Under the pieces are notes generated by a model. It saw only the letters and a list, made by a program, of their open reading frames with translations, was not told the DNA's origin and did not search any database. Position numbers and translations under genes: made by a program. DNA of 64,000 nucleotides, taken from contig JAJYYK010000006.1 in NCBI GenBank assembly GCA_021801025.1, positions 62,001-126,000 of the forward strand, read 5' to 3'. Positions 1-64,000 of the stretch are shown one piece after another. The stretch comes from Pseudomonadota bacterium. GTDB taxonomy: Bacteria > Pseudomonadota > Gammaproteobacteria > Burkholderiales > Sulfuriferulaceae. Positions within the stretch are counted from its first letter, which is position 1, and every line of letters starts with the position of its first letter.

Positions 1-105
1 GGTCTTGGTTTGCGTCGTATTAATCAAACAGTTGAGGTATTAGACACGCCATCTAACCGTGGTATGGTAAACAAAGTCTCTTATCTTCTCAAATGTGAGG
101 CATAA
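1..105 (+). CDS. rpmD: 50S ribosomal protein L30 (3' part)
   Basis: The window opens inside this gene. Frame 1 gives 34 C-terminal residues beginning [13 protein letters not shown] and ending in a TAA at 103-105, and these match the end of bacterial L30 (a family of about 60 residues). L30 is a small protein of the large ribosomal subunit. The stop codon directly abuts the rplO ATG at 106, as expected for consecutive genes of the spc operon. The 5' half lies outside the window, so its start cannot be judged. Confidence 0.93.
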
Positions 106-540
106 ATGAAACTCAATGATTTAAATCCCGCTCCAGGCAGTAACAAAGCTTCACGTCGAGTGGGTCGTGGTATTGGTAGTGGCTTGGGTAAAACATGTGG
201 CCGTGGTCACAAAGGTCAAAAATCGCGCGCAGGTGGATTTCATAAGGTGGGTTTTGAAGGTGGTCAAATGCCGCTTCAACGCCGACTTCCTAAACGCGGT
301 TTTGTCTCTATGACTGCTGGTCATACTGTAGAAGTTTTGCTTTCTGCTTTGAACAAATTGCCAATTTCTGAAATTGACTTGCAGGTATTGAAGCTTTCTG
401 GCCTTGTGCCGATTAAGGCGCGTTCTGCTAAAGTCGTGTTGAATGGTGAAATATCTAAAGCCATTTCATTGCGCGGAATATCGGCGACTAAAGGTGCGCG
501 TGCAGCGATTGAATTGGCTGGCGGAAGTTGTCTGGAATAA
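106..540 (+). CDS. rplO: 50S ribosomal protein L15
   Basis: This is a 144-residue protein of normal L15 length. The N-terminal third carries the Gly/Arg/Lys-rich extension of the family ([18 protein letters not shown], about residues 20-37) that threads into the 23S rRNA. The compact C-terminal domain ends in [12 protein letters not shown]15 is a late assembly protein of the 50S subunit. The ATG follows the rpmD stop without a gap, and secY begins just after the rplO stop, so translation of the three genes is probably coupled. Nothing is unusual. Confidence 0.97.
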
Positions 541-542
541 GA

Positions 543-1868
543 TTGGCTACCGATAATCAAATTTTGGGTGGGGCAGGGAAATACGGCGACTTAAAAAAAC
601 GCTTAATGTTCCTTTTGGGTGCATTGGTGGTGTATCGTATCGGTGCTCATATTCCTGTGCCAGGGATTGACCCTGTTGCATTGGCACATTTGTTTCGTAC
701 CCAACAGAATGGAATTTTGGGTATGTTCAATATGTTTTCCGGCGGCGCATTGTCCCGATTTACAGTTTTTGCGCTAGGAATTATGCCCTATATTTCGTCA
801 TCGATTATTATGCAATTGCTGACTGTATTATCGCCTCATCTTGAAGCGCTTAAGAAAGAGGGAGATTCGGGTCGAAAAAAAATCACCCAGTACACACGTT
901 ATGCAACGGTGGTGCTGGCGTTATTTCAAGGTTTTGGTATTGCTCTGGCACTTGAATCGCAAGCGGGCTTGGTGATTGACCCTGGTTTTGCTTTTCGTAT
1001 GACAACTGTTGTAACTCTGGTCGCTGGCACCATGTTTTTGATGTGGTTGGGTGAGCAAATTACCGAGCGTGGTTTAGGTAATGGCATCTCAATGATTATC
1101 TTTTCGGGTATTGTTGCTGGGTTGCCGCATGCGATAGGTGGAACTCTGGAGTTAACGTCTACTGGCGCGTTTTCAATTCCTGTGGTGATGCTGTTATTTG
1201 CGGTGGTAGTGCTGGTAACAGGTTTGGTTGTTTTTGTAGAACGTGGACAGAGAAAAATACCTGTCAATTATGCAAAGCGACAAGTCGGAAATAAAATGTA
1301 TGGCGGGCAGAGTTCTTATTTACCGCTGAAGCTGAATGTTTCAGGTGTGATTCCTCCGATTTTCGCGTCAAGTATTATTTTGTTTCCTGCGACTTTGGCG
1401 GGTTGGTTCGGTAGCTATCCAGGCATGTCCTGGTTAAAAGATATTTCTGGGGCTTTGTCACCGGGCCAACCAATTTACGTGTTACTGTATGCGACCGCAA
1501 TTATTGTGTTTACCTTTGTTTATATGGCATTGGTTTTTAACCCGAAAGAGACTGCGGACAATTTGAAGAAAAGTGGTGCTTTTGTACCTGGTATTCGTCC
1601 CGGTGACCAAACAGCACGTTATATCGATAAAATATTAACTCGTTTAACGATGATCGGTGCAATTTATATTACATTGGTTTGCTTGGTGCCGGAATTTTTG
1701 ATTGTAAAATTTAACGCGCCATTTTATTTTGGCGGTACTTCACTGCTGATTATTGTGGTGGTGACAATGGATTTTATTTCTCAGGTGCAGGCTTACTTAA
1801 TGACCCATCAGTATGAAGGCTTGCTAAAAAAAGCAAATTTTAAATCAAATGCTTATGGATCTCGTTAA
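543..1868 (+). CDS. secY: Protein translocase subunit SecY
   Basis: SecY is the channel-forming inner-membrane subunit of the SecYEG translocon. The reading frame codes about 441 residues with ten hydrophobic spans, the early loop HIPVPGIDP and the conserved cytoplasmic loop [14 protein letters not shown] near residue 233. I place the start at the TTG at 543, because it gives the usual betaproteobacterial N-terminus MATDNQ and has GGAATAAG (533-540) upstream. A TTG at 528 inside rplO is the only other in-frame choice and would add five residues. A TTG start on an essential gene is less common than ATG. The gene sits in the usual rplO-secY-infA order. Confidence 0.96.
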
Positions 1869-1888
1869 GCGATGGAAGGTTAAGCAGT

Positions 1889-2107
1889 ATGTCTAAAGAA
1901 GACATCATCCAGATGCAGGGCGAAATTCTGGAAACGTTACCGAATGCCATGTTTCGTGTGAAATTAGAAAATGGTCATGTTGTTTTGGGACATATTTCAG
2001 GGAAAATGCGTATGCATTATATTCGTATCTTGCCTGGTGACAAAGTGACAGTTGAGTTAACGCCTTATGATCTAACCAAAGGACGGATAACCTTCAGAGC
2101 GAAGTGA
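1889..2107 (+). CDS. infA: Translation initiation factor IF-1
   Basis: The 72 residues form a single S1-type OB fold and match IF-1 over the full length (start [15 protein letters not shown], end [10 protein letters not shown]). IF-1 blocks the ribosomal A site during initiation and modulates IF-2 and IF-3. The gene lies between secY and rpmJ, the arrangement usual in betaproteobacteria, whereas in E. coli infA is elsewhere. The 20-nt spacing to secY implies co-transcription. Confidence 0.97.
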
Positions 2108-2209
2108 TATCAGTTAATTGGTTATTGTTTGCGGTATGAATGAAACAGATTTTGATTGAGCGCGTTTTATTTTGTGCTTTATGTGTGGTTGAAGTGTAAG
2201 GGGACTGAG

Positions 2210-2323
2210 ATGAGAGTTCAGGCATCAGTAAAAAAAGTGTGTCGTAAGTGTAAAATTGTACGTCGCAAAGGAGTTGTTCGAGTGATTTGTGAAGAGCCAC
2301 GGCATAAGCAACGCCAAGGTTAA
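2210..2323 (+). CDS. rpmJ: 50S ribosomal protein L36
   Basis: A 37-codon gene (ATG 2210, TAA 2321-2323) gives the smallest ribosomal protein of the 50S subunit. The zinc ligands of the C+ form are present: Cys11, Cys14, Cys27 and His32 (C-x2-C-x12-C-x4-H). It begins [15 protein letters not shown] preceding GGGACTGAG may serve as ribosome-binding site. The 102-nt gap after infA holds no other gene. Retention of all four zinc ligands means the cell makes the zinc-dependent form here; no zinc-free paralogue is visible in this window. Confidence 0.95.
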
Positions 2324-2379
2324 TACACAGGTTGTGTTTTTTATATTATAATTGAATGTTCTGAGTTCGGAGTTAGTCA

Positions 2380-2742
2380 ATGGCTCGTATTGCCGGGGTA
2401 AATATACCCAATCATCAGCATGCAGATGTTGCCTTAACAGCAATTTATGGTATCGGACGTGTTACCGCGCAAAAAATCTGTGTGGCTGCCGGTATTATCT
2501 GTTCTACAAAGATTAAGGACTTGACGGATGCTGATATGGAACGGCTCCGTGAAGGTGTAGCCAAACATACCGTTGAAGGTGATTTGCGTCGTGAAGTCAC
2601 GATGAATATCAAACGCTTGATGGATATGGGCTGTTATCGTGGGCTGAGACACCGTCGAGGTTTGCCGCTGCGAGGTCAACGCACGCGAACCAATGCCCGG
2701 ACCCGAAAAGGTCCTAAAAAAGCAGTACGCGCTTCCAAATAA
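2380..2742 (+). CDS. rpsM: 30S ribosomal protein S13
   Basis: This 120-residue protein starts [20 protein letters not shown], the typical S13 opening. It continues through a helix-two-turn-helix and ends in the basic tail ([16 protein letters not shown]) that reaches toward the P-site tRNA and contacts 50S bridge elements. It is the first gene of the alpha-operon group S13-S11-S4-alpha-L17. In E. coli that operon is repressed by S4 binding to the leader; whether the 56-nt leader here can do this was not tested. Confidence 0.97.
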
Positions 2743-2752
2743 AGGTTAATTC

Positions 2753-3142
2753 ATGGCTAAAGCTAATATTAGAGTTCGTAAAAAAGTTAAAAAGAATGTT
2801 GCGGAAGGCATCGCGCACATTCATGCTTCTTTTAACAATACGATTGTTACCATTACTGATCGTCAGGGGAATGCCTTGTCTTGGGCAACCTCAGGTGGCG
2901 CCGGTTTTAAAGGTTCACGCAAGAGCACCCCTTTTGCTGCGCAGATTGCTGCTGAAAATGCTGGTAAGCTTGCCCAAGAGTGCGGTGTCAAGAATCTTGA
3001 AGTGCTCATTAAAGGACCTGGTCCTGGTCGTGAATCAGCAGTCAGAGCACTGAATAATGCAGGTTTTAAAATTACCAGCATCGCTGATGTGACACCCGTT
3101 CCACATAACGGTTGCCGTCCTCCCAAAAAGCGTCGTATCTAA
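2753..3142 (+). CDS. rpsK: 30S ribosomal protein S11
   Basis: The 129 residues match S11 throughout. They include the central [20 protein letters not shown] region, the [13 protein letters not shown] loop and the C-terminal [13 protein letters not shown] that binds 16S rRNA on the platform. The gene is 10 nt after rpsM and 15 nt before rpsD, consistent with one transcript. The length equals the family norm and I see no oddities. Confidence 0.97.
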
Positions 3143-3157
3143 GCAGGAGTTTTATCT

Positions 3158-3787
3158 GTGGCTAGAAATTTAGACCCAAAATGCCGTCAATGTCGCCGTG
3201 AAGGCGAGAAGCTGTTTCTAAAAGGCGAAAAATGTTTTACAGAAAAATGTTCTGTTGAACGTAGAGCTTATCCGCCAGGCCAGCATGGACAAAAGAAGAA
3301 TAATCGCCTTTCTGATTACGGCGTGCAATTACGTGAAAAGCAAAAATTACGCCGCACATATGGCGTGCTTGAGCACCAATTTCGTGGCATCTATAAAGAA
3401 GCCGATCGTAAGCGTGGCGTAACAGGCGAAAACTTGCTTCAGTTGCTTGAAAGCCGTCTTGATACGGTGGCTTATCGCATGGGTTTTGGAGCGTCTCGTG
3501 CTGAGTCGCGTCAGGTTGTGCGTCATAACAGCATATTGGTCAATGGTAAACGGGTTAATATTCCTTCTTATCTTGTCAAGCCAGGTGATGTGGTTGAGGT
3601 ACGTGAACAGTCGCGTGCACAATTGCGTATCAAGGGTGCTTTGCAAGCTGCCGCTCAGCGTGGATTTCCTGAGTGGATTGAGGTAAATACAATCGAAATG
3701 AAGGGTACGTTTAAGGCTGTACCTATTCGTTCAGAATTGCCTGCGACAATCAACGAGCATCTTGTGGTTGAGTTGTACTCTAAGTAA
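3158..3787 (+). CDS. rpsD: 30S ribosomal protein S4
   Basis: This primary 16S-rRNA-binding protein has 209 residues. The N-terminal domain has four cysteines at 9, 12, 26 and 31 (C-x2-C-x13-C-x4-C), the zinc-binding C+ form, unlike E. coli S4, which lacks them. The S4 RNA-binding domain spans about residues 98-165. Translation starts at a GTG (3158) behind a good Shine-Dalgarno, GCAGGAG (3143-3149). In enterobacteria S4 is the autogenous repressor of this operon. Confidence 0.97.
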
Positions 3788-3817
3788 TTCGTTGTCAGAC
3801 CATAAGGCGAACCATTT

Positions 3818-4804
3818 ATGTTAAGTACCACTGATGATCTTTTAAAACCTCGTATTATCGAGGTTGAATCTATATCTCCACTACGTGCGCGTGTGGTGAT
3901 GGAACCGTTTGAACGGGGCTATGGCCACACGCTTGCAAGTTCTTTGCGTCGTGTCTTGCTGTCTTCAATGCCTGGTGCTGCACCGACTGAAATTACCATT
4001 TCTGGCGTCCTGCACGAATACTCTACGATTGAGGGTGTGCAGGAAGATGTGGTCGATATTTTACTTAATCTCAAAGGGTTGGCATTAAAGCTTAATCATC
4101 GTTCAGAAGCTATTTTGAAGTTATCCAAATCGGTCGAAGGTCCTGTACTTGCATCCGATATTGATGTTGGCCATGACGTTGAAATTGTTGACCCAAATTA
4201 TGTGATTGCTCACCTGAATAAGGGTGGTAAATTAGATATGGAGATTAAGGTGCAGCAAGGCCGTGGTTATCAACCGGTTGCTGCTCGTCGTCCTCTGAAT
4301 GATGAAACGCACGCTATTGGCGTTATTCAACTGGATGCATCGTTTAGTCCAATTCGACGTGTTTCTTATTCAGTTGAAAGCGCGCGTGTCGAACAGCGTA
4401 CTGACCTGGATAAGTTGATACTTGATGTTGAAACCAATGGAACGGTTGATCCTGAAGAAGCTGTACGGTATGCGGCACGTGTTCTTGTTGAACAATTAAG
4501 CTTGTTTGCAGAACTGAAAGGTACGCCAGCTGCTTCAGAGTCTCCTAAATCGCCTCAAGTTGACCCTATGTTGTTGCGTCCGGTAGATGATCTTGAATTA
4601 ACGGTTCGCTCTGCAAACTGTTTGAAGGCCGAAAATATCTATTATATCGGTGATTTAATTCAGCGATCTGAAAATGAATTACTTAAAACACCCAACCTTG
4701 GTCGTAAATCTTTGAATGAAATTAAGGATGTTCTTGCTTCAAAAGGTTTGAGTTTGGGTATGAAACTGGCAAATTGGCCACCAGCTGGCCTGGAAAAGCC
4801 TTAA
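3818..4804 (+). CDS. rpoA: DNA-directed RNA polymerase subunit alpha
   Basis: The 328-residue protein has the two expected domains. The N-terminal dimerisation and assembly domain (about 1-235) includes [20 protein letters not shown]. After a flexible linker, the C-terminal domain (about 250-328) carries the DNA/activator contact motif [10 protein letters not shown] and the helix-hairpin segment [13 protein letters not shown]. The C-terminal domain binds UP elements and activators. The gene follows rpsD by 30 nt and precedes rplQ, the canonical order. Confidence 0.98.
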
Positions 4805-4829
4805 TTATTAATTATAAGGAATACAAATC

Positions 4830-5210
4830 ATGCGCCATCGCCTTGCCAATCGCAAGTTGAATCGCACGAGCAGTCACCGTGCTGCTCTGTTACGTAATTT
4901 AACCAATGCGCTTTTGCGTCACGAAGCAATCCGTACGACGCTTCCTAAAGCCAAGGAACTACGCCGTTTTGCTGAACCTATGATTACTTTGGCTAAAACA
5001 CCCACACTGGCAAATCATCGTTTGGCTTTTAATCGTCTTCGTGACCGTGAAATGGTTGTTAAGCTTTTTGATGAGTTGGGCCCGCGTTTTAAATCGCGGC
5101 CAGGTGGTTATTTGCGTATATTGAAATTTGGCTATCGTCCTGGTGACAATGCACCTATGGCGTTAATTGAAATGGTAGATCGTCCAAATATTGAAATAGC
5201 GGCTGAGTGA
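4830..5210 (+). CDS. rplQ: 50S ribosomal protein L17
   Basis: This 126-residue L17 opens [20 protein letters not shown] and contains the conserved [19 protein letters not shown] segment. It is the last gene of the alpha operon. A spacer of about 280 nt follows before the next gene, so the operon most likely ends there, although I see no clean stem plus U-run directly behind the stop codon. Confidence 0.97.
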
Positions 5211-5492
5211 TCTTTTGATATTTTTAGTGTGGGTCGTGGGATATTGTGAAAAGACTTACTCAGAATTTTTCGATACCTCGCTTGGCGATATTGCAATTTT
5301 ATTGTTGAAAAACAGCGCATTTATTTTGAAGCAGATTTGACCGCTCTAACGGGCGCATAAAAAGTAAAAGTTAAAATGGCTATAATTTTAATGCGTATTT
5401 TGCATTTATTTTATAGCCAATTTTATGAAATATATGCTGTATGTTTGGGGCCTTAACACGACTAAGTCTTGATCTAATTGCTTTAATCTGTA

Positions 5493-5567
5493 GCCCGGTT
5501 AGTTCTAGTGGTAAAACAAGGCACTCGTAACGCTTAGTCGTCAGTTCGATTCTGACACCGGGCACCA
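5493..5567 (+). tRNA. tRNA-Thr (anticodon CGU), atypical stems
   Basis: A 75-nt cloverleaf with an encoded CCA end. The acceptor stem is GCCCGGT/ACCGGGC, discriminator A. The D-arm is GTTC/AAAC around TAGTGGTA, and the anticodon loop CTCGTAA places CGT at 5526-5528. The T-arm is GTCAG/CTGAC around TTCGATT. Threonyl identity features (G1-C72, C2-G71, G35, U36) are present. Two pairs are poor: C13/A22 in the D-stem and A31/C39 at the base of the anticodon loop. It would read ACG, a codon that a UGU tRNA can also read. It could be functional or degenerating. Confidence 0.85.
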
Positions 5568-5593
5568 CTGACCAGTTTCAAGTTTTTTATATT

Positions 5594-5632
5594 ACCCGCA
5601 AGCCTTTCAAGATTAGGTTTGCGGGTTTTTTA
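5594..5632 (+). terminator. Rho-independent terminator after tRNA-Thr
   Basis: The left arm ACCCGCAAGCCT (5594-5605) pairs with AGGTTTGCGGGT (5615-5626) over 12 bp with one G-U pair. The loop has 9 nt and a run of T follows. It stands 26 nt behind the tRNA CCA end and is a textbook intrinsic terminator for the tRNA transcript. Confidence 0.9.
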
Positions 5633-5646
5633 TTTTTACCTTTTTT

Positions 5647-5727
5647 CCTTGCGGGTTTAAAACCCCGGACTTCAGGCCGGCAGGAGCGCCGAACCCCGCC
5701 CTGAAGGCCGGTGACCTCATTGCTGGC
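5647..5727. repeat. Dispersed GC-rich palindromic repeat, copy 1
   Basis: This segment matches 53782-53882 closely. Both share a TTTAAAACCCCGG block, then a short palindrome around CTTCAGG, then CAGGAGCGCCGAACCCCG, then a CTGAAGGCCGGTGACCTC block ending TTGCTGGC. Copy 1 lacks about 20 bases present in the middle of copy 2. The inverted CCGGCCTTCAGG-type units can form hairpins, which resembles REP-type intergenic elements. It lies between the tRNA terminator and the exporter operon. Confidence 0.75.
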
Positions 5728-5850
5728 TGATACAGGTCTTGTGCTATTTCGTATTTTTGTAATAACAGTTGACCCTTACAATTTTGAAGGCTAGAGTGAT
5801 CTGGCATATGACGTACTGTCTGGGAAACATCTCTGTGGAGCTGAAATGCA

Positions 5851-6987
5851 ATGTATGGCATTTTGAAGATTGCATACAAACTCCTGGTCAATGATAAAGG
5901 GAAATTTGTTGCTTTGCTGGTCGGGATAACCTTCGCTGTATTCCTGATGGTGATGATGACGTCGATGTTTGCCGGTATTCTGACCAGATCTTCTTCCACC
6001 ATACTGAATGTTGGTGCCAAGGTGTGGGTGATGGATCCTGCCGTCACCACACCTGCAAGCAGTATTCCTATGCCGGATTATGTGGTGGATGCTGTACGTA
6101 GCATAAAGGGTGTGAAATACGCGGTGCCGCTCTATTCTGGCGGCGCACTGGTTAAGCTTCGTAGTGGAGCCTATCAGGCAGTGACTGTGATTGGTTTAGA
6201 TGATCCCTCTTTATTCGGAAGACCAGAACTCGTTGCTGGACAAATCAAAGACATTTACGCAGAAAATGCGTTTATCGTTGTGGAAGATGCCGAATTCCAA
6301 AAACTCGAAAACCCAAAGCTTGGCACCACATTTGAAATTAATGATCATCAGGGTGTTGTTGTCGGATTGGCGAAAGTCGTAAGTGCCGGCTTGTTCGGAA
6401 TCCCGACCCTCTATACCACCTACAACCGGGCAATTACTTATATCCCTTCCACAAGATTTACAGCGTCGTATATTTTGGTTGAACCGAAAAGCCAACAAGA
6501 CATTCCCTATATTCAGCGGCAGGTACAAGTACTGGGCTATGAAGCGCTGACCAAAGATGAATTTATTCAAAAAATTTCCGATTTCTATAAATATAAAACG
6601 GGTCTTGGTATCAATGTGTTGGTCATGACGGTGATTAGCTTTATTGTCGGATTGTCAATTTCCGGTCAAACTTTTTATACATTTATCTTGGAAAATCTTG
6701 AAAAATTTGGTGCGATCAAAGCAATCGGGGCCAAAGGACGCCAACTGGTTTACATGATCCTGTTTCAGGCTTTATTTACTGCATTGATCGGCTATGGATT
6801 GGGGATTGGTTTGGCTGCATTATTGATTACCATCGCAAGGTCCAGAATGCCGGATTATGCAGCCATGATTACCTTTTCGAATATCTGGCTGGCTTTCATT
6901 ATGGTGCTGGTTATCGCGGGTATTTCCAGTTACATCGGCATCAGGAAAGTGATCAGGATAGAACCTTTCGATATTTTCCGGGGTTGA
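5851..6987 (+). CDS. ABC exporter permease, FtsX/DevC type
   Basis: This 378-residue inner-membrane permease has the MacB/FtsX-family layout. One membrane span lies near residues 20-43, followed by a periplasmic domain of about 200 residues. Three spans follow near 250-275, 299-330 and 343-365, ending with the family-typical IRIEPFDIFRG. The segment ENLEKFGAIKAIGAKGRQL is the cytoplasmic coupling region that contacts the ATPase. One nucleotide separates it from the ATPase gene, so the two should form the transporter core. It resembles DevC/heterocyst-glycolipid-type exporters. The substrate is unknown; a lipid, siderophore or small toxic compound is possible. Confidence 0.85.
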   Translation: MYGILKIAYKLLVNDKGKFVALLVGITFAVFLMVMMTSMFAGILTRSSSTILNVGAKVWVMDPAVTTPASSIPMPDYVVDAVRSIKGVKYAVPLYSGGALVKLRSGAYQAVTVIGLDDPSLFGRPELVAGQIKDIYAENAFIVVEDAEFQKLENPKLGTTFEINDHQGVVVGLAKVVSAGLFGIPTLYTTYNRAITYIPSTRFTASYILVEPKSQQDIPYIQRQVQVLGYEALTKDEFIQKISDFYKYKTGLGINVLVMTVISFIVGLSISGQTFYTFILENLEKFGAIKAIGAKGRQLVYMILFQALFTALIGYGLGIGLAALLITIARSRMPDYAAMITFSNIWLAFIMVLVIAGISSYIGIRKVIRIEPFDIFRG

Positions 6988-6988
6988 C

Positions 6989-7690
6989 ATGGCTAATCTG
7001 GCAATTAAGGCCAATGCATTGGTCAAATGGTTTGGTGAAGGGGAAGCCAAAACTTATGCGGTAAGAGAAGCGAGTTTTGAAGCTTTTTTTGGGGAGATTC
7101 TTTATATCGTCGGGCCTTCCGGCAGTGGTAAAACGACACTGTTAAGTATGATTTCTGGCATATTGAGACCCAATGCCGGAACGGTTGAGGTTGAAGGAAG
7201 GGATATTTGGCGTTTGAGTGACAATGAAATTGCAGATTTCAGGTTAAATAAAATTGGATTTGTTTTTCAGGACTATCATCTTTTTCCCCGATTAACAACA
7301 GTTGAGAATGTGGCGATACCACTGATATTAAAAAGGATGGATTGGAATAAAGCATTGGATGTGGCCATGCATTTTTTGGATATTGTCGGGCTCAAAGAGC
7401 GGGCGCAACTTCCTCCTGTTAAATTAAGTGGTGGGGAACAGCAACGTGTAGCCATTGCACGGGCCATGGCAAGCAACCCTGATATTCTTATCTTTGATGA
7501 GCCGACAGCATCTCTGGATGGAGATACAGGTAAACGCATCGTCGATTTCGTCAAAAAGAACATTCTGAATGAAAAACGCTGCATTGTGATCGTGACGCAC
7601 GATAACCGTATTTTTGAATATGCCGACAGAATTATGAATATGGAAGATGGAAAAATTACTGCCGTCGTGACAGCAAATGATGGCAGTTGA
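6989..7690 (+). CDS. ABC transporter ATP-binding protein (LolD/MacB/DevA type)
   Basis: This 233-residue nucleotide-binding subunit has every catalytic motif. The Walker A is GPSGSGKTT (about 42-50) and the Q-loop lies in FVFQDYHLF. The signature is LSGGEQQRVAIARA (about 145), the Walker B is ILIFDEPTASLD (about 165) and the H-loop is VTHD (about 202). Length and motif spacing fit the MacB/LolD group, which drives FtsX-type permeases mechanically. It lies directly behind the permease gene and should energise it. A long hairpin follows in the 87-nt gap before the adaptor gene. Confidence 0.9.
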   Translation: MANLAIKANALVKWFGEGEAKTYAVREASFEAFFGEILYIVGPSGSGKTTLLSMISGILRPNAGTVEVEGRDIWRLSDNEIADFRLNKIGFVFQDYHLFPRLTTVENVAIPLILKRMDWNKALDVAMHFLDIVGLKERAQLPPVKLSGGEQQRVAIARAMASNPDILIFDEPTASLDGDTGKRIVDFVKKNILNEKRCIVIVTHDNRIFEYADRIMNMEDGKITAVVTANDGS

Positions 7691-7693
7691 TTG

Positions 7694-7730
7694 TTGTTCA
7701 TCATGCCCCTGAGACCGGGGCATTGAACAA
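7694..7730 (+). other. Strong intra-operon hairpin
   Basis: TTGTTCA (7694-7700) and ATGCCCC (7703-7709) pair with GGGGCAT (7717-7723) and TGAACAA (7724-7730), leaving a 2-nt bulge and the 7-nt loop TGAGACC. The 14 bp are perfect apart from the bulge. No T-run follows, so it is not a typical terminator. It may limit read-through, set the ATPase/adaptor ratio or protect the upstream mRNA. Confidence 0.7.
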
Positions 7731-7777
7731 GCACTGACAGTTTCGTCCACTGTCATTTTCAGGTTAAGGGGCTTCGT

Positions 7778-8746
7778 ATGAGAAATAAGCTATTATTTGC
7801 GCTTGCAATTTTAGGGTTATTGGCCGGACTGGTCGGCGCCTATTTATCCGGTATTCAAAAAAAGCCTCAACCCCCTGTATTTACCCCTGCATCCAATCCT
7901 TATGGTCAAGGTATTTATGCTGATGGCATTATTGAGAGCGATCAGTTGAATGGTGAAAATATCAATATTTATCCCGAGGTGGCTGGAAATATTACTCAAA
8001 TTTTGGTCAGCGAAGGTGAGCAGATCAGGCGAGGCACACCATTACTGAAGCTGGATGATACGGTACAAAGAGCGACCACTGAGCAACAAAAAGCTCAGAC
8101 AGAAACAGCCTTGGCCCAGATCGCGCAAGCAGCTGCTAATCTCAAAAATGTACAGGATCAACTGGATAAGCAGAATAGATCGTACCAGCTTGATCCAAGA
8201 TCGGTGAGTAAAGATGTGCTGGATGACGCGAAAAATGCTGTCTTGATTGCACAAACCAATTTGAATGTTGCCAGAAAACAATATATTGCAGCAATAAAAG
8301 CTTACCAGGCAGCCAATGAGTTACTGTCTAAATTCACACTGAAATCCCCCCAGGATGGGGTGGTGTTAGCCATCAAGGCCGCTGTTGGCAGTTACGTCTC
8401 GACGCAAGGCACTTATGGCACCTATACGGAAGGGTTCAACCCTGTTCTGGTGATGGGTAGCACGCAGTCAACTTTGGAGGTGCGTTGTTATATTGACGAA
8501 ATCCTCATCCAGCGGTTACCTGTGTTATCTAAAATACGGGCGAAAATGTTTATTCGTGGTACAAATATTAATGTTCCACTGGAGTTTGTGCGAGTGCAAC
8601 CCTATGTGTCACCTAAAATAGAATTGTCTGATCAACGGACTGAGCGGGTTGATGTGCGCGTGCTACCGGTTATTTTCAAATTCAAAAATCCAAAAAATTC
8701 GTCACTTTACCCTGGGCAATTGGTGGATATTTATGTTGGTGAATAA
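7778..8746 (+). CDS. HlyD-family periplasmic adaptor (membrane fusion protein)
   Basis: The 322-residue adaptor has an N-terminal membrane anchor (about 5-24), then the first half of a lipoyl-like domain (IYPEVAGNITQILVSEGEQI). A coiled-coil hairpin follows (about 95-175), then the second lipoyl half (TLKSPQDGVVLAI) and a beta-barrel region ending PGQLVDIYVGE. Such proteins link an inner-membrane pump to an outer-membrane channel. A Shine-Dalgarno AAGGGG (7765-7770) supports the ATG at 7778. The gene sits between the ABC core and the outer-membrane factor, completing a DevBCA/MacAB-style set. Confidence 0.88.
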   Translation: MRNKLLFALAILGLLAGLVGAYLSGIQKKPQPPVFTPASNPYGQGIYADGIIESDQLNGENINIYPEVAGNITQILVSEGEQIRRGTPLLKLDDTVQRATTEQQKAQTETALAQIAQAAANLKNVQDQLDKQNRSYQLDPRSVSKDVLDDAKNAVLIAQTNLNVARKQYIAAIKAYQAANELLSKFTLKSPQDGVVLAIKAAVGSYVSTQGTYGTYTEGFNPVLVMGSTQSTLEVRCYIDEILIQRLPVLSKIRAKMFIRGTNINVPLEFVRVQPYVSPKIELSDQRTERVDVRVLPVIFKFKNPKNSSLYPGQLVDIYVGE

Positions 8747-10250
8747 AGATAAGGCGAGCAAAGTGTCCCCTCATTTTGTCAGGGGGTGTCAATATAAAAT
8801 CTGGCTGCTGTTGGGCTCATGCCTCTGTCTGGTCGCTGGCTGTACAGTGGGGCCGGACTTTGTTCGTCCAGATGCCCCGAAAGTCAGTCGTTATACCAGA
8901 ACAGCGGTCCCGACACAAACCATCAGCGCAGATGGGCAGGTCCAGTACTTCGGAAAAGGTGCCAAACTGGTTGCGAATTGGTGGAAACTGTTCAATTCGT
9001 CTCAACTTGATGTCGTTGTTAAGGAAGGATTGAATAATAATCCAGGCGTACAGGCAGCGCAGGCGAGTTTACGTCAGAGCAGGAAGAACCTCCAGGCCGG
9101 GTATGGCATTTTTTATCCACAAGCTGCCATGGATTTCAATGCCACAAGACAAGAATTCTCCCCCGCACGTTTTGGTAGTAATTCGTCAAGCAGTATCTTT
9201 AATTTGGTCACGCTTTCTGCATCGGTAAGTTATGCGCTGGATATTTTTGGCGGCGAACGCCGTGCAATAGAAGGCCTCCAGGCCCAGGTAGATTTGCAGC
9301 GTGCCACGGTGCAAGCGACTTATTTGACCTTGTCCGGCAATATTGTCAACACTGTCATCGCCCGTGCGGCCTATCGCGCGGAAATCAATATAACTGAACA
9401 AATAATTGCTATGCAGCAGGAACAGATTTCAATTGTTCAGAAACAGGTTCAGGCCGGTACTACACCTTATGCGAGCGTACTTGCCCTGAAAGGTGAATTG
9501 ACGGCGCTTGAAGCGACGCTTCCACCCTTGCGGCAGAAGTTGGCTCAGAGCGAACATTTGCTTGCTACCCTTTCGGGTCGCTTTTCTGCGCAATGGCCCT
9601 CGCCGGAGGTTGATATGGCTGACCTCATGCTTCCCCAGAACCTGCCTGTCTCCCTGCCGTCTGAGCTGGTACGCCAGCGTCCGGACATTCTGGCAGCTGA
9701 AGCCGCGTTGCATGGGGCAAGTGCGAATATCGGCGTGGCAACGGCGGCATTATTTCCGAGTTTTACATTAAATGGCAGTTTCGGACAGAACAACAGCTCA
9801 GTAAACAACCTTTTCCAAAGCAATGGGTCTTTCTGGAGTCTGGGTCCAGACGTGAGTATGCCTGTTTTTAACGGTGGGACTTTATTGTCTAAAAGGGAGG
9901 CTGCCAAGGCAGCGTACCAGCAGGCGCTTGCCAATTATCGCCAAACGGTTCTCAGTGCATTTGCCCAGGTTGCAGACGCGTTGCGTGGGCTGGAACATGA
10001 TGCCGAGTCGTTACAAGCCGAGGCTCAGGCACTCGATACGGCAAAGGAATCGCTGTCCTTGATGCAAACGAATTACCAGGCCGGGCTGGTCAATTATCCG
10101 CAATTACTTATTGCCAATGTTCAATACCAGCAAGCTGAAATTAACTTTCTTCAAGCTCAGGCCCAACGTTTACAGGACACAACGGCCATTTTCGTCGCAT
10201 TAGGGGGTGGGTGGTGGAATCCCGTGCGTAGATCTGAAAACGGCAATTGA
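8733..10250 (+). CDS. NodT-family outer-membrane efflux lipoprotein
   Basis: This is a TolC-like outer-membrane channel of the NodT lipoprotein group, about 505 residues. A signal peptide ends in the lipobox LVAGC, followed by TVGPDFVRPDAP, a hallmark opening. Two repeats of long helical segments follow (RQRPDILAAEAALHGASANIG is in the second). The start is uncertain. ATG 8733 overlaps the adaptor stop by 14 nt and has GGTGGA upstream; GTG 8763 would give a more usual signal-peptide length (lipobox Cys27). It supplies the exit duct for the upstream ABC pump. Pairing NodT-type factors, which are mostly seen with RND pumps, with a DevC-type ABC core is less usual. Confidence 0.88.
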   Translation: MLVNKDKASKVSPHFVRGCQYKIWLLLGSCLCLVAGCTVGPDFVRPDAPKVSRYTRTAVPTQTISADGQVQYFGKGAKLVANWWKLFNSSQLDVVVKEGLNNNPGVQAAQASLRQSRKNLQAGYGIFYPQAAMDFNATRQEFSPARFGSNSSSSIFNLVTLSASVSYALDIFGGERRAIEGLQAQVDLQRATVQATYLTLSGNIVNTVIARAAYRAEINITEQIIAMQQEQISIVQKQVQAGTTPYASVLALKGELTALEATLPPLRQKLAQSEHLLATLSGRFSAQWPSPEVDMADLMLPQNLPVSLPSELVRQRPDILAAEAALHGASANIGVATAALFPSFTLNGSFGQNNSSVNNLFQSNGSFWSLGPDVSMPVFNGGTLLSKREAAKAAYQQALANYRQTVLSAFAQVADALRGLEHDAESLQAEAQALDTAKESLSLMQTNYQAGLVNYPQLLIANVQYQQAEINFLQAQAQRLQDTTAIFVALGGGWWNPVRRSENGN

Positions 10251-10625
10251 CTGCCAGTTTGTTCGCGTCAGCGTGTATGATTCGGCCATGATGTCATCAT
10301 TGCACCACTCACCTGTTCGGCTGTTTTGTTCCTTACCCTGCGATTAAGTCCACTTCGGGTTAAATTGTACGTCTCTCGCGGCGTATGACGGTGTTGTATT
10401 TTCCCCGAATGGATCGAACATTCATGGTCACTCCGCTTTGCCGGGTATTGCGATGGACATACATTTCAACGCATCCAGCTGCCGTTTCCGGGGTGGAGCC
10501 AGACTTTGCAACAAACGCTGACCTTCAGGCGGTGGATATTGAGTTAGGGCGTGCGCAGCGGTGTCCTTCGTTCACACTGTGTGTTAAAATCAAAAGATTA
10601 TTTGCATTTCTCAGGGCGTCATTCG
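10251..10625. other. 375-nt spacer upstream of gyrA
   Basis: I see no gene here. A 118-codon frame from 10385 runs out of phase into gyrA and has no family resemblance. The AT-rich stretch TGTGTGTTAAAATC around 10577-10590 could hold a -10 element (TTAAAAT) for gyrA, but no convincing -35 was found. Confidence 0.4.
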
Positions 10626-13178
10626 ATGGAACAATTTGCAAAGGAAACACTGCCTGTCAGTTTAGAAGAGGAAATGCGTCGTTCTTATCTGGATTACGCG
10701 ATGAGCGTGATTGTTGGACGGGCATTACCGGATGTGCGTGATGGTTTGAAACCAGTACATCGCCGTGCGCTTTTCGCTATGCATGAAATGTCTAATGACT
10801 GGAACCGCGCTTACAAAAAGTCGGCACGTATTGTTGGTGATGTCATTGGTAAATATCACCCGCATGGCGATACGGCCGTTTATGACACCATTGTGCGGAT
10901 GGCGCAGGACTTCTCACTGCGTTATCCGTTGGTGGATGGACAGGGTAACTTTGGCTCTGTTGACGGTGACAACCCGGCTGCCATGCGATATACCGAAATT
11001 CGGATGTCCCGGATTGCACATGAATTGCTGGCCGATTTGGATAAAGAAACAGTCGATTTTGGTCCCAACTATGATGGTTCCGAGCGTGAGCCACTGATTT
11101 TCCCCGCTAAAATACCTAATCTTCTTATCAACGGCTCATCGGGTATTGCGGTGGGTATGGCGACGAATATCCCGCCACATAATTTGTCGGATGTGTGTGA
11201 TGCTTGCATTTTATTGTTGAATGCACCTGAAACGGATATTGAGGCACTCATTGACGTTGTGCGCGCGCCGGATTTTCCCACCGCGGGGATTATTTATGGT
11301 TTGACCGGTGTTCGGCAAGGTTATCTGACTGGGCGTGGGCGCGTGATTATTCGTTCCCGAACCCATTTTGAGGACATTGACAAAAATGGAACCCGTCAGG
11401 CATTGATCATTGATGAGTTGCCATATCAAGTGAATAAAGCCAATTTGCTGATTAAAATTGGTGAACTGGTGCGCGAAAAGAAAATAGACGGCATTTCCGA
11501 CCTGCGTGACGAATCAGATAAATCCGGCATGCGCGTGGTCATCGAACTCAAGCGGGGTGAGGTGCCTGAGGTGGTATTGAACAAATTGTTCAAACACACT
11601 GCCATGCAGGATAGTTTTGGCATGAACATGGTTGCCCTGGTGGATGGACAGCCTCGCTTGATTAATCTGAAACAGATGCTGGAAGCATTTTTGCGCCATC
11701 GCCGTGAGGTCATTACCCGTCGGGTGCGTTTTGAGTTGCGTAAAGCACGTGAGCGCGGGCATTTGCTCGAAGGTTTGGCTGTGGCTTTGTCCAATGTGGA
11801 TGAAATTATTGCTTTGATTAAAGCCGCACCCACACCTGTCCAGGCTCGTGATGAACTCATGCTTCGGCGTTGGCGTTCTGCTCTGGTCGAAGACATGCTT
11901 GTGCGTGCGGGGTCCAATGTGCAGTTTTTCCGTCCCGAAAGTTTAGCGGCCGAGTTCGGTTTTGGTGATGAGGGTTATCGCTTGTCCGAAATACAGGCCC
12001 AGGCGATTTTGGATCTGCGTCTGCAACGGCTGACGGGCCTGGAGCAGGAGAAAATTTTTACCGAGTACAATGAAGTGGTGGCAAAAATTGCCGACCTGCT
12101 CGATATTTTGGCCAAGCCTGAACGTGTGACACAAATTATTGGCGATGAAATCAATCAAATTAAACAGCAATTTGGTGACGCGCGTCGTTCTGAAATTGTG
12201 ACCTACGCGCAGGATTTATGCCTGGAAGATTTGATTACTCCGCAAGACATGGTGGTGACCTTGTCGCACGGCGGTTACATGAAGTCTCAACCTTTGGATG
12301 ATTATCAGGCCCAAAAACGGGGGGGGCGCGGCAAGCAGGCGATGCCGACGAAAGAGGATGATTTTATCGAGCGTTTGTTCATGGCGAATAGCCATGATTA
12401 CATGCTGTGTTTCTCTAACCTCGGACGGGTTTACTGGTTAAAGGTCTACGAAGTACCCCAAGGCAGCCGGACTTCAAGAGGGAAACCGATTGTTAATTTG
12501 TTGCCTTTGGCTGAGAATGAAAAAATTAATGCCATCTTGCCCGTTAAGGAATTTGTTGCAAATCGCTATGTGTTTATGGCGACGGCATTGGGTGTGGTGA
12601 AAAAAACCCAGCTGTCCGATTTTTCCAATCCGCGTCGCGCAGGGATCATCGCGGTGGACTTGGACGAGGGAGATTATTTGATTGGTGTTTCCCTGACGGA
12701 TGGGCGGCATGATGTGATGCTGTTTTCCAACTCTGGCAAGGCTGTCCGTTTTGATGAAAATGATGTGCGTTCCATGGGGCGTGGCGCACGAGGCGTGCGC
12801 GGCATGAGGTTGGCAAAAGATCAGAAAGTGATTTCTTTACTGGTGGCTGAAAATGAAGAACAGTCTGTGTTAACGGTGACTGAAAATGGTTACGGCAAAC
12901 GCACCAATATCGCCGAATATACTCGTCACACCAGAGGTACACAGGGCATCATTGCAATACAAACCACGCCCCGAAATGGGAATGTGGTGGCGGCTACGCT
13001 GGTTGAGGCAGATGATGAAATTATGCTGATTACAGATGGTGGGGTATTGATTCGTACCCGGATCAGGGAGGTGCGCGAAATGGGGCGTGCCACACAGGGC
13101 GTAACCTTGATTCATCTTGATAATGGGCAGAAACTCATCGGCGTGGAGCGTGTTCTGGAAAAGGATGAAGAAGAATGA
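10626..13178 (+). CDS. gyrA: DNA gyrase subunit A
   Basis: The 850-residue subunit cuts and religates DNA in the A2B2 gyrase complex that introduces negative supercoils. The catalytic Tyr122 lies in [10 protein letters not shown]. The quinolone-resistance region [10 protein letters not shown] has Thr83 and Asp87. The GyrA box QKRGGRG, needed for DNA wrapping, is followed by the six-bladed C-terminal domain. I choose the ATG at 10626 ([12 protein letters not shown]), the normal N-terminus; the longer frame from 10551 has no family support. Thr83 instead of Ser83 is also the wild-type state in Pseudomonas aeruginosa. The gene heads the serC-pheA-hisC block, as in many betaproteobacteria. Confidence 0.97.
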
Positions 13179-13259
13179 TGGCGCGATCATTGTATGCGAT
13201 GATCGCTGTGTCGGGATGAGTCATTCAGTTGCACGATGGTGAGGCACAAGGAGTATGAG

Positions 13260-14369
13260 GTGAGTCGCAATTTAGAGGATGGAATAAACATCGGACGCTA
13301 TAATTTTAGTGCTGGCCCGGCTGTATTGCCCAAGGAAGTGTTAACGCAGGCGCGAGACGAAATGCTGGATTGGCATGGTTCTGGCATGTCTGTGATGGAA
13401 ATGAGTCATCGCGGCAGTGAATTCATGTCCATTATTCAACAGGCTGAAGCGGACTTGCGGACGTTGATGGGTATTCCCAGTCATTATCATGTGCTGTTTC
13501 TGCAAGGCGGTGCGTGGACACAGTTTGCGATGGTTCCGATGAATTTGCTGCGTGGCCGGCATACTGCCGATTATGTGTACACAGGCATCTGGGCAGAAAA
13601 AGCCATCGAGGAAGCCGGCCGTTATTGTGAAGTAAAATTGGCGGCGAGTGGTGCTGCGCAGGGATTTAATATGATTCCGCCACAGTCACAATGGAATTTG
13701 AATCCCGAAGCGGCTTATGTGCATTACACGTCCAACGAAACCATAGGCGGTGTTGAATTTAACTGGATACCCGAAACGGGTGAAGTGCCGCTGGTGGTCG
13801 ACATGTCGTCGGATATTCTATCTAAACCGGTGGATGTATCGCGTTTCGGCTTAATTTATGCGGGTGCGCAGAAGAACATTGGTCCTGCTGGCTTGACCAT
13901 TGTCATTGTCCGCGACGATTTATTGGCAGAGACCTTGCCTGGCACCCCTACCATGATGGATTACCGTACCCATGTGGCACATGGTTCGATGTTTAATACC
14001 CCACCCACCTATGCCGTATACATGGCAGGTTTGGTGTTTCAGCATTTGAAGAAAATGGGTGGACTGCAGGCCGCCGCTGAACGCAATCGCAAGAAAGCGG
14101 GGTTGTTGTATGCGTATATTGATGGCAGCGGGTTCTATCAAAACCCGGTCGCATTAGACTGTCGTTCTTTGATGAATGTCCCATTTGCTTTACGGGACCC
14201 CAAATTGGATGAGGTGTTTTTGCAAGGTGCGGAGCAGCGGGGTCTGATGCAGCTCAAAGGCCACCGTTTGGCAGGCGGGATGCGTGCCTCTATTTATAAC
14301 GCCATGCCTTTGGCGGGCGTGCATGCACTGGTGGATTACATGCAGGATTTTGTTCGTTTGTACGCGTGA
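13260..14369 (+). CDS. serC: Phosphoserine aminotransferase
   Basis: SerC converts 3-phosphohydroxypyruvate to phosphoserine and also acts in pyridoxal-phosphate synthesis. The protein has NFSAGPAVLPKEVL near the start and the PLP lysine in AGAQKNIGPAG (Lys205). It ends with the substrate-loop sequence HRLAGGMRASIYNAMP. I favour the GTG at 13260, because AAGGAG (13248-13253) lies six bases ahead of it. An ATG at 13236 would add eight residues. The result is 369 residues against 362 in E. coli. The stop is one base before the pheA ATG, so the two are translationally coupled. Confidence 0.95.
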   Translation: MSRNLEDGINIGRYNFSAGPAVLPKEVLTQARDEMLDWHGSGMSVMEMSHRGSEFMSIIQQAEADLRTLMGIPSHYHVLFLQGGAWTQFAMVPMNLLRGRHTADYVYTGIWAEKAIEEAGRYCEVKLAASGAAQGFNMIPPQSQWNLNPEAAYVHYTSNETIGGVEFNWIPETGEVPLVVDMSSDILSKPVDVSRFGLIYAGAQKNIGPAGLTIVIVRDDLLAETLPGTPTMMDYRTHVAHGSMFNTPPTYAVYMAGLVFQHLKKMGGLQAAAERNRKKAGLLYAYIDGSGFYQNPVALDCRSLMNVPFALRDPKLDEVFLQGAEQRGLMQLKGHRLAGGMRASIYNAMPLAGVHALVDYMQDFVRLYA

Positions 14370-14370
14370 T

Positions 14371-15474
14371 ATGGCAGAAGATATTCAACAACTTGCGGTG
14401 TTGCGTGGTCAGATTGATGCTTTGGATACGCAGGTGCTGTCCCTGATTAACCAGCGTGCCCTGTTGGCACAGGCCATCGGTCAATTAAAACAGGGCGCAG
14501 TGTATCGCGCAGAGCGTGAGGCGCAGGTTTTGCGTCGTATCGGTGATCTGAATCAGGGGCCTTTGCCGCGTGAAACGGTGGTGCAACTGTTTCGGGAAAT
14601 CATGTCGGCTTGTTTGGCATTGGAACGACCTCTAAGTGTAGCCTATCTGGGGCCGCAGGGGACGTTTACTCAATCTGCCAGCATACGCCAATTTGGTCAC
14701 GCTGCGACGCAACAGCCATGTGTTTCAATCGATGAGGTGTTTCGGGAAGTTGAAGTGGGCAACGCTGATTACGGCGTGGTGCCGGTGGAGAATTCGACTG
14801 AAGGGGCGGTCAATCGTACCCTGGATCTGTTGCAGACCACGCCCTTACATTTGTGTGGAGAAATTGAACTGCGTATTCATCAATCTTTGCTCAGAAAAGT
14901 TGATGGTATGCTCAATGCTGCTGTGGTGTATTCGCATGCGCAATCTTTGGCGCAGTGCCACGACTGGTTGTCGTTACATTTGCCGGGTGTGGTGCAGGTG
15001 GCCGTGGCAAGCAATGCGGAGGCAGCCAGACGGGCGGCGGAAGATGATTCGGCACTTGCTATTGCTGGAGAGCAGGCTGCTGAAACCTATGGGTTAGTCC
15101 GTTTGCATGACCGGATTGAGGACGAGCCGGACAACACCACGCGCTTTGTGGTGATTGCGCGCAATGATGTGTCGCAAGCCAGCGGCAGCGATAAAACCTC
15201 ATTGTTGATGGCTGCGCCCAATAAGCCTGGTGCGATTGTGAGCCTGTTAGAACCATTTCGTGAGCACGGTGTGTCGCTCACTAAACTGGAATCCCGTCCT
15301 GCGCGCCATAGCTTGTTAAGTACCCTGGGTGCGGCATCACCTTGGGAATATGTATTCTTTGTTGATATTGAAGGTCACCGGGAAGATATTCCTGTGAAAT
15401 TGGCTTTACAAGCGATCACCACCGAAGCGAATTATGTCAAAATACTTGGTTCGTACCCGAAGCGTGTGGTGTAA
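14371..15474 (+). CDS. pheA: Bifunctional chorismate mutase / prephenate dehydratase
   Basis: This P-protein makes phenylpyruvate from chorismate. The chorismate mutase helix bundle is at about 1-90 (LAVLRGQIDALDTQVLSLIN). The prephenate dehydratase domain runs from about 92 (VAYLGPQGTFTQ) to the NTTRFVVI motif near 254. The ACT domain, the phenylalanine sensor, follows from about 275. The start at 14371 is the ATG one base after the serC stop. The ACT-domain ESRP motif (about 305) is followed by an extra HSLLSTLGAASP before WEYVFFVDIEGH, roughly nine residues longer than I expect. This may alter feedback control. Confidence 0.95.
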   Translation: MAEDIQQLAVLRGQIDALDTQVLSLINQRALLAQAIGQLKQGAVYRAEREAQVLRRIGDLNQGPLPRETVVQLFREIMSACLALERPLSVAYLGPQGTFTQSASIRQFGHAATQQPCVSIDEVFREVEVGNADYGVVPVENSTEGAVNRTLDLLQTTPLHLCGEIELRIHQSLLRKVDGMLNAAVVYSHAQSLAQCHDWLSLHLPGVVQVAVASNAEAARRAAEDDSALAIAGEQAAETYGLVRLHDRIEDEPDNTTRFVVIARNDVSQASGSDKTSLLMAAPNKPGAIVSLLEPFREHGVSLTKLESRPARHSLLSTLGAASPWEYVFFVDIEGHREDIPVKLALQAITTEANYVKILGSYPKRVV

Positions 15475-15516
15475 TCGGGGTTAAGATATTCAATCAATCT
15501 CTAGCGATATTATTTT

Positions 15517-16617
15517 ATGATTTGTGATTTGGCACCTGATTATGTGCGCACGATTGCGCCATATCAACCCGGAAAACCCATTGCAGAGCTGGCGCGCGAA
15601 TTGGGGTTGGCACCACAGAACATTGTCAAGCTGGCTTCCAATGAAAACCCGCTGGGTGCCAGCCCTTTGGCACTGGCTGCGGCGGAGCAGGCCTTGCCCG
15701 ATATTGCGCGTTATCCTGATGGCAGCGGTTATATCCTGAAAACGGCACTGTCTGCGAAACTGGGTGTGGATGTTGCACAAATCGTGCTTGGTAATGGCTC
15801 CAATGATGTATTGGAGCTGGCGGCACGGGCATTTTTGCGACCTGGCTTTTCTGCGGTCTATGCCCAACATGCCTTTGCAGTTTATCCGTTGGTAACACAA
15901 GCCATTGGTGCAAAAGGGATCTGTGTGCCTGCTTGCGATTTTGGGCATGATTTGGATGGTATGTTGGCCGCTGTGACCGCCGACACCCGTATGGTATTTA
16001 TCGCCAACCCCAATAATCCGACGGGCACTTTGTTGTCGAATGCGGCTTTGCTTGCCTTTCTGGAGCAAGTTCCTCAACATGTGCTGGTGGTGCTGGATGA
16101 GGCATATGGTGAATACTTGCCGGAGACATTGCGCTCGGACTCGCTGGCATGGTTATCGCGTTTCCCGAATCTTGTTGTGACGCGCACTTTTTCAAAAGCC
16201 TATGGCCTGGCAGGGTTGCGTGTCGGCTATGCGCTGGCGGATCCCGGGGTGGCGAGTATGCTCGAACGTGTGCGTCAGGCATTCAATGTCAACAGTCTGG
16301 CTTTGGTGGCCGCGATGGCAGCACTTGAAGATACCGATTTTATCGAACGTAGCTACGCTGCAAATCGTTTGGGTATGACCCAGTTGGTGCAGGGTTTGAA
16401 TTTGTTGGGGATACAACATATTCCTTCCTTTGCCAACTTTTTGGCGTTTCGTATCGGCAATGCCACCGCGATGTACCGACGCTTGCTTGAACAGGGTGTG
16501 ATTGTGAGACCGATTGGCGCCTACGATATGCCGGACCACTTGCGGGTGAGTGTGGGGTTAGCGTCCGAAAATCACCGGTTTTTGCAGGCGTTGGAAGATG
16601 TCATGGGCAAAGATTAA
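15517..16617 (+). CDS. hisC: Histidinol-phosphate aminotransferase
   Basis: The 366-residue class I/II aminotransferase acts in histidine synthesis. In this gene context it may also transaminate phenylpyruvate or arogenate-pathway substrates. The PLP lysine is Lys227 in [16 protein letters not shown]. Other family motifs are [29 protein letters not shown] and LDEAYGEY. The gene lies 42 nt after pheA. A 142-bp inverted-repeat element begins two bases after its stop codon and separates it from aroF. Confidence 0.95.
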
Positions 16618-16619
16618 CT

Positions 16620-16761
16620 TGAGACCTTTACACGATGACTGTGCCCGCTCATATTTCGTTAGAAAATAGCTCGAAATCCTCATGTACTGTGTGTACACTC
16701 CGGTGTTGTGCCATTTTCTGCCTCATCTGGACTGCACCCGCTACATCGCGCAAAGGCCTCA
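16620..16761. mobile_element. Miniature inverted-repeat element, copy B
   Basis: The 142-bp segment has imperfect terminal inverted repeats: TGAGACCTTTACACGATG at the left, and at the right the reverse complement of TGAGGCCTTTGCGCGATG. It aligns end to end with the reverse complement of 38991-39133, with conserved internal blocks such as AATCCTCATGTACT and TTTCGTTA. It has no coding capacity. The pattern fits a MITE mobilised by an IS with similar ends elsewhere in the genome. It lies exactly between hisC and aroF. Confidence 0.85.
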
Positions 16762-16788
16762 AATTGAAATAAAAATTTTAAGGAATAG

Positions 16789-17808
16789 ATGATGATTATT
16801 GTAATGAGCCCAGGTGCCACTGAACAACAGATTGAAGCTGTCGTAAAAAAAATAAAAGAATATGGTTGCGAGGCCAATATATCGCGAGGAGTGGAGCGCA
16901 CGCTGATTGGCGCGATTGGCGATGAGCGCCAGATTAATCAGGAGTTGATCGATTCGTTAAGCGGCGTGGAACAATCCATGCATATCGTCAAACCCTACAA
17001 AATCGTGACCCGTGAATGGCATAAAGAAAACACTGTGGTGGATATCGGCGGCGTGCCGGTGGGTGGAAAAACAGTTCAGGTTATCGCCGGCCCGTGTTCG
17101 GTAGAGACGCAGCCACAAATGGATGCTGCGGCACGCGCCGTCAAAGTGGCAGGTTGCCGTTTGATGCGCGGCGGTGCTTTCAAACCGCGCAGCAGTCCTT
17201 ATGCATTCCAGGGAACAGGTATAGAGGGTCTGGAAATGTTCCGTCGTGCTGCGGATGAACAAGGGTTGCCCATTGTGACGGAATTGATGGATGTGCGCAT
17301 GTTGGACACTTTTCTGGAATGGAATGTGGATGCCATCCAGATTGGTACCCGCAATATGCAGAATTTTGATCTGCTCAAGGAAGTGGGACGTGTCAACAAG
17401 CCCGTTATTTTAAAACGGGGCATGTCAGCGACCATTTCAGAATGGCTCATGGCGGCGGAATACATTGCTGCGGGCGGTAACCACAATATTATTTTCTGCG
17501 AGCGCGGAATTCGTACGTTTGAGACAGCTTATCGCAATGTGCTGGATGTCACCGCTATCGCGGTCCTGAAGAAAGAAACCCACTTGCCGGTGATTGTCGA
17601 TCCTTCCCATGCAGGCGGAAAAGCCTGGATGGTGCCTGCATTGTCGCGGGCGGCCATTGCGGCAGGTGCCGATGGCTTGCTCGTAGAAATGCATCCCACG
17701 CCATGTGAAGCATGGTGCGACGCAGACCAGGCATTGACGCCGGAAGAGTTAATCGACTTAATGGGTGAGCTGGGTGGTATCGCGAAAGTGATTGGTCGGG
17801 ATATTTGA
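16789..17808 (+). CDS. aroF: 3-deoxy-7-phosphoheptulonate synthase, type I-beta
   Basis: This enzyme condenses phosphoenolpyruvate and erythrose-4-phosphate, the first step of aromatic amino-acid synthesis. The 339 residues comprise an N-terminal ferredoxin-like regulatory domain (about 1-70; MMIIVMSPGATEQQIEAV) and a TIM barrel. Barrel motifs are VIAGPCSVET, FKPRSSPYAFQG, VILKRGMSAT and VDPSHAGGK. The N-terminal domain marks the I-beta subgroup, known from Thermotoga, where it mediates Tyr/Phe feedback. A second ATG three bases downstream is an equally possible start. The intervening MITE means it may need its own promoter. Confidence 0.94.
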   Translation: MMIIVMSPGATEQQIEAVVKKIKEYGCEANISRGVERTLIGAIGDERQINQELIDSLSGVEQSMHIVKPYKIVTREWHKENTVVDIGGVPVGGKTVQVIAGPCSVETQPQMDAAARAVKVAGCRLMRGGAFKPRSSPYAFQGTGIEGLEMFRRAADEQGLPIVTELMDVRMLDTFLEWNVDAIQIGTRNMQNFDLLKEVGRVNKPVILKRGMSATISEWLMAAEYIAAGGNHNIIFCERGIRTFETAYRNVLDVTAIAVLKKETHLPVIVDPSHAGGKAWMVPALSRAAIAAGADGLLVEMHPTPCEAWCDADQALTPEELIDLMGELGGIAKVIGRDI

Positions 17809-17822
17809 TTTCCAGGCCGCCC

Positions 17823-18734
17823 ATGATGGAAACGCCCTTGCCGCTCATTCCCCCCATTTCCCGCTTGTCGATTTTTGGTGTGGGACTGATCGGGGGGTCA
17901 CTTTCCCTGGCACTGAAAGCCCAAGGTATGGTGGGCGAAGTGGTTGGAGTAGGCCGTTCGCCATCAAATATGCAGTGGGCATTGGAACATGGCTTGATTG
18001 ATCGCATCTGTAGTGATCCTGCCGCTGCTGTCAACGATGCGGAAATCGTGGTCCTGGCCATGCCAGTCGGACAGATGGCTGCAGTGATGCGCGACATCGC
18101 ACCGTATGTGCGCCCTGGCACATTGATTACCGATGTGGGCAGTACCAAACAGGATGTGGCGGCGCTCATGCGTGAATATCTGGCGCCGCATTTGGCATGC
18201 TGCGTGCCGGCTCATCCCGTTGCGGGCGCTGAATTGAGTGGTGCGCGTGCAGCCCGTGCCGATTTGTATCAGGCGCGAAATCTGGTGTTGACACCTCTGG
18301 CGGAAACTCAGCCAGCTGCCCTTGCCCGCATCAGCGCGATGTGGAAGGCTTGTGGCGCGCAGGTCACTCAAATGAGTCCCATGGAACATGATGCGGTGTT
18401 TGCAGCAGTTAGCCATCTGCCGCATATCCTGGCCTATGCACTGGTGGATATGCTGGCTGCTCGCGATAATGCGGAGGAATTGTTTGGTTTTGCAGCCAGT
18501 GGCTTTCGGGATTTTACCCGGATTGCTGCCAGTAGTCCGGAAATGTGGCGTGACATTGCCCTCGCGAATCGCGCTGCGTTATTGCATGAAATGGACGCCT
18601 ATTTGGTGACGCTGTCAGCATTGCGTGAGGCGCTGGCCCAAGGTGAGGGGGCGACCTTGTTGAGTGCATTTGAGCGAGCCAGTGCCGCGAGGCAGAACTG
18701 GCAGCATGCCCATGTTAACCCGGATTTTGCATAA
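17823..18734 (+). CDS. tyrA: Prephenate dehydrogenase
   Basis: The 303-residue NAD(P)-dependent enzyme oxidises prephenate to 4-hydroxyphenylpyruvate for tyrosine synthesis. The Rossmann motif GVGLIGGS is at about 19-26. The catalytic-region motif is PAHPVAGAELSGA, and SHLPHILAYALVDML lies in the helical dimer domain. Two adjacent ATGs (17823, 17826) are possible starts, 14 nt after aroF. The last codons and the TAA stop (18732-18734) lie within the left terminal repeat of a palindromic element, so the C-terminus NPDFA is repeat-derived. In many relatives aroA, cmk and rpsA follow; here folA does. Confidence 0.93.
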   Translation: MMETPLPLIPPISRLSIFGVGLIGGSLSLALKAQGMVGEVVGVGRSPSNMQWALEHGLIDRICSDPAAAVNDAEIVVLAMPVGQMAAVMRDIAPYVRPGTLITDVGSTKQDVAALMREYLAPHLACCVPAHPVAGAELSGARAARADLYQARNLVLTPLAETQPAALARISAMWKACGAQVTQMSPMEHDAVFAAVSHLPHILAYALVDMLAARDNAEELFGFAASGFRDFTRIAASSPEMWRDIALANRAALLHEMDAYLVTLSALREALAQGEGATLLSAFERASAARQNWQHAHVNPDFA

Positions 18735-18882
18735 ATTGACACGCGCCCTCGCTTGTCTATTGATTGATATAAAAGATTTTATTCAGTCGGGCGTATGAAT
18801 CACTATGCCACGCCTTCTCAAAACTTCCCTATCAATCAATATCCTGCGCAATCATCACGCGAATTTATGCAAAATCCGGGTT
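18716..18882. mobile_element. Palindromic element with 22-bp ends
   Basis: The left end TAACCCGGATTTTGCATAAA continuing TT (18716-18737) is inverted as 18862-18882, differing only at the last base. A second, nested inverted repeat, ATTGATTGAT (18759-18768) and ATCAATCAAT (18831-18840), lies inside. Solo or degenerate ends occur at 36446-36467 and 53709-53730. The 167-bp unit has no plausible gene and looks like a non-autonomous mobile element inserted at the 3' end of tyrA. Confidence 0.75.
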
Positions 18883-18948
18883 TGTGTGTTAATGTTTTTT
18901 TGATTTTTGCGTCGAACCATGACCCTTTGCGTGGCGTAAAAAACCGGG

Positions 18949-19434
18949 TTAGCGGCGTTCGTACACCACAAAAGCATAATGACACTGTTCATTATGATGA
19001 GTTTGGCGCGATGTTTCGTGCCACAAACTGGTGTCTACTTCAGGAAACCAGGCATCCCCTTCTGCAATATCCAGCATGACTTCGGTTAAATAGAGTCGTT
19101 GGGCGTAAGACATGGCTTGCTGGTAAATTTGTGCGCCGCCAATCACAAAAATTTCATCTTCTTCTGCGCAGAGTGAAATGGCTTCAGGGATGTCGTGCGC
19201 AATGAGACAATTTTCTGTCTGAAAGAGCGTGTCGCGCGTCAAGATGATATTGGTACGGTTGGGCAGTGGGCGACCAAGTGATTCATAAGTCTTCCGCCCC
19301 ATGATAATTGGGTGTCCCAGCGTTAATTGTTTGAAATAACGTAAATCCTCTGGTAAACGCCAGGGCAGGGTGTTGCGGATACCGATGACCCCGTTCTGTG
19401 CGACTGCAGCGATGAGCGATAGGGTTTGTGGCAT
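18949..19434 (-). CDS. folA: Dihydrofolate reductase
   Basis: The 161-residue enzyme reduces dihydrofolate with NADPH. Conserved features are GVIGIRNTLPWRLPEDLRYF (Met20-type loop and the active-site acid), IIMGRKTYESLGRPLPNR and IFVIGGAQIY. The length matches chromosomal FolA (about 160), not plasmid DfrB. It is transcribed toward tyrA and its 3' end lies 66 nt from the palindromic element. In many betaproteobacteria folA pairs with thyA; thyA is not next to it here. Confidence 0.95.
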   Translation of the reverse strand: MPQTLSLIAAVAQNGVIGIRNTLPWRLPEDLRYFKQLTLGHPIIMGRKTYESLGRPLPNRTNIILTRDTLFQTENCLIAHDIPEAISLCAEEDEIFVIGGAQIYQQAMSYAQRLYLTEVMLDIAEGDAWFPEVDTSLWHETSRQTHHNEQCHYAFVVYERR

Positions 19435-19708
19435 GAGGGTTCCTTGATGTTATTATCCTGAAAATGGCAATTGATCGCTAATCTGTAACGGTAATGTGAT
19501 GTCACAACATCATGTTTTCAGTATTCATCACTCACTCATCCGTCCGGTGTGTGCGTTACAGGCTAAAGTGTGTTCAATTCGTCCAGCTGCCGTTTTCAGG
19601 ATGATTGTAACAGGCTTGCGACGTTCACAGAACCCGGATGAATTATTTTGAATCGACATGACCTGTTTCCTCCGGGAGAGGGTAACCTGATCTGTAAAAA
19701 GGGTTTTG

Positions 19709-20911
19709 ATGGCACATAATTTGGCCTTACGTTTACATGCAAAGCCAATGCTTGCTTTGTTGTCGGCGCAATTTTTATCTGCATTGGCAGACAATGCGTT
19801 ATTGATCAGCGCAGTGGCGAGTATGAAGTTGTTGGGGCAGCTTGACCGCATCAGCTGGGTACAGAGCGGTTTTCTTGTCCCCTTTATTGTGCTGGCACCT
19901 TATGTGGGTAAAGTCGCGGATGCGCTGCCCAAAGGGCAGGTCATGTTGATGGCCAATACAGTTAAATTGTTTGGAACACTTTGCATGGTGTGGGGTGTGA
20001 ACCCCATTATCGCCTATTTGATTGTGGGGATCGGCGCGACCCTTTATTCTCCAGCCAAGTACGGGATTTTGAGTCAGTTGTTTCAAGCCGGAAATCTGGT
20101 TAAAGCCAATGCGTTGCTGGAGTCTTCGACGATTGTAGCGATTTTGTTGGGCGTGGTTGCGGGTGGCTGGCTGGCGGACTGGTCTGTGACGGCTGCGATA
20201 TGGATCATCGGCGGCGTTTATTTGTCGGCCGCCCTGGTTAATCTGATGATTCCGCGTTTACCCCCGTCAGTACAGCACCAGAATTGGGGTGTGCGGACGA
20301 CAGTACGGGCGTTTTGGCATTCGTTATACCTGTTATGGCACGATGCTGAAGCACGTATCAGCCTGATTGGTACGGGACTTTTTTGGGGCAGTGGCGCCAC
20401 ACTCAGATTGATGCTGTTTGTGTGGGTGCCGCTGGTATTGCATATTACAAATAACCACACGCCTGCAAACATGATGGGGGTGCTGTCAATCGGTATTGTG
20501 GCAGGCGCCGCATGGGCGTGGTGGGCAGTGGGTTTGACCACGATGCGCCGGGCGTTTGTGGCAGGGATGTTTATCGGCCCAAGTATTGTCGTGCTGGCAT
20601 TTCAAACCAGTGTGTGGGCGACAGACCTTTGTTTGTTGGGAATGGGTGTCGCTGGTGGGATGTTCGTGGTGCCGCTCAACGCGTTATTGCAAGCGCGCGG
20701 GCAATATCACACCGGAGTGGGCCAAGCGTTAGCCATACAAAATTTTGTGGAAAACATGAGTATGCTGATCATGGTGACAGTCTATGGTTGGATAGAAAAT
20801 GTGTCAATTTTTGCCATGATGCTTGTGTTCGGTGTACTGATGACATTGGGAGTGGGCGCATTATTGCGTGGGAGTGGTCAAATAATTCAACGCGGTGAGG
20901 GGAATGAATAG
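19709..20911 (+). CDS. lplT: Lysophospholipid transporter LplT (MFS)
   Basis: This roughly 400-residue major-facilitator protein has twelve predicted spans. It matches LplT, which flips lysophospholipids inward for reacylation. Typical stretches are AQFLSALADNALLI near the N-terminus, PFIVLAPYVGKVADALPKG and GATLYSPAKYGILSQLF. The ATG at 19709 has AAAAAGGG upstream; a TTG three bases earlier is less likely. In enterobacteria lplT is followed by the acyltransferase gene aas, which is absent here, so the acyltransferase partner must be elsewhere. Confidence 0.9.
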   Translation: MAHNLALRLHAKPMLALLSAQFLSALADNALLISAVASMKLLGQLDRISWVQSGFLVPFIVLAPYVGKVADALPKGQVMLMANTVKLFGTLCMVWGVNPIIAYLIVGIGATLYSPAKYGILSQLFQAGNLVKANALLESSTIVAILLGVVAGGWLADWSVTAAIWIIGGVYLSAALVNLMIPRLPPSVQHQNWGVRTTVRAFWHSLYLLWHDAEARISLIGTGLFWGSGATLRLMLFVWVPLVLHITNNHTPANMMGVLSIGIVAGAAWAWWAVGLTTMRRAFVAGMFIGPSIVVLAFQTSVWATDLCLLGMGVAGGMFVVPLNALLQARGQYHTGVGQALAIQNFVENMSMLIMVTVYGWIENVSIFAMMLVFGVLMTLGVGALLRGSGQIIQRGEGNE

Positions 20912-20983
20912 ACGGTTGTCGATCATGGTGGGCAGATGAACGTCAGTTTTTTTATCAAAGCCCAATAGAAATGTCTGCTTTTC

Positions 20984-21012
20984 TTGCATCTAACAGGTTG
21001 CGATGTTAAAAT
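20984..21012 (+). promoter_or_regulatory. Possible rpsT promoter
   Basis: TTGCAT (20984-20989) and TAAAAT (21007-21012) are separated by 17 bp and end 33 nt ahead of the rpsT ATG. The -10 matches the sigma-70 consensus at five of six positions; the -35 is weak. Confidence 0.4.
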
Positions 21013-21045
21013 CTACCGTTTCCGAAATAACAACTGGAGTATTTA

Positions 21046-21312
21046 ATGGCCAACAGCGCACAAGCTGAAAAGCGCGCCAGACAAAATGACAGGCTGCGTG
21101 CCCGCAATGCGGCCATGCGTTCCATTTTGCGCACAGCGATCAAGAAAGTCCGTAAAGCCATTCTGGCTGGGGATAAAGCCGAAGCATCGACTACATTTTC
21201 CGTATCGATGGGGGTGATAGACCGTATCGCTGATAAAAAAATCATTCATAAAAACAAAGCAGCGCGTCATAAAAGTCGTTTATCTGCAGCGGTAAAGGCG
21301 ATGCACGCTTAA
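21046..21312 (+). CDS. rpsT: 30S ribosomal protein S20
   Basis: The 88-residue basic, helical protein opens [20 protein letters not shown] and ends [20 protein letters not shown], matching S20. It binds 16S rRNA early in 30S assembly. As in most proteobacteria it is monocistronic, with its own upstream promoter-like sequence and a strong hairpin behind it. Confidence 0.97.
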
Positions 21313-21329
21313 GCCATAATTAATCCCAT

Positions 21330-21384
21330 TGCATGGTTTTCCAGACGGTGTGCCGGTACGGCATGTTGTGTGGAAGACCATGCA
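21330..21384 (+). other. Long hairpin downstream of rpsT
   Basis: TGCATGGTTTTCCA (21330-21343) pairs with TGGAAGACCATGCA (21371-21384) over 14 bp with one T-G pair. An inner TGCCG/CGGCA stem lies within the loop. No T-run follows. It starts 18 nt after the rpsT stop and could be a terminator of the factor-assisted kind or an mRNA-stabilising 3' end. Confidence 0.6.
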
Positions 21385-21489
21385 TCATGCCGTTTAAGTG
21401 GATGTTGTAACGCTTGTTGATTGTAAGACGCCGTTTTTCGCAACACCAGGGTTGAATGTCATTATTCGCAATATGAAACGAAAAACGGC

Positions 21490-22398
21490 ATGAAGCTGCC
21501 TGCAGCACACCCATTAGAAGGTTTCCTTCTCGCCACCATTGCCGCAATCGGTTTTTCTTCCAAAGCCATTTTCGTTAAATTGGCCTATCAAGCTGCGCCC
21601 GTTGATGCTATCACCCTGTTAAGTTTGCGCATGGCATTTTCTTTGCCGGCATTCATTGGTTTTGCGTTCTTCAGTCATAACAAACCTGCACAACAACCAC
21701 TGAACCGGCATGATTTATTATTAATATGCGGGCTTGGTTTGGTCGGCTATTATTTATCGAGCCTCCTGGATTTTATGGGTTTGCACTATTTAAGCGCGGG
21801 TTTGGAACGCTTGATTTTGTTTCTGTATCCCACTTTAACCGTGTTGTTGTCGGCAGTTCTGCTTAAACACGCCATCACACGCAAGCACGTCATGGCATTG
21901 CTCTTGAGCTACAGTGGTATTGCGCTGGCTTTACTCCAGGAAACGTCTCATGGCGGGCCTGATTTGTGGCTGGGGGCGGGATTGGTCTTTGCCAGCACCT
22001 TGAGTTACTCTGTTTATTTAACGGGTGCTGGTCATGCCATCGCGCGCATCGGTAGCGTGCGTTTTACAGCACTGAGCATGATGGTTGCCAGCGCAGCCAC
22101 ATTGTTGCAATTTGGACTCACGCACCCATTCAGTAAACTGATACTGCCGATGCATGTTTATGCGCTGGCTATGGGGATGGCGCTATTCTCGACGGTATTG
22201 CCCGTTTTTGCCTTGTCTGCAGCAATTCGCCTGATTCAGCCGGGACGCGCCGCACTGATTGGCTCTATTGGGCCAATTAGTACGATTTTTATGGCCTACT
22301 TCATATTGAATGAAGCAATCACTGTCGCGCAGCTGGCGGGTTCGGCGTTGGTGCTGGCGGGCGTGTGGTTGATTGGACGCGACAGAACACCACAATAA
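21490..22398 (+). CDS. EamA-family (DMT) transporter
   Basis: The 302-residue protein has ten hydrophobic spans made of two EamA repeats (about 15-145 and 160-295). It resembles drug/metabolite transporters of the RhaT/EamA group, which export amino acids, nucleobases or other metabolites. The first repeat has GFSSKAIFVKLAY and the second GPISTIFMAYFILNE. It stands alone between rpsT and the arsenic genes. The substrate cannot be inferred, and no Shine-Dalgarno clearly decides the start. Confidence 0.85.
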   Translation: MKLPAAHPLEGFLLATIAAIGFSSKAIFVKLAYQAAPVDAITLLSLRMAFSLPAFIGFAFFSHNKPAQQPLNRHDLLLICGLGLVGYYLSSLLDFMGLHYLSAGLERLILFLYPTLTVLLSAVLLKHAITRKHVMALLLSYSGIALALLQETSHGGPDLWLGAGLVFASTLSYSVYLTGAGHAIARIGSVRFTALSMMVASAATLLQFGLTHPFSKLILPMHVYALAMGMALFSTVLPVFALSAAIRLIQPGRAALIGSIGPISTIFMAYFILNEAITVAQLAGSALVLAGVWLIGRDRTPQ

Positions 22399-22439
22399 TG
22401 TGGTGTCACGTGTTTTGATCCATTCAATACCGCCTGGTT

Positions 22440-23507
22440 TTAATCTGCTTCATACCAGTCTTTGGAGGCGTTGACGGCTTTGACCACCAACAGCATTACC
22501 GGAACCTCTATCAACACACCCACCACAGTGGCCAATGCGGCGCCGGACTGAAATCCAAACAAGCTGATGGCAGTGGCCACGGCCAATTCAAAGAAGTTGG
22601 ATGCGCCGATTAAGGCCGATGGACCGGCAATGTTGTGTTTTTCACCCAGCTTTTTGTTGAGCCAGTACGCCAATGAGGCATTGAACACCACCTGAATGAA
22701 AATGGGGATGGCTAACAGGGCAATCACCAGTGGTTGCTTCACGATGGACTCGCCCTGAAAAGCGAACAGCAAAACCAGCGTGGTCAGCAAGGCAGAGATG
22801 GACCACGGGCCTATTTTTTCCAGAATGGCGTCAAAATGGGCTTGTCCGCGCTGAAGCCACTGTTTGCGTAATAACTGTGCCAAAATCACCGGAACGATAA
22901 TATAAAGTAACACCGAAATGAACAGCGTTGACCACGGCACAGCAATGGTGGACAAGCCTAAAAGCAGGGCAACCAAAGGTGCAAATGCCACCACCATGAT
23001 GGCATCATTGAGCGCTACCTGCGAGAGTGTAAACAGCGGGTCGCCCTGAGTCAGCCGACTCCAGACAAATACCATCGCGGTGCAAGGTGCAGCGGCTAAC
23101 AAGATTAAGCCAGCAATATAGCTGTCGATTTGTGCCGCAGGCAACAGCGCGGCAAATAGGTGACGAATAAAAAGCCAGCCTAAAAACGTCATGGAAAATG
23201 GTTTTACCAGCCAATTCACAAACAGTGTCACGCCAATGCCGCGCACATGCTGTTTGACTTCATGCAAAGCGCCAAAATTGACTTTCACCAGCATGGGGAT
23301 AATCATCACCCAGATTAATGCACCGACCGGCAAGTTCACTTGCGCGATTTGCAAATTCCCCAGCGTTTGAAAGAAGGCGGGCGCTAATTTCCCTGCTGCA
23401 ATGCCCGCTATAATGCATCCCAGCACCCACAGGGTCAGATAGCGTTCAAAAAATGACATGGGCGCACCAGCGATGCGCTTGGCGGTGGTTTCGCATTGGG
23501 CAGTCAT
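22440..23507 (-). CDS. acr3: Arsenite efflux transporter, ACR3 family
   Basis: This 355-residue, ten-span carrier extrudes As(III), and possibly Sb(III), using the membrane potential. ACR3 hallmarks are FFERYLTLWVLGCIIAGI at the first span, NWLVKPFSMTFLGW and LLAAAPCTAMVFVWSRLTQG, with the conserved cysteine in the PCTAMVF segment. It is often labelled ArsB, but the fold is ACR3, not the E. coli ArsB type. It starts two bases after the arsC stop, at the end of an arsR-arsC-acr3 operon. Confidence 0.93.
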   Translation of the reverse strand: MTAQCETTAKRIAGAPMSFFERYLTLWVLGCIIAGIAAGKLAPAFFQTLGNLQIAQVNLPVGALIWVMIIPMLVKVNFGALHEVKQHVRGIGVTLFVNWLVKPFSMTFLGWLFIRHLFAALLPAAQIDSYIAGLILLAAAPCTAMVFVWSRLTQGDPLFTLSQVALNDAIMVVAFAPLVALLLGLSTIAVPWSTLFISVLLYIIVPVILAQLLRKQWLQRGQAHFDAILEKIGPWSISALLTTLVLLFAFQGESIVKQPLVIALLAIPIFIQVVFNASLAYWLNKKLGEKHNIAGPSALIGASNFFELAVATAISLFGFQSGAALATVVGVLIEVPVMLLVVKAVNASKDWYEAD

Positions 23508-23509
23508 AT

Positions 23510-23917
23510 TTATATCCCTAAAGCGGTACGTACAGCAGGAATGAGGCGGGCGCGAATGTCATCGCGTACCGCGATGAAGCTATCCATCGCTTCGCCGTGC
23601 GGATCATGAAACGGTAAATGGATTTGAGGTATGGCACGCGGAAATACAGGGCAACTTTCTTTGGCGTTGTCGCACACCGTGACCACCAAATCAATGCGTT
23701 CATTCATCACCGCATCAATATCTTTCGGGTGCAAACCTTCAGTGGGCAGGTTAATCAGCTTCAAAGCGGTGATGGCACTCTCTGCGACTTTGCGTTGCGG
23801 ACGCGTACCTGCTGACAGGCCTCGTACCAAGCCAGCCAGATCATGATTGATTAACACTTCGGCCATTTGTGAACGGCAGGAATTGCCGGTACACAGCACT
23901 AATACGGTTTTTGTCAT
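23510..23917 (-). CDS. arsC: Arsenate reductase, thioredoxin-coupled
   Basis: The 135-residue low-molecular-weight phosphatase-type reductase converts arsenate to arsenite for export. The P-loop CTGNSCR gives the nucleophile Cys9 and Arg15. Cys82 and Cys89 (VCDNAKESCP) complete the redox relay known from Staphylococcus ArsC, which is recycled by thioredoxin. This family is unrelated in sequence to the glutaredoxin-coupled E. coli enzyme. The gene lies 34 nt after arsR and immediately before acr3. Confidence 0.94.
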   Translation of the reverse strand: MTKTVLVLCTGNSCRSQMAEVLINHDLAGLVRGLSAGTRPQRKVAESAITALKLINLPTEGLHPKDIDAVMNERIDLVVTVCDNAKESCPVFPRAIPQIHLPFHDPHGEAMDSFIAVRDDIRARLIPAVRTALGI

Positions 23918-23951
23918 GAGGCTCTCCTGTTGTGTCAGTGTCTTGTTAAAT

Positions 23952-24293
23952 TTAAGTTGGATGAGGTTTTGCTGAACCGTTTGTGCCGATTGTTTTGGGC
24001 AGGCAATGCGTACCCTGACAACAATTGCGGGTCAAAAAAGCCAACAAATCATCCATAACGGTGTATTCAGCGGAATAATGGATAAATCGGCCCTCCCTGC
24101 GCCCGTGTATCAAACCCACCTGCTGTAAATGAGATAAATGGAAAGACAGCGTGGCGGGGGGCATGCTTAATGACTCACCCAAATCACCAGCACAAATACC
24201 CGCTTCACCGGCTTCAGTCAGCAAGCGGAAGATGGCCAGGCGTGATTCATGACCCAAGGCAGCCAATAAATTCGCAGCGTTTAATATTTCCAT
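23952..24293 (-). CDS. arsR: Arsenic-responsive repressor ArsR
   Basis: This 113-residue ArsR/SmtB-family repressor has the winged-helix recognition segment PATLSFHLSHLQQVGL (about 46-61). The start is the ATG at 24291-24293, not the longer frame reaching 24470, because the homologous protein begins MEILNAANLLAALGHESRL. The usual helix-3 CVC-type metal site is missing; only Cys34 is there. Instead the C-terminus has Cys91, Cys92 and Cys97 (NCCQGTHC), resembling the C-terminal three-cysteine As(III) site of Acidithiobacillus ferrooxidans ArsR. It heads the arsC-acr3 operon and probably represses it through the adjacent inverted repeat. Confidence 0.92.
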   Translation of the reverse strand: MEILNAANLLAALGHESRLAIFRLLTEAGEAGICAGDLGESLSMPPATLSFHLSHLQQVGLIHGRREGRFIHYSAEYTVMDDLLAFLTRNCCQGTHCLPKTIGTNGSAKPHPT

Positions 24294-24313
24294 ATTTCCA
24301 TTATTGTGGAAAT
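24294..24313 (-). promoter_or_regulatory. Putative ArsR operator
   Basis: ATTTCCA (24294-24300) and TGGAAAT (24307-24313) form a perfect 7-bp inverted repeat around a 6-bp spacer, directly abutting the arsR start codon. The position and dyad symmetry suit an ArsR/SmtB binding site. A further GGAAAT unit continues into the first arsR codons. Confidence 0.6.
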
Positions 24314-24527
24314 GATAAAATTTGTCAACACATGCTTGTTTGCAGGCATGTGCTTTCAGGTCAAGATGAATGGTCCGGCAGATAAAGCAAATTAAGGGCG
24401 AAAACTTGTTACATAATTGTGCACAATCCGGGTGAGGTCTGTATAATGCACAGCTCGAAGTTTTGGTCATTTCTTCCGTTCAGGCGGACAGCATTGCATG
24501 ATTGCAGACCAAAGCGACAACACAACT

Positions 24528-24617
24528 GGAAGCGTGGCCGAGCGGTTTAAGGCACTTGTCTTGAAAACAAGCGACGGTTTATCCCGTCCGTGAGTTCGAA
24601 TCTCACCGCTTCCGCCA
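24528..24617 (+). tRNA. tRNA-Ser (anticodon UGA)
   Basis: A 90-nt class II tRNA. The acceptor stem is GGAAGCG/CGCTTCC with G discriminator and encoded CCA. The anticodon loop CTTGAAA places TGA at 24562-24564. The long variable arm is GACGGTTTATCCCGTC-like and the T-arm is GTGAG/CTCAC around TTCGAAT. It reads UCA and neighbouring UCN codons. Confidence 0.95.
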
Positions 24618-24884
24618 ATTTGAAGTTTCAGTAAGTTACAACATGTTCCAGTTTGCACACTAACCCCGCAGTCTATAAGGCTTTTCTGTCAATCAGCGTC
24701 TAATTTTTGCCATGAATCAGCGCGTGTTTTCCGGCGATAAATTTCAATAACTGCTTATAGCGTAAGTGCTTATGTCATTTTAATAACGCGCTGATTTTGT
24801 CAAAAAGTGGAAAATTTTGCGCGCGTGTTTGACACGACAATAGCAATTATTTGCAACAGAGCCAAAAATCTGGCCACTTGTAAG

Positions 24885-25040
24885 ATGATAGACGAAGAAT
24901 CCCTTATCCGCGACCCCGGACACATCGAAAAAGACATGTTGGCCACCGCCAGACATCTCGAATCCGAACGTACCGCCGAACTGCGCGATCAGCTTAGAAA
25001 GCTCAAACTGGCGCTGTTTGGGGTTGGGGAACAGGATTGA
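24885..25040 (+). CDS. Small hypothetical protein
   Basis: The frame gives 51 residues from the ATG at 24885 (MIDEESLIRDPGHIEKDMLA). It is charged and probably helical or coiled coil, and ends KLALFGVGEQD. A GTG at 24807 would give 77 residues, but the added part looks non-coding. The stop overlaps the start of the next frame at 25037. I do not recognise a family. The next frame is broken, so this may be part of the same decaying accessory patch. An antiparallel frame (24780-25088) is an alternative that I consider less likely. Confidence 0.4.
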   Translation: MIDEESLIRDPGHIEKDMLATARHLESERTAELRDQLRKLKLALFGVGEQD

Positions 25041-25300
25041 ATCAGACAGACATTTCATTCGCACCGGTTGTGTTCGCCCTGCTGGCAATCGCGATTTTTA
25101 TCATGGGGTTAAACTGGCTGATCCGCTACAGCCTGCATGCGCCGCGCATCCCTGAGCAAGGTTCGCCAGCGCAGCGTGGCTTGGCTTACCAGACCGTTTT
25201 CATCCGCGGCGCGCGCAACAAACAATTGTTCGGTTGGTATACACGCGGACAAATTGCTGGCGTTCCTGAATCATGCAACCAGAGACAGGATATAGTTTAG
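25037..25300 (+). pseudogene. Truncated membrane-anchored alpha/beta-hydrolase
   Basis: The frame codes 87 residues: an N-terminal membrane span (about 10-30), then RGLAYQTVFIRGARNKQLFGWYT. The latter resembles the first strands of anchored alpha/beta-hydrolases, which usually continue GW-hydrophobic-P and reach about 300 residues. After GWYT the similarity stops and the frame ends within 20 codons, so the catalytic nucleophile and histidine are missing. It overlaps the preceding small frame by four bases. I read it as the 5' remnant of a hydrolase gene; the family match rests on a short segment. Confidence 0.45.
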
Positions 25301-25661
25301 TCGTTCAATGAAAGTTCGAGTTCCTGATTTTTGTTCAAAGTGGGCGCCATTACGTCGAAAGTTTAGTGGTGTCTTTATGCCGAAAACCAAATGGCGCCTA
25401 ACGCCAAAATTTCACTGAACTCGAATGCATATAGCCGTTTAAACTTTATACTCAATGCATTACTGTCTTGACCCAGAAGTAATATTTATCCTATCATATT
25501 GATTAATAAATTATTTTGTAATCGGCAAGAGGGTGTCATCTCACATAATTTTTTAGTGTTCTGCCCGGTTTCTCCTGCGGCACTGGATGCGGCGGGTGGT
25601 GAAGGCATTCCAATGGTGGTATTGTTTTTCTTGTTTCCAGGTATACGTGAGGGGTAAACAC
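25301..25661. other. 361-nt spacer with nested palindrome
   Basis: No gene was found. The first third holds the nested inverted repeat described at 25315-25425. The rest is AT-rich and leads into the lipoprotein gene; a frame open from 25587 has no family support before the GTG at 25662. Confidence 0.5.
25315..25425. repeat. Nested inverted repeat of 111 bp
   Basis: TTCGAGTTC (25315-25323) is inverted as GAACTCGAA (25417-25425). Inside, GGCGCCATT (25343-25351) is inverted as AATGGCGCC (25390-25398). Two concentric 9-bp repeats around an unannotated core suggest a small palindromic element or the footprint of one. No second copy was seen in this window. Confidence 0.5.
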
Positions 25662-26561
25662 GTGGTTAATTCATGTCAACGCATTCGCGTTACATTACTT
25701 TGTTTGTCCGTTTTTATCCTTAGCGGGTGCGCCACGACCACAAATATGGCGCAACTTAATCGATTGCAACTGCATGCACCCATTAAGGTGCTGGTGATAG
25801 AAGCTCCGGTTTCAATTGATCCCGGCAGGCTTAAGGCAGTTTTAACACCTGACATCAAAGCAGAATCGCCAGCCTCAGATGAGCTAATCTCTCAAGGACA
25901 GAAACATGCGCAAAAATATGCCATGGCCTCAATGGAAGCCGCATTGAGTAAGCAAGATCAGTTTGAGGTTGTAACACCTTTGGCTGATGAATCTCGTACA
26001 CCCTATAAAATCCGTGAAACGAGCTTTGAAACCCCCATTACACAGGATGAAGCTGACTGGATTCAAAGAACCACAGGAGCCAATGCGCTACTAAGATTTC
26101 GTATTACGGACTATGGCATGACCCCAATATCTTGGCGAAATGGGTATATTACATTTGAAGTGACGTCCACTCTGGCCATTGCAGGAATAATTGCTTTTTC
26201 AGGTTCTACTGCGGCAAAAGCAGTGGCAGGTACCTATCTTGTACAAGAAGCTGTTGAAGAGTCGGCAGAAGCTTATGCTGGTTTCTGGGCATTGAACGTC
26301 GTAAGCAGACCGGTCAGAATAGAAGCTGAGCTGATTAGTTTAAACCCGGTCACAATGGTTTGGGAAGATTATGACACTGGCTTATCTGACGTAAAATTAT
26401 CCCGACTCATCCGAAATGTAGCCACGCACGAAGTATATAACCAACTGGACCAATCGACTGATTATGCTGTTAAAGATGTAATAACCAATCTTTCAGCCAC
26501 ATTATTAAATAATATCAAGGCTCCTGGCATATACAGCACATCTATGACGAAGGCGAATTGA
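25662..26561 (+). CDS. Putative lipoprotein of unknown function
   Basis: The predicted 299-residue protein starts at the GTG at 25662, behind GAGGGG (25649-25654). The N-terminal signal peptide ends in the lipobox LSGC (Cys23). The mature part is soluble-looking except for a hydrophobic, Ala/Gly-rich stretch (TLAIAGIIAFSGSTAAKAVAGTYL, about residues 170-195) that could insert in or associate with a membrane. The motif RTTGANALLRFRITDYGM hints at a beta-rich domain. I do not recognise a family. It is flanked by a broken hydrolase and a broken RhuM gene, so it may have been acquired with them. Confidence 0.65.
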   Translation: MVNSCQRIRVTLLCLSVFILSGCATTTNMAQLNRLQLHAPIKVLVIEAPVSIDPGRLKAVLTPDIKAESPASDELISQGQKHAQKYAMASMEAALSKQDQFEVVTPLADESRTPYKIRETSFETPITQDEADWIQRTTGANALLRFRITDYGMTPISWRNGYITFEVTSTLAIAGIIAFSGSTAAKAVAGTYLVQEAVEESAEAYAGFWALNVVSRPVRIEAELISLNPVTMVWEDYDTGLSDVKLSRLIRNVATHEVYNQLDQSTDYAVKDVITNLSATLLNNIKAPGIYSTSMTKAN

Positions 26562-26857
26562 TGATGGAGGCAAATCACAAGAAAAACTTGTGGCTTCGCC
26601 AAGAAGGAAATCGGCAAGTTCAGCGTGAATTGGATTGCTATAACCTGGACATGGTGATTTCGGTCGGCTACCGCGTGAAAAGCCTGATTGCCACCCGCTT
26701 TCGTATTTGGCCAACGCAGTAAATGAAAGAGTACCTCGTTAAAGGTTACGTCATGGATGACGAGCGCCTTAAAAACCCACCCGTGGCAGGTTCTGCTGTG
26801 CCAGTGTCAAACAGCGCACAAATTTTTCCATATTATGACAAAATCAGCACCTTGTAA
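26561..26857 (+). pseudogene. RhuM-family (virulence RhuM) gene, broken
   Basis: The frame reads RQEGNRQVQRELDCYNLDMV and ISVGYRVKSLIATRFRIWPTQ, then a TAA at 26720-26722. In the same frame it goes straight on with MKEYLVKGYVMDDERLKNPP before losing similarity. This is the central block of RhuM proteins (YNLD-x-hydrophobic, VGYRV, FRxWA, LKEYLxKGFxxDDERLK), interrupted by one stop codon and missing both ends. RhuM was first described on a Salmonella pathogenicity island and has unknown biochemical function. Here it is clearly non-functional and marks an old accessory insertion. Confidence 0.8.
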
Positions 26858-27055
26858 AAACTCTTGAATGGCTTATGTCATAAGAAAATTTTGAAACTGA
26901 TTGCTGGAAAAAGCACGCTGATTGCCGGCAAAAAACAGGTGCTGATTGACATATACAGTGAACGCCTAGTTAATTTTCTGCTACCAGTGCCTCGCTCTGC
27001 TGAGCAATAAGCCAGCTGTCCGGAAACTGAATGAGTGGCGCTTGATTACTGCTGT

Positions 27056-28495
27056 TTAAACATATAGTTGTGCATCCTTGAATAGTGAGAGTGCTTTAAT
27101 TCTTGCCAAAGCATGATCCACAACAGGCTGCGGGTAGCTCTGGCCGATCATGATGCCGGAACGTTGCTGTTCGCTGACGGGCATCAGCCACGGTGCATGT
27201 AGCCAGCGATTCTGGCAAGTTGCCAGTTCGGGCAGATAGCGGCGTATGAATTTACCCTGTGGATCGAATTTTTCGGACTGGGTGACCGGGTTGAAGATAC
27301 GAAACCATGGTTGCGCATCGCAGCCGGTGGACGCAGCCCACTGCCAGCCTCCGTTGTTCGCCGCCAGATCAAAATCCAGCAAATGCTCAGCGAAATAACG
27401 CTCTCCCCAACGCCAGTCGATATGCAAGTCTTTCACCAGGAAAGACGCCACTACCATACGCAGCCGATTATGCATAAAACCTGTCTGGTAAAGCTGGCGC
27501 ATCGCAGCATCAACCAGCGGGTAACCGGTACGCGCCTCACACCACGCGGCAAACTTGGCTGCGTCATTCGGAAAAACGATGGCGTTAAATTGTGGCTTGA
27601 AAGCCGCACCTTGGGCCAGTTGCGGATAGTGGTACAACAACATCTGATAAAACTCGCGCCAAATCAACTCAGATAGCCAGGTTTCGGCACCTGCTCCGCC
27701 GACATGGCGGGCTGCAACTGCCAGACGACGAATTGATATCGTGCCAAAACGCAAATGCGCAGACAAACAGGACACGCCCTTTACCGACGGAAAATCGCGG
27801 GCCTCTTGATATTGGCCGATACGGCGGATGAAATCTTCAAATAATGTCATTGCCCCCGACTCGCCTGTCAGCATCGCCAGAAGGTCAAGCTTGCCCGGCG
27901 CAAACCCTATCGATTCCAGTGAAGGAATCGCTTGTGCGGCACAGGGGGCGAGCGCAGCAAAATACCGCTCTGTGGGATAGGCGCGCAAATAGAAATCATC
28001 CAGCTTTTTTAACCAGGCATGTTTGTAAGGAGCGAATACGCCGTATGGTTTGCCTGAGCCATTGAGGATTTCTGACTGTTCAAAAATCACTTGGTCCTTG
28101 TAGTGATGCAAAGTGATGTCATGCGCTGACAGCGCCTGCGCAACCGCAGCATCTCGGCTCACCGCGTCGGGTTCGTAATCGTGATTGCAAAATACCGCCT
28201 CAGCGTTGATTTCGCGCGCCATGGCCGGAATCACTTCAATCGGCTTACCGTGTAAAACCTGTAATCGGCTACCCAGTGATTGCAATCGTTCATTCAATTC
28301 ACGTAGGCTATGCCAGATAAACTCTACACGGCGATCTTGTGGATCGTTCAGTTTTTCAAGAATACTGGCGTCGAAAACAAATACACACTGTACCGACTGG
28401 CTGTTTTTCAGTGCGTGATACAGCGCGGCGTTGTCGTGTAAGCGCAAGTCACGGCGTAACCAGCAGATTGTGCTGAAATAAGACGGCATACGCAA
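27056..28495 (-). CDS. phrB: Deoxyribodipyrimidine photolyase (CPD class I)
   Basis: The 479-residue light-driven repair enzyme splits pyrimidine dimers. The N-terminal antenna domain opens with ICWLRRDLRLHDNAAL (about 10-25). The FAD domain has WLSELIWREFYQMLLYHYP, FMHNRLRMVVASFLVKDL and WQWAASTGCDAQPWFRIFNP, the family signature. The listed start is a TTG with AAGGG six bases upstream; the ATG two codons later (28489) is the alternative. One copy of a 12-bp direct repeat overlaps the start region. Confidence 0.94.
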   Translation of the reverse strand: MRMPSYFSTICWLRRDLRLHDNAALYHALKNSQSVQCVFVFDASILEKLNDPQDRRVEFIWHSLRELNERLQSLGSRLQVLHGKPIEVIPAMAREINAEAVFCNHDYEPDAVSRDAAVAQALSAHDITLHHYKDQVIFEQSEILNGSGKPYGVFAPYKHAWLKKLDDFYLRAYPTERYFAALAPCAAQAIPSLESIGFAPGKLDLLAMLTGESGAMTLFEDFIRRIGQYQEARDFPSVKGVSCLSAHLRFGTISIRRLAVAARHVGGAGAETWLSELIWREFYQMLLYHYPQLAQGAAFKPQFNAIVFPNDAAKFAAWCEARTGYPLVDAAMRQLYQTGFMHNRLRMVVASFLVKDLHIDWRWGERYFAEHLLDFDLAANNGGWQWAASTGCDAQPWFRIFNPVTQSEKFDPQGKFIRRYLPELATCQNRWLHAPWLMPVSEQQRSGIMIGQSYPQPVVDHALARIKALSLFKDAQLYV

Positions 28496-28532
28496 TATTT
28501 TCCCTTCCTGTCAAACAGCGAGCAATATTTTC
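28491..28532. repeat. Direct repeat at the phrB start
   Basis: GCAATATTTTCC occurs at 28491-28502 and again at 28521-28532, 30 bp apart. The first copy overlaps the phrB initiation region. It could be a regulator site pair or chance. Confidence 0.5.
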
Positions 28533-28877
28533 CACTTTGTGTGAATACAAGTGTCCTGTAAAAAACATAAAACAAATAGTTGCAACACAGGCTGCTGGAA
28601 AAAATATGCGCTGTTCCATGGGAAGAACAAGACATTGATTAACAAGCTTGTGACGGGATGTTATCGTAATGCGTGCCTGACGACAACTGATGGGGGTGGG
28701 CAACTGCCACGCTCAGGAAAATGTTGACACGGCATCGTCCACCTTGAGTCAGGCGGTACATTGAATGATGCTGTTTACCTTTCTTGTTAAACCCAAAAAC
28801 CCGTCTTGCATCTTGCCTCGTTATCATCGCGCGTCCTCATGAATGATTTGGGTTAAAATGACAATTTACGCAACACG
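28496..28877. other. 382-nt divergent spacer phrB / Na-Pi gene
   Basis: No gene recognised. Several short minus-strand frames (for example 28639-28827) lack any family resemblance or ribosome-binding site. The spacer should hold promoters for both divergent genes and contains the 12-bp direct repeat near phrB. Confidence 0.45.
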
Positions 28878-30479
28878 ATGTCGCATATGAATGCGTTTGA
28901 ATCCTTGTTGTTGGGACTGGGTCTGTTCTTTGTCGGTTTGCAGTGGTCCGGTGAGAACCTGCGCAAGCTCGCCGCCGACCGCCTGCGCACGCAAGTCAGT
29001 GGCGCATCCGAGTCACGCTGGCGCAGTGCCCTTTGGGGGATAGGCTTCGGCGCATTGATGCAAAGTGCCACTGCGGTGACCTTCTCGACTGTTAATTTGG
29101 TTGCCAGTGCGGTACTCACGCCCGTCACCGCGCTGCCAGTCATCGTTTGGGCCAATGTTGGTCTGACCATGATGGCCTTTGCTGCCACCATCAATATTCA
29201 TCCCTGGGTAGCCGTTACAGTAGGTATTGCGGGCGTGCTTTCGGGACAGTTACGTGCGCCCACCTGGCATGCCGCAGCTGCGGCGCTGTTTGGCGTTGCG
29301 CTCATGCTTTACGGGCTGGAAACGATGGGCGCAGGGGCTGCGCAGATGCAGGCGTTGCCCTGGTTCCATACACTCACTGCCGCGACCTCCCATTCACCCT
29401 CGTTTGCTTTTATCGCGGGCATTGCAGTCGCCGCACTGTTACAGTCCAATACTGGTGCGGCATTGCTGATCATCACGCTTGCCGGCAATGGCGCGATTGA
29501 TGCGCCCCAAGCCATCATGATGATTTACGGCACCAATCTGGGCGCGATTCCCTTGCGGGCGGTTCTGGCGGCGGGCATGCAGGGTACCTCTGCGCGTCTG
29601 GTGCGTCTGGAAGATTTATTTTGTTTGATGAGCGGTCTCTTGATGGTGCTGCTGTTCTATGTCGAAGCCCGTACCGGATGGCATTTGGTGGGTGCTGCGG
29701 CAATTGCGGTGTCATCGGGCATTAAAACACAGTTGGCGGCGGTATTCCTGATTTCAAACGCATTGCCAGCGTTGTTGATGACACCGCTATTGCCGCAATG
29801 TTGGGCATTTTTGCAACGTCGGTGGCCCGATACGGCCACCGAACACGCATCGCAACCCAAATACATCAATGATTCTTCTTTGGCCGATCCATCCACAGCA
29901 TTCGATCTTGCCACGCTGGAGTTGGCGCGACTGGTTAACCACGCACGGACATATCTGCACAACCCAAAACCTTCAGCCGATGCCAGTACGGCTTTTGCTA
30001 CCCTGTCCGACGAACTCGGACGATTCCTTACACGATTGTCCGGTCAGGCAGACGATGCGGCAATGCTCGAAAGACAACATCTTTTGCACGAGGCTTTTAC
30101 GCTGGTTCGCTACATCGAGCAAAGCATACTGGAATTTTGCACGACGGTAGCTGCATTGCCTGAGTTGTCGTCGCTACGCCGTGCTGCCGGACAACTGACT
30201 GCAATCATTGATTCGCTCCTTGACCAGACAGGACGAGCAATTCATGGACGGGCACCGGCGGACATTGACGTTTTATACAACGCTTTGCACGTGCACGCAT
30301 CAGCGCTGAACAAGGCGCGTGCGCTGTGCCTTGATGCCGCCACCGCTGAGAAGGCGGTGACATTGCGTATTGAGGCCCAAACGCTGGTCGACGATGCGGA
30401 ACGCATTGTCTGGTTGACACACCGGCTTGCCAAATTACTACAAGGTATGGCGTCGCCGACGGCGCAAAACGGGGTCTGA
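28878..30479 (+). CDS. Na+/phosphate cotransporter-type protein with PhoU-like tail
   Basis: This 533-residue membrane protein has the NptA/YjbB layout: two repeats of the Na/Pi-cotransporter domain. The signature is in GFGALMQSATAVTFSTVNL (about 55-73) and again in VAALLQSNTGAALLIITLAG (about 190). A soluble helical PhoU-like region follows from about 330. Such proteins move phosphate with sodium, and YjbB acts as an exporter. A second ATG three codons in (28887) is a possible start. No pho regulon neighbour is nearby, so direction of transport is open. Confidence 0.85.
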   Translation: MSHMNAFESLLLGLGLFFVGLQWSGENLRKLAADRLRTQVSGASESRWRSALWGIGFGALMQSATAVTFSTVNLVASAVLTPVTALPVIVWANVGLTMMAFAATINIHPWVAVTVGIAGVLSGQLRAPTWHAAAAALFGVALMLYGLETMGAGAAQMQALPWFHTLTAATSHSPSFAFIAGIAVAALLQSNTGAALLIITLAGNGAIDAPQAIMMIYGTNLGAIPLRAVLAAGMQGTSARLVRLEDLFCLMSGLLMVLLFYVEARTGWHLVGAAAIAVSSGIKTQLAAVFLISNALPALLMTPLLPQCWAFLQRRWPDTATEHASQPKYINDSSLADPSTAFDLATLELARLVNHARTYLHNPKPSADASTAFATLSDELGRFLTRLSGQADDAAMLERQHLLHEAFTLVRYIEQSILEFCTTVAALPELSSLRRAAGQLTAIIDSLLDQTGRAIHGRAPADIDVLYNALHVHASALNKARALCLDAATAEKAVTLRIEAQTLVDDAERIVWLTHRLAKLLQGMASPTAQNGV

Positions 30480-30536
30480 TTGGGACGCGGATATCCTTCA
30501 CGGGCTTCGAATTTAATCGGCCATCATGGCATGTTC

Positions 30537-31445
30537 TTATGGATTGCCGTGCGTTGATCTTCTTCGTGCCGAATGCAAGTCGGATCGTCGTTGCAAATAA
30601 AATGCGAAAAAATGCTCGCCCAAGTCTTTCAAACGCGCCCGGTCAGTAAAAATTGCTTCAGAAAGTCCGGCTCGCTCTTGCGCGATCAAGTCGATAAGTA
30701 TTGGGTAAGCCATTGCGCCTGCATTTTGTGGGTAGGGCGCCAAATTTAATCCATCCGTTTTGTGTTCGTGCAGACACCAGACGGGAAACCATGTGGCATC
30801 CAGATCGCTTAAATCATTTTGAAAGGCTTTCCAATCCTTTGTAAGTTTCAGGTTATTGATTTCAGTAATTAAAATATCGAACTGTTGTGGCGCCAGCCAA
30901 GCAAAACGTAACGCAGCCAGTCTGGCTATTTTGTGGTCGCCGCATTTTTGATGACCCAATGCCAGCCAGCGTTGTACGGGTGCCTGCATGTCAGCGTCAG
31001 GAACATGTTGTGCTGCACGCAGCATTTCAGCATATTGTTCTGCGCGCCAATGTAATTCGGCTGTGTAAGTCAATCCCTCCGCGTAATTGATCTTCGCAAT
31101 GCTTGATGCGCTGGCCAAATCGGCCCACATCTTACGCAACAGCGTGCGGCCGCCATCGCCCATTTTTTGGGTAAGCGGAATCAATTGCGTGAGCAGCTGA
31201 TCCACGGCAGTTTGAATGGCGGTGGGTGTGCGAGGCCAGGAAGGGTCATCGCATCCGGTTGGCCAGCGTGCAAGGTGCTCACATATTGCCTGGTAGTCAG
31301 CCAGTTCGGAATGCGTGGGATTTGCGTTGCGTAGTGTCTGCAAAGCATGTTGAGCACTATTGTGGTCAAACCGAATCCACGCAGTCATTAAATCGTTGGT
31401 GTATTGCACAGATTCTGAATCGGCAAAAATATCGAGTTGTTGCAT
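30537..31445 (-). CDS. Conserved hypothetical protein
   Basis: The 302-residue soluble protein opens MQQLDIFADSESVQYTNDLM. It is rich in helices, Trp and Gln and has no signal peptide, and successive helix pairs (for example ALGHQKCGDHKIARLAALRFAWL) could form a TPR-like scaffold. The opening phrase recurs in uncharacterised betaproteobacterial proteins, as far as I recall, but no function is known to me. It is divergent from the radical SAM gene with 88 nt between start codons, so the two may share control. Confidence 0.7.
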   Translation of the reverse strand: MQQLDIFADSESVQYTNDLMTAWIRFDHNSAQHALQTLRNANPTHSELADYQAICEHLARWPTGCDDPSWPRTPTAIQTAVDQLLTQLIPLTQKMGDGGRTLLRKMWADLASASSIAKINYAEGLTYTAELHWRAEQYAEMLRAAQHVPDADMQAPVQRWLALGHQKCGDHKIARLAALRFAWLAPQQFDILITEINNLKLTKDWKAFQNDLSDLDATWFPVWCLHEHKTDGLNLAPYPQNAGAMAYPILIDLIAQERAGLSEAIFTDRARLKDLGEHFFAFYLQRRSDLHSARRRSTHGNP

Positions 31446-31533
31446 ACCTGGCTTTCAGTCGGGATAGCAGATAACCTGAATTTTACCTAAATTCAGGTTA
31501 AAATTGTCACTTCCGAACAACGAAGGGTGCTTT

Positions 31534-32391
31534 GTGGTTGATCAGGTGATTTCTCTTAAGGTAGAACAACATCCGCGTGATGCGGTGAACATGACTTATG
31601 TTTACCCTGTGGTGTCGCGCCGTTCGGGTGGGGTATCCGTGGGCATCAACCTGAATCCCAACCGGGCGTGTAATTGGCATTGTGCCTATTGCCAGGTGCC
31701 CAATTTGCAACGCGGTAGCGCGCCGACCATTGATTTGGCGCAGTTGGAGCGTGAGTTGGTGAGTCTGCTGACCGATCTGGTGCAGGGCGATTTCATGCTG
31801 CGCCATGTGCCGGAATCTGCCCGCCATTTGCGTGATATTGCCTTGTCGGGCGACGGTGAACCCACCAGCGCCAAAGAATTTCCGCAGGTGATTGAGCTGG
31901 TGGCACGGGTGAGGGCGCAATTTGGTTTGCAAGACAGTGTGAAGCTGGTGGTGATCAGCAATGGCAGTCTGATAGACCGTGCGCCGGTGCGCGCTGGTTT
32001 GCGGACCTTGGCTGCCCATGGCGGACAGTTGTGGTTCAAAATGGACAGTGTGACGCCGGCAGGGTTACGCCGGATGAATGGCACGCGCATGTCGCCGGAG
32101 CGATTGCAGCGCAATTTCCGTATGGCCCTCAGCCTGTGCCCCACCTGGATACAGACTTGCGTACTGGCTTGGGACGGTGAACCGCCGCCGTTGGCAGAGC
32201 AGACGGCTTATCTGGATTTTGTGTGCAGTTTAAAGGGCAATAGTGGCTTGCAAGGCGTGCTTCTGTATGGGTTGGCCCGGCCTTCCATGCAGCCGGAAGC
32301 AGTCCATTTGTCGGCTTTGCCTCAAGCTTGGCTGGAAAATTACGCCGCGCAAATCAGGGCTTGCGGGATCCCGGCGCGAGTATTTGTATGA
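31534..32391 (+). CDS. Radical SAM protein of unknown reaction
   Basis: The 285-residue frame has the [4Fe-4S]/SAM motif ACNWHCAYC (C-x3-C-x2-C, about residues 44-51), the SAM-contact ALSGDGEPTS and a long TIM-barrel-like body (VVISNGSL, LWFKMDSVTP). It resembles wyosine-like/Fe-S oxidoreductase radical SAM proteins, but I cannot name the substrate. I choose the GTG at 31534 (AAGGG seven bases upstream); a TTG at 31504 would add ten residues. Its stop overlaps the acpS start (ATGA), so it is co-translated with acpS and nagZ. Confidence 0.85.
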   Translation: MVDQVISLKVEQHPRDAVNMTYVYPVVSRRSGGVSVGINLNPNRACNWHCAYCQVPNLQRGSAPTIDLAQLERELVSLLTDLVQGDFMLRHVPESARHLRDIALSGDGEPTSAKEFPQVIELVARVRAQFGLQDSVKLVVISNGSLIDRAPVRAGLRTLAAHGGQLWFKMDSVTPAGLRRMNGTRMSPERLQRNFRMALSLCPTWIQTCVLAWDGEPPPLAEQTAYLDFVCSLKGNSGLQGVLLYGLARPSMQPEAVHLSALPQAWLENYAAQIRACGIPARVFV

Positions 32392-32768
32392 TTTACGGTG
32401 TGGGGACGGACATTGTTGCCGTGGCGCGTTTGGAAAAAATTTGGCTGCGGCACGGACAGCGTTTTTTTTCACATTTGCTGGCCGAATCCGAAATGCAAGA
32501 CATTCCTGAAACCGGGGTGCCGCGCTTTCTGGCCAAACGTTTTGCCGCCAAAGAGGCGTTTGCGAAAGCGGCCGGTACGGGTTTGCGGGCACCCATCACT
32601 TTGACGGCGGTGACCGTCGAGCATGATGAGTTGGGCAAGCCGCAATTGGTGTTTGCGCCGGATGTGCAACAATGGTTAAAAGAACGCGGAATTGGGGGCT
32701 GGCATGTGTCCATCAGTGACGAACGGGAAATGGTGGTGGCTGTGGTGATTTTGGAGCGATGTCCATGA
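32388..32768 (+). CDS. acpS: Holo-[acyl-carrier-protein] synthase
   Basis: AcpS transfers 4'-phosphopantetheine from CoA to acyl carrier protein. The 126 residues show YGVGTDIVAVARLE with the metal-binding Asp near residue 8, and RFAAKEAFAKAAGTG with the second acidic ligand. The start at 32388 overlaps the radical SAM stop as ATGA. In many betaproteobacteria acpS follows pdxJ and precedes nagZ; here the radical SAM gene takes the pdxJ position. Confidence 0.95.
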   Translation: MIYGVGTDIVAVARLEKIWLRHGQRFFSHLLAESEMQDIPETGVPRFLAKRFAAKEAFAKAAGTGLRAPITLTAVTVEHDELGKPQLVFAPDVQQWLKERGIGGWHVSISDEREMVVAVVILERCP

Positions 32769-33859
32769 GTCTGGGACCCATCATGCTGGATGTAGCGGGC
32801 TTGAGCCTGACCGGCACGGAGCGCGAACGACTGTTACACCCTATGGTCGGGGGGGTGATTTTATTTGCGCGTAATTATGCCTCGCCGGAACAGTTGAGTG
32901 GGTTAACTGAATCCATTCGTGCATTGCGTACACCGCATTTATTGATCGCCACCGACCACGAAGGCGGACGGGTACAGCGTTTCCGTGAGGGCTTTACCGT
33001 GCTGCCGGCGATGCGTGAACTGGGCTGGCGCTATGATCATCACCCAGCACAGGCTTTGCATTTGGCGCAGGAATGCGGTTATGTGCTGGCTGCCGAGTTG
33101 CGTGCGCACCATGTAGACCTCAGTTTTGCACCGGTGCTGGATCTGGATTACGGCCATTCGACGGTCATCGGCAATCGGGCGTTTCACAGCGAACCCACGG
33201 TGGTGGCGGATCTGGCCCATGCGCTGATGATCGGGATGCGCGCAGCAGGGATGAGTGCAGTGGCCAAGCATTTCCCCGGACACGGTTATGTAGAGGCGGA
33301 TTCGCACCGGGCCTTGCCTGTGGATGCACGCAGCTTGGACGACCTGATGCAGGCTGATTTATTGCCCTACCGGCGTTTAATCGCCGATGGTTTGCCGGGT
33401 GTGATGCCTGCGCATGTGCGTTATCCAGCGGTGGATGGGCGTTTGGCCGGGTTTTCTTCTGTCTGGTTGCAGGAGGTGTTGCGTCGGCAGTTGGGGTTTG
33501 ATGGGGCGGTAGTCAGCGATGATTTGTCGATGGAAGGCGCGGGCGTGGCAGGCGACATTGTGGCGCGCGCACAAACGGCGCTGGATGCGGGCTGCGATGT
33601 GGTGCTGGTGTGCAATGATCCTGATGCGGCAGAACGGGTGTTGTACGGCATCAAGTGGCAAACTACGCCTTTGGGCATTGCCCGCCGCGCGCGCCTGCAT
33701 GGACGAGGCCAGCCGCCTGACAGAATTCAATTGCGCGAACAGGAACGCTATGTCGCGGCACAACACGCTATAGCGGGTTTGGGGCATGACAGCGGCGATT
33801 TGTGGGCACAGGATGTGGGCAATACTTGCGGTTTAAGCGGCGCCGACGTAGCAGGATAA
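32765..33859 (+). CDS. nagZ: Beta-N-acetylglucosaminidase NagZ
   Basis: This cytoplasmic glycoside hydrolase family 3 enzyme removes GlcNAc from recycled muropeptides and feeds the AmpC-inducing signal in some species. The 364 residues include DHEGGRVQRFREGF, AVAKHFPGHGYVEADSH with the catalytic-loop His, and the nucleophile Asp in VVSDDLSMEGA. The ATG at 32765 overlaps the acpS stop (ATGA) and has GGAG eight bases upstream, better than the ATG at 32759. The last 40 residues are less typical of the family. Confidence 0.94.
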   Translation: MSLGPIMLDVAGLSLTGTERERLLHPMVGGVILFARNYASPEQLSGLTESIRALRTPHLLIATDHEGGRVQRFREGFTVLPAMRELGWRYDHHPAQALHLAQECGYVLAAELRAHHVDLSFAPVLDLDYGHSTVIGNRAFHSEPTVVADLAHALMIGMRAAGMSAVAKHFPGHGYVEADSHRALPVDARSLDDLMQADLLPYRRLIADGLPGVMPAHVRYPAVDGRLAGFSSVWLQEVLRRQLGFDGAVVSDDLSMEGAGVAGDIVARAQTALDAGCDVVLVCNDPDAAERVLYGIKWQTTPLGIARRARLHGRGQPPDRIQLREQERYVAAQHAIAGLGHDSGDLWAQDVGNTCGLSGADVAG

Positions 33860-33863
33860 CGCA

Positions 33864-34592
33864 ATGAAGAGTGCCCGTTTTTCTACCGACTGTACCCGCT
33901 GCCCGCGTTTGGCGGCTTTTTTGCAAGTGGTACGAACTGAACATCCCGATTATTATGCGCTGCCGGTAGCGCCGTTTGGCGATGAAAGGCCCAAGCTGCT
34001 CATCGTTGGACTGGCGCCCGGAATGCATGGCGCAAACCGCACCGGGCGACCTTTCACCGGCGATCATGCGGGCATTTTGTTGTACCATACCTTGCACCGT
34101 TTCGGCTGGGCGAATCAGTCGGAATCGATCAGGCTGGGTGACGGGTTGCGGCTCACAGGTTGTCGTATCACCAACGCAGTAAAATGTTTGCCGCCGCAGA
34201 ACAAGCCGGAGCGCGTGGAGGTGCGGACTTGCAATCCCTATCTGGCACAAGAAATTGCCAGCTTGCCTGCATCAGCCGGTATTTTGGCGCTGGGGGCTGT
34301 GGCGCATGAGGCGGTGTTGATGGCGCTTGACTTGCCCATCAAATCGCGCAAATTTACACACGGTGCGGTGCATGAATTGACGGCTTTTCTTCCCGTTCCG
34401 AATAAAGGTGCGGGTGCAGGGCGTGCGTCTACACATTTGGGAGAAACGCTCACTTTCCCGCATGGTTTACGTCTGTACGACAGTTACCACTGCTCACGCT
34501 ATAACACCCAGACCAAACGATTGACCGCAGCCATGTTTGAGGCGGTATTTACGCGGATTAAGGCGGATCAAGAGGGTGAAGCCATTGGGTGA
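33864..34592 (+). CDS. Type-5 uracil-DNA glycosylase (UdgB-like)
   Basis: The 242-residue Fe-S glycosylase has cysteines at TDCTRCPRL, NAVKCLPPQNKP and RTCNPYL that would hold the 4Fe-4S cluster. The active-site motif is GLAPGMHGANRTGRPFTGD and the second motif is SYHCSRYNTQTKRLTAAM. In well-known family members that second motif reads H-P-S, while here the residues after His are C-S, a mild deviation. Type-5 enzymes remove uracil and other deaminated bases. It lies four bases after nagZ and overlaps the uvrC start, giving a small repair pair. Confidence 0.88.
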   Translation: MKSARFSTDCTRCPRLAAFLQVVRTEHPDYYALPVAPFGDERPKLLIVGLAPGMHGANRTGRPFTGDHAGILLYHTLHRFGWANQSESIRLGDGLRLTGCRITNAVKCLPPQNKPERVEVRTCNPYLAQEIASLPASAGILALGAVAHEAVLMALDLPIKSRKFTHGAVHELTAFLPVPNKGAGAGRASTHLGETLTFPHGLRLYDSYHCSRYNTQTKRLTAAMFEAVFTRIKADQEGEAIG

Positions 34593-36402
34593 TCAAGGTC
34601 AATCAACGGGTTTTGACAGCGCAAGTTTTATCAGTAGTCTGCCCAAATTGCCGGGCGTCTATCGCATGCTGGACGAAGCCCGGCAGGTCTTGTACGTGGG
34701 CAAAGCGGGCAATCTCAAGCAACGGGTGTCCTCGTATTTTCAAAAAAGCGATTTGTCGCCGCGCATCCGCTTGATGGTCAGTCGCATTGCAGCGGTAGAA
34801 ATTACCGTTACCCGTTCCGAAGCGGAAGCCTTGTTGCTGGAAAATAACCTGATCAAGGCGTTATCCCCGCGCTATAACATCCTGTTTCGTGATGACAAGT
34901 CTTATCCTTATCTGTTGCTGACAGGTCATGCGTTTCCGCGTTTGATGGTTTTTCGCGGCACACCGAAACGCGGTGATCGTTGCTTCGGCCCCTTTCCCAA
35001 TGCCGGTGCCGTGCGTGACAGTCTGGATATTCTGCAAAAAATATTTCAGCTGCGTACCTGTGAAGACACGGTGTTTGCGCACCGTTCCCGCCCGTGCTTG
35101 TTGCACCAAATCAAGCGTTGCAGTGCACCTTGTGTGGGGGTGGTGGATGCGGCGGCCTATGCGGCAGATGCGGCACATGCCGAGCAGTTTTTATTGGGGA
35201 AAACCGATCAGTTGCTGGACGAGATTACTGCTCGCATGCAGCAGGCCGCCATCGGGCAACATTACGAACAGGCGGCCGCTTTGCGTGACCAGGTGCGCAG
35301 TTTAACAGCGGTGCGCGAGCGGCAATCCGTTACCGATTTGGGCAGCGCAGATGTGGATGTGGTGGCTGTGGCAAGCGGGCAGGGCATGGTGTGCGTTAAC
35401 TTGGGCATGATACGCAGCGGACAATATCTGGGTGACCGCAGCCTGTTTCCCCGCAATGCACAAGATGCCGGTTTGCAGGAAACCCTGTCAGCGTTTTTAA
35501 CACAACACTATCTGGATGCGAATGCTCCCGCGCAGATTATTGTGTCGGAAGATGGCGACTGGACCGCCATTGCCGAAGTCCTGTCAGAACAGGTGGGGCA
35601 TACGCTCACCATTCATCATCAGGTCAGCGGGCAACGACGGCGCTGGCTGGACATGGCGCTCAGTAATGCACGGCTGGCGATTTTGCGCGAGGCCAACCAA
35701 AAAAACACCCAAACCCAGCGTTTGGCGGCTTTGCGGCTGGCTTTGGCTATGCCGGATTTGCAGCGCATCGAGTGTTTCGACATCAGTCACACCATGGGCG
35801 AAGCGACCGTGGCCTCGTGTGTGGTGTATGACCATGAAGCCATGCAACCTTCTCAATATCGTCTGTTCAACTTGCGCACCAATAAGGCGGGCGATGATTA
35901 TGGTGCCATGCGCGAAGCCCTGACGCGCCGTTATGCGCGGATTCGGGACGGTGAGGGTCTGCGTGCGGATTTGGTGCTGATTGATGGTGGCTTGGGACAA
36001 TTGCACGCTGCAGCCGAAGTGATGATTGAATCAGGGATGGGCGACGTGCCGCTCATTGGTGTGGCCAAAGGGGTGGAGCGTAAAGCGGGCATGGAACAGC
36101 TGGTGGCAATGGACGGCTCGTCACGTCGTATGTCGCCTGACGACCCGGCCTTGCACCTGATTCAACAGATTCGCGATGAAGCTCACCGTTTTGCAATTAC
36201 CGGTCATCGCGCCCGCCGCGCCAAAGCCCGCAATGTGTCGGTTTTAGAAAACATGCCGGGGATTGGGCCAAAGCGGCGACAAAAGCTTCTGGAACGCTTC
36301 GGCGGTCTGCGTGAACTTAAAAATGCAGGCGTAGAAGATATTGCTAAAGTGGCAGGGATTAGTCGCTCACTGGCGGAAGAAATTTATCGCGGCCTGCATT
36401 GA
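34585..36402 (+). CDS. uvrC: UvrABC nuclease subunit C
   Basis: UvrC makes both incisions in nucleotide excision repair. The roughly 605 residues contain the GIY-YIG nuclease (PGVYRMLDEARQVLYVGKAG, about 22-41) and the cysteine cluster CLLHQIKRCSAPC. A UVR UvrB-binding motif lies near 210-240, the RNase-H-like second nuclease at FDISHTMGEATVASCVVY, and two helix-hairpin-helix motifs at the end. I take the TTG at 34585, preceded by GAGGGTGA at five bases; it overlaps the glycosylase stop. The TTG start and overlap suggest coupled, low-level translation. Confidence 0.95.
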   Translation: MGDQGQSTGFDSASFISSLPKLPGVYRMLDEARQVLYVGKAGNLKQRVSSYFQKSDLSPRIRLMVSRIAAVEITVTRSEAEALLLENNLIKALSPRYNILFRDDKSYPYLLLTGHAFPRLMVFRGTPKRGDRCFGPFPNAGAVRDSLDILQKIFQLRTCEDTVFAHRSRPCLLHQIKRCSAPCVGVVDAAAYAADAAHAEQFLLGKTDQLLDEITARMQQAAIGQHYEQAAALRDQVRSLTAVRERQSVTDLGSADVDVVAVASGQGMVCVNLGMIRSGQYLGDRSLFPRNAQDAGLQETLSAFLTQHYLDANAPAQIIVSEDGDWTAIAEVLSEQVGHTLTIHHQVSGQRRRWLDMALSNARLAILREANQKNTQTQRLAALRLALAMPDLQRIECFDISHTMGEATVASCVVYDHEAMQPSQYRLFNLRTNKAGDDYGAMREALTRRYARIRDGEGLRADLVLIDGGLGQLHAAAEVMIESGMGDVPLIGVAKGVERKAGMEQLVAMDGSSRRMSPDDPALHLIQQIRDEAHRFAITGHRARRAKARNVSVLENMPGIGPKRRQKLLERFGGLRELKNAGVEDIAKVAGISRSLAEEIYRGLH

Positions 36403-36445
36403 CCTTGAAATGCTTGACGCATAAATTCTGCATACTCAGCACGGG

Positions 36446-36467
36446 AATTGATGCAAAATCCGGGTTA
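36446..36467. repeat. Solo copy of the palindromic-element end
   Basis: This 22-nt site equals the inverted end of the element at 18716-18882 with one mismatch (AATTGATGCAAAATCCGGGT then TA). A partial opposite end, GCATAAATT (36418-36426), lies 20 bp to its left, so it may be a deletion remnant of the same element. It sits between uvrC and pgsA. Confidence 0.65.
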
Positions 36468-36514
36468 GCTGGTAAACTGCCCGATAAATCATTTTCAATT
36501 CATTTTTGTTAACC

Positions 36515-37090
36515 ATGCCGCTGAACTTGCCCAATATTCTGACCTGGTTGCGCATCTTGCTGATTCCACTTGTGGTGGCGGTCTATTATTTTCCAGATTC
36601 GTGGTGGTTGTCGCAGGAACGCAATATCGCTGCAGCTTTGATGTTTAGTGTGGCGGCCGTGACAGACTGGCTGGATGGCTATTTGGCGCGGGTGTTAAAA
36701 CAAACTTCTGCTTTCGGTGCTTTTCTTGACCCCGTTGCCGACAAGTTGATGGTGGCCGCAGCACTTATCGTGCTGGTACAGTTACACCGGGTGGATGCTT
36801 TGATTGCATTGATTATTATTGGGCGAGAAATTACGATTTCAGCTTTACGTGAATGGATGGCCAGCATTGGCGCGCGAGGCAGTGTGGCGGTTTCCAAGCT
36901 GGGAAAAATTAAAACTGCAGCACAGATGTTGGCAATTGTTTTGTTGTTATGGAATGCCCCGCTGTGGGGGATAGACATTCATCAGTGGGGCGTTTGGCTA
37001 ATCTGGATTGCAGCCATATTCACTTTGTGGTCTATGGTGTATTATCTGCGCTGCGCGCTTACCGAGGCAATTCGACGTGGACAATCCTAG
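36515..37090 (+). CDS. pgsA: CDP-diacylglycerol-glycerol-3-phosphate 3-phosphatidyltransferase
   Basis: This membrane enzyme makes phosphatidylglycerophosphate, the committed step to phosphatidylglycerol. The 191 residues contain the full CDP-alcohol phosphotransferase motif D-G-x2-A-R-x8-G-x3-D-x3-D (DWLDGYLARV onward to FLDPVADK, about residues 50-74) and about five membrane spans. The start is the ATG at 36515; the TTG nine bases earlier is unnecessary. The stop lies inside the start of kup. Confidence 0.95.
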   Translation: MPLNLPNILTWLRILLIPLVVAVYYFPDSWWLSQERNIAAALMFSVAAVTDWLDGYLARVLKQTSAFGAFLDPVADKLMVAAALIVLVQLHRVDALIALIIIGREITISALREWMASIGARGSVAVSKLGKIKTAAQMLAIVLLLWNAPLWGIDIHQWGVWLIWIAAIFTLWSMVYYLRCALTEAIRRGQS

Positions 37091-38990
37091 TATCATTGCA
37101 GAAGCACCCAATCCCAATCAGTCTTTCAAAAAACTCGGCGTCTCGACACTTGCCCTCTCGGCAATCGGGGTGGTGTATGGCGATATTGGCACCAGCCCGT
37201 TGTATGCGCTGCAAACAGTATTCAGCCCTGAGCATGGTATTGTGGCGAATGCGCCCAATATCCTGGGCGTACTTTCCCTGGTGTTTTGGTCTTTGCTGCT
37301 GGTGGTGTCGCTGAAATTCGTGGTGTTTATCATGCGGGCGGATAACTATGGCGAAGGCGGTATCATGGCCTTGATGGCCTTAATCCGACGGTTGTTGCCC
37401 GATGAACACAAAGTGCGTAATACGCTTATTATGCTGGGTTTGTTTGGTGCAGCACTGTTTTTCGGCGATGGTATCATCACCCCAGCGATATCGGTGTTGT
37501 CTGCCATTGAAGGACTGGAAGTGGCTACGCCCGGGCTAACCCCCTATGTGATTCCTTTGGCATTGGTGGTGTTGTCAGCGCTGTTTTTTATCCAGCGCAA
37601 GGGTACAGCGACCGTAGGTATTCTGTTTGGGCCGATTATGGTGGTGTGGTTTGTCGTGCTGGCAGTGCTTGGGGTGTTACAAATTGTACGTGTGCCACAA
37701 GTCTTGCAGGCTATGAACCCAAGTTATGCGCTGGTATTTTTAATGCGGCACGGTGTTGTCGGTTTTCTGGCTTTGGGGGCCGTGGTGCTGACGATTACCG
37801 GCGCGGAAGCTTTGTATGCCGATATGGGGCACTTTGGTAAATCCCCGATACGCCTGGCGTGGTTTAGTTTGGTATTGCCAGCTTTGCTGCTCAATTATTT
37901 CGGGCAGGGTGCCTTGATGATACTTAACCCCAGCGCAGCGACTAACCCTTTTTATGCCATGACCCCGCAATGGTCTCTTTATCCAATGATTGCCCTGTCG
38001 ACGGTGGCCACGGTGATTGCGTCGCAAGCGGTTATTTCGGGCGTTTTTTCGATGACGCAACAAGCCATACAGTTGGGGTTTTTACCGCGGACTAATGTGG
38101 TACATACGTCGGCACGCGAAATCGGTCAAATTTATGTGCCGTTTATGAATTGGACGATGATGATTGGGGTGATTGCTCTGATTGTCGGGTTTAAATCGTC
38201 GGCCAATTTGAGTTGGGCGTACGGGTTGGCTGTGACAGGCACTATTACCATTGATACTTTACTGGTGTTTGTGGTGGCGAGACGTTTGTGGCACTGGAAC
38301 AAAACTTGGGTATTGGCTGGGTTGGCGTTTTTTCTGACGATCGATCTGGCGTTTTTTGGCGCAAATCTGGTGAAAATATTTGAAGGTGGCTGGTTCCCTC
38401 TGGCCATCGGCGCAGCCATGTTTACGGTGATGAGCACCTGGAAGCGGGGGCGTGAGTTGATGGGCGAACGTTTGCAGGAACAATCAATTGAATTGAAACC
38501 CTTTGTGGAAAGTCTGCTGGCGCATCCTCCTGTGCGGGTTCCGGGTACAGCCGTGTTTTTGACCACTAACCTTGCTAAAGTACCCCATGCTTTATTGCAC
38601 AACTTGTTGCACAATAAAGTGTTGCATGAAACGGTCCTGGTGTTGACGGTTCAGACGCGCAACAAGCCTTGGGCAAAGCTTTCTGAGCGAATCTGTGTAG
38701 AGAAAGTGGCAGCAGGATTCTATTGTATTACCCTGTCATTTGGATTTAAAGAAGAGCCTGATGTGCCGCAGGCATTGGAAGCACTTAAAATTCACGGCCA
38801 GACACTTAACCTGATGGAAACCTCATTTTTCTTGAGCCGTGAAACCTTGATTGCGACCAAGATGCCGGGGATGGCAATGTGGCGCGAGCATCTGTTTGTC
38901 AGCATGGCGCGTAATGGCAGTAGCGCAACGGCATTTTTCCACATCCCCACGAACAGGGTCATCGAACTGGGTGCGCAGGTAGAGTTGTAA
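37077..38990 (+). CDS. kup: Low-affinity potassium transport system protein Kup
   Basis: The 637-residue KUP/HAK/KT potassium uptake carrier has about twelve spans in the first 450 residues and a cytoplasmic C-terminal domain. Signature segments are GVVYGDIGTSPLYALQTVF and NYGEGGIMALMALIRRL. A GTG at 37077 with GAGG upstream gives the N-terminus and overlaps pgsA by 14 bases. The TAA at 38988-38990 is followed at once by the terminal repeat of a MITE, so the insertion sits flush with the 3' end. Confidence 0.94.
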   Translation: MDNPSIIAEAPNPNQSFKKLGVSTLALSAIGVVYGDIGTSPLYALQTVFSPEHGIVANAPNILGVLSLVFWSLLLVVSLKFVVFIMRADNYGEGGIMALMALIRRLLPDEHKVRNTLIMLGLFGAALFFGDGIITPAISVLSAIEGLEVATPGLTPYVIPLALVVLSALFFIQRKGTATVGILFGPIMVVWFVVLAVLGVLQIVRVPQVLQAMNPSYALVFLMRHGVVGFLALGAVVLTITGAEALYADMGHFGKSPIRLAWFSLVLPALLLNYFGQGALMILNPSAATNPFYAMTPQWSLYPMIALSTVATVIASQAVISGVFSMTQQAIQLGFLPRTNVVHTSAREIGQIYVPFMNWTMMIGVIALIVGFKSSANLSWAYGLAVTGTITIDTLLVFVVARRLWHWNKTWVLAGLAFFLTIDLAFFGANLVKIFEGGWFPLAIGAAMFTVMSTWKRGRELMGERLQEQSIELKPFVESLLAHPPVRVPGTAVFLTTNLAKVPHALLHNLLHNKVLHETVLVLTVQTRNKPWAKLSERICVEKVAAGFYCITLSFGFKEEPDVPQALEALKIHGQTLNLMETSFFLSRETLIATKMPGMAMWREHLFVSMARNGSSATAFFHIPTNRVIELGAQVEL

Positions 38991-39133
38991 TGAGACCTTT
39001 GCACGATGTGGCGAACATAGCGCAGATGAGGCGAAAAATGGCGCAAAACCGGTGTGTACAAAGAGTACATGAGGATTTTGAGCCATTTCATAACGAAATT
39101 ATGAGCAAGCGCAGTCATCGTGCAAAGGTCTCA
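38991..39133. mobile_element. Miniature inverted-repeat element, copy A
   Basis: The 143-bp segment is bounded by TGAGACCTTTGCACGATG (38991-39008) and its near-perfect inverse ending at 39133. Its reverse complement aligns along its whole length with 16620-16761. It fills the gap between the kup stop and the def ATG (39136) almost completely, so any promoter or ribosome-binding site for def must lie inside it or upstream. It has no coding capacity. Confidence 0.88.
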
Positions 39134-39135
39134 TA

Positions 39136-39672
39136 ATGGCGGTTCGACAGGTATTGAAAATGGGCGATCCTTTACTGTGGCAGGAAGCACAGCCAGTCAC
39201 TGAGTTTGATACGCCCGTTTTGCACGATTTGCTCACCGACATGCGCGATACCATGGCCGAATTAAATGGGGCAGGTCTGGCAGCGCCGCAAATTGGGGTG
39301 AGTCTCCAGGTGGTGATTTTTGGCGTGCAGGATAATCCACGTTATCCAGATGCAGAAGTCGTTCCGGAAACCGTGCTGATCAATCCGCGTTTAAGTGCTT
39401 TGAGCGATCTGCAAGATGAGGCGTGGGAAGGTTGCCTGTCCGTGCCAGGCATGCGTGGCCTGGTCTCCCGTTACCTTCATTTGCGTTATCAGGGTTATGA
39501 CGCCTGTGGGCAAGTTATTGATCGCAGTGTGAGCGGTTTTCATGCTCGCGTGGTGCAGCACGAAGTGGACCATCTGTACGGTGTACTGTATCCCATGCGC
39601 ATTCGTGATTTACGCAACTTTGGATACAACGAAGTGCTTTTCCCAGACCGTCCCCCCGAGATTGATGATTAA
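39136..39672 (+). CDS. def: Peptide deformylase
   Basis: Def removes the formyl group from nascent proteins. The 178 residues have all three metal-site motifs: [10 protein letters not shown] (about 45), EGCLSVPG (about 97) and QHEVDHL (about 139), where the Cys and two His bind the metal. The gene starts two bases after the MITE and has no clear Shine-Dalgarno except what the element end (CAAAGGTC) supplies. In many relatives def pairs with fmt; here it overlaps dnaE by eight bases. Confidence 0.95.
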
Positions 39673-42600
39673 CCCAAGCTTTATTCACCTGCGCCTGCAT
39701 TCCGAGTATTCCATTACCGATGGCATTGTGCGCATTGGCGATGCGGTGGCGCGTGCGGTGGAAGATGGTATGCCCGCGCTGGCGCTGACTGACTTGGCCA
39801 ACGTGTTTGGCTTGGTGAAATTTTACCAGGCAGCGCGATCCAAAGGCATTAAACCGATTGCAGGCTGTGACGTGTGGATAGGTCATGCGGGGCAGGGTGA
39901 GCGTGCGGCAAGGGTGCTGCTTCTGGTGCAGAATGAGGCAGGTTATCGTTGTTTATGTGAATGGCTATCACGGGCTTATCGTGAGAATTATGTACATGGC
40001 CGTGCGCAGTTACAGCTTGAATGGCTGGAGGAATCCGGAACGGATGGACTGATTGCACTGTCCGGCGCACAGTGGGGCGATGTCGGCCAGTTGTTGTTAA
40101 CGGGCAATGAAGTCGGTGCCCATGCCTTGGCCCAACGCTGGGCTGAAATCTTCCCTCAACGTTATTATCTGGAAATTCAACGCACTGGTCATCCCGATGC
40201 GGAAGACTGTCTGCGCCGCAGTGTGGCACTGGCTGGACAGTTGAACTTGCCTGTGGTGGCGACGCATCCGGTGCAGTTTCTTGATACGACTGATTTTAAA
40301 GCGCACGAGGCGCGGGTATGTATCGCCGAGGGTGCTTTGTTGGCCGACAAACGGCGCTCACGGCATTTTACCGAAGCCCAGTATTTCAAAACCCAGGCAG
40401 AAATGGCCGAATTGTTTGCCGATTTGCCCCAAGCCTTGCTTAATAGCATAGAAATTGCCAAACGTTGCTCATTGACCCTGCAATTGGGAAAAAGCCATTT
40501 GCCGCAGTTTCCTGTGCCTGAAGGCATGGCTTTGGAGGATTACCTGCATGCTCGCGCGCAGGAGGGTCTGCTAAGCCGAATGGCGCAGTGCTACCCGGAT
40601 CAAACGGTGCGGGCACAACAATTGCCGACTTATCAGGCGCGGCTTGAGTTTGAGCTGGCGACCATTATTCAAATGGGTTTCCCTGGCTACTTCCTGATTG
40701 TGGCCGACTTCATTAACTGGGCGAAACACAACGATGTGCCTGTCGGGCCCGGTCGCGGTTCTGGTGCAGGCTCACTGGTGGCTTACGCTTTAGGGATTAC
40801 CGATTTGGATCCCTTGCCTTATGACTTGTTGTTTGAACGTTTTTTGAATCCGGAACGGGTGTCCATGCCCGACTTTGACGTGGACTTTTGTCAGGATGGG
40901 CGTGAACGGGTGATCGATTACGTGCGCAAGAAGTATGGCGGCGATGCGGTATCGCAGATCGTCACTTTTGGTACGCTGGGCTCGCGTTCAGTGATTCGTG
41001 ACGTGGGACGCGTACTGGATTTGCCATATAACCTGTGCGATCAATTATCAAAACTGATTCCGGTTGAGGGTGTTAAGCCAGTGGCCTTGACGCAGGCTCT
41101 GGAAAAAGAACCCCAGTTACGGGAACGTTACGATAACGAAGAAGATGTGCATGAACTGTTCGATTTGGCGCGCAAATTGGAAGACCTCACGCGAAATGTC
41201 GGGATGCATGCGGGTGGCGTACTCATCGCACCGGGCAAAATCAGCGATTTCTGTCCGGTGTATGTGGCGGAAGGCGGCGAATCCGTGGTGTCGCAATTCG
41301 ATAAAGATGATGTGGAAAAAGCCGGGTTGGTGAAATTTGACTTTCTCGGCTTGCGCACTTTAACGATATTAGATTGGTCGTTGCGCTACGTGGCGATGTT
41401 GTCGCCGGACAAGCAAGCGCCATTCGTTTTGGAGAGCTTGCCACTGAATGACCGGCCAAGTTTCAGTCTGCTCAAGTCCGGGCGTACGACAGCCGTTTTT
41501 CAGCTTGAATCGCGGGGGATGAAGGATTTGATTCGCCGCCTGCAACCGGATTGCTTTGAAGACATGGTCGCGCTGGTGGCCTTATTTCGTCCGGGGCCGC
41601 TTGAATCCGGCATGGTGGATGATTTTATCAACCGTAAACATGGGCGTGCGCGTGTAGATTATATGCATCCCATGCTGGAAGGTACGCTTAAACCGACCTA
41701 TGGTGTGATTGTTTACCAGGAACAGGTCATGCAAATCGCCCAGATTATGGGCGGATATACTTTGGGTAGCGCAGATTTGCTGCGGCGCGCCATGGGCAAG
41801 AAAAATGCGGATGAAATGGCTGAACACCGCACCATTTTTGTCAATGGCGCCGTCACCAAAGGTGTAGACAGTACGCTGGCGACCAGTATTTTTGATCTGA
41901 TGGAAAAATTTGCCGGTTATGGGTTTAATAAATCCCACTCGGCGGCCTATGCCTTGATTGCCTATCAAACGGTTTGGCTCAAAACGCATCATCCTGCTGC
42001 ATTCATGGCGGCGACCCTTTCAGCCGATATGGACGATACAGACAAAGTGAAACTGTTTTGCGAGGAAGCGCAAAGCATGGGGCTGGAACTGTTGCCGCCG
42101 GACGTTAATCTGGCTGGCTACCGGTTTATTCCAGAAAGCACGACGCAGATTCGTTACGGGCTTGGCGCGGTCAAAGGTACCGGTGAAGCGGCAATTAACA
42201 CCATCATCGCTGCGCGGGCGCAGGGCGGCGCATTTGTGGATTTGTTTGATCTGATTACGCGTGTGGATCGGCGCAGTGTGAATCGTCGGGCATTAGAAGC
42301 TTTGGCTCGGGCAGGGGCTTTCGATGCGTTAGACAGTCACCGTGCCCGTGTGCTCGGTTCAATCGGTGCCGCCATCGAGTTGGCTGAGCAGCGTGCGCAA
42401 TCCATTCATCAAGCCAGCCTGTTTGATTCGACAGAGTCCACAATGGTGGCCGGACTCGTTTTGTCCACGGTACAGCCATGGTCTGAGCAGGAACGTTTGT
42501 TGCAAGAGAAATCGGCGCTGGGATTTTATTTCAGTGGACATCCATTTGATTCTTATGCGGCAGAATTGGCCGTGTTCGTGAAAACCAGGCTGGATGCGTT

Positions 42601-43108
42601 GCAGGCGAATACCCAGCCAGTGTTACTGGCTGGTGTGATTACCAGTTCGCGTACGCAAATGACGCGGCGCGGAAAAATGGCTTTCATATTGCTAGATGAC
42701 GGTAAAGGCAGCGTGGAAATACCCATATTTAACGAGCAATTTGAACGACACCGCGATTGGCTGAAGGAAGACCGTCTGTTGCTGGTGGAAGGAAAATTGG
42801 GCAAAGATGATTACTCAGGTGGACTGCGTGTGCAAGTCGACAAGTTGTATGATTTGACCACTGCCCGCACTCATTATGCCCGCTGGTTACAGTTATCGGT
42901 TAGCCATGAATTGTCGGTAAGTCGTCTGCAAACCCTGTTGCGCCCATATTGTGATGAGGCGGCTGGCTGTTCAGTACGTCTGCAATACCGGTTGCCCCAA
43001 GCTTTGACCGAAATGGAGCTGGGTGCGGGCTGGAAAGTCGTGCTGCATGATGAATTGCTGGCCGCATTGCGAGCCGAAGCCATCACTGCCAATGTGGTGT
43101 ACAGTTAA
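39665..43108 (+). CDS. dnaE: DNA polymerase III subunit alpha
   Basis: This is the replicative polymerase catalytic subunit, 1147 residues. The PHP domain is at the start ([13 protein letters not shown]) and the palm has the catalytic PDFDVDF near residue 400. [18 protein letters not shown] is characteristic of the family. An OB fold ([20 protein letters not shown]) follows near 1000. The start at 39665 overlaps the def stop, which argues for co-translation. The length equals E. coli DnaE (1160) within 13 residues. Confidence 0.97.
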
Positions 43109-43132
43109 TTCGACAGGTGCCCGGGTTCTATC

Positions 43133-43360
43133 TCAGGATGGAAGATAAACCGATTCGTGTCTAGATTTCCGGTACAAAAGGTAGCTATGCAGGGACCATC
43201 CTAAAAGAAACCCGACGACCAGTGTGAAAAATATCAATAATGCACTCGACATGGATGCTTTCCAAAACAGAAAGCTAATCTCAACAATGGCAACATTTTG
43301 AGCGATAAACAGCACCGCCAAACTCGACAGAACGAGTACCAGTATCAATTTTAAATTCAT
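43133..43360 (-). CDS. LapA-domain membrane protein
   Basis: This 75-residue protein has two membrane spans (about 4-20 and 40-60) and a basic C-terminal tail. It matches the lipopolysaccharide assembly protein A domain (formerly DUF1049): LFIAQNVAIVEISFLFWKA and TLVVGFLLGWSL. In E. coli LapA works with LapB to control LpxC turnover. In betaproteobacteria it usually follows ihfB; here it lies downstream of dnaE and starts a cluster of small envelope genes. No lapB is visible. Confidence 0.85.
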   Translation of the reverse strand: MNLKLILVLVLSSLAVLFIAQNVAIVEISFLFWKASMSSALLIFFTLVVGFLLGWSLHSYLLYRKSRHESVYLPS

Positions 43361-43421
43361 ATTTCGATCCTCTCAAATTTTTTGGGGCTGCAGTCAGTCA
43401 TGCAGCCCTTGTATCAGGATT

Positions 43422-43709
43422 TTATTTAAATTTTGAATGGGCATCAGCTAACCCGGTCTTCAGTTCATCCCATATTTTGTCGGCAGTTACTTTGAGCTGC
43501 ACCCATGCTTCACCACTGGCTTTGCCCAATTCCTGCATTTTTTCAGATGCTATATGCTGTTTGGCACGCAATTCGCGAAGCTCCCCAGCTTGTTTGAGTT
43601 TCAGGTCAGCCCCGGCATTCCCAATTCTGGCCTCCAGTAAATCAATTTGTGCGGCCCATTCTTTGAGTTGCGCTGCCATTTTTTGTTGATATGCGTCATT
43701 AATTTCCAT
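43422..43709 (-). CDS. Small coiled-coil protein
   Basis: The 95 residues are almost entirely helical and highly charged (MEINDAYQQKMAAQLKEWAAQ onward to KTGLADAHSKFK), with heptad-like spacing over residues 10-70. It resembles small coiled-coil proteins seen beside stress-induced envelope genes, but I know no defined function. It lies on the same strand between the LapA-like and DUF3309 genes. Confidence 0.7.
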   Translation of the reverse strand: MEINDAYQQKMAAQLKEWAAQIDLLEARIGNAGADLKLKQAGELRELRAKQHIASEKMQELGKASGEAWVQLKVTADKIWDELKTGLADAHSKFK

Positions 43710-43901
43710 GGTCTATGTCCATTTCTAGTTCAATTGATGGATTTGAGTACATAAAGGCCGCCCCCCAACAATTTGCTTCTGAAGTTACCCGTTCACAATC
43801 TGTACCCGCCGACATTCGGTGCGGCGTGGAAGGGACAGCAACCCCTTCCACCCGGTATTCACAAGCTTATCCTGAGACTTGTTGCTGATACCGTCACACC
43901 T

Positions 43902-44060
43902 TTACAGTCTCCCCAACAGCAGCAAAATGATCAGAATGAACAATATCAGCCCAACCCCTCCGCTCGGACCATAGCCCCATGATCTGCTGTGCGGCCAGGC
44001 AGGGAATACGCCGATAAGCATCAACACCACAATGATCAATAAAATAGTGCCCAGTGACAT
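43902..44060 (-). CDS. DUF3309 small membrane protein
   Basis: The 52 residues comprise two membrane spans separated by the family phrase PAWPHSRSWGYGPSGGVGL. This is the DUF3309 pattern of tiny inner-membrane proteins of unknown function. The start at 44058-44060 is set by AAGGAG upstream on the minus strand. It lies downstream of the OmpA-type gene. Confidence 0.85.
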   Translation of the reverse strand: MSLGTILLIIVVLMLIGVFPAWPHSRSWGYGPSGGVGLILFILIILLLLGRL

Positions 44061-44121
44061 TTTGTTTCTCCTTGTTTTTGATATAAATAAGCAAAAATTG
44101 TGACACGCGTCCGGTAGTTTC

Positions 44122-45009
44122 CTAGCGTGGCGCAATGTTGCCCTGGTTATCGGAAAGAACGATTTCCACCCGCCGATTCAATTGTCGACCCGCCGCCGTA
44201 TTGTTTGTTGTCACTGGAAATGCTTTACCATATCCGCGCGCAGTCACGCGATCGCTGTTGATCCCCATGTCGAGCAAAGCTGTGCGCACGCTATTGGCGC
44301 GTCGATCAGAGAGCTTCTGGTTGAGGCTATCACTGCCGGTACTGTCTGTATAACCTTCAATTAATACCTTGTACTTTGGGTATTGTTTGAGAAAATCAGC
44401 CAGCTTTTGCACGTTGCGCATGCCCCCAGAAGCCATATGTGCTTTGTCGGTACTGAATAACATGTTGCCAAGTGTAATCACCATGCCACGTTCTGTTTTC
44501 TTGGCATTGAGTGCATTCAGTTGCGCATCCTGTTGAGCAATCAGCGCCTGGTCACGCTCCGTATTGGCACTGGCAGCCGCTAACGCAACAGCTTGTTGAT
44601 CGGCGGTATTTTGCACGATCGCTGTCTGCTGTTTGGCTGTATCGGCTTCAGCCGTTCTTGCCGCCAACTGGAGTTTGTTGCGTTGGGCGCCTGCGTTGGT
44701 CACGACTAATTCATCTGTTTTCCGTTTGGCGGTTTCCAGTGCGATGTCTGCTTTCCGCTTGGCAATGTAGGCCAAGTGAGTGACTCTGGCATCACTTGCG
44801 CCCTGGCTTAGCGCATTGTCTGCCTTGTTCAGTGACTCGCTTGCCTCTTTCAATTCAAGTGGGGCCAAGCTCGAGACTTGGGGATAGGCTCTTGCATTGT
44901 CATAGCTGTTCTGCGCTTCGGAAAGCGTTGCGTTTTGTGGCATTGAACTGCAGCCAGATAAAATTGCGACGGCAATCAGTGTCATGGGAAAGAATTTATT
45001 GTTAAGCAT
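44122..45009 (-). CDS. OmpA-family lipoprotein with DUF4398 region
   Basis: The 295-residue protein has a lipobox (LSGC), an N-terminal DUF4398-type region (about 25-100) and a long Ala/Gln-rich helical section. A C-terminal OmpA peptidoglycan-binding domain follows (MLFSTDKAHMASGGMRNVQ, then IEGYTDSTGSDSLNQKLSDRR). It should sit in the outer membrane and bind peptidoglycan. I start at the ATG at 45009, with GGAG seven bases upstream. The gene follows a second DUF4398 lipoprotein gene by 18 nt, so the two are likely one unit. Confidence 0.88.
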   Translation of the reverse strand: MLNNKFFPMTLIAVAILSGCSSMPQNATLSEAQNSYDNARAYPQVSSLAPLELKEASESLNKADNALSQGASDARVTHLAYIAKRKADIALETAKRKTDELVVTNAGAQRNKLQLAARTAEADTAKQQTAIVQNTADQQAVALAAASANTERDQALIAQQDAQLNALNAKKTERGMVITLGNMLFSTDKAHMASGGMRNVQKLADFLKQYPKYKVLIEGYTDSTGSDSLNQKLSDRRANSVRTALLDMGINSDRVTARGYGKAFPVTTNNTAAGRQLNRRVEIVLSDNQGNIAPR

Positions 45010-45027
45010 GGCGAACTCCATTAAGAA

Positions 45028-45420
45028 TTATTGGGCGTTACGGTCGATTTCCTGACGCAGTGCGTGACTGTCCTGTTGCACGGCTTTCGCAGCTTTTGCA
45101 GCTTTGTCCGAACGTGCCATCGCAACAGCCAGGTCGGCATCGGCTTGAGCTTCTTCTGCCAACCGCCTTGCCAGCACATAATTTTCCGCTTTCATTGCTT
45201 GCTCAGCAGCGTCCATCTTGGCTTTCGCAGATTGAAGTTGAAGTGGGGCATACTCTTCACCTCCAGCGCTACTGGCATTGTTTATTGCCGCCCTGGAAGT
45301 GGCCATCTGTTCTGTTGGGGCAGGGGTGCTCGCGCAACCGGCTATCAGCATCGCAGTCCCTATGGTTATGCCAATCCTGTGCAAAATTTGATTCGGTTTG
45401 AGGTCTTGAAGGGTTTTCAT
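45028..45420 (-). CDS. DUF4398 lipoprotein
   Basis: The 130 residues comprise a signal peptide with lipobox LIAGC followed by a helical region rich in Ala, Lys and Glu (EYAPLQLQSAKAKMDAAEQA, then a second helix with RRLAEEAQADADLA). This is the DUF4398 pattern, also found at the start of the adjacent OmpA-type protein. The pair probably acts together at the outer membrane. Confidence 0.85.
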   Translation of the reverse strand: MKTLQDLKPNQILHRIGITIGTAMLIAGCASTPAPTEQMATSRAAINNASSAGGEEYAPLQLQSAKAKMDAAEQAMKAENYVLARRLAEEAQADADLAVAMARSDKAAKAAKAVQQDSHALRQEIDRNAQ

Positions 45421-46083
45421 TGTTTTTCATCCTTAAGTTAAATGTTAGATATCTTTGTAATGATGAATATTTTTTGCGATTGCAATCGTTTCTTGTTGCG
45501 GTGGCTCCAGCTCACTTGATGCCCACAAGCTAAATGAAGTGAGTGAACATCGTTTAGCACAGAAGGCGTAAGCCTGTTTATGTGTGGCAAGCCCACCAGA
45601 CAATACCGCTTGTGGCATCGCAAGCTGAAACGATCTATCAGGTGACGGGGCTAAAACCAGTTGTTTAAATGCCCTGAAAAATATTTGTGATCGTGCCGCA
45701 GCTGCCGGATTTCCGCCTTTCAATGGTGCTGTACACACCCAGAATTTTCATAATATGTTTCAAATTCAAAGCCGTCAGTGCGGTGGCATACATAGCCGGT
45801 GCCAGGTAACTTGGGAAACGCCGTCGCGTCACGGATCCTCAGGTGTCGTTCGGTCGAAAGGTATTAAGGATTGAAGCGCATGCCATGTCGTTGACAAAAA
45901 ATGCCAGAAATCATGATGTAGAAAGGATAAGCAGATAGTTTGGTGGTGCCAGGATGCGTATCACGACCTTGTGGTGTCGTATCACCTTTTATGGAGACAT
46001 TGCCGAAGTTCAGCAATGTTGGCAGCAAAAGCTGGAAAGTTGTGTTGTATGATTGGCCGCGAAGTCATCGCAGCCGGTTTGTG
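45421..46083. other. 663-nt region with insertion-sequence debris
   Basis: No intact gene. A minus-strand fragment ending at 45665 looks like a transposase C-terminus, described separately. Frames at 45445-45738 (minus) and 45940-46158 (plus) have no recognised family or ribosome-binding site. The remainder is unassigned. Confidence 0.5.
45665..45825 (-). pseudogene. Possible transposase C-terminal fragment
   Basis: On the minus strand one frame reads RRRFPSYLAPAMYATALTAL, continuing NLKHIMKILG, and ends at TAA (45665-45667). An in-frame TGA lies upstream of the fragment. The ALTALNLKHIMKIL helix resembles C-terminal ends of DDE transposases. No start and no terminal repeats were found. This is weak evidence for an old insertion sequence. 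Confidence 0.35.
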
Positions 46084-46737
46084 TTAGTGATGGGTGGTCA
46101 TTCCCCATTCAGCAACGCCTTCGCGCAGGTATGCCGAGTTAAAACCCTCACTGCGTAATAGCATTGCCGCATCTTTTGCCATCAAACAATAGGGGCCACG
46201 GCAATAAGCTGCGATAAGTCGGTCCTTGGGCAGTTCGGCGAGGCGTTGCCGTAATTCATCCAAAGGAATAGAGCGTGCGAAGGGCAGGTGTTGGGTCAGG
46301 TATTCCGGGCTTGGGCGCACATCCAGTACCACGATCTCTCCCTGCCGGGCCATTTTCAGCAAGCTTTCACGGTTGTTGGGGATCAGGTTATCGGGTTCAT
46401 TAGCGATGTTTTGTAATGCCTGCTGCAATTCAGCCAACCGGTTCTCAGCCAGAGTGTGGGTGTTTACCCATAAATCGGCCACAGCTTTATTGGCGAGCCG
46501 GTAAAAAATATGTTTGCCCTCCCGTCGCGTTTCAACCATTTGCGCGTGTCTGAGTTCGCGCAGGTGGGCGCTGGTAAGCTTCACGCTGATTGACGCTTCC
46601 TGCGCAAGTGCCTCCACGGTTTTTTCGCCCTGGCACAGCAGTTCAATGAGCTCAAGCCGTTTGGGACTTGAAAAAGCTTTGCCTATCCGTGCGACCTGCT
46701 CATAGAGCATATCTTTGATTTGTCGCGCATTATCCAT
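46084..46737 (-). CDS. ArsR-family regulator fused to rhodanese domain
   Basis: The 217 residues join an N-terminal winged helix (about 10-100; SPKRLELIELLCQGEKTVEAL, SVKLTSAHLRELRHAQMV) to a rhodanese domain (about 125-217; VVLDVRPSPEYLTQH, with active Cys in AAYCRGPYCLMA). Such fusions are thought to sense persulfide or other sulfur/thiol chemistry. The start at 46735-46737 is the ATG of MDNARQIKDML; the longer frame to 46917 runs into gph. It lies 79 nt behind gph on the same strand. The target genes are unknown. Confidence 0.88.
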   Translation of the reverse strand: MDNARQIKDMLYEQVARIGKAFSSPKRLELIELLCQGEKTVEALAQEASISVKLTSAHLRELRHAQMVETRREGKHIFYRLANKAVADLWVNTHTLAENRLAELQQALQNIANEPDNLIPNNRESLLKMARQGEIVVLDVRPSPEYLTQHLPFARSIPLDELRQRLAELPKDRLIAAYCRGPYCLMAKDAAMLLRSEGFNSAYLREGVAEWGMTTHH

Positions 46738-46816
46738 AGCTCGTAATCTATATTTGTTCAGGATGAATGTCAAATTTCTAAAACAGAAGCTGCTTGACGG
46801 TATATCTGTTTCTTGT

Positions 46817-47467
46817 CTAAGCCAGATAGTTAAACAAGTCAGTTGGCTGCGCGATAGAACCATCGGCATACCAGGTGTAAGGATCATCATTGGGGCCGAT
46901 ATAACCGTATTCCGCAATCAATGCAGGCATTCCGCAAGCATGGGCAGCGGTGATATCCCGTTCGGCATCTCCGATGTAAACACAGGTATTTGCAGGAAGA
47001 TTGATTTGTGCGCAAGCAGCGAGCAGGGGGTCAGGATGGGGTTTGCTGCGAGCACAGGTGTCACCGGTGATGACACAGGCCGCACGTTGGTCTAAACCCA
47101 TTTGGTCAAGCAATGGGGCGGTAAGCCAACCGGGTTTGTTGGTGACGATTCCCCATGGTATGCCACGCATTTCGAGTTCATCAAGCACTTCCATCATGCC
47201 AGGGAAAAGCTGGCTGTACTGGTTGCCGTGGCTTTCAAACAATGCCAGGTATTCACTGCGAAGTTCGGTGTATGCCGGGTGGTCGTCGCCGATACTGAAA
47301 CCAATCTGCAATAAACCTGCGGTGCCATGCGAAGCATAGGGTCTTATCAGGTCGAAGGGCATCTCGATCAGCCCATGCATGGCGCGTTGTTGATTGAGCA
47401 CCCAAGCCAGGTCGGGAGCCGTATCGACGAGCGTACCGTCAAGGTCAAACAGGATGGCTTCAAGCAT
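46817..47467 (-). CDS. gph: Phosphoglycolate phosphatase
   Basis: This 216-residue HAD hydrolase has motif [11 protein letters not shown] with both catalytic aspartates, motif II VTNKP, and motifs III/IV around SKPHPDPLL and YIGDAERDI. It dephosphorylates 2-phosphoglycolate, a by-product of DNA repair and, in autotrophs, of RuBisCO. It overlaps the ubiG stop by eight bases, the standard ubiG-gph pair of betaproteobacteria. Confidence 0.92.
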
Positions 47468-48158
47468 TTCGACGGCAGGCCATGAGGTAATTAACGTCGG
47501 TATTTGTACCCAATGCGTAATGTTTACGTATGGGGTTATAGCTCATGCCGCTGAGATACTGGGTATCCAGACCGAATTCACGCGCGTGACGTGCCAGTTC
47601 CGCAGGGGTGATGAATTTTGCGTAACTGTGCGTGCCACGCGGCAGTAAATTCAGCAAATATTCCGCTCCGACGATGGCGTATAAAAAAGATTTGGTATTG
47701 CGGTTAAGCGTGGAGAAGAAAACCCAGCCTCCTGGTTTGACCAGCGTGGCGCAGGCATGTACGACGGAAGCCGGGTCTGGCACATGTTCAAGCATTTCCA
47801 TGCAAGTGATGACATCAAAGCTGGCTGGTTGTTGTTCAGCCAGGGTTTCGACGGCGATGAGCTGGTAATTGACTTGTGCGCCCGATTCCAGAAGGTGAAG
47901 CCGGGCAATTTTAAGCGATTTTTCAGCTAAGTCGATACCTGTGACTTGAGCGCCACGTTGCGCCATTGATTCTGACAAAATCCCGCCGCCGCAACCCACG
48001 TCCAGCACATTTTTACCTGCTAATCCCGCATGTTGATCGATAAAATCCAGTCGCAACGGGTTAATGTCATGCAGGGGTTTGAATTCGCTGTTGGGATCCC
48101 ACCATTTGTTCGCCAGTGCACTGAATTTGTCGATTTCTATGGGGTCGCTATTTAGCAT
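47460..48158 (-). CDS. ubiG: Ubiquinone biosynthesis O-methyltransferase
   Basis: The 232-residue SAM methyltransferase catalyses both O-methylations in ubiquinone synthesis. Motifs are [20 protein letters not shown] (UbiG-specific), [16 protein letters not shown] (SAM binding, about 55-70) and [11 protein letters not shown]. The length fits the family. Gene overlap with gph implies coupled translation. Confidence 0.95.
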
Positions 48159-48298
48159 GCTGTCTCCTGACTATTCCAGTTCAAAATAAAAACAAGCATC
48201 ATTTTAGCTTTGTTTTCAATCTGTTGACATGTGATTTGTATTGTGCTGTCATCAGGCTCATTCTCATCACCTTGTGATTGCTTCTGTTTGAACCAGAA

Positions 48299-49240
48299 TT
48301 ACACCTGGGCACCGTTAGCACTGACTTCTGCTTTGGTGGTGCTTTTAAGAAAATGTTCACGTTTGACGCCGAACATGAGCAATAGGGGTGAGGCCACCAG
48401 GACAGAGGAATAGATGCCGAACAGGATGCCAATCGTCAGTGCGAGGGCAAAATTATGTAATGCGTCGCCACCGAAAAACAACATTGACAGTACCATGGTT
48501 TCAGTCATGCCATGTGTAATGATGGTGCGGCTCATGGTGGTGGTGATTGCATTGTCGATAATTTGAGGAATGGTCGCTTTCCTCATTTTGCGCAAATTTT
48601 CACGAATACGATCGAACACCACCACGGATTCGTTGACAGAGTAACCCAGCACAGCCAAGATGCCGGCCAGCACCGTCAGATTGAATTCCCACTGAAAAAA
48701 AGCAAAGCAACCGAGGATGATGACCACGTCATGGACGTTGGCGATGATGGCCGCCAGGGCAAAACGCCATTCAAAGCGTAGCGCAAGATAAAGCAGAATA
48801 CCACCGGCCACCACCATCAACGCAAGCGCGCCGTTATTATACAATTCACTACCGACTTGAGGGCCTACGAAATCTACACGCTTGGGTGTGACGGAGGCAT
48901 CCAGACTGTGCAGTGCAGTGATCACCGCGTCGCTGGATTTACTGTTACCCATGTTGCCGTGTAATGGCAAGCGGATAAGTACATCATTGCTGGCGCCGAA
49001 AACTTGTACAGAGGCATCCTTGATGCGTGCTTGTTCAAGGGTTTGACGCACCTGGTCAATGTTGGCAGGCTGATTAAACGTTACTTCAATCAGTGTGCCA
49101 CCAGTGAAATCAATCCCCAAATTGAGTCCTCTTGCCGCCAGGGCCCAGATCGCGAATAAAAAAGTGATCAGCGAAATGGCGGTGGTGATTTTCCCATAGC
49201 GCATGAAAGGGATGTCGTGTTTGATGCGGAAAAACTCCAT
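48299..49240 (-). CDS. secF: Protein translocase subunit SecF
   Basis: The 313-residue RND-superfamily membrane protein has six spans and one large periplasmic loop. It uses the proton gradient with SecD to pull proteins out of SecYEG. Motifs include LGIDFTGGTLIEV near residue 40 and AVLGYSVNESVVVFDRIREN near 200. It follows secD by 15 nt and ends the yajC-secD-secF operon. Confidence 0.95.
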   Translation of the reverse strand: MEFFRIKHDIPFMRYGKITTAISLITFLFAIWALAARGLNLGIDFTGGTLIEVTFNQPANIDQVRQTLEQARIKDASVQVFGASNDVLIRLPLHGNMGNSKSSDAVITALHSLDASVTPKRVDFVGPQVGSELYNNGALALMVVAGGILLYLALRFEWRFALAAIIANVHDVVIILGCFAFFQWEFNLTVLAGILAVLGYSVNESVVVFDRIRENLRKMRKATIPQIIDNAITTTMSRTIITHGMTETMVLSMLFFGGDALHNFALALTIGILFGIYSSVLVASPLLLMFGVKREHFLKSTTKAEVSANGAQV

Positions 49241-49255
49241 AATGATAGACCTTGA

Positions 49256-51070
49256 TTAGATGGATATGCTGGCAAGTCGAACACGCCGGCCATAGGTAAG
49301 GTTAGCCAGTGCACGTGAAATGGTCACCGCGCTGAACATGGAAGTGACGATGCCCAAACAAAATACCATCGCAAAGCCGCGCACGGAGCCCGATCCAAGC
49401 CAAAACAGGGCAACACCCGCGATCAATGTGGTGATGTTGGAATCAAGAATGGTACCCCAGGCCCGCTCGTAGCCAGCATGAATGGCCGCTTGTGGTGAAC
49501 TGCCATTGCGTAACTCTTCCCGAATGCGCTCATTGATGAGCACGTTGGCATCGATGGCCATGCCCAGCGTAAGTGCAATACCGGCCATGCCGGGCAAAGT
49601 GAGTGTGGCTTGCATCAAGGACAATAAGGCCACCAGTAACAAGCCGTTGGCCGTCAACGAGAGTGCTGCAAACAGACCGAACATACGGTAATAGAAGATC
49701 ATAAAGCTGATCACCGCCACAAATCCCCACAGATTGGCGTGAAACCCCTTGCGGATATTGTCGCTGCCGAGGCTGGGGCCGACAGCACGTTCTTCAACGA
49801 TATTCATCGGCGCGGCCAGTGCGCCGGCGCGTAACAGCAAGGCGACTTCCGAAGCCTCTTCCGGCGAGTTCATGCCGGTAATTTGCACGCGCCCCCCATC
49901 AATTTCTTCCCGAATGACCGGTGCGGTGATGACTTCGGCTTTTCCTTTTTCAACGAGCAGGATGGCCATCCGTTTGCCCACGTTGTCATGGGTGATGTCA
50001 CGGAAAATGCGGGCACCCCGTGAATCGAAATTCACGTGTACGGCGGCTTGACCCGATTGCTGATCAAAACCCGGTGAGGCATCGGTAATGTAGTCGCCCG
50101 TGAGCAAAACTTCTTTGTGAACCAGAATCGGTGTGCCATTGCGCTCGGTGTAAAGATCGTCATCAAAGGGTACCTGGCCTTGTGCGGCGGCAGCGATGTC
50201 GTGAATATCGTCAACCAGACGTATTTCCAGGGTAGCGGTGCGACCAAGAATCTCTTTGGCTTTGGCCGTGTCTTGTACGCCCGGAAGTTCTACCACTACG
50301 CGGTCAGCGCCCTGTTGCTGGATGAGCGGTTCGGCCACACCCAGTTCATTGACCCTGTTGCGTAAGGTCGTGATGTTTTGTTGCACGGCATTGTCTTGCA
50401 AATGTTTTAAAGCATCGGCGCGCAAATCGGCTTGCAGGATAAAGTCACCATTGTTGCCTTGTTCGGTTAACAAAAGGTCTGGAAAGTTTTTGGTAATCAG
50501 TGTATTGGCAAGCCCCCTCGTGGCGGCGTCAGAAAAATGCAGGATAATTTCCTGTGAAGTATTGGTGATGTCAGAGTAATGAATTTTCTGATCGCGCAAT
50601 TGGCTGCGGATGTCACTTGTATTGCGTTGTATGGCTTTGCCAAGAGCAGCTTGCATATCAACTTGAAGCAGAAAATGCACGCCGCCCCGCAGATCCAGGC
50701 CCAGATACATCGGTTTTGCGCCGATTGCGCTGAGCCACGCCGGTGAAGCAGAGATGAGGTTCAGCGCAACGCTGTACCCGTTACCGAAACGGCTTTCGAG
50801 CACGTCCTTGGCTTTCAGTTGTGAATCCGTATTGGACAAAGCCACGACGACGCTGTTGCCACTGAGATTGACGCTGGTGTAGTTGACTTGCGCTGCATGC
50901 AACTCATCAATAATTTGTTGCGCTAGCAAAGCATTTGCTTTGGCGGCATTGCCGTCAGGCGAAACTTGTACGGCGGGAGATTCACCATAAAGATTGGGCA
51001 GGCTGTATAACACACCCAACAGAAGGATGGCAAAAATCAGCAGATTTTTCCAGAGCGGAAATCGGTTCAT
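49256..51070 (-). CDS. secD: Protein translocase subunit SecD
   Basis: The 604-residue partner of SecF has six spans and a large periplasmic domain. Conserved segments are MYLGLDLRGGVHFLLQVDM (about 120), GATLEIRLV-like GRTATLEIRLVDD (about 280), and AGIALTLGMAIDANVLINER in the fourth span, which contains the key Asp. The gene lies between yajC and secF. Confidence 0.96.
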   Translation of the reverse strand: MNRFPLWKNLLIFAILLLGVLYSLPNLYGESPAVQVSPDGNAAKANALLAQQIIDELHAAQVNYTSVNLSGNSVVVALSNTDSQLKAKDVLESRFGNGYSVALNLISASPAWLSAIGAKPMYLGLDLRGGVHFLLQVDMQAALGKAIQRNTSDIRSQLRDQKIHYSDITNTSQEIILHFSDAATRGLANTLITKNFPDLLLTEQGNNGDFILQADLRADALKHLQDNAVQQNITTLRNRVNELGVAEPLIQQQGADRVVVELPGVQDTAKAKEILGRTATLEIRLVDDIHDIAAAAQGQVPFDDDLYTERNGTPILVHKEVLLTGDYITDASPGFDQQSGQAAVHVNFDSRGARIFRDITHDNVGKRMAILLVEKGKAEVITAPVIREEIDGGRVQITGMNSPEEASEVALLLRAGALAAPMNIVEERAVGPSLGSDNIRKGFHANLWGFVAVISFMIFYYRMFGLFAALSLTANGLLLVALLSLMQATLTLPGMAGIALTLGMAIDANVLINERIREELRNGSSPQAAIHAGYERAWGTILDSNITTLIAGVALFWLGSGSVRGFAMVFCLGIVTSMFSAVTISRALANLTYGRRVRLASISI

Positions 51071-51108
51071 AGGGGCTCTTTTATTGATGGGTGGCGCAGG
51101 CAGGCGAT

Positions 51109-51432
51109 TTACAGGTCTTTGTAGGTGCCTTTTGGCAACATGGATTGTATGGCCGTTTTTTGAATGTGGGTGATGACCCCTTCGGCAATTTCAAGGTCAA
51201 TGAACTGCTCCCCCACTTTTACGACGCGGCCCACTTGACCGCCTGTGGTGATAATTTCATCGCCTTTTTGCAGGCTGCCAATCATTTTGTTTTGTTCTTT
51301 GGTGCGATTCATCTGTGGGCGAATAATCATCACCCAAAACAGCAGAAAAATCACAACCAGCGGTAAAAAACTGATTAAGCTGTCCGTAGTGCTGGGTGTT
51401 CCGGTGCTGGCTAATGCATTGGTAATGAACAT
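51109..51432 (-). CDS. yajC: Preprotein translocase subunit YajC
   Basis: The 107-residue protein has one membrane span (about 22-40; FLPLVVIFLLFWVMIIRPQ) followed by the family phrase KGDEIITTGGQVGRVVKV. It associates with SecDF. The ATG at 51432 has GGAG seven bases upstream, better than the ATG at 51444. It precedes secD by 38 nt. Confidence 0.93.
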   Translation of the reverse strand: MFITNALASTGTPSTTDSLISFLPLVVIFLLFWVMIIRPQMNRTKEQNKMIGSLQKGDEIITTGGQVGRVVKVGEQFIDLEIAEGVITHIQKTAIQSMLPKGTYKDL

Positions 51433-51500
51433 AAACGACTCCATACAGGTTAAGTTGTGCTATGGATTATCCGGGTTTAAAACGCTCCATGCGCAAGATT

Positions 51501-52610
<1,110 letters not shown>

Positions 52611-52623
52611 TCATCTCTATCCT

Positions 52624-53655
52624 TTAAATTGTGGGTGCTCGTTCCAGCAGCATCGCATCGCCATAACTAAAAAAACGATAATTTTGGGCGATGGCGTGCG
52701 CGTAGGCTTGCCGTATAGCGTTTGTGCCAGAAAAGGCAGAAACCAGCATCAACAAGGTGGATTTCGGCAGGTGAAAATTGGTCAGTAAACGATCAACCAA
52801 TTGAAACCGGTAACCCGGTGTAATGAACAGGCGTGTGTCACCTGATCCTGCTTGCAATCGTCCATTGTGTGCGGCCGATTCTAATGCGCGCAGGCTGGTG
52901 GTGCCCACGGCCATGATGCGCCGGTTTTCTTCCCTGGCGAGGTTAATGGCATCGGCAGTGGCATCAGAAATAAGATAATGTTCGCTGTGCATGACATGGT
53001 CCGCCAGATTATCGACCCGTACCGGTTGAAATGTCCCCGCGCCCACGTGCAAGGTCAAATGAACACGTATCACACCGAGTTGGTCGAGCGTGTCCAGCAT
53101 GGTTTCATTAAAATGCAGGCCGGCAGTCGGCGCAGCCACAGCGCCGGGATGTTGCGCGTAAACGGTTTGGTAACGGGCTTCGTCTTCGGCTTCGGGTGAG
53201 CGCTCGATGTATGGCGGCAGCGGAAGCTGTCCGTGCTGTTCCAGCACAGATAGCACGGTGGTTCGGGTATCGAAACGCACATGATACAGGTCGTGTTCGC
53301 GTCCCAGGATCTGGATTTCTACATCGGCAATATGCAGATAAGAACCCGGTTTTGGGGCGTGGCTGGCACGGATGAAACAAAGGGCTTCGTGTTCGCCAAG
53401 CAGGCTTTCGATAAGCAATTCTACTTGACCCCCACTGGCTTTTTGCCCAAATAATCTTGCCTTGATGACGCGTGTGTCGTTGAACACCAGCACATCACCA
53501 GCACGCAAATGACTGGGCAAATGGGTGAAATGATCATCCGTCAGGCTGCTGCGCGAGGGATTAACGTGCAATAAACGGCTGGCATCGCGTTGAGCTCCCG
53601 GAAATTGCGCAATGAGGTGAGGGGGCAGGTCGAAATGAAAGTCTTGGGTGCGCAT
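52624..53655 (-). CDS. queA: S-adenosylmethionine:tRNA ribosyltransferase-isomerase
   Basis: The 343-residue enzyme transfers and isomerises the ribosyl group of SAM to preQ1-tRNA, making epoxyqueuosine. The motifs [14 protein letters not shown] at the start, [25 protein letters not shown] and [16 protein letters not shown] are characteristic. The start is the ATG at 53655 ([10 protein letters not shown]); the longer frame to 53742 runs through a repeat copy. It heads queA-tgt-yajC-secDF. Confidence 0.96.
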
Positions 53656-53708
53656 GGAGAGTAAATAATTTAATCGTGCAGGTGAAAAAGCGTTAAAAGT
53701 GTCGATAT

Positions 53709-53730
53709 TATCCCGGATTTTGCATAAATT
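53709..53730. repeat. Solo copy of the palindromic-element end
   Basis: TATCCCGGATTTTGCATAAA then TT matches the left end of the element at 18716 with one mismatch. The similarity continues loosely for about 25 bases (AACACCTGCCATTGC against GACACGCGCCCTCGC). No partner end is seen on the other side; another repeat starts 50 bp away. Confidence 0.65.
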
Positions 53731-53781
53731 AACACCTGCCATTGCGCACCTGCTATTTGGGCAACCGTTTTTATCCTTTTC

Positions 53782-53882
53782 CCTTGCTGGTTTAAAACCC
53801 CGGCCTTCAGGTCGGCAGGAGCGCCGAACCCCGCTTTGACTAAATATCCACCGGCCTGAAGGCCGGTGACCTCATTGCTGGC
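53782..53882. repeat. Dispersed GC-rich palindromic repeat, copy 2
   Basis: This copy matches 5647-5727, with about 20 additional bases in the centre (TTTGACTAAATATCCACCGG). The palindromes CCGGCCTTCAGGTCGG and ACCGGCCTGAAGGCCGGT face each other. It resembles REP-type elements of intergenic regions. Confidence 0.75.
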
Positions 53883-54073
53883 GAGTTGGCGCTGCCTGTT
53901 AGCTCCCCGCTTACCTGTTTGGGTTTGATGTGAGAGATGAATCATTGCACCGTGCTTTCATAGAATCTGTTCAGGCACACAATACGTTGTTCAATGATTC
54001 CGTAGACGCGGGTGATCATTCGGATCAGAATACGCAAATAACACTATTTGATTAATCCTTAAAAGGAACGGTT

Positions 54074-54445
54074 ATGTCACACACGCACGCCATTGTTTGG
54101 ATAGATCATGCCGAAGCCCATATCATCGGTATTAACCCTGATGATGTGGAAAACTCAGTCATAAAACCAGCCCAACCTCCTCATCACTTGCGCAAAGGAT
54201 CTGGTCGCGTGCCAGAAGATCAACATTATTATCATGAGGTCGTTGAAGCGCTACGCGGCATAAAAGAGATCGTCATTGTCGGCCCATCTGATGCAAAATT
54301 AAATTTAATCAAGCATATACATAAGCATGATCACGATCTTGTCGCCAATATTGTTGGGGTGGAGACTGTGGATCACCCCTCGGACGCACAGTTGCTTGCC
54401 TATGCACGCAAATATTTCAAAATAGCCGATGCAATGTTGCCGTAG
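54074..54445 (+). CDS. Conserved small protein ('translational machinery protein' family)
   Basis: The 123-residue protein starts MSHTHAIVWIDHAEAHIIGI, has a His-rich loop (PPHHLRKGSGRVPEDQHYYH) and ends in an alpha/beta part with EIVIVGPSDAKLNLIKHIHK and GVETVDHPSDAQLLAYARKYF. Proteins of this kind are annotated 'translational machinery protein' and resemble the eRF1/Pelota N-terminal-like fold, but the role is not established. AAAAGGA precedes the start. It stands alone between repeats and an empty spacer. Confidence 0.75.
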   Translation: MSHTHAIVWIDHAEAHIIGINPDDVENSVIKPAQPPHHLRKGSGRVPEDQHYYHEVVEALRGIKEIVIVGPSDAKLNLIKHIHKHDHDLVANIVGVETVDHPSDAQLLAYARKYFKIADAMLP

Positions 54446-54811
54446 CACATTATGACAGGTTGGGGTTGCGCTTGCCTGTGTCGGGCGGGTTGACGGATGA
54501 TACACGCACCTTTTTCCTGAAAAGCCCGGCACACCTTGGCAGCGGCCTGAAGCAATAAAGCTGGCAATAAGCTCGTCATCCATGCGGTCGATGGATATTC
54601 CGTTGGGAAGGCGTGCATGCCTTTTCCGGTCACGCCGTATATCACGCCGGCTTTCGCCTGAGCGTCGCGTTTCTGACGCGCTGAAGGAAGGGGGCTTAAA
54701 CTGGCAAGGAATTTTGATAAACGGATGCTGGACTCAATTTTCAGGTCCAATTTGAATCCATGTATGCGAATCAGGCTATAATTGACGTCAATGTCATTTT
54801 TGGTTGCAGCC
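54446..54811. other. 366-nt spacer before hemN
   Basis: No supported gene. A 149-codon minus-strand frame (54400-54849) overlaps both neighbours and has no family resemblance. The last 60 nt contain a likely hemN promoter and palindrome. Confidence 0.45.
54752..54792 (+). promoter_or_regulatory. Putative hemN promoter with palindrome
   Basis: TATAAT (54777-54782) is a perfect -10 box; TTGAAT (54752-54757) is a possible -35 with a long 19-bp spacer. The perfect 12-bp palindrome ATTGACGTCAAT (54781-54792) overlaps the expected transcription start, a position suited to a repressor. Confidence 0.5.
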
Positions 54812-56182
54812 ATGTCTTTTGATGCCCATTTGTTAGAAAAATACAGCAAGCCTGGTCCACGCTACACCTCTTATCCTACTGCACCTTATTTCAGTCCTGA
54901 ATTTGGCCAGGCGGAGTGGGGGGCGGAACTGCGTGCTACACAAGACTCCGGGCGCGACTTGTCGCTGTATGTGCACATCCCGTTTTGCGATACCCTGTGT
55001 TATTACTGCGGTTGCAACATGGTGGCCACACGTAATTACGCACGCGCTACAGCCTATTTGGAACCTTTGTTTGCTGAAATTGATCACGTGGCTGGCTTGA
55101 CTGCACCGGGCAGACTGGTGAGGCAAATTCATTGGGGTGGCGGCACACCGACTTATTTGCACCCTGATGACATACGGCGACTGTTTGCCCATATTCAGTC
55201 GTGGTTTACTATCGCCAGTGACGCAGAAATTGGTTGTGAAGTGGATCCTCGCGAGTTGACTGCCGGGCATGTGCAGGCACTGGCGGATTGCGGATTCAAC
55301 CGCCTGAGCCTGGGTGTGCAGGAACTGGATGCGACAGTTCAGCAAGCGGTCAACCGGGTGCAACCGGAAGCACTGATTCGCGAAACTTATGGCTGGATGC
55401 GTGCGGCGCATGTGGACAGCATCAATATGGATTTGATGGTGGGCTTGCCCCACCAAACTGTGGCGGGTTTTTCTCATACTTTGGATCGGGTGATTGACAT
55501 GGCACCGGATCGCCTGGCGGTGTTCAGTTATGCGCACGTGCCGTGGATGAAAAAGCATCAAACTTTAATTCCAGAGGCGCAGCTGCCCGACTTGCCGACA
55601 CGGATCGCTTTACAACAATTGCTACTGGAACGTTTGACAGGCGCGGGCTATGTGTATATCGGCATGGATCACTACGCCAAACCGGATGACGAACTGGTCA
55701 TTGCCCAGCGCAACAAGACGCTGTACCGCAATTTCCAGGGTTACACGACGCACAAGAACTGCGACATCATGGCTTTTGGGGTGTCCGCCATCAGTCAGAC
55801 CGATCAGGTGTATGTGCAAAATGCCAAGGATTTAAAAATTTATCAGCAATTGGCCACCCGGGACGGTTTGGCTACTGAACGCGGTTTGCGGATCAGCAAG
55901 GAAGATCGCCTGCGGCGCGATGCCATTGTGCGCATCATGTGTGACCTGGAACTGGATGGAGAGGCTTTTTCGCGTCTGTGGGACATCGACTTTGCAACCC
56001 ATTTTGCTGATGCGCTCAGTCAGATGGCGCCGATGCAAGCTGATGGCTTGCTGGAGCGTGAAGGCTTGATGTTGAAGGTGACAGAGACAGGCCGGTTGTT
56101 TTTACGCAATATTGCCATGTGTTTCGACGCTTATTTGCACACCGAAACCACAATTCAGCCACGTTATTCCAAAACCTTATGA
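54812..56182 (+). CDS. hemN: Oxygen-independent coproporphyrinogen III oxidase
   Basis: The 456-residue radical SAM enzyme decarboxylates coproporphyrinogen III without oxygen in haem synthesis. The cluster motif is CDTLCYYCGC (C-x3-C-x2-C-x-C, about 60-70), followed by IHWGGGTPTYL and the HemN-specific GPRYTSYPTAPYF at residues 17-29. I start at the ATG at 54812, because the -10 box would leave the ATG at 54791 almost without leader. The stop overlaps the next gene as ATGA. Confidence 0.94.
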   Translation: MSFDAHLLEKYSKPGPRYTSYPTAPYFSPEFGQAEWGAELRATQDSGRDLSLYVHIPFCDTLCYYCGCNMVATRNYARATAYLEPLFAEIDHVAGLTAPGRLVRQIHWGGGTPTYLHPDDIRRLFAHIQSWFTIASDAEIGCEVDPRELTAGHVQALADCGFNRLSLGVQELDATVQQAVNRVQPEALIRETYGWMRAAHVDSINMDLMVGLPHQTVAGFSHTLDRVIDMAPDRLAVFSYAHVPWMKKHQTLIPEAQLPDLPTRIALQQLLLERLTGAGYVYIGMDHYAKPDDELVIAQRNKTLYRNFQGYTTHKNCDIMAFGVSAISQTDQVYVQNAKDLKIYQQLATRDGLATERGLRISKEDRLRRDAIVRIMCDLELDGEAFSRLWDIDFATHFADALSQMAPMQADGLLEREGLMLKVTETGRLFLRNIAMCFDAYLHTETTIQPRYSKTL

Positions 56183-56922
56183 TGGAAGAAATGCTGGTAT
56201 TGCGCTTATCCAAGCTGATGGCGCAACGCGGCCTGTGCTCACGCCGTGAGGCAGACGTTTACATTGAGCGTGGCTGGGTGAAGGTGAACGGCGTCATCGT
56301 TGATGTGCCCGGCTCCAAAGTGTTGCCGGATTGCGTGATTGAACTCAGTACGGAAGCGCAACGAGAGCAGGGCAACAGCATCACTATCCTGCTGCACAAA
56401 CCAGTAGGTTTTGTTTCGACACAGGCCGAACACGGCTATGCCAGTGCGAGTGACTTGATTACACAAGCGAACCACTGGACGGAAGATGCTTCCCGGCGGC
56501 AATTCACCAATCAGCATACCTGGAATCTGGCAGCGGCCGGGCGGTTGGACATTGATTCGACTGGCTTGCTGGTGCTTACGCAGGATGGGCGCGTCGCGCG
56601 ACAACTGATTGGAGAAGATTCCGAAGTTGAAAAAGAATATCTGGTGCGCGTGCAGGGTAACCTGAGTCCTACGGGACTGGCGCTGCTCAATCATGGCCTG
56701 ATGCTGGATGACGTACCGCTTAAACCCGCCAAAGTCCGCTGGCAAAACCGCGATCAGCTAAGTTTTATTTTACGCGAAGGCAAAAAACGCCAGATACGCC
56801 GTATGTGCGAACTGGTGGGGCTGAACGTGATCGGCCTCAAACGCATCCGTATTGGGCGGGTGATGCTGGGTTATCTGCCGATGGGGCGCTGGCGGTATTT
56901 GACCGACCAGGAACAATTTTAG
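56179..56922 (+). CDS. rRNA pseudouridine synthase, RluF-like
   Basis: The roughly 247-residue enzyme has an N-terminal S4 domain (LRLSKLMAQRGLCSRREADV) and a RsuA/RluB/E/F-type catalytic domain with GRLDIDSTGLLVLTQDG (catalytic Asp). It ends EGKKRQIRRMCELVGL. The tail IGRVMLGYLPMGRWRYL is closest to RluF, which modifies U2604 of 23S rRNA, but RluB/RluE cannot be excluded. Three ATGs (56179, 56182, 56191) compete; 56179 overlaps the hemN stop. Confidence 0.88.
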   Translation: MMEEMLVLRLSKLMAQRGLCSRREADVYIERGWVKVNGVIVDVPGSKVLPDCVIELSTEAQREQGNSITILLHKPVGFVSTQAEHGYASASDLITQANHWTEDASRRQFTNQHTWNLAAAGRLDIDSTGLLVLTQDGRVARQLIGEDSEVEKEYLVRVQGNLSPTGLALLNHGLMLDDVPLKPAKVRWQNRDQLSFILREGKKRQIRRMCELVGLNVIGLKRIRIGRVMLGYLPMGRWRYLTDQEQF

Positions 56923-56950
56923 TGAAATTTTTAACAGAAAGAACCCCGAT

Positions 56951-58669
56951 ATGACCTTGTTGCCCGGCAAAGATGCCCCGCTGGAATCTACTTTGAGCAC
57001 TTTGCCTGCGCAGTTAACTGCTTTGGGTTTTGTTATTCAGGAGCGCTCCTGGCTGAATCCCATATCCGGGGTGTGGTCAGTGCATATTCGGGATCAGGAT
57101 TGCCCGTTGCTGTTTACCAACGGCAAAGGGAATAGCCGGGATGCTGCACTGGCTAGTGCGCTGGGCGAATTTTTTGAACGTTTGTCATGCCGCTACTTTT
57201 GGAGCCATTATTATTTTGGTGAGTCAATTGCGCAAGCGACGACGGTTCATCACAGTAAGGAGCGCTGGTTTGCGCTGCCAAAAAAAGGAGTTTGGCCTGC
57301 GGGGTTACTCTCCCCGACACTGCGCGAATTTTATGACCCCGATATCAGCCTGGAACGGGAACTTTTGGTTGACCGCAATAGCGGCAACCAGAAGCGCGGG
57401 GTGTGTGCGTTACCTTATACGCGCCACAGAGATGGGGAAGAGGTGTATTTTCCGGTGGCTGTTCTGGGCAGTTTATATGTCAGCAATGGCATGGCAGCGG
57501 GCAACACGATCAATGAAGCGCGGACGCAAGCGTTGTCAGAAATTCTGGAGCGGTATGTCAAATTTGACGTGATACGCACAGCCCGCTGTTTGCCCGATAT
57601 TCCGCAAGCCGTGATTGACGACCATCCCACGGTCGCGCAAGGCATCGCAGAATTGCGTGCCGCCGGTTTTGGTATCCTGGTCAAGGATGCTTCGCTGGGC
57701 GGCATTTACCCGGTGGTTAATGTCACGTTACTCAATCCGCACGATCAGGGTTGCTTTGCCAGTTTCGGTGCGCACCCACAATTTTCCGTTGCATTGGAAC
57801 GGGCCTTGACCGAATTGCTGCAAGGACGCGGCCTGGATGCACTCAACGGTTTTCACGCCCCCGGTTTTGAATTGGAAGAAATTGCCGATGCCAGTAATCT
57901 GGAAATTCATTTTGTGGATTCCAGCGGTATCATCAGTTGGGAATTTTTGCGCGCCATACCTGATGAGCCGTGGCAAGCCTGGAATCACCCCGGTAGTACA
58001 GCAGAAGAATTTGAATGGTTGTGTGGCCTCATTGAGGGCAAAGGGCATGACATCTACATCGCTGATTACGATGACTTAGGGGTGTATGGCTGCCGTATTG
58101 TCGTGCCGGGCATGTCGGAGATTTACCCGGTGGATGATCTGGAATGGGATAATCCAAGTGCTGCCAATGAGTTACGTCCCGCATTGCTCAATCTGCCTGC
58201 ATTGGACAGCGAGGCGTGCCTGGATCTGCTGGATCAACTCGAAAATCTGGGCGTGGCCGACCAGCAGCGTGTTGCCGCATGGATAGGTTTGGCAGCAGAT
58301 CCTGACACCTTGTGGCACGATTTGCGTATCGGCGAACTTAAAACGCTGCTGGCTTTGGCCGGAGAAGACCATGAAGCCGTGTTGGCAGGGTGTGACTGGA
58401 TACGCCAATTCGAACACATGCCCGTTGAGCGTCAGCGCGTGTACCGCTGCATCGGCGACTTGCTCCGGCTGGATGATGCCGAACCCTATTTGACCAACCT
58501 GAATTTGCTTTATGGTGAGGAAACGCTGGGGGTGGCACGGGCGCATCTTGACGGGACGCAACGGTTTTTTAACCTGAGCGCGCCCGGTATGGCTTTGCAA
58601 GGTTGCAACCTGCATCAACGCTTATTACAGGCTTACCGTAAGGTGTCGCCCTGGTTGGCTGTGAGCTGA
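56951..58669 (+). CDS. ycaO: YcaO, 30S ribosomal protein S12 methylthiotransferase accessory protein
   Basis: The 572-residue protein aligns along its whole length with E. coli YcaO. Shared stretches are GFVIQERSWLNPISGVWSVH, FTNGKGNSRDAALASALGE (ATP-binding region), NTINEARTQALSEILERYVK, CFASFGAHPQFSVALERALT and DIYIADYDDLGVYGCRI. YcaO-domain proteins are ATP-dependent amide activators. E. coli YcaO enhances RimO-dependent beta-methylthiolation of S12 Asp88. The C-terminal TPR-like part is kept. No azole-forming dehydrogenase or precursor-peptide gene lies beside it, which argues against a RiPP cluster. It follows the pseudouridine synthase by 28 nt. Confidence 0.92.
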   Translation: MTLLPGKDAPLESTLSTLPAQLTALGFVIQERSWLNPISGVWSVHIRDQDCPLLFTNGKGNSRDAALASALGEFFERLSCRYFWSHYYFGESIAQATTVHHSKERWFALPKKGVWPAGLLSPTLREFYDPDISLERELLVDRNSGNQKRGVCALPYTRHRDGEEVYFPVAVLGSLYVSNGMAAGNTINEARTQALSEILERYVKFDVIRTARCLPDIPQAVIDDHPTVAQGIAELRAAGFGILVKDASLGGIYPVVNVTLLNPHDQGCFASFGAHPQFSVALERALTELLQGRGLDALNGFHAPGFELEEIADASNLEIHFVDSSGIISWEFLRAIPDEPWQAWNHPGSTAEEFEWLCGLIEGKGHDIYIADYDDLGVYGCRIVVPGMSEIYPVDDLEWDNPSAANELRPALLNLPALDSEACLDLLDQLENLGVADQQRVAAWIGLAADPDTLWHDLRIGELKTLLALAGEDHEAVLAGCDWIRQFEHMPVERQRVYRCIGDLLRLDDAEPYLTNLNLLYGEETLGVARAHLDGTQRFFNLSAPGMALQGCNLHQRLLQAYRKVSPWLAVS

Positions 58670-58757
58670 TTCGGTCGATGTGCTTATGCATCTTGCAGAC
58701 TGCTTTTTCCTCAGGTCGAATTTTATCTGGCGGGCTACCGCATTCTTCTACCACTGC

Positions 58758-58825
58758 GTCAGGCTGAAGCCTGACCTACCAAAGATGCGTCCCCGTCCGT
58801 GATGTAGGTCGAGTTTCAACCCGAC
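58758..58825. repeat. REP-like double palindrome
   Basis: GTCAGGCTGAAGCCTGAC (58758-58775) is a palindrome; GTCGAGTTTCAACCCGAC (58808-58825) is a second, imperfect one. The flanking GACCTAC (58773-58779) and GTAGGTC (58804-58810) are inverted relative to each other. It lies between the convergent ycaO and smpB genes, a typical REP location. Confidence 0.65.
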
Positions 58826-58834
58826 AAACCGGCT

Positions 58835-59290
58835 TCAAGCGTGGCGGTTGTGGCTGCGCAGCGCGCGCTGAATTTCACGGTCGGATTCACGGGTTTTGGT
58901 AGCATCGCGTTTGTCATGTTCCTTTTTGCCTTTGGCCAGGGCGATGTCCAGTTTGATGCGAGAACGCGTGAAATGCAGGTTGATGGGCACCAGAGTATAG
59001 CCCGCGCGTTCTACTTTACCAATGAGTTTACTGATTTCTTCTGCGTGTAACAGTAATTTTCGGGTGCGGGTGGCATCAGGATGGACGTGAGTGGATGCGG
59101 TAGCAAGCGGAGAAATGTGCGCACCGATGAGGAAAATCTCGCCCTTTCTGATGACGACGTAGGCTTCCTTGAGTTGCGCGCGTCCGGCACGGATGGCTTT
59201 TACTTCCCAGCCATTCAGCATCAAACCCGCCTCGAATTTTTCTTCGATAAAGTAATCGTGGAAAGCTTTTTTATTTTGGACGATGCTCAT
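58835..59290 (-). CDS. smpB: SsrA-binding protein SmpB
   Basis: The 151-residue partner of tmRNA rescues stalled ribosomes. It starts [17 protein letters not shown] and has [20 protein letters not shown] and [20 protein letters not shown] in the C-terminal tail that enters the mRNA channel. The ATG at 59290 is preferred over a TTG at 59296. It is divergent from ratA with 62 nt between, the usual order. Confidence 0.95.
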
Positions 59291-59352
59291 TAACACAAAT
59301 TCCTTTGAATGCGCTATTCTAACAGCTTTGCAGGACGAGGTATCAAGCGGTT

Positions 59353-59790
59353 ATGGCGTTGGTCAATAAAAGCGTGTTGGTGGCGCACAGTGCACAAAGA
59401 ATGTTTGATTTGGTCGATGGTATTGAAGCGTACCCGGAATTTTTACCGTGGTGCGGCGGGAGCGAGGTCAGTGTGCGCTCACCGGAGCGTTTGGTCGCCA
59501 GTATTCAAATTGATTACATGCATATCAAGCAGCGATTCAGCACAGAAAACAACAATGAGGCGCCCCACCTGATTCAAATGAAGTTGCTGGATGGCCCCTT
59601 TCGCCAGCTGGATGGCGAGTGGCGGTTTAGAGCATTGAATGATACCGCATGTAAAATCGAGTTTGTATTGCATTACGAATTTTCGACCAGGTTGCTGGAT
59701 ACAGTGTTGGGACCGGTATTCGGTTACATCGCTAATAGTTTTGTCGAAGCATTTATTGAGCGGGCCGATCAGGTTTATGGAGTGCCATGA
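59353..59790 (+). CDS. ratA: RatA/Coq10-family START-domain protein
   Basis: The 145-residue polyketide-cyclase/START fold opens VNKSVLVAHSAQRMFDLVDG and has YPEFLPWCGGSEV and GPFRQLDGEWRF. The family includes ubiquinone-binding Coq10; in E. coli RatA was reported to inhibit 70S ribosome assembly, so the role is debated. It overlaps the next gene as ATGA, the conserved ratA-ratB pair next to smpB. Confidence 0.9.
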   Translation: MALVNKSVLVAHSAQRMFDLVDGIEAYPEFLPWCGGSEVSVRSPERLVASIQIDYMHIKQRFSTENNNEAPHLIQMKLLDGPFRQLDGEWRFRALNDTACKIEFVLHYEFSTRLLDTVLGPVFGYIANSFVEAFIERADQVYGVP

Positions 59791-60098
59791 GCAAGCGAAT
59801 AAAGGTAGAAGTGGCCTATGCCAAACCAGATGCGCAGGTGATTATTCCCATAGAATTGTCGCCGGGCGCGGATGTGCAGACGGCCATAGAGACTTCCGGT
59901 ATACAGGAAAAATTTCCTGAGATTGATGCGTCGCGCAATAAAATGGGTATTTTCGGCAAGCAGGTGAAACTGGATTACACCCTGCGTGAAGGTGACCGGG
60001 TGGAAATTTACCGTCCTTTGATTGCCGACCCCAAAGCGGTGCGTCAGCAGCGTGCTGAGGCAGGTAAGGCAATGAAAAAGGGCGGGGGGGATTTGTGA
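59787..60098 (+). CDS. ratB: RnfH family protein (RatB)
   Basis: The 103-residue beta-grasp, ubiquitin-like protein has IKVEVAYAKPDAQVIIPIEL and VKLDYTLREGDRVEIYRPL followed by a charged tail ending KKGGGDL. The family is UPF0125/RnfH, of unproven function. It starts inside the ratA stop and is translationally coupled to it. Confidence 0.9.
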   Translation: MSKRIKVEVAYAKPDAQVIIPIELSPGADVQTAIETSGIQEKFPEIDASRNKMGIFGKQVKLDYTLREGDRVEIYRPLIADPKAVRQQRAEAGKAMKKGGGDL

Positions 60099-60131
60099 TG
60101 TCTGGGCTGGTCATGCCGAAGTGGAATGTAA

Positions 60132-61658
<1,527 letters not shown>

Positions 61659-61690
61659 AAAATCCGTTATTCATTTACGAGCCCTAAAGC

Positions 61691-63250
61691 ATGACAGAAC
61701 AAAAAATACTGATTTTAGACTTCGGTTCCCAATACACGCAATTGATTGCACGCCGTGTGCGTGAGGCCCATGTATATTGTGAGTTGCATCCTTACGACGT
61801 GAGCGACGTTTTCGTTCGGGCGTTCAAACCCAGTGGCATTATTTTGTCCGGCGGGCCTGCATCGGTGGTCGGCAATGATTCACCTCGTGCGCCGCAATGC
61901 GTGTTTGAGTTGGGTGTGCCGGTGTTGGGGATTTGTTACGGGATGCAAACTATGGCGGCCCAATTGGGCGGACAGGTTGAGTCTGCACGGACGCGAGAAT
62001 TCGGGTATGCGCAAGTTCGTGTGCTGAGCGATAACTTGCTGTTGCGCGGTGTGCACGACGCACTGGATGTGCAGGGATTACCCGTGTTGGATGTGTGGAT
62101 GAGTCATGGCGACAAAGTAACTGCTTTGCCTCAGGGTTTCGAGGTGATTGCAGCCAATGCCGCAACACCGTTTGCTGCCATGGCGGATGAAGCGCGCCAT
62201 TTTTATGGGGTGCAGTTTCACCCGGAAGTGACCCACACAGTGCAAGGCAAAGCGATATTGAAGCGTTTTCTGCAAGATGTTTGCGGCTTGGGCGCGCATT
62301 GGCAAATGCCGACTTTTGTGGATGAAGCGGTGACCAGGATACGCGCTACAGTCGGTACAGATCAAGTTCTGCTGGGTTTGTCGGGCGGCGTAGATTCTTC
62401 TGTGTTGGCTGCTTTATTGCACCGCGCTATTGGTGACCAATTGGTGTGCGTGTTCGTTGACAATGGATTGCTGCGTTTAAATGAAGCCGAACAAGTGATG
62501 GCGACCTTTGCCCAGCATTTGGGCGTGCGGGTGATTCATGTGGATGCCGGTGCGGAATTCATGCGCCATTTGAGTGGTGTCACCGATCCAGAACTTAAAC
62601 GTAAAGTCATTGGTCGGGAATTCGTTGAGGTTTTTCAGCGCGAAGCGGCCAGGTTGCAAGATGTGAAATGGCTGGCGCAAGGCACCATCTATCCCGATGT
62701 GATTGAATCAGCAGGAAAAGGCGCCGCCCAAGCCATTAAATCACACCACAATGTGGGCGGTCTGCCTGAAAACATGAATTTCAAATTACTGGAACCGCTG
62801 CGCGAGCTGTTCAAGGACGAAGTGCGTGAATTGGGTCTGGTACTTGGATTGCCTCGCGAAATGGTGTATCGCCATCCTTTCCCGGGCCCTGGTTTGGGCG
62901 TGCGGATTTTGGGCGAGGTGCGTACAGACTATGCCGACATCTTGCGTCAAGCGGATGCTATCTTCATTGAAGTGCTGCGTGAAACAGGTTGGTACGACCA
63001 GGTGGCGCAAGCTTTTGCGGTATTTTTACCCGTGCGCTCAGTCGGCGTGATGGGCGATGGACGCACCTACGAACACGTGGTTGCCCTGCGAGCGGTACAA
63101 ACCACAGATTTTATGACCGCGCATTGGGCGCACCTGCCTTATGATTTACTCGGTAAAGTGTCCAATCGGATTATCAATGAAGTACATGGCATTAATCGTG
63201 TGGTCTATGACATTTCAGGGAAACCACCCGCGACGATAGAGTGGGAGTGA
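61691..63250 (+). CDS. guaA: GMP synthase (glutamine-hydrolysing)
   Basis: The 519-residue enzyme aminates XMP to GMP. The class I glutamine amidotransferase domain (about 1-190) has the nucleophile in LGICYGMQ and the His/Glu pair in FHPEVTHT. The ATP pyrophosphatase domain has the P-loop LSGGVDSSV (about 232). The C-terminal dimerisation domain ends KPPATIEWE. Second gene of guaBA. Confidence 0.97.
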
Positions 63251-63331
63251 GTGCCATGTTTGTCTTTGCCTGATGCTGGCAGGCGACAAAGGAAATGGGA
63301 TGCTGCGTTTTCTTTTGGGTATTTCCGGCAA

Positions 63332-63365
63332 TTCAGGCCACCAGACAGAAGACTGGTGGCCTGAA
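63332..63365. terminator. Hairpin between convergent guaA and cytochrome gene
   Basis: TTCAGGCCACCAG (63332-63344) pairs perfectly with CTGGTGGCCTGAA (63353-63365) around an 8-nt loop. Neither side has a good T-run, but its position between convergent genes suggests a shared bidirectional transcription end. Confidence 0.6.
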
Positions 63366-63385
63366 TGCTTTCAAAGACAAAATCA

Positions 63386-64000
63386 TTATTTTTTCTGTGC
63401 CGCCTGAGCGAGATCCGGCACTCCCATGAGCAGGGTGGTGTTTGGCGTCTCGGGCAGACGGGGTAAGGTCTCTTTGGGAAATTTACCGGTCAGGCTATTC
63501 AGAAAAGCGACAATGTCATTCACATCCTTGTCCGTCAGCGTGGTACTCAACTGGCAGGCTGCCATGATTCGCACTGCATCCGGCAGGTTCCCCACCGTCC
63601 CATAGTTAAAATAAGGGGCTGTCAAGGCGACATTGCGCCAGGTCGGCACCCTGAATAATTGCTTGTCTGCAGGATTATGTGTCACGTTAAAACGGCCATC
63701 ATCCCCGGTGAGGTGGTACTGTTGTACATACTTGGCGCAGGCAGCATAGCCAGGTTGCGCAGGGAATTTCTGGTACGCACCCGTACCCATGGGTGTGCCG
63801 GAGTTGTCAAACATCGGTCCGGCATGGCATGCCTCACAACCCAGCGACCCGGCAAGTTTCATGCCTGCCCTGGCCGACGGATCCAGTGCTTTTTTATCGC
63901 CTTTCATGTACTGGTCATAGGGGCTGTCCGGCGTGACCAGTGTGCGTTCAAAGGTGGCGATGGCTGCTGCCACGTTGTCGAAGGTAATGGGGTCCTTGCC
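63386..64000 (-). CDS. Di-heme cytochrome c peroxidase family protein (C-terminal part)
   Basis: The gene runs off the window; 204 C-terminal residues are visible. The haem motif GCEACHAGPMFDN (C-x2-C-H) is the one in the C-terminal half of CcpA/MauG-type proteins. GDDGRFNVTHNPADKQLFRVPTWRNV with the downstream FNYGTVGNLPDAV is the typical MauG/CcpA core. The ending AQAAQKK follows a short Pro-rich tail. These periplasmic enzymes reduce hydrogen peroxide using cytochrome c. The visible part cannot tell CcpA from MauG-like paralogues. Confidence 0.85.
   Translation of the reverse strand, partial: GKDPITFDNVAAAIATFERTLVTPDSPYDQYMKGDKKALDPSARAGMKLAGSLGCEACHAGPMFDNSGTPMGTGAYQKFPAQPGYAACAKYVQQYHLTGDDGRFNVTHNPADKQLFRVPTWRNVALTAPYFNYGTVGNLPDAVRIMAACQLSTTLTDKDVNDIVAFLNSLTGKFPKETLPRLPETPNTTLLMGVPDLAQAAQKK

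Follow-up and report, generated by a model that had tools for sequence, protein, structure and literature searches.

How does the gene for a conserved enzyme come to take its last codons and its stop from a palindrome? The question is raised by tyrA in the window (the whole 64,000-nt stretch of DNA that we analysed), where the coding sequence runs into a palindromic element. An initial annotation had read this in-frame stop as an adaptation for inserting in gene ends. The features of the locus are as follows:

17805-18734, + strand: tyrA (prephenate/arogenate dehydrogenase), ending AAC CCG GAT TTT GCA TAA
18715-18718, unstranded: left half of the target site, TTAA (YTAR), which gives the AA of codon AAC; evidence, the G004 empty site and flanks such as TTAA/TTAA at other copies
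18719-18880, unstranded: complete MITE (IS1380-type, non-autonomous) of 162 bp; evidence, perfect TIRs, further copies and the G004 empty site
18719-18737, + strand: left TIR, CCCGGATTTTGCATAAATT, holding the TAA (18732-18734) that serves tyrA
18758-18769, + strand: inner hairpin arm TATTGATTGATA; evidence, inverted-repeat match and compensatory changes among copies
18830-18841, - strand: inner hairpin arm TATCAATCAATA; evidence as for the other arm
18862-18880, - strand: right TIR, the complement of the left TIR at 100%
18881-18884, unstranded: right half of the target site, decayed, TTTG where TTAA or TTAT is expected (2 of 4 bases match)
18949-19434, - strand: folA (dihydrofolate reductase), convergent to tyrA

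The MITE sits between the 3' ends of tyrA and folA, and is bounded by inverted ends of 21 nt (18717-18737 and 18862-18882) that are 100% complementary, a pattern with an expectation of 0.00 in shuffled windows. With these ends, with dispersed copies and with an empty site in a relative, the palindromic element that had been claimed proves to be real and mobile. Its dimensions needed correction: the annotated 22-bp ends of a 167-bp unit exist as 21-nt ends, and comparison of copies sets the borders at 18719-18880 with 19-bp TIRs, the outermost bases being target duplication. The nested repeat is likewise present at a different length from the 10 bp given, namely 12 nt exact (TATTGATTGATA/TATCAATCAATA) within a longer arm at 82%. 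The genome-wide search for the end sequence that had been proposed returned 22 matches when up to 3 mismatches were allowed, and a reversed-pattern control gave 0. Each of the six frames is closed by a stop no more than 80 nt from the MITE ends, and a transposase gene is absent. The window also holds two more lone or partial MITE ends, at 36446-36466 (-) and 53710-53730 (+), each with 1 mismatch to the 21-nt end.

At least four complete copies are dispersed through the genome to which the window belongs (G000); besides the one at tyrA they lie on contigs C2 (a full copy, 94% identical), C17 (twice) and C19, and are joined by a shortened copy on C12 and by partial copies and lone ends. Overall, MITE copies were found in 11 of the 41 genomes searched (G000 included), mainly in Sulfuriferula, the same genus, and an ORF scan of the complete copies found none spanned by an ORF. 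In a set of 32 complete copies, drawn almost entirely from several genomes within the genus, identical 4-bp flanks were present at 14, compared with a mean of 4.7 when right flanks were shuffled (0 of 20000 shuffles reached 14). These flanks are mostly TTAA, CTAA, CTAG, TTAG and ATAG; at the tyrA copy itself the duplication has decayed, with TTAA on the left and TTTG on the right. Exact 17-mer matches elsewhere in the genome collection have ordinary genes as neighbours and no transposases beside them, and most of these scattered matches, in unrelated phyla, look like chance occurrences.

Some diversity exists within the family. Ends CCCGATCTTTTCATAAATT mark a second subfamily, common in both G009 and G005. 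In copies from these two genomes (L113, L118, L123 and L200-L207) both ends have switched jointly from CCCGGATTTTGC to CCCGATCTTTTC, which suggests either that they became adapted to a different IS1380 transposase or that sequence was exchanged between the arms. Separately, a more abundant repeat of ~110 bp with CCGGCCTTCAGGCCGG-type palindromes (window 53760-53900; also L081, G000 C17:139560-139606) has 47 matching stretches in the genome and occurs inside or fused to MITE copies. At L010 (G000 C10:80801-81016) an exact MITE end at a contig end is followed directly by an apparent IS3-type orfA start (MKQSKFTDSQIIEALKRVEGG...), which may reflect the insertion of an IS into a MITE copy.

The origin of the tyrA end is seen most directly in G004, the closest relative with tyrA, whose TyrA is 94% identical and which has the same tyrA-folA arrangement with the MITE absent. 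Its empty site, CCCATGTTATGTGTTAATG, reads CCCATG-TTAT-GTGTTAATG, and differs from the right-side flank in the window by a small indel or substitution. The G004 TyrA is 94% identical to that of the window up to V and then ends MC*, giving RQNWQHAHVMC* as compared with RQNWQHAHVNPDFA* (HAHV-MC* versus HAHV-NPDFA*), while the window gene reads ...CAT GTT AAC CCG GAT TTT GCA TAA with its stop within the left TIR. Given this empty site, tyrA owes its last codons and its stop to the target duplication and the left TIR, which bears out the initial annotation and adds the target duplication as a second source. G004 shows an apparent second insertion difference upstream of folA (L129), which was left unscored because the flanks in the window have diverged.

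The opposite history, in which NPDFA is ancestral, the palindrome arose by local inverted duplication and the other copies derive from the one at tyrA, would be in keeping with the perfect TIRs of the window copy. It is hardly credible in view of the uninterrupted G004 site with its MC* ending, the other readable tyrA ends and the dispersed copies, whose own target duplications and IS1380 ends mark a transposon family; we regard it as refuted by the empty site together with the target duplications elsewhere. The comparison of TyrA C-termini on which an ancestral tail would have depended found NPDFA in none of the relatives with a readable end (12, plus G004). Their tails differ from one another, and NPDFA thus lies in a non-conserved part of TyrA. 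The G004 site shows that these codons arrived together with the insertion, or would be removed by loss of the element. Transposons of the piggyBac type can leave a TTAA site seamlessly (PMC7351741), so an empty site alone is no proof of ancestral absence; the direction is probably that of insertion, the simplest inference from the absence of the element at the other sampled tyrA ends.

The ends of the MITE point to the transposase that moved it. G009 carries a full IS1380 element (full-length transposase gene, NF033539, E = 2e-114) with a perfect 17-bp TIR, CCTGAATATTGCATAAA, and CTAG on both sides. Further IS1380 elements have ends CCTGAATTTTGCATAAA with CTAG flanks (L240 and L241), CCCGGATATTTCAT with CTAA flanks (L244) and CCCGAATATTTCAC with TTAA flanks (L245), and the end CCCGCATTTCTCAC is also found among IS1380 elements elsewhere in the order, the flanks for the set being CTAG, CTAA or TTAA. 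Two sequences at contig ends (L050 and L089) represent IS1380 5' ends that bear exactly CCCGGATTTTGCATAAA, and are 78-80% identical to the G009 IS1380 over ~150 bp. The MITE TIR agrees with these ends at 14 of 17 bases (G009), 15 of 17 (L240/L241) and 17 of 17 (L050/L089). Since the IS1380 ends are of the same kind and the duplications are the same (CTAG, CTAA and TTAA at IS1380 copies, YTAR at MITE copies), the MITE is best described as IS1380-derived. IS1380 transposases serve as a prokaryotic outgroup to piggyBac (PMC10813416), and the TTAA duplication of piggyBac fits the IS1380-type YTAR duplications of the MITE.

No complete autonomous IS1380 element with the exact 19-bp end was recovered, L050 and L089 both stopping at the contig end. 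A BLAST search with the G009 IS1380 (E <= 1e-3) found IS1380 sequences only and no MITE copy, and the MITE interior is therefore not recognisably derived from that element. In G000 itself a search for the IS1380 transposase (PF13701) gave nothing above cut-off, although G009 of the same genus has one; present mobility in G000 is consequently doubtful, and its MITE copies are probably stranded. The mover could in principle belong to another YTAR-targeting family (IS5/IS427 or IS701-like), for instance the DDE_5 element on contig C3, as G000 has a gene for a DDE_5 transposase and IS5 also duplicates YTAR (PMC10359306). The ends make this very improbable, those of the DDE_5 element (TACTAACGTTTCGGAGTTCA) being unrelated to the MITE TIR, which IS1380 ends match at 14-17 of 17 bases, and the G000 DDE_5 transposase is ruled out as partner on that ground. 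That element (L188, G000 C3:37752-38336) is a single DDE_5 transposase element of ~1.67 kb.

An IS1380 origin bears on the proposal that the stop is carried as an adaptation. This part of the initial annotation is not supported. GCATAA is contained in IS1380 ends themselves, and the motif differs between related IS1380 elements. Upon entry from a YTAR target, frame 0 stops at the TAA or TAG of the duplicated target, and one entry frame meets the TAA 16 nt into the TIR; in the tyrA copy, the frames that the target does not help to close stay open for 21 to 80 nt. Compared with dinucleotide shuffles, stops come only marginally earlier (P = 0.05). Copies do lie at gene 3' ends, as had been supposed, but only one frame in three meets the TIR TAA.

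Four copies sit exactly on the stop of an identifiable gene, and the duplicated YTAR restores that stop. The genes are in G000 an ABC1-kinase (ubiB-like) gene, in G004 an HhH-GPD glycosylase gene, and in G009 a DUF218 gene and a Mur-ligase gene. A gene for an AEC-type transporter (Mem_trans) in G005 has its TGA stop inside the element end. The expected enrichment at exact stops was not borne out when the 32 complete copies (one of them an L226 copy with a -16 overlap) were compared with tolerated YTAR sites: 4/32 against 13% (187/1428, in ~0.8 Mb of these genomes; p = 0.62). Proximity to gene 3' ends fared a little better, 13 of the 32 copies lying within -20 to +15 nt compared with 22% expected (p = 0.016), a weak, post hoc difference based on crude gene calls. 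Since exact-stop copies are at the YTAR chance level, the association with stop codons would seem to be mostly a by-product of target choice and of selection against gene disruption. Three apparent cases of a C-terminus encoded by the element were not counted as demonstrated: L103, which has no Pfam family, L081, with a weak single TIR, and L226, where an N run adjoins the gene.

The palindrome itself is well preserved. RNA folding gives one long hairpin on either strand (z = -8.0 and -8.2), and across 13 diverse copies 93.6% of long-hairpin cells pair. Pairs changed on both sides number 16, as opposed to 9.6 in shuffles (0/500), with 6 in the two innermost helices, these being counts and not probabilities because the sequences are related. 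The inner arms, for example, switch jointly from TATTGATTGATA/TATCAATCAATA to TTTTGTTTYGTA/TACGAAACAAAA. Judging from such compensatory changes across copies, the full-length palindrome is maintained in the family, by selection or by arm-to-arm exchange.

Such a hairpin invites the idea of a selected 3'-end module, kept at gene ends (e.g. at the convergent tyrA/folA) for its stop and its strong bidirectional hairpin, which could serve as an mRNA 3'-end stabiliser, a terminator or an RNase III site. The very stable fold on both strands, the pairing kept through compensatory changes and the excess of copies near gene 3' ends all agree with it. We nevertheless consider it unlikely, in that insertions on exact stops occur at the chance level, a transposase that recognises both ends is itself expected to make the terminal helix covary, and the rest could stem from gene conversion between the arms. 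Moreover, no terminator-like site (a hairpin with a T run, the criterion for an intrinsic terminator) and no Rfam match was found in the element, and a complete copy in G009 (L064, 3406-3567) truncates a flavodoxin-fold reductase gene, replacing its C-terminal part with ~26 element-encoded residues. Slightly less likely still is a portable gene-end cassette, in which targeting to YTAR at or near stops, restoration of the stop by YTAR or TIR, and a covarying hairpin would together form a conserved bidirectional mRNA 3'-end element.

We therefore return to a mobile element as the preferred reading, and consider how it relates to known systems. Like MITEs in general (PMC10969869) it is short, multi-copy and without transposase, has TIRs and a target duplication, forms a hairpin and is mostly intergenic, and it adds an insertion that is polymorphic between close relatives; in place of the TA dinucleotide usual for MITEs of bacteria, it has a 4-bp YTAR duplication, and its ends are IS1380-type. 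With the IS1380 family (NF033539/PF13701; piggyBac-related) it shares the TIR sequence and the 4-bp YTAR target and duplications, but the tyrA element is only 162 bp and lacks a transposase, and the autonomous partner in the same genome that is usual, and not required, for IS1380-derived elements was not found. The MITEs QMITE1 and QMITE2 of Coxiella also overlap the 3' ends of functional genes, by 1-50 bp and including ubiB, and in one strain EnhC takes its last 33 residues from QMITE2 (PMC5896051); they belong to another sequence family, whereas the tyrA element also gives a stop codon and has an empty site. ISPsp10 (IS5 family, IS427 group; PMC4133298) inserts just upstream of TAA and takes its stop from the target site, a stop that serves its own transposase, whereas in the tyrA MITE family it is the host gene that uses the stop, from target or element. 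No IS1380-derived MITE described in Sulfuriferula was found in the literature searched, and as far as that literature shows the family is new. The type of event is already known, since 3'-end overlaps by QMITEs and a target-supplied stop in ISPsp10 have been described, and the tyrA locus is a well-documented example and not a new kind of element.

Taken together, it is very probable that an IS1380-type transposase brought a 162-bp MITE into the final codons of tyrA, where the MITE supplies the stop. The transposase, now missing from G000, would have acted in trans, recognising CCCGGATTTTGCATAAA ends, inserting at YTAR and duplicating it. At tyrA the target would have been TTAT or TTAA a few bases ahead of the old stop, and the reading frame would then enter the TIR in the single phase that meets TAA, after CCG GAT TTT GCA. 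TyrA would thereby have lost MC and gained NPDFA in its non-conserved tail, an insertion that was presumably neutral and was tolerated.

For TyrA, the NPDFA tail should not be taken as part of the biology of the enzyme. For the family, a YTAR-targeting transposase hits stop codons often (~13% of tolerated sites) and regenerates stops through its own target duplication, for which an adapted stop within the element is not needed. The window and G004 provide a clean filled and empty pair, in which a MITE has rewritten the C-terminus and stop codon of a conserved enzyme.
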